The position numbers and the translations under genes are program-made. A stretch of 40,420 nt of DNA from NCBI GenBank assembly GCA_017453245.1, contig JAFTKM010000008.1, forward strand, positions 83,017 through 123,436, read 5' to 3'. The notes under the pieces are model-generated. The model saw only the letters and a list, made by a program, of their open reading frames with translations, was not told the DNA's origin and ran no database searches. This document shows, in pieces, positions 1 through 40,420 of this stretch (position 1 is its first letter; each line of letters begins with the position of its first letter). The stretch is from Clostridia bacterium (GTDB lineage: Bacteria > Bacillota > Clostridia > Oscillospirales > CAG-272).

Positions 1-7
1 TCTGCCG

Positions 8-180
8 GTGAAGTTTTTGCTGACGCAAAAGTGAAGTTGTGCTACGCACAGTGAAGTTGCGTAGCTTACGCTCGCAGTGAAGTTAAGTTTGCCCATTACT
101 TCGCCAATAGGCGAAACTTCACTCACGAAGTGAACTTCACTGTCGAAGATAACTTCACTTGCCCATAGGGCAAACTTAGT
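8..180. repeat. Array of octamer GTGAAGTT alternating with small hairpins
   Basis: The octamer GTGAAGTT occurs directly at 8-15, 31-38, 51-58 and 77-84, and as its reverse complement AACTTCAC at 115-122, 133-140 and 151-158. A degenerate AACTTAGT lies at 173-180. The short stretches between octamers are mostly self-complementary and differ from one another, for example TTTTGC/GCAAAA at 15-30, GTGC/GCAC at 37-49, TCAC/GTGA at 120-132 and TTGCCC/GGGCAA at 159-173. The orientation flips around 85-114. No open reading frame fits. It is non-coding repeat DNA just beyond the 3' end of rsgA, and its function is unknown. Confidence 0.85.
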
Positions 181-181
181 T

Positions 182-211
182 AGCGTGATCGTCCGTCCCG
201 GACATCACGCT
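182..211 (-). terminator. Hairpin at the rsgA stop codon, possible weak terminator
   Basis: AGCGTGAT (182-189) pairs with ATCACGCT (204-211) and GTCCG (191-195) pairs with CGGAC (199-203) around a three-base loop. The base of the stem overlaps the rsgA stop codon (211-213). There is no T-run on the minus strand after it, so termination is uncertain; it may simply be the last hairpin of the adjoining array. Confidence 0.4.
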
Positions 212-1152
212 CAATCGTAATTATTTTTCTTTTCTTTAAGAACTTTATAAATAGAACGATAGGATTCGAGCCTTGACTCGGGGATAATGCCGTCAAGGGC
301 GGCTTTTGCGATGGCGCACTCGTCGGCTCCCTCTCCTACGTGGGCGCAGTCTGTGTATCTGCACTTGCCTACGTATGGGAGAAACTCGGGGAAGGTCGGG
401 ATGATCTCCTCAAGCGAGAAGAAATCGAATCTCGCGAAGTCGATAAGCGAGAAGCCGGGGGTATCGGCAAGGAAGCCCGTATCGAGGCCGCCCTGAATCT
501 CGAAAATCTCGACGTGGCGGGTGGTGTGTCTGCCGCGCTCGATCTTGCGGGAAATCTCAGCGGTTGCGAGGGTGAGACCCGGGAAAAGGGCGTTCATAAG
601 AGTGGACTTGCCTACTCCCGAGGCGCCTGCAAAGGCGGCGGTTTTACCACCTACAACCTCTCTCTGTATGTACTCTGCAAGCGGCTCGACTCCCGTCCTA
701 TCCTCGGACGAGGTAACAAAGGTCGGGATTCCTACCTTAATATATATTCCTGCAAGCTCGTCGGCAATTTCCGCGTCGAGGTCGCTCTTGGTGATGACGA
801 TAACCGGCGTGATGCCGTTATGCACGGAGATGGCAACAAGCTTGTCCACCGTCTCAATCACGGGCGAGGGCTTCTTGACGGCAAAGACGATGAAGAGGTA
901 ATCAAGGTTTGCCATCGGGGGGCGGATAAGGCTGTTTTTGCGCTCGACTATCTCGGAAATAACGAGTCCGTCGGGAGTTGAGTCATCAAGGAGAATCTTG
1001 ACGTTGTCACCGATGAGCACCTTTTCCTCGTCGCGCTTAAGGACACCCTTGGCACGGCAGGAAAGCCTTTCTATTCCGTTTTCCGTGACTACGCGAGTCT
1101 CGTAAAGACCGCCGAGTCCCTTAACTACCTTTCCGTATTTTGTGACTATCAA
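211..1152 (-). CDS. rsgA: Small ribosomal subunit biogenesis GTPase RsgA
   Basis: RsgA is a circularly permuted GTPase that checks late 30S subunit maturation in the cytoplasm. An OB-fold-like N-terminus is followed by the GTPase motifs in permuted order: G4 TKSD (121-124), the P-loop GASGVGKS (176-183) and G3 DTPG (230-233). The C-terminal zinc knuckle has C264, C269, H271 and C279. At 313 residues it has normal family length. The start is TTG (1150-1152), since no ATG or GTG fits the conserved beginning; the ribosome binding site is weak. It is the last gene of the minus-strand housekeeping block, but about 200 bp of repeats separate it from rlmN, where Clostridia usually carry stp and prkC. 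Its stop codon lies in a hairpin. Confidence 0.95.
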   Translation of the reverse strand: MIVTKYGKVVKGLGGLYETRVVTENGIERLSCRAKGVLKRDEEKVLIGDNVKILLDDSTPDGLVISEIVERKNSLIRPPMANLDYLFIVFAVKKPSPVIETVDKLVAISVHNGITPVIVITKSDLDAEIADELAGIYIKVGIPTFVTSSEDRTGVEPLAEYIQREVVGGKTAAFAGASGVGKSTLMNALFPGLTLATAEISRKIERGRHTTRHVEIFEIQGGLDTGFLADTPGFSLIDFARFDFFSLEEIIPTFPEFLPYVGKCRYTDCAHVGEGADECAIAKAALDGIIPESRLESYRSIYKVLKEKKNNYD

Positions 1153-1220
1153 ATGAGTTTCTCACTTTCAAAGATTGGATAAAAGTTGGTGTTTTGAGTT
1201 TAACGTATGAATCTATGGCT

Positions 1221-1281
1221 TCGAGCTTGGTCGAAAACGGCGCTAAAGAATGTCAATTCTTGTTCTCACCCGAATTCGGTG
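1221..1281. repeat. Copy 1 of a 60-bp direct repeat with a hairpin
   Basis: This copy shares the segment GGTCGAAAACGGCGCT and the segment TTGTTCTCACCCGAATTCG with the copy at 1324-1385. Its internal stem is AAGAAT/ATTCTT around a GTCA loop. In the other copy the stem reads AAGGAT/ATCCTT, so one base pair changes on both sides and pairing is kept. It lies in the gap between rlmN and rsgA. Confidence 0.85.
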
Positions 1282-1323
1282 GGAGAAGCGGTGTTATTCG
1301 ACCCGAAGGCGTAGTTACCTACG

Positions 1324-1385
1324 TCGAGTTTGGTCGAAAACGGCGCTAAGGATGTCAATCCTTGTTCTCACCCGAATTCGCGGTG
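1324..1385. repeat. Copy 2 of the 60-bp direct repeat, overlapping the 3' end of rlmN
   Basis: Nearly identical to 1221-1281, with stem AAGGAT/ATCCTT around GTCA. The rlmN stop codon (1355-1357) lies inside this copy, so the last residues of RlmN are encoded by the repeat. Between the two copies, 1282-1323 holds no gene. Confidence 0.85.
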
Positions 1386-2419
1386 TTTCTTCTTAGCTGA
1401 CCGCAAGCGGCGTTAACATCCGAGCCGAGTCTGCGGCGGACGGTTGCGGTTATACCGCGCTTTTCAAGAAGGGCTGCAAAGGCGTTTGCCTGCTCGGTGC
1501 TTCCCTGCTTGAAGCCTGTCTCCTTAACCTCGTTTACGCGAATGAGATTGACGTGGATAGGCGCGCTGATCGGTCTGAAGTATGAGTTAAGCAGGTCCGC
1601 AAGCTCCCTTGCGTCTGCCTCGGTATCATTCTTACCGCTGATGAGGGTATATTCAAAGGATATCCTTCTGCCCGTGCGCTTATAGTAGCGGACACACGCC
1701 TCGAGAAGGTCCTTTATCTTCCACTTATTGTTGACGGGCATAATTGCCGAGCGCTTCTCGTCTGTTGCCGCGTGGAGCGAGATGGAGAGCGTGATCGGGA
1801 TATCTACTTCAGCGAGCTTATCTATGCCCGTAACTACTCCGCAGGTAGACAGAGATATATGTCGGTAGCCGATATTAAGGCCGCCGGGGAGGTTAACAAG
1901 CTTCAAAAACTTGACGACGTTGTCGAAGTTGTCAAGCGGCTCGCCTATACCCATCATAACTATATTAGAGACTCTCTCACCCGTGTCGCGGGAGGCGGCA
2001 ATTACCTGGCCGAGCAGCTCGGAGGGGAGAAGGTCGCGCACCCGTCCGCCAATGGTGGAGGCGCAGAATTTGCATCCCATACGACAGCCGACCTGACTGG
2101 AAATGCAGAGCGTGTTGCCGTGCTTATAGCGCATAAAAACGCTCTCGACGCACTCGCCGTCGTGGAGGCGGAAGAGATACTTTATAGTGCCGTCAACCTT
2201 AGATACAAGCTTAGCCTCAACGCGAGGGAGGGTGTCGAGGGTTTCCTCCTCGAGCCTTTCCCTGAGCTTCTTTGACAGGTTGGTCATCTCGGAAAGAGGG
2301 GTACCCTCCGCAAGTCTTGGGAATACCTGCTTGGCTCTGAATTTCGGCTCGCCGAGTGAGAGGAAATACTCCTCAAGCTCGACGTCCGTCATCGAGTATA
2401 AATCGTGTTTTTGTGTCAT
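1355..2419 (-). CDS. rlmN: Dual-specificity 23S rRNA A2503 / tRNA A37 methyltransferase RlmN
   Basis: RlmN is a radical-SAM enzyme that makes 2-methyladenosine at A2503 of 23S rRNA and, in the family, at A37 of some tRNAs. The [4Fe-4S] motif is C112, C116 and C119 (CRMGCKFC). The second catalytic cysteine is C339 in ACGQLR near the C-terminus. The length of 354 is normal. The ATG start overlaps the rsmB stop by 4 bp (ATGA), which implies translational coupling. The residues after GQLR (RNTANSGENKD) are largely encoded by the 1324-1385 repeat, so the natural C-terminus seems to have been replaced or extended by repeat DNA. Both catalytic cysteines lie upstream of that tail, so activity should be kept. 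Confidence 0.96.
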   Translation of the reverse strand: MTQKHDLYSMTDVELEEYFLSLGEPKFRAKQVFPRLAEGTPLSEMTNLSKKLRERLEEETLDTLPRVEAKLVSKVDGTIKYLFRLHDGECVESVFMRYKHGNTLCISSQVGCRMGCKFCASTIGGRVRDLLPSELLGQVIAASRDTGERVSNIVMMGIGEPLDNFDNVVKFLKLVNLPGGLNIGYRHISLSTCGVVTGIDKLAEVDIPITLSISLHAATDEKRSAIMPVNNKWKIKDLLEACVRYYKRTGRRISFEYTLISGKNDTEADARELADLLNSYFRPISAPIHVNLIRVNEVKETGFKQGSTEQANAFAALLEKRGITATVRRRLGSDVNAACGQLRRNTANSGENKD

Positions 2420-3732
2420 TTCTTCTCTTTTCTTATCTTAGCAATAAAGAATCCGTCTGTACCGTGGATATGCGGTAAGAGAGTGAGCATACCGCCCTGT
2501 GAGCGTATATCTCCGACCGAGAAATCAGCGAAGGAGAAGTCCTTGTGCCCCTCCAGAAATCTCTCGACCACTCTCTCGTTTTCCTCGGGGTTGAGTGTGC
2601 AGGTGGAGTATACAAGAATGCCGCCATCCTTCAAGTAGCGTGATGACGCCTCGAGTATCTCGTACTGTAATTCGGGCAGATTTTGTAAGCTTTCGTTGTC
2701 TTTATGACGTATATCAGGCTTCTTGGCGAGAACACCTAGTCCCGAGCAAGGAACATCACATATCACTCTGTCGAAGGTGCCGAAGAGCTCCTTGGAGGGC
2801 TCCTTAGCATCGCGCTCATCTACCCTGATATTCGTAAGGCCGAGCCTTTTTGCTCCGTCCTCAACGAGTGAAAGCTTGCTCTGGTGAATATCGAAGGCGC
2901 AGACCTCACCTGTGCGTGAGAGTATTGCCGCGGCAAAGCTCTTACCGCCGGGACAGGCGCAGACGTCAATGACTCTGTTACCCGCTCGGACCTCGAGTGC
3001 CTCGGCGCTGATAGCGCAGGCGGCATCCTGGACGAAGAAGAGTCCCTCGTCAAAGCCGGGTAGACGCCTCGGATTCACAGAGCCCGGAAGTCTTACGGTA
3101 AGGGGCGAATCTATGAAGGACTCGGGCTCATAGCCCTCGCCCTTAAGAAGAGCTGTGTGCTCCTCCTTTGTTGTCTTGGTAAGGTTGACCGTGAGGTCGG
3201 TGTATCTCGCGGTATTGAAGCGGTCAAGGAGCTTTTCGGTCTCCTCCTCGCCATATAGCGAGATAAAATGCTTTACCAACCAGAGTGGGAAGGAATAGGC
3301 AACCGATAGGTAGCGCGAGACCTTCTTCTCTCTTGGCGGCAGGGGTAGCTTGTCCTCTGCCTTCAGCCTTGCGGCTTGTCTGAGCACTCCGTTGACAAAG
3401 CTCTTCTCACCCGGGTTTCTCGCGAGGGCAACAGTCTCGTTTACCGCCGCGTGGTCGGGCACGGAGTCAATATGTACTATCTGGCACATACCGAGGCGCA
3501 GAATGTTAAGAGTCGTAGGATCTATCTTATCAAGGCTGCGGCCGGATATTGCGCCGATATAATAATCGTAGGTTATCTTGCGCTCGACGGTAGTATAAAG
3601 AAGCGCGGTAAGAAACGCTCGCTCCTCCCCCGTCAGCTTGTCTGCCATATGGGAGGATAACGAGAGATTCACGTACTTACCGCTTGCCTCATACTCGGTA
3701 AGGAGCGAAAGCGTTAATTCTCTTACGGTCAT
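2416..3732 (-). CDS. rsmB: 16S rRNA m5C967 methyltransferase RsmB
   Basis: SAM-dependent cytosine-5 methyltransferase acting on 16S rRNA C967. A NusB-like RNA-binding domain covers about residues 1-130. The Rossmann methyltransferase domain has DVCACPGGK (256-264) for SAM, PCSG (328-331, catalytic C329) and STCTLNPEEN (376-385, second cysteine C378). At 438 residues it is full length. It starts 3 bp after the yugP stop and overlaps rlmN by 4 bp, so it belongs to the same transcript. The cysteine pair distinguishes m5C methyltransferases; the NusB fusion favours RsmB over RsmF-type enzymes. Confidence 0.95.
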   Translation of the reverse strand: MTVRELTLSLLTEYEASGKYVNLSLSSHMADKLTGEERAFLTALLYTTVERKITYDYYIGAISGRSLDKIDPTTLNILRLGMCQIVHIDSVPDHAAVNETVALARNPGEKSFVNGVLRQAARLKAEDKLPLPPREKKVSRYLSVAYSFPLWLVKHFISLYGEEETEKLLDRFNTARYTDLTVNLTKTTKEEHTALLKGEGYEPESFIDSPLTVRLPGSVNPRRLPGFDEGLFFVQDAACAISAEALEVRAGNRVIDVCACPGGKSFAAAILSRTGEVCAFDIHQSKLSLVEDGAKRLGLTNIRVDERDAKEPSKELFGTFDRVICDVPCSGLGVLAKKPDIRHKDNESLQNLPELQYEILEASSRYLKDGGILVYSTCTLNPEENERVVERFLEGHKDFSFADFSVGDIRSQGGMLTLLPHIHGTDGFFIAKIRKEKK

Positions 3733-3735
3733 ATT

Positions 3736-4428
3736 TTAGTCTCTTCTGTTTCCGAAAATTCTGATGAGTCTGAGGAGCTGAATTATAGAGGTTGCCAAGG
3801 CGGCAACGTAGGTCATAGCGGCGGCGCGAAGAACCTTCTTAGACATACCGAGCTCCTCACTCGAATACCAGCCCGAGAGCTCAAGCTCAGTAAGGGCGCG
3901 ACGCGAGGCGTTGAGCTCGCAAGGCAAGGTCACAAGGTGGAACAGCGTGGTAGCCGCAAAGAGCAAAATACCGAAAGAAACGAGGTAATTGCCAAGTATA
4001 GTTGACGAATACGTGATAAACATACCAATTACGATCGCTATCCACGAAAAGCTCGATGCAAAATTAACCACGGGAACCAGCTTGGTTCTGAACTGTATGG
4101 GAGCGTATTTCTCCGCGTGCTGAATGGCGTGTCCTACCTCGTGAGCGGCAACTCCGACCGCTGAGGGTGAGGATGAGGAATACACGCTCTCCGAGAGCCT
4201 TAAGACTCTCCCGCGAGGGTCGTAGTGGTCGGTGAGGTGACCGTGGACTCTCTCGATCCCAACGTCAAAAAGACCGTGAGCGTCAAGAATCCTGCGGGCT
4301 ACCTCTGCGCCCGTTTTACCCCTGCCTGAGCCTATGTGCGAAAACCTGTTAAAGGTGCTCGACACCTTGAATTGCACGATGAGAGTGAAAACAAAGGTCA
4401 CTACCAAAAGCAAGTAAAGTATATCCAT
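3736..4428 (-). CDS. yugP: Membrane zinc metallopeptidase of the YugP family
   Basis: Putative integral-membrane zinc protease (Zn_peptidase_2 family); its substrate is not known. An N-terminal hydrophobic segment (about 2-20) is followed by a soluble stretch with the HExxH motif H96-E97-V-G-H100 and a further H104. Two or three hydrophobic segments follow at about 117-160 and 195-222. The length of 230 is typical. The ATG shares one base with the fmt stop codon (TAATG), so translation is coupled. This gene often sits between fmt and rsmB in Clostridia, and the order here matches that. Active-site residues are intact. Confidence 0.93.
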   Translation of the reverse strand: MDILYLLLVVTFVFTLIVQFKVSSTFNRFSHIGSGRGKTGAEVARRILDAHGLFDVGIERVHGHLTDHYDPRGRVLRLSESVYSSSSPSAVGVAAHEVGHAIQHAEKYAPIQFRTKLVPVVNFASSFSWIAIVIGMFITYSSTILGNYLVSFGILLFAATTLFHLVTLPCELNASRRALTELELSGWYSSEELGMSKKVLRAAAMTYVAALATSIIQLLRLIRIFGNRRD

Positions 4429-5360
4429 TATTCGAGTATATCTCCGATTTCAATTTTTCTGCCGCGGACGAAGTCACCCGCGCTCATTCTTCCCTTGCCC
4501 TCGGGAATGACACCCTTTACTGTAAGAGCGCCCTCGCCGCAAGCAACGGTAAACGAGCCCTGCCCCTTCGAGTCGGCAGCGATGACCTCGCCGGGTTTAC
4601 CCTTCCCCTCGGTGGGTGTCGCCTTGAATATCTTGAGCATTTTGCCCTTAAGATATGCAAACGCGCCGGGAATGGGAGTCACGCCTCTGATAGCGCAATC
4701 GAGGACCTTAGCACTCTTTGTGAAATCTATCTTGCAGTCCTCCTTCTCGATCTTTGCGGCGTGTGTAGCCTTGGAGTCGTCCTGAGGAGTCCTTGTTGCG
4801 GTGCCGTCGGCTATATCCTTGATAGTCTTTACAAGAAGCTTTGCGCCAACCTCTGCGGAGCGGTCGTGAATGGCCTCAAAGTCGTCATCGGGGCCTATCG
4901 GGAAGGCCTCCGTCGCGATTATATCGCCCGTGTCGACGCCCTCAGCCATATACATAATAGTGACGCCGGTTTCCTTCTCGCCGTCGATTATCGCTCTCTG
5001 CATAGGAGCGGCGCCTCTGTACTTCGGAAGAAGCGAAACGTGCACGTTAACGCAGCCGTACCTCGGGAAATCGAGCACCGACTTCGGAAGTATCTTGCCA
5101 TAGGCAACAACTGCGATAAGCTCGGGGTTTATCTCACGGAGCAGCTCGGCAAAGTCCTCACCCTTGAGGCTGTCGGGGGTGTAGACGGGGAGCGAATGCT
5201 CGAGTGCTAACGCCTTGACCGCGGTGGGTGTCATAACGTTGCCTCGTCCCCTGGGCTTATCCTTGCCCGTGACTACCGCTACTATCTCGTTGTCGGAGCC
5301 TATAAGCTCGGACAAGCAGATCGCGGATATTTCGGGCGTACCCATAAACATTATTCTCAT
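4428..5360 (-). CDS. fmt: Methionyl-tRNA formyltransferase
   Basis: Transfers a formyl group from 10-formyl-THF to Met-tRNAi, giving fMet for translation initiation. The catalytic triad typical of the family is present as N105 and H107 (in NVHVSLLPKYRGAAP) and D143 (in EGVDTGDI). The C-terminal OB-like domain begins near residue 205. The length of 310 is normal. It follows def by 4 bp and shares its stop with the yugP start. The def-fmt pair encodes the two ends of the N-formyl cycle, formylation by Fmt and deformylation by Def. Confidence 0.97.
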   Translation of the reverse strand: MRIMFMGTPEISAICLSELIGSDNEIVAVVTGKDKPRGRGNVMTPTAVKALALEHSLPVYTPDSLKGEDFAELLREINPELIAVVAYGKILPKSVLDFPRYGCVNVHVSLLPKYRGAAPMQRAIIDGEKETGVTIMYMAEGVDTGDIIATEAFPIGPDDDFEAIHDRSAEVGAKLLVKTIKDIADGTATRTPQDDSKATHAAKIEKEDCKIDFTKSAKVLDCAIRGVTPIPGAFAYLKGKMLKIFKATPTEGKGKPGEVIAADSKGQGSFTVACGEGALTVKGVIPEGKGRMSAGDFVRGRKIEIGDILE

Positions 5361-5364
5361 ATTC

Positions 5365-5820
5365 TCAGTCCTTGATAGGTCTTATCTGTACGTCGGTATA
5401 GAGCTTGCCGTCGAGGTGGTCGCACTCGTGGCAGATAGCTCTGGCAAGAAGGTCGGAGCCGGTGAGGTCATAGGTCTCTCCGTGACGGTTCATCGCTCTG
5501 ACGGTAACCGTTCTCGGTCTCTTGGTTATACCTGCGTATCCGGGGTTGGAGAGGCATCCCTCTCTGTCCTGCTGCTCTCCCGAGAAGGCGATGATCTTGG
5601 GATTGATGAGCTCGTAAACCGTGCCCTCCTCTACCTCGATGACCGCAATTCTGCGGAGCACACCGACCTGGGGAGCCGCAAGGCCGCAGCCGTCAGCGGC
5701 GCGCATAGTGTCGATCATATCGTCGAGAAGCTGCTTGATCCTCGGGGTTATCTCATCAACGGGACGGCACACCTTTCTGAGTGTTTCGTCACCGAACTTA
5801 ACTATCTTTAACGTTGCCAT
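5365..5820 (-). CDS. def: Peptide deformylase
   Basis: Metalloenzyme that removes the N-formyl group from nascent proteins. The three family motifs are GCGLAAPQ (44-51), EGCLS (87-91, metal ligand C89) and HECDH (131-135, with the catalytic glutamate and two histidine ligands). At 151 residues it is a type 1 enzyme of usual size. AGGAG lies 8 bases before the ATG. It sits 54 bp after priA and 4 bp before fmt, the usual arrangement. Confidence 0.97.
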   Translation of the reverse strand: MATLKIVKFGDETLRKVCRPVDEITPRIKQLLDDMIDTMRAADGCGLAAPQVGVLRRIAVIEVEEGTVYELINPKIIAFSGEQQDREGCLSNPGYAGITKRPRTVTVRAMNRHGETYDLTGSDLLARAICHECDHLDGKLYTDVQIRPIKD

Positions 5821-5874
5821 TTTATTATCTCCTGATTCATATCGGCGCTTTATCAGCGCATCAAATCTTTGTAT

Positions 5875-8121
5875 TTATACTGTGAGAGGATTGAGGTCGA
5901 CGGCAAGAGTTACTTTTCTGTCCTTGGCAAACTCCGTAAGGAGCTCCGAGAACATCTTACGCGAGCGCGCGTTGAGCTTACACTTGACCATCATTCTCAT
6001 TCTGTATTTTTCGTTCAGCTTGTATATCTGAGCCTCAAACGGGCCGTAGACCACGAAGGGCAGATTCGCGTATTCTCCGTCGAGCTTCGCCTTGACCATA
6101 GCCGAAAGCGTATCCGCCGCGCGGGAGAGCTCCGCCTCATCGTCTGCGGTGAGCGTGAGCTGTGCCATATCGCAAAACGGAGGATAGGAGAGCTCGCGTC
6201 TGAGGGCGATCTCGCCCTCGTAGAAGCTGTCGTAATCCTGCCTGCAGGCAAGCCTTATCGTCTCGTTATTCGGCTGGAAGGTCTGTATCACCGCCACGCC
6301 CTCTTCACTCGCTCTGCCCGCCCGTCCTATGACCTGCGTGAGCAGTGAGAAGGTGCGCTCTGCGGCGCGGAAGTCCGTGACGTGGAGCGAGGTATCAGCA
6401 AGGGCTACGCCGACGAGCGTTACCCTCGGGAAGTCGTGCCCCTTGGCAACCATCTGCGTGCCGAGGAGGATATCCGCCCTGCCCGCTCTGAAATCGTCGA
6501 GCATTCTGTCGTAGGCAAGCTTGCCCTGGGTGGTGTCCGCGTCCATACGCATAAGCGTCATCTCGGGCAGATACTTTGACATCTCCGACTCCAGCTTCTG
6601 CGTGCCGAAGCCGAGGAAGGAAAGCGCCTCTGCCGAGCAGGAGGGACAAGCCCTGGGTGTCGGCATACGGTAGCCGCACATATGGCAAAGCATTGCGCCG
6701 CCTCCGTGCGAGTGGAAGGTAAGGGATACAGAGCACCTCGGACACTCGAGGACCTCTCCGCATTCCTTACAGCTTATATGACTGCTGTAACCCCTTCGGT
6801 TCAAGAAGAGGATAGCCTGATTTTCATTCTCTTTAACGTCCGTGAGCATATTGTAGAGCCTCTGGCTTATAGGCGAGGGGTTGCCCAGCCTGAGCTCCTC
6901 ACGCATATCGACGATGACCGCCTTTGGAAGCCTTGCTCCTCCGTATCTCTCGCGCAGAGGCACGAGGGTGTATGCGCCCGTCTTTGCCTTGTAAAAGCTC
7001 TCGACGGCGGGGGTGGCGGAGGCAAGAAGCATAAGAGCCTTGTGCTTTCCGCATCGGTAGCTAGCGATATCTCTTGCGTGGTATTTCGGGTCGCTCTCGG
7101 ACTTGTAGGTGTGCTCGTGCTCCTCGTCGATAACTATCATACCGATGTTATCAAGGGGCGCGAAAATTGCCGAGCGTGTGCCAATGACGAGGTCGACGTC
7201 ACCGCGTCGTATTCTGCGCCAGGCGTCAAGACGCTCGCCCTGAGAGAGCGAGGAATGTATGACGGCTACGCGCTCGCCGTATCTTCTGCAAAAGATGCTC
7301 ACAGTCTGTGGGGTAAGCGATATCTCCGGCACGAGCATTATTACCGACTTTCCGTCGGCTATAGTGCGGTCAATCGCCTTCATAATAACCTTGGTCTTGC
7401 CCGAGCCCGTGATTCCGTAAAGGAGCGCCGCCCTCGGCTCATTCTCCGAGTAGAGCGAGTCGATGGTCTCATACGCCGCCATCTGCGCGCGGCTGAGGAC
7501 TATCTCGGAGGTATCTCTCGTCCTGGCGTAATCGGCGTAAGGATTTCTGATTTCCTCGTCCTCGTCGATGGCTAAAACGCCCTTGTCTCTAAGGGCGCTG
7601 ATATGCGCAGGGGTAACTCCGGGGAGCTGCTTTAAGATATCCACCTCTGCCGCTCCGAGGTCCATAAGGAAGCGCAGAGCAGTCCTCTGCCCCTCACTCC
7701 TGATTCCGCGTCTGCCAGTCTCGGTAAGAAGCGTTGCTACCGCCTCCCTATCAAGAAGGAGCCTTGCCGTTTTTCTGTATCTGACGTTAAGACTCTCGGA
7801 AAGAGCTCCGGGTGGGAGGACGGTCCTTACCGCCTCGCCAAAGGTACAGAGGGTAAACTCCTTGAGAAAACGGCAGAGTCCCAGCATCTCCTCTGTGAGC
7901 GTGAAGATGGGTGAGACGACCGCGGATACACTCTTCAGAGTGACTCCCTCGGGAATCTCGCACTCGTCCTTTACCTTAACCGCAACGCCGAGTCTCGTAC
8001 CACCCGCGCGGCCAAACGGAACGCGCACGATATTGCCCGGGGTGAGACTTGCTCCGCAAGAATAGTCGAAGGGTCTGTCGATATGATACGGCGTATCCAA
8101 AAGATATACCTCGCAAAACAT
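5875..8121 (-). CDS. priA: Primosomal protein N', replication restart helicase PriA
   Basis: PriA is a superfamily 2 3'-5' DNA helicase that recognises stalled forks and reloads the replisome. It has an N-terminal DNA-binding domain, Walker A GITGSGKT (about residue 236), the DEEH box (about 332), a pair of zinc-binding cysteine clusters (CKECG, CPRC, CHMCG, CPSC), and C-terminal helicase motifs including QMVAKGHD and QVIGRAGR. I prefer the ATG at 8121: AAGGAG (8131-8136 on the plus strand) is 9 bases from it, but only 3 bases from the ATG at 8127. The product is then about 748 residues. It starts 35 bp after rpoZ; coaBC, often present here, is absent. Confidence 0.95.
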   Translation of the reverse strand: MFCEVYLLDTPYHIDRPFDYSCGASLTPGNIVRVPFGRAGGTRLGVAVKVKDECEIPEGVTLKSVSAVVSPIFTLTEEMLGLCRFLKEFTLCTFGEAVRTVLPPGALSESLNVRYRKTARLLLDREAVATLLTETGRRGIRSEGQRTALRFLMDLGAAEVDILKQLPGVTPAHISALRDKGVLAIDEDEEIRNPYADYARTRDTSEIVLSRAQMAAYETIDSLYSENEPRAALLYGITGSGKTKVIMKAIDRTIADGKSVIMLVPEISLTPQTVSIFCRRYGERVAVIHSSLSQGERLDAWRRIRRGDVDLVIGTRSAIFAPLDNIGMIVIDEEHEHTYKSESDPKYHARDIASYRCGKHKALMLLASATPAVESFYKAKTGAYTLVPLRERYGGARLPKAVIVDMREELRLGNPSPISQRLYNMLTDVKENENQAILFLNRRGYSSHISCKECGEVLECPRCSVSLTFHSHGGGAMLCHMCGYRMPTPRACPSCSAEALSFLGFGTQKLESEMSKYLPEMTLMRMDADTTQGKLAYDRMLDDFRAGRADILLGTQMVAKGHDFPRVTLVGVALADTSLHVTDFRAAERTFSLLTQVIGRAGRASEEGVAVIQTFQPNNETIRLACRQDYDSFYEGEIALRRELSYPPFCDMAQLTLTADDEAELSRAADTLSAMVKAKLDGEYANLPFVVYGPFEAQIYKLNEKYRMRMMVKCKLNARSRKMFSELLTEFAKDRKVTLAVDLNPLTV

Positions 8122-8156
8122 CAGCATCCCCTCCTTCCAAAGCTATTTCTTTTTTC

Positions 8157-8423
8157 TTATTCCTCGGTGCCGCGGGAAAGCTTGAACTCTCCGCGCTCGA
8201 TCTTTGCGATAGCGATCTTAACCGCCTTCTGATCCTTGTACTCGGGATCGATGAGAGCCGCAAGAGGCTTGTCGGTCTCGTGGTTCTCAATCATCTTCTG
8301 TGCCTTGAGTCTCATCTCAACGTACTTGTCGGTCACGATTCTCGCGCCCTTTGCTACGCCGATAACGAGCTCGTAGCGGTTGAACTCACCGCCGGTAAGT
8401 TTGTCAATGGTAGGATAGATCAT
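8157..8423 (-). CDS. rpoZ: DNA-directed RNA polymerase omega subunit
   Basis: Omega promotes folding and assembly of the beta' subunit in RNA polymerase. This 88-residue protein has the family signature NRYELVIGVAKGAR (15-28) near the start, then a helical stretch and an acidic end. GAAAGGA lies just upstream of the ATG. In most Clostridia gmk precedes rpoZ directly; here the preceding 165 bp hold only a hairpin array and remA comes next, so the genes are close but gmk is missing. Confidence 0.93.
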   Translation of the reverse strand: MIYPTIDKLTGGEFNRYELVIGVAKGARIVTDKYVEMRLKAQKMIENHETDKPLAALIDPEYKDQKAVKIAIAKIERGEFKLSRGTEE

Positions 8424-8470
8424 CTTTGTTTTCCTTTCATATATACGGTGGCTTTCGCCTGTTTTAGTAA

Positions 8471-8476
8471 ATTATA
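8471..8476 (-). promoter_or_regulatory. Possible -10 box upstream of rpoZ
   Basis: The minus strand reads TATAAT here, about 47 bases ahead of the rpoZ start. The best -35 candidate, TTACGG, is only 15 bases upstream and a poor match, so this internal promoter is tentative. It would restart transcription after the hairpin array at 8499-8593. Confidence 0.3.
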
Positions 8477-8498
8477 GCTTACAAAATAAAGCCGTAAC

Positions 8499-8593
8499 GC
8501 CTCATTTATGAGGCATATCACTCGACCGTCTCGGTCGAATATCACTCAGTCCCATCGGACTGAATATCACGCCGCCAGAGGTGGCATATCACT
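8499..8593. repeat. Array of ATATCACT octamers alternating with hairpins
   Basis: Four short hairpins are separated by the constant sequence ATATCACT or ATATCAC. The hairpins are at 8499-8514 (GCCTCA/TGAGGC), 8523-8537 (CGACCG/CGGTCG), 8547-8562 (CAGTCC/GGACTG) and 8571-8585 (GCCGCC/GGTGGC, one G-T pair). Spacers are constant while stems differ completely. The last octamer supplies the remA stop codon. The build is the same as at 8-180, and on the opposite strand the octamer reads AGTGATAT, close to AGTGAAGTT. Confidence 0.85.
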
Positions 8594-8861
8594 CTTCCTC
8601 GTCCTCGTCGCTGTCGTAAGCCTCATCGCTCGACAGTCTGTTGGTGATGGTCTCGGTCTGTATTGCCGAGAGGATAACGTGGTCGGAGTCGGTGATTATA
8701 ACCGCTCTCGTTCTTCTGCCGCAGGAGACGTCGATAACTCTGCCGTCCTCACGCGCATCCTGAACAAGTCTCTTTACGGGTGCGGAGTCGGGGGAAGCTA
8801 TCGCAACTATTCTGCCCGCGCTGACCATATTTCCAAATCCGATATTTATAAACTTCATCAT
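8589..8861 (-). CDS. remA: RemA-family (DUF370) regulatory protein
   Basis: Small DNA-binding protein of the RemA/DUF370 family. In Bacillus subtilis RemA activates biofilm matrix and osmoprotection genes; the role here is not known. The 90-residue sequence shows the conserved KFINIGFGN start, [10 protein letters not shown] and [14 protein letters not shown], then an acidic tail (DSDEDEEE). The upstream SD is AAGGAG, whose TAAG also provides the yicC stop codon. Start codons at 8861 and 8858 are both possible (MMKF or MKF). The stop codon falls inside a repeat octamer. The yicC-remA pairing is standard, but gmk is missing after it. Confidence 0.9.
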
Positions 8862-8876
8862 AAGGTGTCCGTCTCC

Positions 8877-9764
8877 TTACTCTATATTCTGTACCTGCTC
8901 GCGTATCTTCTCAAGCTCGCCCTTGATGTTGACGACGATACGGGCGATGCGGGCATTGTTTGCCTTAGAGCCGATGGTGTTGGTCTCTCTGTTCATCTCC
9001 TGCATAAGGAAGTCGAGCTTTCTGCCCGAGGGCTCCTTAGCCTCTGCTATATCGTAGAAGGCGCCGAAGTGGCTGCGGAGTCTGACAAGCTCCTCGTCGA
9101 TGGCGATCTTGTCTGCCCATACCGCACACTCTGTAAGGAGTCTCTGCTCGTCGATCTCGATGGAGTTGTCACCGAGAATCTTTCTGAGTCTTTCCTCAAG
9201 CTTGTCGCGGTAGCCGACGGTATCCTCCTTAGAGATAGCCTCTATCTCGTCGACGAAGGAGCGGATAAGCTCTATCTTGCCCTTGATGTCGGCAATAGCC
9301 TTCTCGCCCTCGACCGTACGCATCGCGGTGTGGTCGGCGATAGCCGAGTCAAGCACGGGGCGAAGGAGCGCCCACTCAGCCTCAAGGTCAGCGTCGACCT
9401 TGGTCGTTCTGAATACGTCCTGATTTCTCGCGACCGTCATCACGCTCACGTCGTCCTTAAGACCGAATCTGTCGCGCAGCTCGTAAAGAGCGGCGATGTA
9501 GCTCTCGGCGTATGCGGCGTCGACGTCAAGCTTCTGCGGTGCGGTCGAGTGATTGTCAACGGTGATGAAAACGTCGACCTTAGCTCTCGATACCGCATTC
9601 TTCTGTACGTAATTCTTGATTCTCTCCTCGAGTGAGAGATATGCTCTCGGCATCTTCACCGAGCAGTCGAAGAATCTCGAGTTAACACTCTTGATCTCGA
9701 CGGTTATATCCTTTTCTACACCCTCGACCTTTGCTCTGCCGAAGGCTGTCATACTCTTTATCAT
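8877..9764 (-). CDS. yicC: YicC family endoribonuclease
   Basis: YicC/YloC proteins are endoribonucleases implicated in RNA turnover. This 295-residue protein shows the N-terminal signature MIKSMTAFGRA and TVEIKSVNSRFFD, and the C-terminal DUF1732 part with FLMQEMNRETNTIGSKAN (about 252-269). The ATG overlaps the nrdR stop by 4 bp (ATGA), and remA follows 15 bp later. The operon position (nrdR-yicC-remA) is consistent with co-expression. Confidence 0.93.
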   Translation of the reverse strand: MIKSMTAFGRAKVEGVEKDITVEIKSVNSRFFDCSVKMPRAYLSLEERIKNYVQKNAVSRAKVDVFITVDNHSTAPQKLDVDAAYAESYIAALYELRDRFGLKDDVSVMTVARNQDVFRTTKVDADLEAEWALLRPVLDSAIADHTAMRTVEGEKAIADIKGKIELIRSFVDEIEAISKEDTVGYRDKLEERLRKILGDNSIEIDEQRLLTECAVWADKIAIDEELVRLRSHFGAFYDIAEAKEPSGRKLDFLMQEMNRETNTIGSKANNARIARIVVNIKGELEKIREQVQNIE

Positions 9765-10243
9765 ACTTCTGCTCCGGGGGCGCGAGGCGCCTTTTTCCTT
9801 CCCTTTCTGCCAAGGCTCTTTATCTCCTCCATAAACGAGTCGATATCCGCAAATTCACGGTAAACCGAGGCAAAGCGAATGTAGGACACGATGTCCTTTT
9901 CCTTAAGTCTTGCGAGAACCATCTCGCCGATATCCTTGGACGTTATCTCCTCAACCAGCTCGTTCTGAAGCTCGGTCTCAATATCCTTTGCTATCTCGTA
10001 GGGATCGACAGGACGCTTCTGGCAAGCTCGCTCTATACCGAGCACAAGCTTGTGAGTATCGAAGAACTCACGTCTGCCATCGCGCTTTACCACAGCGATC
10101 GGTACGGTATCTATAACCTCGTAGGTTGTGAAGCGCTTGCCACACGAGGGACATTCACGGCGGCGCTTTATACTGGATCCGTCTTCAACGGGCCTTGAGT
10201 CAAGAACTCTTGAATCGGAGTTATTACATACGGGACACTTCAT
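9761..10243 (-). CDS. nrdR: Transcriptional repressor NrdR
   Basis: NrdR is an ATP/dATP-sensing repressor of ribonucleotide reductase genes. The zinc ribbon has C3, C6, C31 and C34 (CPVC and CPSC), followed by an ATP-cone domain at about 48-138. The ATG at 10243 is chosen because the protein must begin MKCPVC and GAAAGG lies 7 bases upstream; an upstream in-frame start at 10285 would lie inside the promoter. The product is 160 residues, with a basic C-terminal tail. It is the first gene of the block, with a clear promoter, and overlaps yicC by 4 bp. Confidence 0.95.
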   Translation of the reverse strand: MKCPVCNNSDSRVLDSRPVEDGSSIKRRRECPSCGKRFTTYEVIDTVPIAVVKRDGRREFFDTHKLVLGIERACQKRPVDPYEIAKDIETELQNELVEEITSKDIGEMVLARLKEKDIVSYIRFASVYREFADIDSFMEEIKSLGRKGRKKAPRAPGAEV

Positions 10244-10283
10244 AATGAGCCTTTCATAAATAAAAAAATATTTCGCACACAAC

Positions 10284-10312
10284 ATTATATCACATAAAAT
10301 ATAAAAAGTAAA
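10284..10312 (-). promoter_or_regulatory. Sigma-A promoter of the nrdR-yicC-remA block
   Basis: On the minus strand TTTACT (10307-10312) and TATAAT (10284-10289) are separated by 17 bases. The inferred transcript start is about 35 bases ahead of the nrdR ATG. The region is AT-rich. No operator is recognised with confidence. Confidence 0.75.
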
Positions 10313-10395
10313 GGGTTTTTAAAATTTCTTTGGATTTCGGGAAAAACGACCGCTGTCTCTGCATTTATTCTTCCGCCCTACCACCTTTTACAGTA

Positions 10396-10445
10396 AAACG
10401 GCAGAGGAGCCGCCATTATGACTCATCTGCCGTTTGCTTATTTTG
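10396..10445 (-). terminator. Terminator downstream of the PAP2 gene
   Basis: AAACGGCAGA (10396-10405) pairs with TCTGCCGTTT (10436-10445), with a 30-base loop. Read on the minus strand, the stem ends in TTTTACTGT. It lies just past the end of the last gene in the 10.4-18.4 kb operon and ahead of the nrdR promoter. Confidence 0.65.
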
Positions 10446-10451
10446 TTTTCG

Positions 10452-11441
10452 TTATTCCGATACAGCTTTTTCCTTCTTGAATTTGGAAAGCAGCCACTCG
10501 GTGAATTTCTCAAGCTTCTCTACCCTGAGCTTCTCGAAGAACTTGAAGGTAAGGGGCCAGAGCCCTCCCGCGAAGGCTACGATAAGGAAGTATCTCACCG
10601 CTCTTGCTACGTAATCGTTGCCAAATACGAACTCAAGAGGCGCTCTCGTGCCCTCCTTGATAAGAAGGACTACCGCGATGCCAACAATAAACTTGATAGC
10701 CTGCGAGTACCATCTGCCCTTGGTATCAAACTTGATGACGTATCTGTCAAGGGGATAAACAAGTCCGAGGCCGAAAAGACAGCCGGTAAGAGTCGCGGCA
10801 TTCTTCTTTGCGCTGAGAAGGTTCGCAAGGTCTGCCTCGGTAGTAAATCCGCTCTCGGGAAGAAGGAAGGTGTAGATAATGAAGCCGATGGAGAATACCA
10901 CAGAGCCTATCATTACCCAGAACATATACTTGTTCACACTCTCCTCGGTGCGGAATACGAAGTGGAAGGCGAAAACGAGCGCCGCCGCAACTCCTAAAGA
11001 TACGGTAACGTCAAGAGGGGTATGTACGCCGAGATACATTCTTGAGAATGCCACAAGAAGTATTATCGAGACCGAAAGTATCTTCACCCACTTCTGCTTG
11101 TTGTATCTTCCGATACAGCCCCAGGTGCCCGCAATATTCTGCGTGTGTCCTGAGGGGAAGGAATATCCCGTAGCCTCGGCAACCGCGTCGCCGACCGGCT
11201 TGAAGTTGGGATCGAGGATCCACGGACGGGGTATTCTGCAAAGGATCTTGAGCCATTGATTTATCACACTGCCGACAACGCCTGTGATGAGAATGTAGTA
11301 GCCCTGCCTCTTGCTTATGCACCAATAGAAGAGGATCGCGATAGCAAGGAAGAATACCTCCTCGCCCATATGTGTGACGGTGGCGAAGAAGAAGTCGCCG
11401 ATGCCCGTACGTATGCTTTCAAGAAAACGTAAAAATTCCAT
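10452..11441 (-). CDS. PAP2-family membrane phosphatase
   Basis: Member of the PAP2 (phosphatidic acid phosphatase type 2) superfamily, which removes phosphate from lipid phosphates such as undecaprenyl pyrophosphate. All three motifs are present: K65...R72-P73 (KILCRIPRP), PSGH at 96-99 and SR...H140...D144 (SRMYLGVHTPLD). The 329 residues include several further hydrophobic segments after the catalytic core, so it is longer than simple BcrC-type enzymes. AAAGGA precedes the ATG. It is the last gene of the glycoside hydrolase operon, 13 bp after the GH20-like gene. A link between carbohydrate genes and a lipid phosphatase is inferred only from co-location. The exact substrate is unknown. Confidence 0.85.
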   Translation of the reverse strand: MEFLRFLESIRTGIGDFFFATVTHMGEEVFFLAIAILFYWCISKRQGYYILITGVVGSVINQWLKILCRIPRPWILDPNFKPVGDAVAEATGYSFPSGHTQNIAGTWGCIGRYNKQKWVKILSVSIILLVAFSRMYLGVHTPLDVTVSLGVAAALVFAFHFVFRTEESVNKYMFWVMIGSVVFSIGFIIYTFLLPESGFTTEADLANLLSAKKNAATLTGCLFGLGLVYPLDRYVIKFDTKGRWYSQAIKFIVGIAVVLLIKEGTRAPLEFVFGNDYVARAVRYFLIVAFAGGLWPLTFKFFEKLRVEKLEKFTEWLLSKFKKEKAVSE

Positions 11442-11454
11442 ACTGTGTCCTTTC

Positions 11455-12417
11455 TTAAGACTTGTGTCCTTCGAATGCTTTTATTGCCTCGGCAACGGCA
11501 TCCGCGCCGTCCCAAAGCTTCCGCCTATTCTGCTCGTCGACCGCGCACCACGTGGTCTGTATAAAGCCGAAAAGACGCTCCTTTGAAATATGCTCCTTAC
11601 AGTATTCTGCCAAGAGCTCAAGATTGTTTTTGTGATACTCGACGCTACCGCCGGGAATCTGGTCAAAGCCATGCTCCTCGAGTATGTCAAAGGGCGCGAC
11701 CCTTATGCGCATCTCTTCCCTGATATTCTCGCCGTACTCGATGAAGTAATACCAGTTGACGGGGATTACCGATTTCGGCAATTTCTCGACAAACTCCTCG
11801 GGTCTGTGGCGAGCATAGTCGGACCATACGAGAGCTCGGGCGCCGCCCCTCTCAACGCGGTCAGCAAGCAGCCTCAGGTCATGCCACCAAAGATCGTTCT
11901 GGCGTATTACAACGTAATCGTACTTCGACTGATTGGCGTAATCCTCCTCGTCAAACCCGATGTGGAAAAAGCGGGGGCGGAAAAGCTCTATGACCTCATC
12001 TATGAGATCAAAGCAAACCTTATAGTACGTGGGCGTCGAGACCATCCTTGCGTACTCGCCAAGCCACACGTCGTGAGTGGTTGAGAAATTGAGCTTCGGT
12101 ATGACCTCAAATCCAAGCGAGGACAGTCTATCAAGCTCGCGTCTCATCTCGTCCTTGGTAAACGCACCCTCCACAGCAAGCTCCGGATGCGAATCGTATA
12201 CCATACTGTCACCGAGGTCGATGACGATTGCGTTGCATCCGCTCTCCTTAAGCTTCATGACGTACTCGTCCCACATTGCTCTGTCGAAGCGCAGAGTATG
12301 TGATGCGGGAGTGTGATAAAGCTTTGAGCAGTCGCAGACCTTGTTGTCAAAATCGTGCCATAGGTTCGTGCTGAAATGAACGAGTGTAGACCATATAAAA
12401 TCGTGATAAACTCTCAT
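11455..12417 (-). CDS. GH20-like TIM-barrel protein, putative glycoside hydrolase
   Basis: The 320 residues have the alternating pattern of a TIM barrel. The central motif HIGFDEED (152-159) resembles the HxGxDE motif of family 20 hexosaminidases, where an aspartate-glutamate pair (here D156-E157) orients the substrate acetamide and donates a proton. It is shorter than standard GH20 enzymes and lacks their N-terminal domain and any signal peptide. GAAGGTG precedes the ATG. It follows the GH2 gene by 16 bp and precedes PAP2 by 13 bp. The family assignment is by motif only; it could be a distinct GH20-related family with another substrate. Confidence 0.6.
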   Translation of the reverse strand: MRVYHDFIWSTLVHFSTNLWHDFDNKVCDCSKLYHTPASHTLRFDRAMWDEYVMKLKESGCNAIVIDLGDSMVYDSHPELAVEGAFTKDEMRRELDRLSSLGFEVIPKLNFSTTHDVWLGEYARMVSTPTYYKVCFDLIDEVIELFRPRFFHIGFDEEDYANQSKYDYVVIRQNDLWWHDLRLLADRVERGGARALVWSDYARHRPEEFVEKLPKSVIPVNWYYFIEYGENIREEMRIRVAPFDILEEHGFDQIPGGSVEYHKNNLELLAEYCKEHISKERLFGFIQTTWCAVDEQNRRKLWDGADAVAEAIKAFEGHKS

Positions 12418-12433
12418 TTTTGTACACCTTCAT

Positions 12434-14884
12434 TTACAATAATGCGTAAGATTTAACGTTAATCTCATTTGCTCCTTGGGAGAACTTTTCGAATCTTACG
12501 GTTCTTGTTTCACCCTCGAGCATAGTGAAGTAGTTATCCGAGAAGAGATAGTCACCCTCAAGCTCTACTGCCTGAAGGTAGGCATTTGCCTTGATAACTA
12601 TCTCATTTTCACTCCTTGAGACAACCTCAAAGGCATCGCATTTCTCTATCTCGAGCTTACCGCATTTGTAGAAGGAGCGGTAGATATTCTCCTCCGACTC
12701 AACGTCAACAACAGCGAGAATATCCTCGGTGAGCTTATCCGAAATATCGATAGCGGCGGTGGAATAGGTGTCGAGAAGCACCGAGGTTTCGATGCACTCC
12801 CTCTCCTTAAATCCGTCCTTCATATCAAGAAGATGTACCCTTACAGATGCGCCCTTCGGCTCGTACGAGGTATTGGTGATAACAAGCTTTTTAGTCCCTA
12901 TATCCACAGAGCCCGTAACCGGTGCGGTCAGGCGCTTGAACGCGTAATAGGAGGGCTTTCTTCTGAGGTAGTAATCAACAAACGCCCAGCCCACGGACGC
13001 AGGCCAGCAATCATTGAACATCCAATAGATTATACCGTTCGTGTAGCCGAGATTACGGAGCGCGAGCTCCTGCGTAAGCCTTACCCACTCGCACTGGATA
13101 TACTTCATCTTGAAGTATCTGTCCTCACCGTCCGAGAAGGCACCGAGCACCTTTTCAGCGAAGGCGCGGATGTCGTCGTAGATATGTGTGGGCAGACCGG
13201 GATTGGTCTTGGCGTGATACTTTAGTATCTTCTCGTCCTCGCCTACTATATCCTCCTCGGTCATAAACTCGAGCAGGGACTCGCGGCAGATAGCGCCGAA
13301 GGAAGGCTCCTCGGAGACAAAGCGCGAGGTAAACTGTGCAAGAAATTCCTTATAGTTCGAGCAATCCTCCTCATACATATATCTGAAGGTCTCGCCAAGG
13401 AAATTGGTGTTATGCGACGTGCCCGAGGTGATGGAGGAGAATCTGTCGCCTCCCCAAGGGCTTGACGCGAGGAAGGGTATGTTCCTCGAATACTTATAGA
13501 CGCTCGGATAAATACCGTCGAGCGCGCTGCTTCTGCCCATATAGTCTGAGAGTGTGTCACTACCCTGCTCCGCGTTCTCGTTGTCACCGTGGAACCAGGC
13601 AAGGCACGGGTGATTTCTCAAAAGCTTCACGGCGTATTCCGACTCAAGAAGCAATTCGTTGATAAACCACTTCTCCTTCTCGGGATACTGTCCGCACGCC
13701 ATAAGGAAATCGTGGCAAACAAGTATACCCTGTCTGTCGCACTCGTCAAAGAAGCAAGCCTTCTCGAAAAGGCCGCCGCCCCAGACTCTGAGAATGTTGG
13801 CGCCCATATCCTTCGCGCTTCTTACGAGCGCTCTGATCTTTTCCTCCGACTCCTCCGAGGGGAATGGGTCGCAGGGTACCCAGTTGCCGCCGCGGCAGAA
13901 TATCTCGGTCTCGTTGACTATAACGCGGAAGCCGAAGAACTCGTCGTTGTGAGTGCGCTCGCCCGCCGCAGGTGACTTTGCCGCCTCGGTAGCGCGATCG
14001 TAGTATTCGCTTCCCTTTTCGTCCTTATGATTGATAATTCTTACCGTTCTTATGCCGAGAGTGGTTTCGTAGCTCGAATTCGCGCACCTTGCACGATAGG
14101 TATAAAGAGGCTGATCTCCGTAGCCTGCGGGATACCAGAGCTCGGGGTCGGGGATGTCCATTTTTCTGACCACAAGCTCGCGGTCGGCATAGAATCTATC
14201 GCGGTAAACGACCTTGCCCGAGGGGGAAACAAGCTCAGCCTCAATAATCTCAGGCTTATCAAAGCCCGAAAGCTCAAGCTCGGCAACGATGGAGGCGCCG
14301 AAGCGGTCAAGCGCGTCTGTACGGACGTAAACGTCCTCTATCTCAAGTCCCTCTCGATATTCAAGAGATACGGGACGGAAGATTCCCATAGTAACGAATC
14401 TGTCTACCCAGTCCCAGCTATACGTGCATTGCATACGGCGAGCGTTTATTCTGTCACCGGTGAAGGCGAAGCTCGTCGGCGCGGGAGTCATCCCCTCAAC
14501 TGCCTTGACGGGAGGAGTAAACTCAACTCTGAGGCAGTTGTCCCTCTCCTTGAGAAGTCCCGACACGTCAAAGGAGTGCGGGATAAACATATTGCGCGTA
14601 TCGCCAAGATGCTTGCCGTTAAGGTAGACTGAGGCGAAGGTGTCAAGGCCGTCGAATTTCAGGGTTACCTTGTCGCCAAGCTCGGCGTCAAAGCGCGTTT
14701 CGTATACGGGTGAGCAATTCTCTACCCAGCCGTACTTGTCATTGTTGTCTCGGTAGAAGATGTCCTTGATAATTCCCGCATTTATAAGGTCGGTATGTAA
14801 GCATCCGGGGACGGTTGCCGAAAGTGTACCGTCAAGGCTCTTTTCGGTCAAGGTCCAGCCTTCGTTTATGTATATTTTTCTCAT
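12434..14884 (-). CDS. Glycoside hydrolase family 2 beta-mannosidase
   Basis: Retaining exo-glycosidase, most like beta-mannosidases that release mannose from oligosaccharide ends. An N-terminal sugar-binding domain (about 1-180) and an Ig-like domain containing WYPAGYGDQPLY (250-261) precede the TIM barrel. The acid/base is E436 in FHGDNEN; the nucleophile is probably E525 in RFVSEEPSFG. The motif YWMFNDCWPA near the barrel end matches the family. At 816 residues it is full length, without a signal peptide, so it is probably cytoplasmic. The ATG overlaps the stop of the FAD oxidoreductase by 4 bp. Beta-galactosidase or glucuronidase activity is less likely, given the NDCWP region. Confidence 0.88.
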   Translation of the reverse strand: MRKIYINEGWTLTEKSLDGTLSATVPGCLHTDLINAGIIKDIFYRDNNDKYGWVENCSPVYETRFDAELGDKVTLKFDGLDTFASVYLNGKHLGDTRNMFIPHSFDVSGLLKERDNCLRVEFTPPVKAVEGMTPAPTSFAFTGDRINARRMQCTYSWDWVDRFVTMGIFRPVSLEYREGLEIEDVYVRTDALDRFGASIVAELELSGFDKPEIIEAELVSPSGKVVYRDRFYADRELVVRKMDIPDPELWYPAGYGDQPLYTYRARCANSSYETTLGIRTVRIINHKDEKGSEYYDRATEAAKSPAAGERTHNDEFFGFRVIVNETEIFCRGGNWVPCDPFPSEESEEKIRALVRSAKDMGANILRVWGGGLFEKACFFDECDRQGILVCHDFLMACGQYPEKEKWFINELLLESEYAVKLLRNHPCLAWFHGDNENAEQGSDTLSDYMGRSSALDGIYPSVYKYSRNIPFLASSPWGGDRFSSITSGTSHNTNFLGETFRYMYEEDCSNYKEFLAQFTSRFVSEEPSFGAICRESLLEFMTEEDIVGEDEKILKYHAKTNPGLPTHIYDDIRAFAEKVLGAFSDGEDRYFKMKYIQCEWVRLTQELALRNLGYTNGIIYWMFNDCWPASVGWAFVDYYLRRKPSYYAFKRLTAPVTGSVDIGTKKLVITNTSYEPKGASVRVHLLDMKDGFKERECIETSVLLDTYSTAAIDISDKLTEDILAVVDVESEENIYRSFYKCGKLEIEKCDAFEVVSRSENEIVIKANAYLQAVELEGDYLFSDNYFTMLEGETRTVRFEKFSQGANEINVKSYALL

Positions 14885-16086
14885 TTCAAATCCTCAATGT
14901 AATTGTGTAGCTTAACGCCACCGTTTTGTAGATGTGCCTGAAGCTTTTTTATGTCTATATTCGCAAAATCCGAGCACATAGCCGCCGCGGCTCCCGCCGC
15001 CTCACCCGAGACCGCGCACACGGGGATAACTCTCGTCACGTCCCACATCTCGTCGGTAACGGATATGCATCTGCCCGCTACGGCAAGATTCTTTACCTCG
15101 TTTCCGTAAAGAGCCGAGAACGGAAGCTCGTAAACGGGGCCGGACTTCATCCAGTTAGGGAAAATGCCGACTGTGTCGGGGTATTTGACTCCAATCTCGT
15201 CTACGTGCTGAGTGTAAGCGCCGACAAGCCTTCTCGTCATACGCACCTCGGGGATGGTAGCTATCGTAACCGGTACAAGATCGGGAATAACCTTTCTTCT
15301 TTCAAGGAGGTTATGCATCATCGCAGAATGACCTATCTCTACCATATCCGAAATCTCCTCGGTGTCAAGGCCGGTAAATCTGCGCGTATCCTTAAGGTCG
15401 GTCGCATTCTTGTCGTCGCTGACGTCGTGGACACCGACCATATATAAGTCAAGCTTTCCGTCACCCACGCCGTAGTACCAGGAGGCAAGCTTGTTGCCCG
15501 CGGCAAAGTTGGCAGTCTTTGCGCCCGCGAGCTTACACACATCCGCATCACCCGTGCAGTCGACTACCGAGCCGCGCACGGTTACCGCCTCGCGACCGCC
15601 CTTGCCCTCGATGATGACGTCGGTTATTTTTCCGTCCTCAACGCGCGCTCCGACAACCGATGCGCCGTACATGATCTTGACGCCCTCTTCGCGAAGGAGT
15701 CTCTCCGCGCTGAGCGCAAAGAGCTGAGCGTTAAACTGCACCTCGAAGCGGCGCTTCGCCCTCTCCTCGACAGTACCTCCATCAAGCCACGCGGTCGGGT
15801 ATCTCGCCTCTGCGCCGTGCTCTATCGAGAGTCTGAAAAGCTCCTCTGCAAGACCAAAGCACACCTGATGTCCGTATCCGTCGCAAAGCGCGAGATATAT
15901 GGTAACAAGGCCCGCCGTAGCAAGACCGCCGAGCATAAATCCGCGCTCAAGCAGAATTACGTCGCGAGCACCCGCGCGCCTTGCGGCAAGAGCGGCGGCA
16001 ATACCCGCAACTCCTCCTCCGCACACGCAGACGTCACATTCATATTTTCTCGGTGTCACGATACTCTCTATGATACTATTTTTCAC
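14881..16086 (-). CDS. FAD-dependent oxidoreductase
   Basis: The dinucleotide-binding motif GGGVAGIAAALAARRAG (from residue 23, ending in the acidic E of LLE) marks an FAD_oxidored-type flavoprotein of the group often found beside polysaccharide-degradation genes; its substrate is not established. I place the start at the GTG at 16084-16086, because AAAGGAG lies 7 bases upstream; the longer TTG start at 16107 would overlap this ribosome binding site. The product is then 401 residues. It sits 32 bp after the GH78 gene and overlaps the GH2 gene by 4 bp, so it is inside the sugar operon. It could oxidise a sugar or a sugar acid, but the sequence alone does not show this. Confidence 0.82.
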   Translation of the reverse strand: MKNSIIESIVTPRKYECDVCVCGGGVAGIAAALAARRAGARDVILLERGFMLGGLATAGLVTIYLALCDGYGHQVCFGLAEELFRLSIEHGAEARYPTAWLDGGTVEERAKRRFEVQFNAQLFALSAERLLREEGVKIMYGASVVGARVEDGKITDVIIEGKGGREAVTVRGSVVDCTGDADVCKLAGAKTANFAAGNKLASWYYGVGDGKLDLYMVGVHDVSDDKNATDLKDTRRFTGLDTEEISDMVEIGHSAMMHNLLERRKVIPDLVPVTIATIPEVRMTRRLVGAYTQHVDEIGVKYPDTVGIFPNWMKSGPVYELPFSALYGNEVKNLAVAGRCISVTDEMWDVTRVIPVCAVSGEAAGAAAAMCSDFANIDIKKLQAHLQNGGVKLHNYIEDLK

Positions 16087-16118
16087 TATTTTTCTCCTTT
16101 GCCCCAAATAAGTAAACT

Positions 16119-18344
16119 TTAGTTTTCTTTATACAGGCTTTTTCCGTCATATACGAGTTTATTATCAATGTTAGTCAACGTACAGCTTATACCGCAGTAA
16201 ACGAATCTCGCTGTGATCCCCTCCGGGAGTCCTATATGAAATATCACTTTTCCCTCATCCTTTGTAAAGGAAAGACTGACTGTCCCACGCGCTGTGCGAA
16301 GCGAGCCCGAAGCGTTACCAAGTCTTCTCGGTATTTTGGGCGATATAAGAAGCTCACTATATCCCGCAGAAGAGCTTTCCTGTGTTATGCCAAGCAGCTT
16401 TGTGAACAAGTACTCGGCTGAGGCTCCGAACATCGGATGATCGTGCGATGAGTCACCCGACCATGATTCCCATACGGTGGTCGCGCCTCTGTCCATCATA
16501 TAGCCGTATGACCCAAGCTTGTGTGAGGTCAGAAGACTGTATGCAAGGTCAGAGAGACCTTCATCAAAGAGGATACCGACAAGAATATAAGTCGCGAGAA
16601 ATCCCGTGTCAAATCGGCCAAGCAAAGAGTATTTTGCATATAGGTGATCAATCGCTCTGCCGTCCGAGGCACCACAGAAAATGCCGTAGGCATCAGCCCC
16701 CTGAATACCGTCTGCAAAGCTGCCCTCGGCTTCATCGAAATATGCACACCGAAGTGCTTGTCTTGACTTCTCCAATTCCTTCTTGTAGAAGGTTATATCC
16801 TCGTCCTTGCCGATTGCAGCAGCAATCTCTATCATATATTCGAGGTCCTTGATAAGATACGCAGTATTAACGAGTGGCTCAGGTATCCTGCACTCCTCGG
16901 GGGTTGCCCAATCACCAAGAACCCATCCTCCGTCCTCCTCACTTGTAACAAGCCCGTTATCGGAATGCCTGATGAGATAATCTATCCACCTTTTCATTCC
17001 GTCGTAATTCTCGTAAAGCGGATATTTATCACCGTAGGATTTGTAATAGTTGTACGGTACTATCACCGCTGCCGAGCCCCAGCCTCCGGGACCTCCGCCG
17101 CCGCCCGCAAAGGGCGCTGTATGAGTGACGTGTCCGCCTATCTTATCCTGCGAATCAAATATATCTCTTATCCACTTGCGATAAAATTCTCTCGAGTCAA
17201 GAAGATTCATAGCGGCAAACGAGCAAATCTGTCCGTCACCGGTATAACCGAGTCTCTCCCTATGAGGACAGTCGGACGGAAAGCCGCAGTGCATATTGTT
17301 AAGCTGTGTTCTGATAAATGCATCGTAGAGCCAATTAAGCTCCGGAGAAGAGGAGGTAAAGTCAGAAGTAACGCCGACGTCTGAGTGAATGACAGAGACC
17401 GAGTCAAGCTCCGCATCGCCAACCAATTCGATATATCTGAATGCGTGCCAGACAAATGACGGATGCCATATATGCTCTCTTCCGTCACCGATAAATCTGT
17501 CTTCCATTATCTGTGCTCTGCCCGAGCGGCAGACATATAAAGAGCCCGTAGAGGTAAAATCAAGCTCGTCACCCTTGATATTCTCCGAAAAGCGGAGCAC
17601 AACCTCCTCGCCGTATGCACAAGACGTCCTGACGGTGGCAAAGCCCGTGATATTTATCCCGACGTCGTATATCCGACGTCCGTTTATATTTGATATAAGC
17701 TTTGCTTCGACCTTATCTGCAACTCTGTCAAGCGCATTATGCGCCGGAGTAAGCACGGTATCCGGAAATGATCCCTCATAGGTGGGAGTGTCGGGAAAGA
17801 CGCCCTGCCCATCAAGTCGGCAGTCGTATACCTCGCCGATAAAGAGCTCTGAATACCTCGTTGCAGAATCTCTCGCGACTTCACTCGCATCCGAAAGAAC
17901 ATATCTCTCTCCATCATTGTCCGAAATGCCTATCGCATATATTGCGCCAAGCGAAGCGCCAAAGCGCCAATCTCCCTCACAAAATCTCTCGGACTGTCTG
18001 TAAAAGCCATTACCGAGATGGATCTCAATAGTATTCTCGCCCTCGATGATATGCTCGAAAATGTCGTAGCTCAAATAGTAAGCACGATAAGTAAACTCAT
18101 CACTTATCGGATATAACATTTTCTCAAAATCAAGCCTGTGATAAATGCTATGCAAGGGAGTATAGTAATCCTCGCCTATTCTCCTGCCGTTTACGTAAAG
18201 CGTGAAGAAGCCAAAGGAGCTTATAGCAATCTTACACTCTCTGACATTCCTCGCGGTAAATCGACGACTAATAATGGGCGACACGAGGCTCGCATCTGCC
18301 ATAGTCCACTTGGCTTCTTTGATCATACAATCAAGCTTAAGCAT
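16119..18344 (-). CDS. Alpha-L-rhamnosidase, GH78
   Basis: Inverting exo-enzyme that removes terminal alpha-L-rhamnose. N-terminal beta-sandwich domains are followed by an (alpha/alpha)6 barrel. The acid-region motif is DCPHRERLGYTGD (358-370, E363) and the base-region motif is GATTVWESWS (620-629, E626); both match the family pattern DCPQRDERLGWTGD and TTIWE. At 741 residues it is a compact GH78 without a signal peptide. AGGAGG lies 7 bases before the ATG and a sigma-A promoter is just upstream, so this is the first gene of the five-gene operon. It is clearly diverged from the second GH78 at 21867-24062, suggesting different linkages or substrates. Confidence 0.93.
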   Translation of the reverse strand: MLKLDCMIKEAKWTMADASLVSPIISRRFTARNVRECKIAISSFGFFTLYVNGRRIGEDYYTPLHSIYHRLDFEKMLYPISDEFTYRAYYLSYDIFEHIIEGENTIEIHLGNGFYRQSERFCEGDWRFGASLGAIYAIGISDNDGERYVLSDASEVARDSATRYSELFIGEVYDCRLDGQGVFPDTPTYEGSFPDTVLTPAHNALDRVADKVEAKLISNINGRRIYDVGINITGFATVRTSCAYGEEVVLRFSENIKGDELDFTSTGSLYVCRSGRAQIMEDRFIGDGREHIWHPSFVWHAFRYIELVGDAELDSVSVIHSDVGVTSDFTSSSPELNWLYDAFIRTQLNNMHCGFPSDCPHRERLGYTGDGQICSFAAMNLLDSREFYRKWIRDIFDSQDKIGGHVTHTAPFAGGGGGPGGWGSAAVIVPYNYYKSYGDKYPLYENYDGMKRWIDYLIRHSDNGLVTSEEDGGWVLGDWATPEECRIPEPLVNTAYLIKDLEYMIEIAAAIGKDEDITFYKKELEKSRQALRCAYFDEAEGSFADGIQGADAYGIFCGASDGRAIDHLYAKYSLLGRFDTGFLATYILVGILFDEGLSDLAYSLLTSHKLGSYGYMMDRGATTVWESWSGDSSHDHPMFGASAEYLFTKLLGITQESSSAGYSELLISPKIPRRLGNASGSLRTARGTVSLSFTKDEGKVIFHIGLPEGITARFVYCGISCTLTNIDNKLVYDGKSLYKEN

Positions 18345-18374
18345 ACGCGACCCTCCTAAAAATCTTACACTTGC

Positions 18375-18403
18375 ATTATATCACCGCGCGCCCGAAAATA
18401 CAA
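18375..18403 (-). promoter_or_regulatory. Promoter of the GH78-FAD-GH2-GH20-PAP2 operon
   Basis: On the minus strand TTGTAT (18398-18403) and TATAAT (18375-18380) are 17 bases apart. The distance to the GH78 start is about 30 bases. The upstream GTGTGCACAAAGGCGCAC stretch (18427-18444) is partly palindromic and could be an operator; this is only a suggestion. Confidence 0.7.
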
Positions 18404-18481
18404 GATAATTTATCATTTTTCGTGAGTGTGCACAAAGGCGCACCTGTAAATATATAAAGATTTCACTTGCAACAAGAAAAA

Positions 18482-18511
18482 AGAAGGCGCACTTTTTACG
18501 GTGCGCCTTCT
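18482..18511 (-). terminator. Rho-independent terminator after rpiB
   Basis: AGAAGGCGCAC (18482-18492) pairs perfectly with GTGCGCCTTCT (18501-18511). On the minus strand it is followed by TTTTTTC. It ends the aspS/rpiB transcription unit. Confidence 0.9.
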
Positions 18512-18637
18512 CAATCATTATTTTGTTTTAGCAATTAATTTTCGAAAAATAATTTTGAGTGAGAAGGGTCGTTGTTTTGGACGAAGTCGTATACTCATAC
18601 GACGAGCCTTTCCAAAAAACGGCACTTATCGCCAAAA
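18512..18637. other. Non-coding gap with a hairpin, possible diverged repeat copy
   Basis: There is no gene between rpiB and its terminator. A hairpin GTCGTAT/ATACGAC lies at 18586-18603. On the minus strand the segment CTTCGTCCAAAACAACG, followed by TTCTCACTCAAAATT, loosely resembles CTTGGTCGAAAACGGCG and TTCTCACCCGAATT of the 1221-1385 repeats. It may be a decayed relative of that family. Confidence 0.35.
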
Positions 18638-19279
18638 TTACTCTGCGAGAACCTTTCTTACGCAGTTTGCAATTCTGTCATCCTTGCAGTTAGCAAAGAA
18701 CAGCTCCTGGAACTTAGCTCCGCCGAGAGCGCCCTTAACGAGCTCTCTGTCAAGGTTCTCAAGGATGTAGCAGATGTCGGTGTGAGTAACCTTCTTTACC
18801 TCGTCGAGGATCTTCTTGTTTCTCTGCTCGGGAACCGCTCTCTCGCGGGGATAACCAAGGCCCCACTCGGAAACGAAGAGCTTCTCGAATACGTACTGGA
18901 GGTTGAGCTCACAGCCCCAGCCCCAGCCCTTAGCAAAGGGCATTGCGATAGCGTTACCGTTGTTTACCTGAGTGAACTGGTAAGCGTCGGTGGGATCAAC
19001 AACGTGACCGCAAAGAACGCCGGGGAAGGAGTTACAAGCGAGCATTGCGCCCTCGCCCGTGCCGCAACCGGTGATAACGAGATCACAAGCGCCGGAGTTA
19101 AGAAGAACTGCGCTGAGGATACCGATCTGAACGTAGGTGAGCTGCTCCTTGTCCTCGGCGGAGTACATACCGTAGTTATGTACCTCGTGACCGAGAGGCT
19201 CTACTACCTTCTTAAGTGTGTCGCAGATAAGCGCGTTCTTAGCCGCCTGGCTATTCTCGTTGATAAGTGCGATTTTCAT
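18638..19279 (-). CDS. RpiB/LacA/LacB-family sugar-phosphate isomerase
   Basis: The family interconverts aldose and ketose phosphates (ribose-5-P/ribulose-5-P, galactose-6-P/tagatose-6-P and others). The signature CGTGEGAMLACNSFPGV (from residue 72) includes the active-site cysteine region. The usual N-terminal SDHAG motif is instead INENSQ, and the protein has 213 residues rather than about 150, with an extra C-terminal helical region. These differences argue against a plain RpiB, so the substrate is open; a role with the nearby rhamnose or mannose genes is inferred. AAAGGA precedes the ATG. It follows aspS by 96 bp. Confidence 0.82.
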   Translation of the reverse strand: MKIALINENSQAAKNALICDTLKKVVEPLGHEVHNYGMYSAEDKEQLTYVQIGILSAVLLNSGACDLVITGCGTGEGAMLACNSFPGVLCGHVVDPTDAYQFTQVNNGNAIAMPFAKGWGWGCELNLQYVFEKLFVSEWGLGYPRERAVPEQRNKKILDEVKKVTHTDICYILENLDRELVKGALGGAKFQELFFANCKDDRIANCVRKVLAE

Positions 19280-19321
19280 TTTATAAAATTTCCTTTCGAA
19301 TGTTAATAAACGTGTTTATGT

Positions 19322-19356
19322 AGCCAAAATGACAAGCGATGTTGTCATTTCAGCCT
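19322..19356 (-). other. Imperfect hairpin between aspS and rpiB
   Basis: AAATGACAA-type sequence at 19327-19335 pairs with TTGTCATTT (19342-19350), extended by weaker pairs outward. On the minus strand it lies between the aspS stop and the rpiB start. There is no strong T-run, so it may be an attenuator or an mRNA stabiliser rather than a full terminator. Confidence 0.4.
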
Positions 19357-19375
19357 TTTATTTTGCTTTTCCGAA

Positions 19376-20662
19376 TTACGGAGTGAGACGGTTAGGTCCT
19401 CTGAAGAGGAACTGAACCTCCTTGATGGAGAGTCCGAGGAAGAGCATGGTGAGACGGTCAATACCAAGTCCGAATCCACCGTGAGGAGGACAGCCGTACT
19501 TGAAGAACTCGAGATAGAACTTAACGTCCTCTGCAAGTCCCTTCTCCTCTGCCTGAGCCTTCAGGACGTCGTATCTGTGCTCTCTCTGTGCGCCGGTGGT
19601 GATCTCTACGCCGCGCCAAATAAGGTCGTAGCCCTGAGGAACGCCATTTTCGTCTCTCATATGATAGAACGCTCTCTCCTTAGCATCGTAGTCGGTGATA
19701 AAGAGGAACTCGTGTCCGAACATATCGCGGCAGAGCTGCTTGGTCATTCTCTCAGCCTCGGTGGTGAGGTCGCCGTGAAGCTCCTGGGGAACGGTATAGC
19801 CGTATCTCTTCTCAAGCTCGGCGTATACGTCAGCAAGCTTCATTCTCGGGAACGGGAGAGTGGGTACCTCAAGCTCCATACCGTAGAGCTCCTTGATAGC
19901 CTCTCCGTGAGCCTCCTTAACCTTGCCAAGAGCGTAGGTGAGGAGCTCCTCCTCCATCTTCATAACGTCCTCGCAGCCATCGATATAGGAGAACTCAAGG
20001 TCGAAGCCGGTGAACTCGGTCGCGTGCTTGTTGGTGTAGGACTTCTCTGCTCTGAATACGGGGCCGGTCTCGAAGATTCTCTCAAGGCCTGCTGCCATAG
20101 CCATCTGCTTATAGAACTGAGGAGACTGAGCAAGGTAAGCGTTGCCGTCGAAGTACTTGACCTCGAATACGTCGGAGCCTGACTCGGAAGCGGCGGCAAT
20201 AAGCTTGGGTGTGTGGATCTCCACGAAATCACGCTCAACGAGGAACTCACGAAGAGCCGCGGTGAGAGTAGTCTGGAGCTCAAGCATAAGATGGTTCTTC
20301 TCACGGCGGAGGTCGATCCATCTGAAGTCCATTCTGACGTCGATATCCGAGTCATCCTTGATGGGGAGAGCCTCTGCATAGGACTCTACCTTCATGGTGT
20401 CGGGGTACATTTCCTTACCGCCCATCTTTACGTATTCGGAGGCAACTACCTCGCCCTCGAAGGTAACTACGGAGTGGATGGTGAGGTTATCAAGCATCTC
20501 GAGCATCTCGGGGTGCTTCTCTTTTTCGATAGTAACCTGGAGCTTACCGGTAGCATCCTTTACTACGATAAACGCCATTGTTCTCTTGTTACGGAAGTTC
20601 TCAACGAAGCCCTGCACCTTGTGGTAGCCGGGGGTAACGTTTTTAATATAGGTTCTTTCCAT
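19376..20662 (-). CDS. aspS: Aspartyl-tRNA synthetase, archaeal-type (aspartate--tRNA(Asx) ligase)
   Basis: Class IIb synthetase charging tRNA with aspartate. An OB-fold anticodon domain (about 1-105) precedes the catalytic core with motif 1 around FVEIHTPKL (146-154), LAQSPQFYKQ (177-186), motif 2 FRAE (203-206) and motif 3 GFGLGIDRL near the end. At 428 residues it lacks the GAD insertion of the usual 590-residue bacterial enzyme, so it is archaeal-type. Such enzymes are often non-discriminating and charge tRNA-Asn as well, with GatCAB then making Asn-tRNA; this is inference here. The ATG at 20662 is chosen for GAAAGGA upstream; an in-frame ATG at 20689 lies upstream of it. A perfect promoter precedes it. 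Confidence 0.9.
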   Translation of the reverse strand: MERTYIKNVTPGYHKVQGFVENFRNKRTMAFIVVKDATGKLQVTIEKEKHPEMLEMLDNLTIHSVVTFEGEVVASEYVKMGGKEMYPDTMKVESYAEALPIKDDSDIDVRMDFRWIDLRREKNHLMLELQTTLTAALREFLVERDFVEIHTPKLIAAASESGSDVFEVKYFDGNAYLAQSPQFYKQMAMAAGLERIFETGPVFRAEKSYTNKHATEFTGFDLEFSYIDGCEDVMKMEEELLTYALGKVKEAHGEAIKELYGMELEVPTLPFPRMKLADVYAELEKRYGYTVPQELHGDLTTEAERMTKQLCRDMFGHEFLFITDYDAKERAFYHMRDENGVPQGYDLIWRGVEITTGAQREHRYDVLKAQAEEKGLAEDVKFYLEFFKYGCPPHGGFGLGIDRLTMLFLGLSIKEVQFLFRGPNRLTP

Positions 20663-20703
20663 TTTTTGCGTCCTTTCGCACTTGTGCATATTTTTACGTA
20701 TAT

Positions 20704-20732
20704 ATTATATAGATTTTTGTCTTGGTTGTCAA
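20704..20732 (-). promoter_or_regulatory. Consensus sigma-A promoter of aspS
   Basis: On the minus strand TTGACA (20727-20732) and TATAAT (20704-20709) are separated by exactly 17 bases. The -35 box overlaps the end of the upstream hydrolase gene (stop at 20729). It is a perfect consensus match, so strong constitutive expression is expected. Confidence 0.9.
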
Positions 20733-21544
20733 TAGCTTTTCAAGCTTTTCATCCACTTGACGCTGTCCTTTACCCAGCCATCGGCAAGAGGCTGTATCCA
20801 ATCGGGGTTACCCGAGGAGGTCTCCGCGTTAGCAAGAGCTATGCCGTGAGGTCCGTAAGGATATACGTGAAGGGAGAAGTGTCTGCCTATCGAGTAGTAT
20901 GCCTCTGCGAGTCTTAATGAGCCGATCACGGGCACGGCTTGGTCCTCGGAGGTATGCCAGATAAAGAGGGGCGCGGAATCCGCGTCAACGTTTTCTTCAA
21001 GCGAGAGCCTCTGTCTTTCCTCGTCGGTTATTTCCGTGAAGGGCTTGCCCGCGAGTCTTGCAAAGGAGCCGCCGTGGGTATTGACCCTTGCGGATACGAC
21101 GGGATATGCGAGCACAGAGCCGCAGGGCTTGTTTTCGCCCTTCTCTATACCGAGTGCGGAGAGTACCTCGGGGTCCTTGTGGAGTATCGCCATGGAGCCC
21201 GAAAGATGACCCCCCGCGGAGAAGCCGACGGTGAATATCCTATCCTTGTTTATGCCGTATTTTTCGGCGTTTTTCTTTAGGTAGAGAATGGCGTATGATG
21301 CGTCGATAAGATGCGATGGGTACGTATATTCGCTGCCTACCGCGTAATGCACAATAAAGGCGTTAAGCCCCTCCTCAAGATATGCTCGCGCAACCGCATC
21401 GCCCTCACGCTCGGTGGAAAGATGCTCGTATCCTCCGCCCGGGAAAATAAGCACGGCGTCTCTGTCCGCGCTTCCCTCCTCCACGTAAGAGATAAAGTTG
21501 ATTTTATGTCCCTTTACGTCGAATACTAAAGTCTCTGTTTTCAT
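20729..21544 (-). CDS. Alpha/beta hydrolase, putative acetyl esterase
   Basis: Serine hydrolase with the oxyanion motif PGGGY (35-39), nucleophile elbow GFSAGG (107-112, S109), acid D201 in HTSEDQAVP and H233 in YGPHG. The 271-residue length and the PGGGY motif fit the esterase/lipase group that includes sugar-ester deacetylases; no signal peptide is seen. The ATG at 21544 is preceded by GGAGG at 8 bases; the upstream extension covers promoter DNA. It diverges from the second GH78 gene, which suggests a shared role in taking apart acetylated oligosaccharides, though its substrate is not shown by the sequence. Confidence 0.85.
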   Translation of the reverse strand: MKTETLVFDVKGHKINFISYVEEGSADRDAVLIFPGGGYEHLSTEREGDAVARAYLEEGLNAFIVHYAVGSEYTYPSHLIDASYAILYLKKNAEKYGINKDRIFTVGFSAGGHLSGSMAILHKDPEVLSALGIEKGENKPCGSVLAYPVVSARVNTHGGSFARLAGKPFTEITDEERQRLSLEENVDADSAPLFIWHTSEDQAVPVIGSLRLAEAYYSIGRHFSLHVYPYGPHGIALANAETSSGNPDWIQPLADGWVKDSVKWMKSLKSY

Positions 21545-21575
21545 ACAGTCAACCTCCGAAAAAACTTGCAGATTT

Positions 21576-21604
21576 ATTTTACCACGTGCGAGTATATTTT
21601 TCAA
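21576..21604 (-). promoter_or_regulatory. Promoter of the alpha/beta hydrolase gene
   Basis: On the minus strand TTGAAA (21599-21604) and TAAAAT (21576-21581) have a 17-base spacer. The box is back to back with the GH78 promoter at 21613-21641, so one regulator could control both genes. Confidence 0.7.
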
Positions 21605-21612
21605 GGGGTATA

Positions 21613-21641
21613 TTGACTTTTCTTTTTTCGTGTGTTACCAT
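21613..21641 (+). promoter_or_regulatory. Promoter of the second GH78 gene
   Basis: TTGACT (21613-21618) and TACCAT (21636-21641) are 17 bases apart. This gives a leader of about 220 bases before the GH78 start, containing two copies of a structured repeat. The -10 box is a weaker match, as expected for a regulated promoter. Confidence 0.55.
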
Positions 21642-21656
21642 TAAATCGACAAAACG

Positions 21657-21732
21657 TTCAGGCAAGGGAAATAAGTGACGAAAGCGCTGAAAATTCACGC
21701 TCTTTAAAATTCGCAGAACTCTAAAGCCTGAA
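21657..21732 (+). repeat. Structured repeat, copy A
   Basis: It is closed by TTCAGGC (21657-21663) and GCCTGAA (21726-21732). Inside is a core at 21670-21700 shared with copies B and C: ATAAGTGACGAAAGCG, then CTGAAAATTCACGC. The closing stem differs in each copy while the core is kept. It lies in the leader of the GH78 gene. Confidence 0.75.
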
Positions 21733-21779
21733 TTTTAAGATGATTTTGGTGCTTGGCTCTCGCAGCCAAGTACAACTTT

Positions 21780-21849
21780 GCAAGAGAGACAAGTGCCGAA
21801 AGCGCTGAAAATTCACGCTTTAGAGCCGGTTCGTATTATCCTCTCTTGC
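21780..21849 (+). repeat. Structured repeat, copy B
   Basis: It is closed by GCAAGAGAG (21780-21788) and CTCTCTTGC (21841-21849), a perfect 9-bp stem. The core at 21789-21818 matches copy A, and an inner stem AAAGCG/CGCTTT is possible. The 3' edge lies 8 bases ahead of the GH78 SD (GGAGG at 21858-21862), so it could affect translation. A separate hairpin CTTGGCT/AGCCAAG sits just upstream (21752-21770). Confidence 0.75.
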
Positions 21850-21866
21850 CTACCTATGGAGGAAAT

Positions 21867-24062
21867 ATGAAAAATCCAATCTATTCGGCAAGCTTTATCC
21901 AGGCTCCCGCGGAGTGGATACCTGCCGCTCCTTACTTCAAAAGGAGCATTAAGCTAAGGGGTGAGGTCAAGCGCGCCGTACTCAACATTTCGTCGCTTGG
22001 AATCTTTGTTGCCGAAATAAACGGTGTTCGCGTCGGCAGCGATTTTATGGCTCCGGGCTGGACAAATTATAACAAACGTTTACAATTTTACGCTTATGAC
22101 GTCACAAATATGCTTTCCGAGAATTCAGAGCTTATCGTGGGAGTCGGTAACGGATGGTACTCATCGCGCGGCGGATTCCCCGAATCCAAGGACGGTATGT
22201 ACGGTACTCACCCCGCACTTATCGCGGCTCTTGAGATCAACTACAAGAGTGGCGAGAGAGACCTCATATTGACCGACGAAAGCTGGTCTGTCGCAAGGTC
22301 CGAGTGCCTCTTCTCGGGTATATACGACGGCGAGATAACCGACGCAAGAATAATTCCCGAGTTTTCCGAGCACGCGCAGATTCTCGAGCGTGACAAGAGT
22401 ATCCTTATCCCCCTTGAGGGCGAGAGAGTCAAGGAGATAGAATACGTTAATCCTAAGAGCGTATTCACCACTCCCGCGGGCGAGTGTGTAATCGACTTTG
22501 GTCAGGAGGTTACAGGAAACATCGAGTTTACTCTCAATGCCAAGGGCGGCGAGACGGTCACTGTAAACTGCGCCGAGGTGCTTGACAAGGACGGAAACTT
22601 CTACAATGCCAACTACCGCACCGCGAGAAGTGAGATCGTTTACACCGCGAAGGAAGGTAAGCAGACCTACAAGGCAAAATACACCTTCTTCGGCTTCCGC
22701 TACATAAAGCTCAGCGGCTGGCCCGAGGAAGTGAAAAAAGAGAATTTCCGCGCCATCGTAATGCACTCCGAGATGAAGCGCACCGGCTACTTCAAGTGCG
22801 GTCACGCAAAGCTCAATCAGCTCTACTCCAACGTTATCTGGGGACAGAAGGATAATTTCCTCGATATACCCACAGACTGTCCGCAGAGAGATGAAAGACT
22901 CGGTTGGACGGGTGATGCTCAGGTCTTTGCAAGAACGGCGTCCATCAATTTTGACACCGAGAGATTCTACAAAAAATGGCTTGGGGATATGGCGAGTGAG
23001 CAGCTTCCGAACGGCGAGCTCCCCCACGTTATTCCCGATGCTCTCAGAGTGAACGGAACGAGAAATTCGACAGCCTGGAGCGATGCCTCCTGCATTATTC
23101 CCTGGGAGGTATATCAGGCATTCGGTGACAAAAGGGTCCTTCGCGACAGTCTGCCGATGATGAAGAAGTGGCACGGCTACGTTAAAGGACGCGCAGGCAA
23201 AAAGTGTCTGTGGATCGGTGACGAGCACTTCGGCGACTGGCTCGGAATGGACGCTCCCGCAGGCTCCTATACAGGTTCTACCAACAAGGATCTTATAGCG
23301 AGCGCATACTACTATCTAATAACGACTATACTCGCCAAGACCTGCGAGGTCTTAGGTATGAAGAATGACTCCTACCTACTGCTCGCACAGAGGATACGCA
23401 AGGCATACAAAAAGGAGTTTATCAAGAGGGGCAAGCTTACCTCGGATACTCAGACCGCTCACGTAGTGACTATACACTTTGGTCTTGTTGACGACGAGCC
23501 TGAGCTTAAGGCAAAGCTCGGTCAAAGACTCGTTACGCTCATCGAGGCGTTCGATGACAGACTCCAGACGGGATTTGTTGGCACTCCCTACCTTCTCGAC
23601 GCGCTCACCGAGGTCGGCCGCGCGGATAAGGCGTATACCCTTCTCCTCCAGGAAAGGTTCCCCTCCTGGCTCTTCTCTGTCAATCAGGGCGCAACCACCA
23701 TATGGGAGCACTGGGACAGCAAGAACGATAAGGGCGAGTTCTGGAGCACGGATATGAACTCCTTTAACCACTACGCTTACGGCGCGTGCGCAGGCTGGTT
23801 CTACCGTAACATTCTCGGCATCAAGCCTACCTCACCTGCATATAAAACCTTCTCGATCGAGCCTATTCCTTCGGAAAAGCTCGGCTTTGCAAAGGCACAG
23901 ATCGAGACCCGCTCGGGTGTTATCACGTCGGAGTGGACGTACACCGATGACGGTGTGAGATACTCCTTCTCTATCCCCGAGGGCACGACCGCAGAGGTAA
24001 CCATCGACGGTGTGACAAAAGCCTATACTCCGGGCACATATACCGTCTGGGGTAGAAGATAA
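21867..24062 (+). CDS. Alpha-L-rhamnosidase, GH78 (second copy)
   Basis: Second GH78 enzyme, 731 residues. The acid motif is DCPQRDERLGWTGD (337-350, E343) and the base motif is GATTIWEHWD (608-617, E613), both in canonical form and closer to the family consensus than in the first GH78. N-terminal beta-sandwich domains precede the helical barrel, and a C-terminal beta domain follows. There is no signal peptide, so it is probably cytoplasmic. The start at 21867 is chosen for GGAGG just upstream and for the conserved N-terminus; the frame runs open further upstream to 21753, but that part translates the repeat. Two terminators follow. It is divergently paired with the alpha/beta hydrolase. Confidence 0.95.
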   Translation: MKNPIYSASFIQAPAEWIPAAPYFKRSIKLRGEVKRAVLNISSLGIFVAEINGVRVGSDFMAPGWTNYNKRLQFYAYDVTNMLSENSELIVGVGNGWYSSRGGFPESKDGMYGTHPALIAALEINYKSGERDLILTDESWSVARSECLFSGIYDGEITDARIIPEFSEHAQILERDKSILIPLEGERVKEIEYVNPKSVFTTPAGECVIDFGQEVTGNIEFTLNAKGGETVTVNCAEVLDKDGNFYNANYRTARSEIVYTAKEGKQTYKAKYTFFGFRYIKLSGWPEEVKKENFRAIVMHSEMKRTGYFKCGHAKLNQLYSNVIWGQKDNFLDIPTDCPQRDERLGWTGDAQVFARTASINFDTERFYKKWLGDMASEQLPNGELPHVIPDALRVNGTRNSTAWSDASCIIPWEVYQAFGDKRVLRDSLPMMKKWHGYVKGRAGKKCLWIGDEHFGDWLGMDAPAGSYTGSTNKDLIASAYYYLITTILAKTCEVLGMKNDSYLLLAQRIRKAYKKEFIKRGKLTSDTQTAHVVTIHFGLVDDEPELKAKLGQRLVTLIEAFDDRLQTGFVGTPYLLDALTEVGRADKAYTLLLQERFPSWLFSVNQGATTIWEHWDSKNDKGEFWSTDMNSFNHYAYGACAGWFYRNILGIKPTSPAYKTFSIEPIPSEKLGFAKAQIETRSGVITSEWTYTDDGVRYSFSIPEGTTAEVTIDGVTKAYTPGTYTVWGRR

Positions 24063-24099
24063 GTTACGATTGCCCATAGGCAAGTTTATATAAAAAATG

Positions 24100-24127
24100 G
24101 CTACCGCAGACAGATGTTTGCGGTAGC
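24100..24127 (+). terminator. Terminator of the second GH78 gene
   Basis: GCTACCGCA (24100-24108) pairs perfectly with TGCGGTAGC (24119-24127), and TTTCTTCGTTT follows. Confidence 0.85.
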
Positions 24128-24230
24128 TTTCTTCGTTTCAGAGGCTCAAAAATGGAAAAATCCCGATTTAGTCATATTTTCTGCGGTTTTTTGATATCAT
24201 AATCTTTATTTTTTTACATTTTTTGAGGTT

Positions 24231-24254
24231 AAGTGCGAAAATTCGCACTTTTTA
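24231..24254 (+). terminator. Second terminator between convergent genes
   Basis: AAGTGCGAA (24231-24239) pairs with TTCGCACTT (24242-24250), with a two-base loop and a T-run after it. The AT-rich stretch 24128-24313 holds no other recognisable gene. Confidence 0.65.
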
Positions 24255-24313
24255 CTAATATTATATTTTTGCCCGGGATTTTGTGTCACATTTCTTTATT
24301 TTTTACCGTTTTA

Positions 24314-24541
24314 TCAGAGAATTCCGTCCTTGCCGTAATAGAGCATACGCTTTTCTTCATCGCTCAGCTCATCGATATCCTTGCCGTTTTTCATCGCTGT
24401 CCAAGCTCTGTTTGGCACGGGCGGATTAAACGCGGGAGGAGCGATTTCGGGCGTGTTTATGCCGGGGACCGAGGTCGAGTTGACAAGGGGATTTCTGTCA
24501 TCTACGGAATAAGTCGAGTTATTGTTCTTTTTATCCTTCAT
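24314..24541 (-). CDS. Small hypothetical protein
   Basis: A 75-residue frame with a Lys/Asn-rich start, a Pro-rich middle (about 30-45) and a C-terminal LSDEEKRMLYYGK segment. I do not recognise the family. There is no signal peptide or membrane segment. The possible SD (AGGTAGG) lies inside the 3' arm of a long hairpin (24546-24615), so translation could be blocked or conditional. It is convergent with the GH78 gene and lies downstream of the GH39-like gene. It may be a real small gene or a chance frame; the orderly start region gives moderate support. Confidence 0.45.
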   Translation of the reverse strand: MKDKKNNNSTYSVDDRNPLVNSTSVPGINTPEIAPPAFNPPVPNRAWTAMKNGKDIDELSDEEKRMLYYGKDGIL

Positions 24542-24545
24542 AATA

Positions 24546-24615
24546 AAAACCTACCTTTCATAGGATCGTTCTTAGTTTTACCGTAGACGATATCCTTATG
24601 CAAGGTAGGTTTTTC
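24546..24615 (-). promoter_or_regulatory. Long inverted repeat, terminator or leader hairpin
   Basis: AAAAACCTACCTT (24546-24558) pairs perfectly with AAGGTAGGTTTTT (24603-24615). The inner segments CATAGGAT and ATCCTTATG continue the stem with small bulges. The A-run and T-run at the ends make it terminator-like on both strands. It lies after the GH39-like gene, and the 3' arm on the minus strand also carries the SD-like GGTAGG of the small gene at 24314-24541. Confidence 0.75.
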
Positions 24616-24672
24616 TTTTTTATTTTCAAGCGTTAAAACAGATAATTTGCTTTGAATTCTGCTTAATGCACT

Positions 24673-26010
24673 TTATGAGAATCTGAGGAAATATACCTCG
24701 TTCTTACCGACTCGGAGAGTTATCATATCGTTGCGAAGGGGTAATCCGCGCTCCTCGGTGAAGAAGCCGCAGCCTTTTTCTCCTCCGCCTATAATTCCCT
24801 TGATCGAGTAGGTCTTGAAGCTCTTTCCTGTAAGCTTTATTTCAACGACTCCGCTGTAATCCGAGGTCGAGAATACGCACGCGCCGTCCTCGTTACCCAG
24901 GGTTGCAAGCGAGTATATCTCGGTGCGATAGTCCTCTGTGGAGTCAACGATGTTTCCAAGTGAGGAAAGGGCGCCGAAGGCGGTCATAACGTGGTATGCG
25001 GAGTAAAAATGCTTGTCACATCTTGCGCTCAGAGTGTAAAGAGAGTTCCATTTTGACATAGGGTCAAGGTGTGAGTAAAACATCATATCTATATTGCTCT
25101 TCTGCGCTATTATTATAGCTCTTGCAAGCGTCGACGGATATTTACGCTCAAGAAATGCGCCGGTATCTGTTCCTTTGAGGTTAAACTCGGAGATAACGCT
25201 CTGCGTCTTTTTGAGACCGTACTGTCCGAGGTAGGACTTAGCGTAATTTGCGTGAAGGCTTATCTCCTCGGGAGAGTCTGCGTAGCACTTCCAGGAGAAG
25301 AAGTCAAGCGGAGTCTTTTTCTCCCTCGTTATATACGAGAAGAAGCCCTCCATAAAGTCGATATACGCCTTCTGCTCCTTTGAGCCGTTGTAGTGATTGA
25401 GACTGAAGAAGCCGCCCGAGGAATACGCGCCGACCTTCAGCTTGGGGTGAGTCTCCTTAAGATGATTTGCCACAGTTGAGTAAAGCTCATAGTACTCGCG
25501 GGGAGTGCCCGACCAGCCCGACTCGGTGTCAACGTCGCACATTATCTCGACGTACTTGATGTTATACTTAAAGCCGTTTGCCCATCCCTTGTTATAGTGG
25601 GCAATTATCCTCTCGCATATCCTCGCAATCTTTCCGTAGTCCCTTGGCGGACGGTTATGCGTCTTTACCTCATAGGGCTCGGGAGATTCCCCGAGGCGGA
25701 GGAATATATCCGCTCCGCACTCCTTGACCGAAGCGAGGTAACGGTCTGTGGGCGCGAAGTTATAGGACGCCTCAAAGCGCTCGTCAAGCTCCATATCCGG
25801 GAAAATGCAGTGCAAATCGAGATATCTTGACGAGGCGTATGGGGCTTCAACGCCGCTTACACGAACAAATCCCGGGGCCATTTCCTTATACTGCTCTGTG
25901 AAATCGTATTCAAGCTCCATACCGAATTTCGGTCCGTTGTTTAAGCAGTTGATCGGCTTGAATTTACCCGTTTTTCTTGAAAAATCTATGCTGACCGTTC
26001 TCTTTATCAC
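24673..26010 (-). CDS. GH39-like (clan A) glycoside hydrolase, acid/base position altered
   Basis: The 445 residues follow the GH39 beta-xylosidase pattern: SIDFSRKTGKFKPINCLNNGP at the start, a barrel, and SGTPREYYELYSTVANHLK (167-185) right after the expected acid/base position. There, families in this clan read EIWNEPD; here the aligned stretch is EIMCDVD (155-161), so the Asn-Glu pair is Cys158-Asp159. The nucleophile appears kept as E275 in VISEFN. A C-terminal beta domain follows. The start is GTG (26008-26010) with AAAGGAG 6 bases upstream. The gene follows yitT by 40 bp. It may be inactive as a normal hydrolase, use Asp as the acid, or be a binding protein. Confidence 0.7.
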   Translation of the reverse strand: MIKRTVSIDFSRKTGKFKPINCLNNGPKFGMELEYDFTEQYKEMAPGFVRVSGVEAPYASSRYLDLHCIFPDMELDERFEASYNFAPTDRYLASVKECGADIFLRLGESPEPYEVKTHNRPPRDYGKIARICERIIAHYNKGWANGFKYNIKYVEIMCDVDTESGWSGTPREYYELYSTVANHLKETHPKLKVGAYSSGGFFSLNHYNGSKEQKAYIDFMEGFFSYITREKKTPLDFFSWKCYADSPEEISLHANYAKSYLGQYGLKKTQSVISEFNLKGTDTGAFLERKYPSTLARAIIIAQKSNIDMMFYSHLDPMSKWNSLYTLSARCDKHFYSAYHVMTAFGALSSLGNIVDSTEDYRTEIYSLATLGNEDGACVFSTSDYSGVVEIKLTGKSFKTYSIKGIIGGGEKGCGFFTEERGLPLRNDMITLRVGKNEVYFLRFS

Positions 26011-26050
26011 GGCGTGCTCCTTTCGTTAGTATCTTTCGATAGTCTTTTCG

Positions 26051-26998
26051 TTAGTTTTTCTCGTAGGTCCAGCCCTCGCCGTTTATCTCGTGAGCTCTGT
26101 GGACGGTAACGAAGGCGTTTTTATCAATAGACGAAATAAGCTGAGTGAAAGCGGGATACTGTCGCATCGCGAAGGTTATGATAACGAGCTTCTTGCCCTC
26201 GCCCGAGTATCCGCCCGTAGCCTCGACAATAGTGGTAGTACGCGACATTTTCTCAATAACCGCGCGGTTGATCTCCTCATACTTATCCGAGACGACGTGA
26301 GCAATGAATGCGCTCGACTCGCCGAGGAAGAGCTTATCTACCGACATAGCGCATATAAACGCGGAGATAATACCGAGAAGCGAGAGAAGGAAGTTGTCAA
26401 CGGCAAAGACACCTATAAGGATTATAAGAGTGTCGCAGATGAAGAAGGATACCGAGCTCTTAAGTCCCTTGACGTACTTTGAGAGAGTGAGAGCAATAAC
26501 GTCAACACCGCCTGTCGAGCCTCCGCCGAGGAAGGTGAAGGCGCAGCCCGCTCCGATACACGCTCCTCCGAATACCGTTGCCACGATGAGGGCAATAGCC
26601 TGATATTCGCCCGTATATTTTGTGAGGTCAAGAAGAGCGGCTATCGGCGAGTCGTAAACGATATATTCCGAGATAAAGAGCGCTAAGGGATAAAACGCGG
26701 TAGAAATAAGAGTGTTTAAGGCAAAGGTCTTGCCAAGAATCAAAAAGCCGAGGGCAAAGAGTATCCAGTTGATCACAGAGGAGTAGACGTCGGGGCCCAG
26801 ATCTCCGAGAAACGGCACACCCGAAAATGCCTTTGCAAGGATTATACCTATACCGGATATACCGCCCGTGACGAGGTCAAACGGGAAGATAAACATAGCA
26901 ATACCAAAGGCAAGAATGAACGTACCTATTAATACGAGTGACACGTTCTTGATGAGCCTTTTCCATTCATTTTTACTCTTAGGCAAGATTTTCATCAT
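26051..26998 (-). CDS. YitT family membrane protein
   Basis: 315 residues. About five or six hydrophobic helices in the first 215 residues match the YitT_membrane domain (for example FDLVTGGISGIGIIL at 40-54 and the glycine-rich FLGGGSTGGVDVIAL), followed by a cytoplasmic DUF2179 domain (about 230-310). YitT proteins are inner-membrane proteins of unclear transport function. AGGAG lies 6-9 bases upstream of two candidate ATGs (26998 and 26995). It lies 59 bp after cysK and 40 bp before the GH39-like gene, and may share their transcript. Confidence 0.88.
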   Translation of the reverse strand: MMKILPKSKNEWKRLIKNVSLVLIGTFILAFGIAMFIFPFDLVTGGISGIGIILAKAFSGVPFLGDLGPDVYSSVINWILFALGFLILGKTFALNTLISTAFYPLALFISEYIVYDSPIAALLDLTKYTGEYQAIALIVATVFGGACIGAGCAFTFLGGGSTGGVDVIALTLSKYVKGLKSSVSFFICDTLIILIGVFAVDNFLLSLLGIISAFICAMSVDKLFLGESSAFIAHVVSDKYEEINRAVIEKMSRTTTIVEATGGYSGEGKKLVIITFAMRQYPAFTQLISSIDKNAFVTVHRAHEINGEGWTYEKN

Positions 26999-27057
26999 AT
27001 CCTTCTCCTAATTCTTCAAAACCTATTTATTACTATTTTTGTAAACTTTTCTTTTCA

Positions 27058-27993
27058 TCATTCGTCAAAATCGAACAACGGAGTGGAAAAATATCTTTCG
27101 GCAGTATCGGGAAGAACCGTTACAACAGTCTTGCCCTTGCCGAGAATTTTTGCAAGCTTTATTGCCGCGGAGACATTGGTACCGCTGCTTATACCCGAGA
27201 GTATTCCTTCCCTTTTTGCAAGTGCTTTTGCAGTATCCAGCGCTTCGTCATCGGTAATTATGCATATGTCCGAGATGATATCGCGGTTAAGCACGGGAGG
27301 AATAATTCCGTCACCAATGCCCATCTGCACGTGGGTTCCTATCAGTCCTCCCGAGAGGATAGCCGCCCTCTCGGGCTCAGCCGCCCAGATAACCAGGTCG
27401 GGATATTTCTCCCTCAGCGCTTCGCCTATACCGGTGATTGTACCGCCCGTTCCTATACCCGAGCAAAAGCCGTGTATAGGTATGTCTACCTGCTCAAGGA
27501 TCTCTCTTGCGGTCCGGTTTTTCTGAACGCGCGGATTTGCGGGATTCTCAAACTGACCGGGTACGAAAACGCGCGGATCCTCCGCCTTCATCCTCATAGC
27601 AAGCTCAAGGCATTTTTCGATGCAAAGCCCGATATTCCCCTCATCGTGAACGAGTATAACCTCCGCGCCGTATTGTCTTACGAGCTTTCTGCGCTCCTCG
27701 CTGACCGAGTCGGGCATAATAATTCTGACCTTGTAGCCGCGTACAGCTCCAATCAATGCGAGTCCTATTCCCTGATTGCCGCTGGTAGGCTCGACTATAA
27801 TGCTGTCCTTGTTAAGAAGTCCGCGCTCCTCTGCATCGGTTATCATACTGTATGCAGTGCGTGTTTTTATCGATCCGCCGACGTTCAGCCCCTCGAATTT
27901 CACGAGTATTTCGGCTGAGTCTTCGTCGGTCATATTTCTGAGTCTGATTATCGGGGTGTTACCGATAGCGTCAAGAATTGAATCGTAGATCAT
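27058..27993 (-). CDS. cysK: PLP-dependent cysteine synthase family protein
   Basis: Makes cysteine from O-acetylserine and sulfide, or a related beta-replacement. The PLP lysine is K43 in GGSIKTR, the substrate loop is TSGNQG (70-75, usually TSGNTG), and GTGGT (181-185) binds phosphate. The length of 311 is normal. The ATG at 27993 is chosen because the protein should begin MIYDSILDAIGNTP and GAAAGG lies 8 bases upstream. The loop Gln marks a Clostridia-type branch; O-acetylserine use is likely but not proven. It is 102 bp downstream of the ABC exporter genes, with a structured repeat between. Confidence 0.9.
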   Translation of the reverse strand: MIYDSILDAIGNTPIIRLRNMTDEDSAEILVKFEGLNVGGSIKTRTAYSMITDAEERGLLNKDSIIVEPTSGNQGIGLALIGAVRGYKVRIIMPDSVSEERRKLVRQYGAEVILVHDEGNIGLCIEKCLELAMRMKAEDPRVFVPGQFENPANPRVQKNRTAREILEQVDIPIHGFCSGIGTGGTITGIGEALREKYPDLVIWAAEPERAAILSGGLIGTHVQMGIGDGIIPPVLNRDIISDICIITDDEALDTAKALAKREGILSGISSGTNVSAAIKLAKILGKGKTVVTVLPDTAERYFSTPLFDFDE

Positions 27994-28007
27994 ACGCTTT
28001 GCCTTTC

Positions 28008-28082
28008 TTGGCAAAGGGAGATAAGCACCGAATGAGCGAATATTCACGCCCTCATCCGATCAAGCCAAACCGCCCTTGCCAA
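28008..28082 (+). repeat. Structured repeat, copy C
   Basis: It is closed by TTGGCAAAGGG (28008-28018, one bulged A) and CCCTTGCCAA (28073-28082). The core at 28021-28049 (ATAAGCACCGAATGAGCG then AATATTCACGC) aligns with copies A and B. It lies between cysK and the ABC exporter and, in the orientation of A and B, antisense to both neighbours. Confidence 0.7.
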
Positions 28083-28095
28083 ATGAAGTGTAAAA

Positions 28096-29979
28096 TTAAT
28101 CAAGTTCAATTATTTCGTTATAAAGATCCGCGTATCTTCCGCCAAGTCTGAGCAGCTCGTCGTGATCGCCTCTTTCTACTATTCTGCCCTTTTCAAGCAC
28201 CATTATTGCATTCGACGAGCGAACCGTCGAGAGTCTGTGAGCGATAACGAAGGTGGTCTTGTTCTCCATAATTCTGTCCATACCCTCTTCGATATGCTTC
28301 TCGGTTCTTGTGTCGACCGAGCTCGTCGCCTCGTCGAGAATGAGTATAGGCGCCTTGCTGATCGCGGCTCTCGCGATATTAAGAAGCTGACGCTGTCCCT
28401 GCGAGAGGTTTGCGCCGTCGTTCTCAAGCACGGTATCATAACCGTTCTCGAGGTTGATGATAAAGGAGTGAGCCGAAGCGATCTTAGCCGCCTCAATGAC
28501 CTCCTCGTCTGTCGCGTCAAGTCTGCCGTAGCGGATATTCTCACGCACAGTACCCGTAAAGAGGTGGGTGTCCTGAAGGACCATCGCAACGTTGCGTCTG
28601 AGAGTCGCGCGGTCGATCTTGTCGATCGGAATGCCGTCAACGGTGATCGTGCCCTCATTTATATCATAGAATCTTGAGAGAAGATTGGTAACGGTGGTCT
28701 TTCCCGCACCGGTCGAGCCGACGAAGGCTATCTTCTGGCCGGGCTTTGCGTAAAGGGAGATGTTGTGAAGAACGGTGGTGTCGGGTGTGTAGCCGAAGGA
28801 GACGTCGTCAAGGACGATATGTCCCTTGATCTCTTCGGGAGAAACCTCGTCCTCAGAGGACTGCTCGGACTTCTCGTCGAGCACCTCAAATACTCGCTCC
28901 GCTCCCGCAAGAGCCGAGAAGATAACGTTCATCTGCATAGAGATCTCGTTGATAGGTCTGTTGAAGGATCTGGTGAAGTTTAAAGAGATCGCTAGTCCGC
29001 CGTAGTCGAAGCCGCGAAGGGCTACGAGAAGACCGCCGACGCAGGCAACGATGCCGTAGGAGACGTTGCAGAGCTGGTGCGTTACGGGGCCCATAATGCC
29101 CGAGCGGAACTGAGCCTTGATCTGAGACTCAACGAGCTCATCGTTAAGGAAATCGAACTCGTCGATAGCAACAGCCTCGTGGTTGAACACCTTGACGACC
29201 TTCTGTCCCGAGATGATCTCCTCGGAAAATCCGTTGAGCATACCGAGATTCTTCTGCTGCTCCTTATAGGCGTTTCTGCCTTTTTTCATTATCAATCTGC
29301 TAACATAAGTTAGCACAGGAGTCATTATTAAGGTAATAAGACCGAGTATCCAGTTTGTATAGATCATAAGCACAACCGTGCCTACGATGGTTATCGCGCC
29401 GGAGATGATCTGAATTAATGTGGTGTTGAGCATCTCACCTACGGTGTCAACGTCGTTGGTGAAGCGGCTCATAATATCACCCGAGCGATGGGTGTCAAAA
29501 TACTTGATGGGAAGAGTCTGTATCTTGCGGTAGAGGTCGCTTCTCATACGCTTTAAGGACCTTTGCGATACAGCGAGCATCAGTCTCTGCTGCAGCCATT
29601 GGCTGGATATGGAGATAGCGTAAACAAGCGCCATAAGCGCGATACCGATGGCAAGCGAGCCCATTCTCTCGCTCGGTGTCTTACCCTCCTCGGTAAGGAG
29701 GTTGAGGACGGGCCTCAGCATATAAGACGAGATGAGAGATGCCGCGGTGTAGACAAGCGCCGCAACAAGCGCGCCTATAAGCACCGCTCTCTCGTGGGAG
29801 AGGTAGGCAAGGAGTCTGCCGAGCGTCTTTAAGGTGTTCTTCGGCTTTGCGCCGCCGCGCATCATACCGCCGGGTCCGCCCGGACCGCGCCTTGGCATAA
29901 CGCTCATTTCCTTCTTGCCGCCGCCTTCGGCTCCCGCATATTTCTTTGCGAATCTTTCGCGTCTGTCGAGTGCGTTCAT
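28096..29979 (-). CDS. ABC exporter half-transporter, catalytic partner
   Basis: A fused membrane and ATPase protein of 627 residues. An N-terminal basic, glycine-rich cytosolic extension (1-55) precedes a six-helix exporter domain (about 60-340). The ATPase domain has Walker A GSTGAGKTT, Walker B ILILDE (E550 intact) and the H-loop H581 in VIAHR. Its signature is LSQGQ (525-529) instead of LSGGQ. This is the expected match for the partner at 29979-31712, whose own Walker B and H-loop are altered. The start at 29979 is fixed by TAATG overlap with the partner and GGAGG upstream. The substrate (drug, lipid or peptide) is unknown. Confidence 0.93.
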   Translation of the reverse strand: MNALDRRERFAKKYAGAEGGGKKEMSVMPRRGPGGPGGMMRGGAKPKNTLKTLGRLLAYLSHERAVLIGALVAALVYTAASLISSYMLRPVLNLLTEEGKTPSERMGSLAIGIALMALVYAISISSQWLQQRLMLAVSQRSLKRMRSDLYRKIQTLPIKYFDTHRSGDIMSRFTNDVDTVGEMLNTTLIQIISGAITIVGTVVLMIYTNWILGLITLIMTPVLTYVSRLIMKKGRNAYKEQQKNLGMLNGFSEEIISGQKVVKVFNHEAVAIDEFDFLNDELVESQIKAQFRSGIMGPVTHQLCNVSYGIVACVGGLLVALRGFDYGGLAISLNFTRSFNRPINEISMQMNVIFSALAGAERVFEVLDEKSEQSSEDEVSPEEIKGHIVLDDVSFGYTPDTTVLHNISLYAKPGQKIAFVGSTGAGKTTVTNLLSRFYDINEGTITVDGIPIDKIDRATLRRNVAMVLQDTHLFTGTVRENIRYGRLDATDEEVIEAAKIASAHSFIINLENGYDTVLENDGANLSQGQRQLLNIARAAISKAPILILDEATSSVDTRTEKHIEEGMDRIMENKTTFVIAHRLSTVRSSNAIMVLEKGRIVERGDHDELLRLGGRYADLYNEIIELD

Positions 29980-31712
29980 TATGCTTCCACCTCCTCGTCC
30001 TTCTGAGAGAGATAGATCTCGCGGTATTCTAGGCACTTCTTCATAAGCTCCTTGTGAGTGCCGACACCGACCACCCTGCCCTCGTCGAGCACAACGATCT
30101 TGTCTGCATCCATAACCGACTGTATTCTCTGCGCGATAATAAGCTTTGTAACACCGCCGAGCTCCTCGCGGAAGGCGCGGCGTATGGAGGCGTCGGTAGC
30201 GGTATCGACCGCGCTGGTGGAGTCATCAAGAATGATAATAGCGGGGCTCTTGAGAAGCGCTCTTGCGATACAGAGCCTCTGCTTCTGTCCTCCGGAGAGC
30301 CTGGAGCCTTCTCTGCCTATCTCGGTGTCATAGCCGTCCTCGAAGGAGGAGACAAAGCTGTGAGCCTGAGCGATCTTACATACTCTCTCGAGCTCCCCGT
30401 CGGTGGCGTGCTCGTTACCCCATCTGAGGTTTTCAGCAACCGTGCCCGCAAAGAGCGTGTTCTTCTGGAGCACGCAAGCAATGCCCTCTCTGAGATTAAA
30501 GAGCGAGTAGTCCTTGACGGACACACCGTCGATAAGCACCTCGCCCTCGTCAACGTCGTAAAGACGCGGGATCATCGAGACGAGAGTGGTCTTACCCGAG
30601 CCTGTCGAGCCGATAATGCCGACGAGCTCGCCGCCCTCGATCTTAAGGTTGATATTGTCAAGCACCTTCTCGGTGTTGTTCTTGAAGTAGCGGAAGGATA
30701 CGCCGCGGAACTCTATATCGCCCTTGGTAACGCGTCTTTCCTTCTCGGAGGAGTTATCGTCGTTAAGGTCGACCTTAGCGTTAAGAACCTCGGAGATACG
30801 TCTGTCGGACGCCGCCGCTCTGGTTCCCTGCAGAATTATGTTGGCAAGGAAGTTGAGAGCTGTGAGTATCTGCGTGAGGTATGTAATAAATGCGGTGAGA
30901 GTACCGATGGTCATATCGCCGACCATGATCTGTCTGCCTGAGATCCATACAACGAGAAGCGTCGTCACGTTGATGGCGATGGCTGACACAGGCATCATAA
31001 AGAGCATTACCTTAAGAGCCGAGGTGCTCTTCTCGACAAGCTCGGAGTTGCGTCCCTCAAAGCGCTCGATCTCGTACTCCTCGCGAACGAAGGACTTGAT
31101 AACTCTCTGGTTGGTGACGGTCTCACCGATGTTGTTGTTAAGGCCGTCGAGAGCCTCCTGCATCTTAACGTATCTGGGGCTCGCGGTCTTGATGATAAGG
31201 AAGATACCGAGCGCCATAAAGGGAATGATCGCGAAGATCACCCAAGCGAGCTCACGCTTGAGGCTAAAGGACATCACCAAAGCGCCGATGAGCATTATCG
31301 GGCTGCGGAACATACCGCGCAGAAGTGTGGCGGCGAAGTTCTGTATCTGGGTGACGTCGTTGGTTATTCTCGTAATGAGTGAGCCGGTGGTAAAGTCGTC
31401 AATGTTTGAGAACGAATAGGTCTGAATTTTCTTGAAAACGTCGCGTCTGACACCTGCGGCAAGTCTCGTCGAGCCGCGGATAGCAAAGTTCGCGCCGAGA
31501 ATGCCCGTGAGCATCATAAATGCGGCGAGCAGAACCATATAAAGACCGTTCTCGAGTATATACGGAACGTTACCTTCTGCCGCGCCTTTGTCAATAATAT
31601 TAGCGTTTATATACGGGAGAATGAACTCACCGCACGCTTCCAGCACCATGAAGAATGGACCAAGGAGAAAGCTGTACCAGTACTTTTTTACGTATCCTAC
31701 GTATTTTTTCAT
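29979..31712 (-). CDS. ABC exporter half-transporter, degenerate-site partner
   Basis: 577 residues: six-helix exporter domain (about 1-310), Walker A GSTGSGKTT, intact signature LSGGQKQ, Walker B IIILDD with D497 in place of the catalytic glutamate, and an H-loop Gln (Q528 in IIAQR). This is the usual pattern of the degenerate half of heterodimeric exporters. I place the start at 31712 (MKKYVGYVKKYW) with GAAAGG upstream; the frame stays open upstream, but only through repeat DNA that translates to a nonsense pattern of Phe/Cys/Ile/Leu/His. A consensus promoter is just upstream. The stop overlaps the partner's start. Confidence 0.94.
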   Translation of the reverse strand: MKKYVGYVKKYWYSFLLGPFFMVLEACGEFILPYINANIIDKGAAEGNVPYILENGLYMVLLAAFMMLTGILGANFAIRGSTRLAAGVRRDVFKKIQTYSFSNIDDFTTGSLITRITNDVTQIQNFAATLLRGMFRSPIMLIGALVMSFSLKRELAWVIFAIIPFMALGIFLIIKTASPRYVKMQEALDGLNNNIGETVTNQRVIKSFVREEYEIERFEGRNSELVEKSTSALKVMLFMMPVSAIAINVTTLLVVWISGRQIMVGDMTIGTLTAFITYLTQILTALNFLANIILQGTRAAASDRRISEVLNAKVDLNDDNSSEKERRVTKGDIEFRGVSFRYFKNNTEKVLDNINLKIEGGELVGIIGSTGSGKTTLVSMIPRLYDVDEGEVLIDGVSVKDYSLFNLREGIACVLQKNTLFAGTVAENLRWGNEHATDGELERVCKIAQAHSFVSSFEDGYDTEIGREGSRLSGGQKQRLCIARALLKSPAIIILDDSTSAVDTATDASIRRAFREELGGVTKLIIAQRIQSVMDADKIVVLDEGRVVGVGTHKELMKKCLEYREIYLSQKDEEVEA

Positions 31713-31751
31713 TTCTTTTGCCTTTCTTGCGCCGTGTGCGCATACATAATT

Positions 31752-31780
31752 ATTATATATTATTTTGGCAAAATTGTCAA
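31752..31780 (-). promoter_or_regulatory. Consensus promoter of the ABC exporter operon
   Basis: On the minus strand TTGACA (31775-31780) and TATAAT (31752-31757) are exactly 17 bases apart, about 40 bases ahead of the ABC start. It supports the shortened start. Confidence 0.9.
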
Positions 31781-31794
31781 CGAGAGAAAAAGAA

Positions 31795-32100
31795 AAAATG
31801 TGAAATGCGAAGCGCGAAGCGCGAAGTGAGGGCGCAATGCGCAATGCGGAATTTGGAATGCGGAATGCGGAATGCGGAATTAAGGACGAGGCACAGGGCT
31901 GCGCCAATGCAAAATGCAGAATGCAAAATGCAAAATGAGGGACGAAGAACAAACCGTAGGGCGGGGGCGGTGCGGCAAAGCCGCAAATGCAAAATGCAGA
32001 ATGCAAAATGCAAAATGAGGAGAACGAGGAAGAGACGGTAGGGCGGGGGCGGTGCGGCAAAGCCGCAAATGCAAAATGCAGAATGCAAAATGAGGGGACG
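31795..32100. repeat. AATGC-type microsatellite array with two 55-bp direct repeats
   Basis: Runs of AATGC-type units (GCAAAATGCAGAATGC and GGAATGCGGAATGC patterns) and GCGAAGC units fill the region. A perfect 55-bp unit that starts GTAGGGCGGGGGCGGTGCGG and ends GCAAAATG occurs at 31956-32010 and again at 32038-32092; it contains a TGCGGC/GCCGCA hairpin. The long open frame in this DNA is a by-product of the repeats, not a gene. Confidence 0.85.
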
Positions 32101-32118
32101 GGGAATGAAGCACCTGAA

Positions 32119-32165
32119 CCTTCCCCTTTGGGGAAGGTGGATTGCGAAGCAAGACGGATGAGGTT
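32119..32165. repeat. Hairpin repeat CCTTCCCC/GGGGAAGG with tail
   Basis: CCTTCCCC (32119-32126) pairs with GGGGAAGG (32130-32137), followed by TGGATTGCGAAGCAAG and GGATGAGGTTG. This form is familiar from repeats scattered through gut Clostridia genomes; that statement rests on memory of the family, not a search. 32166-32203 holds nothing recognisable. Confidence 0.55.
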
Positions 32166-32203
32166 GCGATACGCTAGCAATTCCTACGTTTTGTCAATGC
32201 AAG

Positions 32204-32542
32204 GCGGGAAAGAGTGTCATCCTGAGCTTGTCGAAGTTTTGCTCCAGTGAGGAGCAAAACCGAGGAGCGTAGCGACGAAGGGATCTAGTGTAAGTCTGAT
32301 GACGGCTTCCTTAACTACTGTTTTTTGATAGTTATCGTGTTAGCCAAAGTAGATCCCGACACTTTGTGTCGCCCTGCGGGTTACTACCACGTGTCGTTGT
32401 CCACCTTGTGTCCTTGATGCTTCGCACCTTTCTCACCTTGCGGTGAGACGCCACAGAGCAATCTGCGCGTGTCTCGCTTGTGCAAGCACAGACTCGCTTA
32501 CGCTTGATTATCTGACAAGCTCAGGATGACACTCTGTCCCGC
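32204..32542. mobile_element. 339-bp element with 29-bp terminal inverted repeats (MITE-like)
   Basis: The ends 32204-32232 and 32514-32542 are inverted copies matching at 28 of 29 positions; the 22-base part AGAGTGTCATCCTGAGCTTGTC is exact. Inside are TTTTGCTCC/GGAGCAAAA (hairpin) and GGGATCTA/TAGATCCC, but no open frame that could encode a transposase. It looks like a non-autonomous element. No clear target-site duplication is seen. Confidence 0.7.
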
Positions 32543-32586
32543 TCACGCCTATTTTCATTCATTTTGCTAATTTTAGTATACAAAAA

Positions 32587-32605
32587 GCGCGTTTTTTAGA
32601 CGCGC
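32587..32605 (-). terminator. Terminator of the YgjV-family gene
   Basis: On the minus strand the stem GCGCGT/ACGCGC, extended by A-T pairs, is followed by TTTTTG. It sits 12 bases past the stop of the gene at 32617-33234. Confidence 0.8.
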
Positions 32606-32616
32606 CTTTCGGTTTA

Positions 32617-33234
32617 TTATTTTGTTACTTTTTCTTCCGGTGTTGAGTTTTCGCGAGCTTGCTCCCCGGCATCGTCCTTCTTTTTCAGGTAATCCCTGAG
32701 GGCTATTATAAGCGATACGAGGATCGTCACGATCGAGATAGTGTTGGATATCGATGAGGCAATCGAGCCGGTGATGACGTTGTAGATAAGCCAGAGGGCA
32801 ACTGCTGGAAGGTTAAAGAGCTTCAGAAGTCGGGGATCGTTGCACCAGAAGCCGACAACGGCAAGCACAGAGCCGACAGCCGGCAAAAGGCTATACCACC
32901 CTGCCCATCCGATAGCCGTGCATCCGATGGTGAGTATGCTGAATATCACGGGCACGGAAATATGCGATGCAAAGCGCTTCTCTCCCCTATAATAGAAGAC
33001 AACGCTCCTTGCCGAGTTGACAAGGCAGATCGCTCCGCCGACAACAGCGCCGAGCATAAAGAAATGTATAGCCGAGGTGAAGTCGCAGGCAAGCTTTGCC
33101 ACGAGTATATGCCGCCTCTTTGATAAGGCGAAGGTTATAAGTCCGAAGCCAAGTGAAATAAAGCCAATAATCTGCGCCCAGAATATGAGCGGCTCACTCG
33201 GATCAAGAGTGAAAAATGCAATCAGTTCTTTCAT
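32617..33234 (-). CDS. YgjV-family inner membrane protein
   Basis: 205 residues with about six or seven hydrophobic segments and a charged C-terminal tail (180-205). Segments such as IIGFISLGFGLITFALSKRRHIL and LACDFTSAIHFFMLGA match the YgjV/Imp family of bacterial membrane proteins, whose function is unknown. GGAG is 12 bases before the ATG, a long spacing. It has its own promoter and terminator, so it is a single-gene unit. Confidence 0.8.
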   Translation of the reverse strand: MKELIAFFTLDPSEPLIFWAQIIGFISLGFGLITFALSKRRHILVAKLACDFTSAIHFFMLGAVVGGAICLVNSARSVVFYYRGEKRFASHISVPVIFSILTIGCTAIGWAGWYSLLPAVGSVLAVVGFWCNDPRLLKLFNLPAVALWLIYNVITGSIASSISNTISIVTILVSLIIALRDYLKKKDDAGEQARENSTPEEKVTK

Positions 33235-33275
33235 TAAATATATATTCTCCGTTATTATCGGGTTTCAACTCGTAC

Positions 33276-33305
33276 AGTATAGCACAGTTCTCTTCACCTT
33301 GTCAA
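33276..33305 (-). promoter_or_regulatory. Promoter of the YgjV-family gene
   Basis: On the minus strand TTGACA (33300-33305) and TATACT (33276-33281) are 18 bases apart, about 40 bases ahead of the start codon. Confidence 0.7.
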
Positions 33306-33354
33306 GACGAGTCAATATTTTAACCTGAAATCTCAAAGTAATTTTATAATTCGG

Positions 33355-33383
33355 TTGACTTTTTTCTTATATTATGATAGAAT
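33355..33383 (+). promoter_or_regulatory. Promoter of the tRNA-Arg locus
   Basis: TTGACT (33355-33360) and TAGAAT (33378-33383) have a 17-base spacer. The first tRNA-like fragment begins soon after, while the intact tRNA starts about 270 bases downstream. No nearer promoter is visible, so the tRNA is probably made from this one through the fragments. Confidence 0.65.
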
Positions 33384-33396
33384 ATACACGGAAAAA

Positions 33397-33521
33397 TCCC
33401 TCTCCTAAGGGACTATATCAAACCGAATACGCCTGCATAGTTAAATGCGAGCAAGCAAAAACAACTGAATAACACGCCTGCATAGTTAAATGGATATAAT
33501 AAGCCCCTCCTAAGCGGTAAG
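33397..33521 (+). repeat. Partial tRNA-Arg copies (att-like scars)
   Basis: Three pieces match parts of the intact tRNA. 33397-33412 resembles the anticodon arm (TCCC, CTCCTAA, GGGA). 33431-33447 equals the first 17 bases. 33476-33521 equals the 5' half through CTCCTAAG, with one mismatch in the anticodon stem, then diverges. The break at the anticodon loop suits a recombinase crossover there. None can fold into a whole tRNA. Confidence 0.8.
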
Positions 33522-33665
33522 CATATCCAAAAAGATAGACAGAAGTTCTTTAAGGATAGACTAAAACACCACAAGGATTTTGTGTCCGAAACGAGCCAAA
33601 CGCAGTTTTGTACACCCTTTGTACACCCAAGCCAAAAATCACACAAATTTAATAAGCCTGCATAG
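33513..33665 (+). pseudogene. Possible remnant of an element end ahead of the tRNA
   Basis: This gap between a half tRNA and the intact tRNA is open in one frame and ends QFCTPFVHPS...; a short tail of this kind could be the C-terminus of an integrase gene running up to its att site. The DNA includes a direct double TTGTACACCC (33609-33628), repeated as a 19-bp match at 35681-35699, which could instead be a recombinase arm-type site. Both readings are inference. Confidence 0.3.
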
Positions 33666-33730
33666 TTAAATGGATATAATAACCCCCTCCTAAGGGGTAG
33701 TTACAGGTTCGATTCCTGTTGCGGGTGCCA
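33656..33730 (+). tRNA. tRNA-Arg (anticodon CCU)
   Basis: It folds fully. The acceptor is GCCTGCA against TGCGGGT (two G-T pairs), the D stem GTTA/TAAT with a GG-containing loop, the anticodon stem ACCCC/GGGGT with loop CTCCTAA (anticodon CCT, 33688-33690 region), and the T stem ACAGG/CCTGT with loop TTCGATT. The discriminator is G and CCA is encoded. The 3' 44 bases are duplicated at 35835-35878, the mark of an integrated element. A terminator follows directly. Confidence 0.92.
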
Positions 33731-33733
33731 ATC

Positions 33734-33776
33734 AAGCCAAATTTACTGTAATCGAGAAGGGTAAGTTTGGCTTTTT
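33734..33776 (+). terminator. Terminator after tRNA-Arg
   Basis: AAGCCAAATTTAC (33734-33746) pairs with GTAAGTTTGGCTT (33761-33773), with one bulge, and a T-run follows. It ends the tRNA transcript and overlaps the upstream part of the lipoprotein gene. Confidence 0.75.
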
Positions 33777-33796
33777 GTGTAAAGGAGGCACGCCAA

Positions 33797-35008
33797 TTGA
33801 AGATAAAAATTTTATATTGTGTATTTTTATTCCTACTATGTTTATTCTGTGTTTGTGGCTGTGACACAGATTCAACAGCTAACACACCCACGAACAACAA
33901 TGACGATAAAAAGCAAGAAGAAACCATCGATCTCTCAATGTTTAATGGAAATCCTGATATTGAGATAACCGTTGATATTGAAAAAGAAGAAAAATCAAGT
34001 TTGATAGAACTTATCGCTATATCAAAGAATGCTTCAAATAAAAAAATCTCCAAATTGATACTCTATCATGTTAAATGTTATGGCACTGACACCGCACTAC
34101 AAAGCTCGTCACATACGGACAAGTTGGTTATAACAGATATAGATACTGGAGAAACCAAGCGCTCTCGTTGGGTGCTAGGAACAACCACGTTAGGTGCGAC
34201 GAAATACAATGTATATATTGCTTATGTACTCTATGAGGATGGAACAACATGGGGCTCGGAAGAAATCACACATAAAGCAGTTGTGACACGAAATTTGCAA
34301 GCAGATGTTTGCGTCAATGATTCTTCCACAAAAATGACGGAATGCTATTACCAAATAGATTATTCTGCGCGATTGATTTCCAATTCTCACGTTGGAGATA
34401 ATTGGTCTTACGGTGTTAAATGCACTGATAATTTCATTGAGCCGAAAACAATTGCAACCATATCTGTTCCAGAAAACAGAGGTCCTAAACTCACCATTTA
34501 CGGCATAGAAAACGATACTAAAGATGATTATGGGGCGAACACCATACTCTTTTCTGATTTGAATGTTGGAGAAAGCCAAACAATTATAGAACGTGTCATT
34601 ATCACCGAAAATGAAGGGCGTTATATAGGTTTTGATGCTTGTATGGAATTCACTGTTACTTGTACTCGAGTAGATAAAACAGATTTGCCTAACCAAGGCA
34701 ACAAATATATTTTTAATGGCGGATTGTTCGCTGACACAACAAGCAATACACCGCAGACTACATTTTCAACTTCACAAGGTGTCAATCTAGTGGGAACGTT
34801 AGAAGGCGACACCAAAGGTGTTGAAATCAGTATAAAATGGATTTTGCCAAACTGCACATTAAACGAAAGCATTACACTTGATGAAAATGGTGTAATTGAT
34901 GTTTCCTGTTGGCGTAGTTATTTGTCTGCTGGAAGCGGAAAAGTAGAGATTTACCTAGACAAAACAAATGAACTAATCGCAAGTTTGGATTTTACCATAA
35001 CGGATTAA
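33797..35008 (+). CDS. Putative lipoprotein of unknown function
   Basis: The 403 residues start at TTG 33797, with AAAGGAGG 8 bases upstream. A Lys-rich start, hydrophobic stretch (6-20) and VCGC form a lipoprotein signal ending at a cysteine near residue 22, followed by a Ser/Thr/Asn/Asp-rich linker. The rest is predicted mostly beta, with repeated Ig-like or FxLD-like domains (about 48-140, 145-265 and 270-403) judged by alternating hydrophobic pattern only. I do not recognise the family. It is AT-rich with codon use unlike its neighbours and lies between tRNA-Arg and its duplicated 3' end, so it is probably acquired DNA. Surface attachment is inferred. Confidence 0.75.
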   Translation: MKIKILYCVFLFLLCLFCVCGCDTDSTANTPTNNNDDKKQEETIDLSMFNGNPDIEITVDIEKEEKSSLIELIAISKNASNKKISKLILYHVKCYGTDTALQSSSHTDKLVITDIDTGETKRSRWVLGTTTLGATKYNVYIAYVLYEDGTTWGSEEITHKAVVTRNLQADVCVNDSSTKMTECYYQIDYSARLISNSHVGDNWSYGVKCTDNFIEPKTIATISVPENRGPKLTIYGIENDTKDDYGANTILFSDLNVGESQTIIERVIITENEGRYIGFDACMEFTVTCTRVDKTDLPNQGNKYIFNGGLFADTTSNTPQTTFSTSQGVNLVGTLEGDTKGVEISIKWILPNCTLNESITLDENGVIDVSCWRSYLSAGSGKVEIYLDKTNELIASLDFTITD

Positions 35009-35012
35009 ATTT

Positions 35013-35088
35013 GCAAGGTGGGTGTCCCACTTTGCGAAACACTCGGAGAGGGGGGAATTGGCGTGTGATGGCAATTTTACCCCTCTCC
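35013..35088 (+). other. Two consecutive hairpins after the lipoprotein gene
   Basis: GCAAGGTGGG/CCCACTTTGC at 35013-35035 (3-base loop, one G-T pair) and GGAGAGGGG/CCCCTCTCC at 35045-35088 with inner AATTG/CAATT. Neither has a strong T-run, but together they may stop or stabilise the transcript. 35089-35160 holds nothing else recognisable. Confidence 0.6.
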
Positions 35089-35177
35089 TTATCCTGTTCC
35101 CTAAAATTGCATTCTTTGGGTTTGGGTGCCTTGCAAAATTAACTGTTCAAATCAATAGCGGATAAAAGGAGTTTACA

Positions 35178-35666
35178 ATGACAGAGGCTTGGATAGGTGT
35201 TATAGGAACACTTGTAGGTACTGTTTTAGGTACAGTTTTAGGTTGGGTTTTAGGACACATAAAAGGCAACCGCATAATATTTAACATTAAGGAAATACAT
35301 TTGTTGGATAAAGGAGATTATTACAAAGCGTATTTCAAACTGAATATGTTTAACAAATCCGATAAACCAAAGGCTTTGAGAAATCTTAGAATATGCGGTT
35401 ACAAGAACAAAGAATGTGTCGTTGAAACTGAAGTTGAGTTTTCCCCTGCTTTCAAGGATTCTGCCGAAAGAGAAGAATACGAAACGTATTTGCATGCAAT
35501 TTCTTTGTTATCTATTAACGCTTATGAAAGCAAAGAAGAGGGCTGTAAAATTGACATAATAGATTGGGAAGATGATGCAGATTTTTATTTGGAGTACAAA
35601 GACGATAAATTCAAATTGCGAAAAATCCCTATAACTGTTGTGGTGAAAAAGAAGCCTCAACAATAA
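35178..35666 (+). CDS. Hypothetical single-pass membrane protein
   Basis: 162 residues, with AAAGGAG 6 bases before the ATG. Residues 5-28 form one membrane segment with repeated glycine steps (GTLVGTVLGTVLGWVLG), which can mediate helix packing. Residues 33-155 look like a soluble beta-rich domain with many acidic residues, ending in a Lys-rich tail (VVKKKPQQ). I do not recognise a family. It is the second gene of the AT-rich island, 169 bp after the lipoprotein gene and in the same orientation. Function, including any role in defence or toxin immunity, cannot be read from the sequence. Confidence 0.7.
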   Translation: MTEAWIGVIGTLVGTVLGTVLGWVLGHIKGNRIIFNIKEIHLLDKGDYYKAYFKLNMFNKSDKPKALRNLRICGYKNKECVVETEVEFSPAFKDSAEREEYETYLHAISLLSINAYESKEEGCKIDIIDWEDDADFYLEYKDDKFKLRKIPITVVVKKKPQQ

Positions 35667-35834
35667 TTACATATTCAGCATACACCCTTTGTACACCCAC
35701 GCGCTACCAATCACCACAAAAAGTATTAACCAACACACAACCTACCAAGCATAAAATCTGCCTTTTCGGTGGATTTTACGCTTATTTTGCACAAAAAACA
35801 CCCATTTGAAGATAGACTCAAACACTTCTAAAAA

Positions 35835-35878
35835 CTCCTAAGGGTTAGTTACAGGTTCGATTCCTGTTGCGGGTGCCA
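35835..35878 (+). repeat. Duplicate of the tRNA-Arg 3' end (attR-like)
   Basis: 44 bases matching 33687-33730 at 43 positions, from CTCCTAAG in the anticodon loop to the CCA end. The 5' half of a tRNA is absent, so this is not a gene. It marks the right border of the island. Confidence 0.9.
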
Positions 35879-35886
35879 TAAAAATG

Positions 35887-35918
35887 AGGTCTGCCCTTGT
35901 GGTAGACCTTGTTTTTAT
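35887..35918 (+). terminator. Terminator after the attR-like site
   Basis: AGGTCT (35887-35892) pairs with AGACCT (35904-35909), and TGTTTTTATT follows. It is probably the original terminator of the tRNA gene, displaced by the insertion. Confidence 0.7.
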
Positions 35919-36200
35919 TGTACTCGTCGGAATCGACCTGCTCCAAGGCTCTGCCTTGGAATCGGGTATTGCCACTCGCGGTTAATCTGCGGTAATTGTT
36001 CCGCTAAGTACAAGTCTTACCGATATGTGCTCGTATGGCAAAATACCGCAAGCGGTATGCGAAATATTGCTCCGTCCTTCTCACCTGCGGGCTCGGTCAC
36101 AGAGCGGCTTTGACATTATTAATGTCATTCACTACCGTTATGTCGCTTTGCTACCCGGAGTGGGAGCTTTTTTGCCTCTCACTTTTGTGAGTGTCAAGGC
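35919..36200. other. Hairpin-rich non-coding stretch
   Basis: No gene is seen. Several perfect short hairpins are present: CCAAGGC/GCCTTGG (35943-35959), ATACCGC/GCGGTAT (36043-36058), TGACATT/AATGTCA (36111-36127), and AGTGGGAG/CTCTCACT around a T-run near 36158-36182. This may be a mosaic of repeats or an unrecognised structured RNA. Confidence 0.5.
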
Positions 36201-36230
36201 TTGATTTTATATATTCTGATATGATATAAT
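36201..36230 (+). promoter_or_regulatory. Promoter of the metallophosphoesterase gene
   Basis: TTGATT (36201-36206) and TATAAT (36225-36230) are 18 bases apart, giving a short leader before the ATG at 36253. Confidence 0.6.
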
Positions 36231-36252
36231 CTAGTAAATGGGAGGTGATGAG

Positions 36253-37215
36253 ATGTCGAGGCGCGTAATTCTAAGAGTGGTTGGGATACTGCTTGCGGTG
36301 GCTATAATACTTGATGCGGCGTTTGTCGCCTGCTTTATTGTGGCGGGCAAATATGAGTCGTCGATCACGGTCGACAAGGACTCGCGAGTGCTGTCCTCCG
36401 ACGAGGGTGTAAGGATACTTGTGCTCTCCGACCTGCAGGGCTCAAACTACATCGAGCTGTCGTGGGCATTTGCGGCGGCAAAGGAGACGGTCAGACGGGC
36501 GAAGCCCGACCTTATACTCACCACGGGTGACAACTTCGGCAACGACGTGTCGCTCCGTCACCTTGACGCCTTTGTGCGCTTTATGGACTCCTTCGGTCTG
36601 CCCTGGGGTGTGGTGTTTGGCAATCACGACTACAACCCGTCCTTCACTATGGAGGAATACTGCGAGGCGCTCGAGGAAAGTGAAAACGGCATCTTTTACA
36701 GCCTGCCGATTGACGGAAGCTACAGTAACTACTCATACCGTCTGAGGATAGGCGGCGAGGACGTTTTCTCCCTGATTTTTATGGATAATGCGGATAGTGC
36801 GTTTACCGAAAATCACACCGCGTGGTATGAAGAGACGGTCAAGGCGGGCGTCGGTGAGGACGGCTCTTACCTACCGAGCTTTGTATTCTTCCACCGACCG
36901 CTTAATGAGAGCGTGGTTGCGGCTGAGGAATACGCCCGCGACGGAGGTATTGGCAGCGGCTTAATAGTAGATGAGGTCAGGAGCGAGGGCGGCAGCTCGG
37001 GCCTCTTTGACAAGGCGGTAGAACTCGGCAGTACGAGGGCTATGTTCTACGGTCACGACCATCGCAACAGCGCGCATATCAGCTATCGCGGCATAGATCT
37101 GTGCTACTCGCTCAAGACCGGCATCACGGTCTACTTCAAGCTCGGCTCGCTCGGCGGCGTGGTGATCGACGTCGATGAGGGCGGCGTATATGAGATCGGC
37201 CGTATCTATATTTGA
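36253..37215 (+). CDS. Membrane-anchored metallophosphoesterase
   Basis: 320 residues of the calcineurin-like phosphoesterase family, which hydrolyses phosphate esters with two metals. A hydrophobic segment (5-31) anchors or secretes it. Motifs: DLQ (60-62, where DxH is usual), GDN (92-94), GNHD (123-126), H214 in FFHRP and GHDH (267-270). The His-to-Gln change in the first motif affects one metal ligand but also occurs in active relatives. The ATG at 36253 is chosen for GGAGGTG 6-7 bases upstream; the ATG at 36238 would leave almost no leader. It is followed by a bidirectional terminator. The substrate is unknown. Confidence 0.88.
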   Translation: MSRRVILRVVGILLAVAIILDAAFVACFIVAGKYESSITVDKDSRVLSSDEGVRILVLSDLQGSNYIELSWAFAAAKETVRRAKPDLILTTGDNFGNDVSLRHLDAFVRFMDSFGLPWGVVFGNHDYNPSFTMEEYCEALEESENGIFYSLPIDGSYSNYSYRLRIGGEDVFSLIFMDNADSAFTENHTAWYEETVKAGVGEDGSYLPSFVFFHRPLNESVVAAEEYARDGGIGSGLIVDEVRSEGGSSGLFDKAVELGSTRAMFYGHDHRNSAHISYRGIDLCYSLKTGITVYFKLGSLGGVVIDVDEGGVYEIGRIYI

Positions 37216-37266
37216 TTGCTTTTTTTATAACTTACGTTTACTTTTTCGCTAATTAATAATAAAAAT

Positions 37267-37298
37267 CCGACCGAGGTGCGTTGCCGTGCCTCGGTCGG
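37267..37298. terminator. Bidirectional terminator between convergent genes
   Basis: CCGACCGAGG (37267-37276) pairs perfectly with CCTCGGTCGG (37289-37298). GTTCTTTTT follows on the plus strand and ATTTTTATT on the minus strand, serving the metallophosphoesterase and the repeat protein. A second small hairpin (CCTC/GAGG) lies near 37316-37330. Confidence 0.9.
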
Positions 37299-37381
37299 GT
37301 TCTTTTTGTCGGAGCCTCTTGTTACGAGGAGCCGCTATTATTGATCATGGCGCGCTTGGCGTCATTTTCAACTAAAAGGAA

Positions 37382-40300
37382 TTAGTCCTTCTTGCCTCCA
37401 AAGAGGTTTGCGAAGAATTCACCGATAGCCTTGAAGAAGTTCGCGATAGCCTGACCGATCTTCTCAAAGAAGGTGAGCTCCTCATCATCAGTGTTGTCAT
37501 CGGAGGGCTCGAGGGTAGGATCCTTCTCGCCGCACTCGCACTCGCCGTCAACGAAGTTGTGCTCGGTTGCGGGAGTCTGTACGCTCTTGAAGTTGGAGAG
37601 CTGAGTAAGTGCTGCGTCGGTGAATACTGCCTGACAGTCTGCGCAGTACCAGTGCTCTACGTTACCGTTAGAGGTGCAGGTTGCTTCTGCAGCATCTATG
37701 TGAACGATGGTTGCGGTGTAAGGAACTACAACACTCTTGAAGTTGGAGAGCTGAGTGAGTGCTGCGTCGGTGAATACTGCCTTACACTCTGCGCAATACC
37801 AGCACTCTACGTTACCGTTCTGGTGGCAGCCTGCTGCAACAGCCTCAACGTGTACGATCTCTGCGGTGCAAGCAATAACAACGCTCTTGAAGTTGGAGAG
37901 CTGAGTGAGAGCTGCATCGGTGAATACTGCCTGACAATCAGCGCAGTACCAGTACTCGAGATTACCGTTCTGGTGGCAGGTAGCATCGGTTGCATCAACG
38001 TGATTGATGTTCGCGGTGCAAGGAACTACAACGCTCTTGAAGTTGGAGAGCTGAGTGAGAGCCGCATCGGTGAATACTGCATTGCAATCTGCGCAGTACC
38101 AGTACTCTACGTTACCGTTCTGATGGCAGGTAGCCTCTACTGCATCAACGTGATTGATGTTTGCGGTGTAAGGAACTACAACGCTCTTGAAGTTGGAAAG
38201 CTGAGTGAGTGCTACGTCGGTAAATACTGCATTACACTCTGCGCAGTACCAGTACTCTACGTTACCGTTCTGGTGGCAGCTTGCTGCAACAGCCTCAACG
38301 TGCTTGATCTCTGCAGTGCAAGCGGTTACAACGCTCTTGAAGTTAGAGAGCTGAGTAAGAGCCGCATCGGTGAATACTGCCTGGCAGTCTGCGCAGTACC
38401 AATACTCTACGTTACCGTTCTGGTGACAGCTTGCCGCAACAGCGTCAACGTGAGTGATGTTTGCAGTATAAGCGATAACAACGCTCTTGAAGTTAGAGAG
38501 CTGAGTGAGATTTACGTCGGTAAATACTGCCTGACACTCTGCGCAGTACCAGTACTCAACGTTACCGTTCTGGTGGCAGCTTGCTGCAACAGCCTCAACG
38601 TGCTTGATCTCTGCGGTGCAAGCGGTTACAACGCTCTTGAAGTTGGAAAGCTGAGTAAGTGCCGCATCGGTGAATACTGCCTGGCAGTCTGCGCAGTACC
38701 AGTACTCTACGTTACCGTTCTGGTGGCAGCCTGCCGCAACAGCCTCAACGTGCTTAATGTTTGCGGTGTAAGGAGTTACAACGCTCTTGAAGTTGGAGAG
38801 CTGAGTAAGTGCCGCATCGGTGAATACTGCCTGACACTCTGCACAGTACCAGTACTCTACGTTACCGGTCTGGTGGCAGGTAGCTGCAACTGCATTAACG
38901 TGCTTGATCTCAGCGGTTGCGGGAGTGATTACGCTCTTGAAGTTAGAGAGCTGAGTAAGTGCTGCATCGGTGAATACTGCATTACACTCTGCGCAGTACC
39001 AGTACTCGACGTTGCCGTTCTGGTGGCAGTTAGCCTCTACTGCCTCAACGTGCTTGATCTCTGCGGTATAAGGAACGGTAAGGTTCTTAACGTTGGTAAG
39101 ATATCTGCCGTTTACGTCGGAGAATACAGCCTCACACTCTGCGCAGTACCAGTACTCAAGATTACCGTTCTGGTGGCAGTGTGCCTCTGTTGCGGGAACG
39201 TATGCAAGACCTACGGTTGCGGGAATAACTACGTTCTTGAAGTTGGTGAGCTGAGTGAGCTCTACGTCGGTGAATACTGCATTACACTCTGCGCAGTACC
39301 AGTGCTCTACGTTACCGTTCTGGTGGCAATTTGCCTCTGTTGCTGCAACGTATACGATCTCTGCGGTGCAAGGAGTGATAACACTCTTGAAGTTGGAGAT
39401 CTGGGTAAGAGCCGCATCGGTAAATACTGCAATACACTCGGTGCAGTACCAGTACTCTACGTTACCGTTCTGGTGGCAGTTAGCCTCAACAGCCTCAACG
39501 TGAGTGATAGTTGCGGTATAAGGAATAGTAAGATTCTTAACGTTGGTAAGATATCTGCCGTCTGCATCGGAGAATACCGCCTGACAGTCTGCACAGTACC
39601 AGTACTCCTGAGAGCCGTTCTGGTGGCAGTTAGCCTCTACCTTCTCAACGTGAGTAAGATTGTTTGCTGCGGGAAGAACTACGTTCTTAATGTTGGTAAG
39701 CTGGGTGAGAGCCTCATCCTGCCATACCTGATTACACTCTGCGCAGTACCAGTACTCGATGTTACCGTTCTGGTGGCAACCTGCCTCAACTGCCTCGTAG
39801 TGAGTGAGAAGATTGCTTCCCTTAGCGGGGATAACAACGTTCTTTACGTTGGTGATCTGAGTAAGAGCTTCATCCTGCCATACAGTCTCACATGCATAGC
39901 AGATCCAGTACTCGATATTGCCGGTGTAGTGGCAACCGGAAGCTACTGCATCCATATGTACGAGCTTCTGGTGCTCAGCGGGAACTGTAAGGTTCATTCT
40001 GTTTGTGAGCTGAATGCCCTGCGCGTCGGAGAATACTGCCTGACACTCTGCGCAGTACCAATACTCAAGAGAGCCGTTCTCATAGCAGGTTGCTGCTACA
40101 GCCTCAACGTGGGTAAGACCTACGGTTGCGGGAGTGATTACGCTCTTGAAGTTGGAGAGCTGAGTGAGAGCCGCATCGGTGAATACTGCATTGCACTCTG
40201 CGCAGTACCAGTACTCTACGTTACCGGTCTGGTGGCAGTTAGCCTCTACTGCCTCAACGTGCTTGATCTCGGCGGTGTAAGGAACTACTACGTTCTTGAT

Positions 40301-40420
40301 ATTGGTAAGCTGGGTGAGAGCCTCATCCTGCCATACCTGATTACACTCTGCGCAGTACCAGTACTCGATGTTACCGTTCTGGTGGCAACCTGCCTCTACT
40401 GCCTCGTAGTGAGTGAGAAG
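37382..40420 (-). CDS. Giant Cys/His-module repeat protein, 5' end outside the window
   Basis: The frame is open from the stop at 37382 to the window edge (1012 residues visible); the apparent ATG at 39997 is internal, since the same frame and repeats continue upstream. Nineteen modules of 50 residues each carry H-x7-C-x10-C-x2-C, with the constant pieces NGNVEYWYC and LTQLSNFKSV. Such WYCxxC modules occur in small numbers in surface proteins of gut Firmicutes; four potential metal ligands per module suggest zinc, which is inference. After the last module come HNFVDGECECGEKDP, an acidic linker, and an amphipathic tail rich in Phe (about the last 30 residues) ending FGGKKD. There is no LPxTG motif. 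The tail may bind membrane. N-terminal signal and function are not visible. Confidence 0.92.
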   Translation of the reverse strand, partial: LLTHYEAVEAGCHQNGNIEYWYCAECNQVWQDEALTQLTNIKNVVVPYTAEIKHVEAVEANCHQTGNVEYWYCAECNAVFTDAALTQLSNFKSVITPATVGLTHVEAVAATCYENGSLEYWYCAECQAVFSDAQGIQLTNRMNLTVPAEHQKLVHMDAVASGCHYTGNIEYWICYACETVWQDEALTQITNVKNVVIPAKGSNLLTHYEAVEAGCHQNGNIEYWYCAECNQVWQDEALTQLTNIKNVVLPAANNLTHVEKVEANCHQNGSQEYWYCADCQAVFSDADGRYLTNVKNLTIPYTATITHVEAVEANCHQNGNVEYWYCTECIAVFTDAALTQISNFKSVITPCTAEIVYVAATEANCHQNGNVEHWYCAECNAVFTDVELTQLTNFKNVVIPATVGLAYVPATEAHCHQNGNLEYWYCAECEAVFSDVNGRYLTNVKNLTVPYTAEIKHVEAVEANCHQNGNVEYWYCAECNAVFTDAALTQLSNFKSVITPATAEIKHVNAVAATCHQTGNVEYWYCAECQAVFTDAALTQLSNFKSVVTPYTANIKHVEAVAAGCHQNGNVEYWYCADCQAVFTDAALTQLSNFKSVVTACTAEIKHVEAVAASCHQNGNVEYWYCAECQAVFTDVNLTQLSNFKSVVIAYTANITHVDAVAASCHQNGNVEYWYCADCQAVFTDAALTQLSNFKSVVTACTAEIKHVEAVAASCHQNGNVEYWYCAECNAVFTDVALTQLSNFKSVVVPYTANINHVDAVEATCHQNGNVEYWYCADCNAVFTDAALTQLSNFKSVVVPCTANINHVDATDATCHQNGNLEYWYCADCQAVFTDAALTQLSNFKSVVIACTAEIVHVEAVAAGCHQNGNVECWYCAECKAVFTDAALTQLSNFKSVVVPYTATIVHIDAAEATCTSNGNVEHWYCADCQAVFTDAALTQLSNFKSVQTPATEHNFVDGECECGEKDPTLEPSDDNTDDEELTFFEKIGQAIANFFKAIGEFFANLFGGKKD
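37570..40420 (-). repeat. Tandem 150-bp coding repeat, 19 units visible
   Basis: The landmark GCGCAGTACC and close variants recur at 37641, 37791, 37941 and every 150 bases up to 39891, then at 40050, 40200 and 40350; one unit is 9 bp longer. Units differ by a few bases, mainly at codon third positions and at a few variable residues. A larger order is visible: the unit at 39741 is almost the same as the one at 40350, and paired unit types (FSD...GRYLTNVKNLT followed by FTDAALTQ) recur. Confidence 0.93.

Follow-up and report, generated by a model that had tools for sequence, protein, structure and literature searches.

A tandem array of Cys/His modules related to a predicted zinc-binding domain of an IgA protease may form a surface stalk in a gut Clostridia bacterium

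The IgA protease (IgAse) of Thomasclavelia ramosa carries an elongated domain, ZBD1, about 110 Å long and composed of three subdomains according to an AlphaFold3 prediction (PMC12237041, available part). Putative structural zinc sites, each formed by two His and two Cys, are predicted between these subdomains, and one of the two sites predicted in ZBD2 consists of three Cys and one His. The same part of that report reports no disulfides in IgAse, which needed a reductant to stay monodisperse (PMC12237041). Long surface stalks of a different make are known as Periscope Proteins and include SasG, Aap, Rib and SHIRT stalks, single chains of tandem folded domains (PMC9704523, available part). No zinc-stapled fold is among the Periscope folds named there. 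Aap also provides the case of zinc-dependent homophilic adhesion through B-repeats (PMC9802226, available part). The present analysis describes an array of at least 19 modules in a row related to one of the IgAse subdomains, which in ZBD1 stands once beside two shorter ones.

The window, that is, the whole stretch of 40,420 nucleotides analysed here, covers bases 83017-123436 of contig C2 (123436 bases). It belongs to a Clostridia genome of 1.59 Mb in 27 contigs, 64% complete. The array gene lies at its far end on the minus strand, and its frame is still open at 40420, the last base of the contig. Since the contig ends inside the frame, the assembly truncates the array, and the 5′ end of the gene lies beyond the contig. 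The features of this region are as follows.

36238..37215, plus strand: calcineurin-like phosphoesterase, a convergent neighbour with no evident link to the array gene
37264..37301, plus strand: terminator-like hairpin between the two convergent genes (1 found against 2.6 expected in shuffles)
37382..40420, minus strand: whole open frame, 1012 aa plus stop (stop at 37382-37384), 5′ end missing
37574..40411, minus strand: 19 tandem modules of 50-52 residues each, from repeat and frame analysis
40262-40411, minus strand: module 1, first of the array
37574-37702, minus strand: module 19, last of the array
37385-37573, minus strand: non-repeated C-terminal region behind the array
37517..37564, minus strand: EHNFVDGECECGEKDP, a short H/C-C motif resembling a mini zinc knuckle, with a putative metal role
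37472..37516, minus strand: acidic linker TLEPSDDNTDDEELT, read from the sequence
37400..37471, minus strand: amphipathic aromatic stretch FFEKIGQAIANFFKAIGEFFANLF, a putative helix with a presumed role
37385-37399, minus strand: GGKKD following FFEKIGQAIANFFKAIGEFFANLF, the C-terminal end

The plus strand over the same stretch also holds a long frame (954 aa); the minus frame is the one that carries both the selection pattern described below and the homologues found. Tandem Repeats Finder reported a period of 150 with a score of 2252. An earlier sequence-only reading had counted at least 19 modules, and all 19 are indeed found in one open frame. The exact 50-residue period that it proposed holds for 16 of the 18 spacings, the remaining two being 51 and 52 residues. 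Its motif H-x7-C-x10-C-x2-C is likewise correct in the Cys part (19/19), whereas the full motif with His occurs in 17 of the 19 modules, the other two having Tyr. These 17 His and 57 Cys make 74 residues, in agreement with its figure of over 70 potential ligands. With the first Cys of the module numbered 0, the residues C0, G4, E7, W9, C11, C14, V17, D20 and N28 are invariant in 19/19 modules. The visible protein contains 65 Cys and 39 His, a Cys content of 6.4%. Exactly three Cys are present in 13/19 modules; hence the Cys of these modules cannot all pair inside the module. A fourth Cys occurs in six modules (7, 12, 14, 16, 17 and 18).

Comparison of all module pairs (171 pairs, over 43 residues) gave protein identities of 40-98% (mean 70%) and DNA identities of 56-96% (mean 76%), with no pair at or above 97% DNA identity. 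The earlier description of the modules as near-identical, with strong DNA identity, was thus an overstatement. Mean pS was 0.46 and mean pN was 0.18, and pN was lower than pS in 171/171 pairs. Where two modules share an amino acid, the codons matched at 73% of the sites against 61% expected from the codon usage of the array, and the codon match exceeded z = 3 in 9/171 pairs, among them 1-5, 12-14, 13-15 and 2-16. Because synonymous sites have diverged and pN is below pS in every pair, the array is mostly an old duplication maintained by purifying selection on the protein, plus a few younger duplications. A recent expansion or gene conversion, as suggested earlier, is therefore mostly contradicted, the exception being these few younger pairs.

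A single-module profile built from 45 modules (A2) matched residues 852-896 of the T. ramosa IgA protease (PDB 9QA6) with E = 8e-14, and a three-module profile matched the same protein with E = 4.2e-7. Profile comparison establishes homology of the array module with part of ZBD1, the predicted zinc-binding domain, and the residue numbers suggest that the module corresponds to subdomain I. Besides this homology, the two share the same three Cys, the G and the D, a probable extracellular setting and a predicted zinc. They differ around the Cys: in the IgAse module, His occupies -12 and -14, T occupies +1 and L occupies -8, whereas the array places His at +1 and, in most modules, at -8. An AlphaFold2 model of three modules (mean pLDDT 87.3, pTM 0.52) was all beta, each module showing two strands of at least three residues and several shorter ones; for a ZBD subdomain I, a three-stranded antiparallel sheet would be expected. 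Foldseek and VIA searches returned no convincing match.

Curated families in the libraries scanned do not describe this unit. Pfam was run on 17 module proteins, of which three contain short sister modules only, and NCBIfam in one scan; neither gave a model covering the whole 47-50 residues. The window array passes the whole-protein cut-offs of six unrelated families (PF23104, PF20097, PF12874, PF00096, PF12354 and NF047912), and these passing scores are sums of stretches of 11-26 residues. The likeness to C2H2 zinc fingers (PF23104, PF00096, PF12874) is a short Y-x-C-x2-C-x3-F stretch. A C2H2 identity was rejected, as the best Pfam stretches span just 12-16 residues and there is no His-x3-5-His half; by eye, none of the 19 module strings has the His pair after CxxC that C-x2-4-C-x12-H-x3-5-H calls for. 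Automatic labels such as 'C2H2 zinc finger' are thus misleading for these module proteins. In the part of the literature available to us, the module is so far known from a single enzyme, as the predicted domain pair ZBD1/ZBD2 of IgAse, and that literature did not describe arrays of 19 or 50 modules, dockerin or cohesin company, or the His shift proposed below.

The sequence-only reading had named four potential metal ligands per module. Within the window its His (-8) and the His at +1, which directly follows the first Cys in CHQNG, are equally conserved (17/19 each). Among 223 unique modules from 33 frame fragments, however, the two behave differently. An upstream His at -12 to -14 (GH-type) is present in 109/223 modules, of which 8/109 have His +1, against 94/114 of the modules that have no His at -12 to -14. 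His -8 shows no such difference (53/109 with the upstream His versus 57/114 without). The Fisher p value for His +1 versus the upstream His, 2e-32, is overstated, as the modules are not independent of one another. In five proteins that carry both kinds (75 modules), His +1 and the upstream His occurred together 8 times against 12.1 expected by shuffles, that is, more rarely (p = 0.019). Against a shift stand the equal conservation of His -8 and His +1 within the window, some modules with neither His, and also the published model, which in the part available mostly favours sites between subdomains (PMC12237041). This co-variation is moderate evidence that the fourth ligand, formerly the GH upstream of the site, is now the residue directly behind the first Cys. 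Three Cys and one His make a plausible site, but the His named earlier does not track it across relatives and is probably not the ligand.

The module is not confined to the window. Contig C21 of the same genome has another frame with such modules, 14 by a strict pattern; it is 1380 aa long and lipoprotein-like. A query of modules plus tail matched 21/69 genomes of the genus, the window's own among them. A2 matched 119/394 sampled genomes of the order (30%, own genome counted) and 5/398 of the phylum sample (own genome counted), two of these five being others of the order. A scan of named genomes yielded two Clostridia MAGs (roe deer caecum and sheep colon), one Oscillospiraceae MAG and one weak match. 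The protein had been called very unusual, which, given the frequency of the module in the order, is borne out only in part. The relatives with dockerin or cohesin domains are the following.

L119, 246-9116: zinc-module protein with dockerin
L058, 2679-9425: zinc-module protein with cohesin
L129, 2-7060: zinc-module protein with cohesin
L130, 2979-8327: zinc-module protein with dockerin

The complete relative L119 (2957 aa) contains 50 modules, 49 of them with all three Cys; its start resembles a signal peptide by eye, and it ends in a dockerin (E = 6.5e-18). Dockerin_1 is found in L119 and L130, the latter also having a transglutaminase-like domain, and cohesin domains are found in L058 and L129. 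Other relatives combine the modules with F5/F8 type C domains (L120), SLH, LRR and Big_2 domains (L123), LRR (L126) or a C-type lectin domain (L124); the Pfam scan of L121 and L052 gave no match at the cut used. Among 17 frames in the window and 24 further loci whose 5′ side is closed, 9 have a lipobox and 5 a signal-peptide-like start, judged by eye and not by a program. The likeness of the window array to cellulosomal scaffoldins and dockerin proteins exists only through these relatives: cohesin and dockerin gave no match at E ≤ 1 in the visible 1012 aa, whose N-terminus lies outside the contig, and the genome that contains the window, 64% complete, gave none at E ≤ 0.001. In the genome of L119, 23 dockerin matches and 2 cohesin matches suggest cellulosome-like complexes with very long spacers.

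The 50-residue step recurs in other pure arrays, with 43/49 spacings in L119 and 7/7 in L047. It is not fixed in mixed relatives (8/18 spacings of 50 in L046 and 2/13 in L022), because other short modules are interleaved there. Shorter sister modules, of the types GH...C...GLTEGKHCSVC and H-Y-x-CD-x-C-x2-C, occur interleaved or alone in secreted proteins (L022, L023, L024, L025 and L049) that have LRR, Big_2 or transglutaminase-like parts. The Pfam scan made gave no curated family for them.

Behind the array, FFEKIGQAIANFFKAIGEFFANLF has a hydrophobic moment of 0.60, a value reached by 0/10000 shuffles. A similar tail ends 4/10 frames read at tail-region matches in other genus members (L050, L051, L132 and L133); three of these begin with a hydrophobic leader, and the 5′ side of L133 is cut. 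A motif similar to EHNFVDGECECGEKDP precedes the tail in L050, L051 and L133. All four bear the linker and an amphipathic Phe-rich stretch on otherwise different proteins. The tail may serve membrane or envelope association, and its sharing within the genus makes it a candidate sorting or anchoring signal.

Our preferred reading, to which we assign a probability of about 0.6, is that the array forms a zinc-stabilised surface stalk of at least 19 small modules on a secreted protein of gut Clostridia. A surface fibre or adhesin stalk had been among the roles suggested earlier. This suggestion gains support from homologues that carry cohesin, dockerin or SLH domains or that, judged by eye, have lipoboxes or signal peptides, and from the homology to a zinc-binding domain predicted, in the available part of PMC12237041, to be some 110 Å long. 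The protein would be exported by a signal lost with the missing 5′ end. Each module would be a small beta unit, a relative of ZBD1 subdomain I, most likely folded round one structural zinc, to which the three invariant Cys and a single His would bind. In modules of the usual form, this His would belong to a 'GH' that precedes the first Cys by 12-14 residues; for the present array, the His of CHQNG is the most likely candidate. With metal in place of disulfides, the 50-residue unit could be stacked as an extended rod, and at a fixed 50-residue step the modules may build a long thin stalk. If rod-like, 19 modules would measure about 70-80 nm, scaled from the published value of about 110 Å for three subdomains (129 residues). 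The acidic linker and the amphipathic tail would probably retain the protein at the envelope. The missing N-terminal end is expected to hold a tip domain with a binding or enzymatic role.

A stalk that changes its length quickly, as in the Periscope Proteins, was implied by the sequence-only reading and would suit a long tandem array. Moreover, among the 16 frames with at least four modules (window plus 24 loci), 7 reach a contig end, as assembled repeats often do, while 6 are complete and the remaining 3 have ends beyond the stretch read. Contig ends alone, however, do not prove identical repeats. Periscope Proteins have highly identical repeat DNA, whereas none of the 171 window pairs reaches 97% DNA identity; the mean of 76% and the mean pS of 0.46 make rapid length variation unlikely. 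A surface metal store or scavenger, in which length serves capacity and not reach, would agree with so many Cys and His in 1012 aa. We consider it quite unlikely, as the Cys content is 6.4%, the invariance of the Cys is shared by G, E, W, V, D and N, which is expected of a fold, and the relatives place modules beside or between other domains.

Pairing of modules on neighbouring cells through metal would suit a long repeat stalk with metal ligands, and the zinc-dependent B-repeat adhesion of staphylococcal Aap is a precedent (PMC9802226, available part). Yet three Cys and one His would presumably fill one site within a module, and G5, the domain of the Aap/SasG G5-E stalk, gave no match at E ≤ 1 in Pfam or NCBIfam; zinc-dependent self-association is therefore very unlikely. 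Similarly little weight is given to a disulfide-linked or redox-switch array in place of a metal protein. Such an array would fit a Cys-rich, probably extracellular protein with a fourth Cys in six modules. It is at odds with the three Cys of 13/19 modules, with the His that accompanies the Cys in most modules, with the gut anaerobe that is assumed as its source, and with the related IgAse, for which the available part of PMC12237041 reports no disulfides and a need for reductant to remain monodisperse.

If the stalk is a zinc-stapled rod, it would exemplify a disulfide-free way for anaerobes to make long surface stalks and would tie luminal zinc to surface architecture. Apart from this, a module for which the scans gave no curated family occurs in 30% of the genomes sampled from the order, and the proteins that carry it are probably exposed to host and fibre. 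A wider and more tentative possibility, which we hold to be rather doubtful, is that the modules form an unnamed single-zinc family that serves gut Clostridia as a general metal-stapled spacer of up to 50 units in lipoproteins, scaffolds and dockerin proteins, with zinc-dependent stiffness and reach and a moved His ligand. Were this so, the stiffness of the stalk and hence its reach would vary with the zinc of the gut lumen, and in the long-array lineage the His would have shifted from the GH before the first Cys to the position that follows this Cys.

Two minor observations concern other parts of the window. An 82-bp repeat in 2.4 copies, made up of AATGCAA-like 7-mers, lies at 31902-32092, within the mechanically called start of the ABC transporter frame at 29979-32180, whose real start codon is probably further downstream. 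At 33656-35008, a tRNA-Arg (CCT) adjoins a 413-aa frame with a lipobox-like, Cys-rich N-terminus, and this region is possibly an insertion site.
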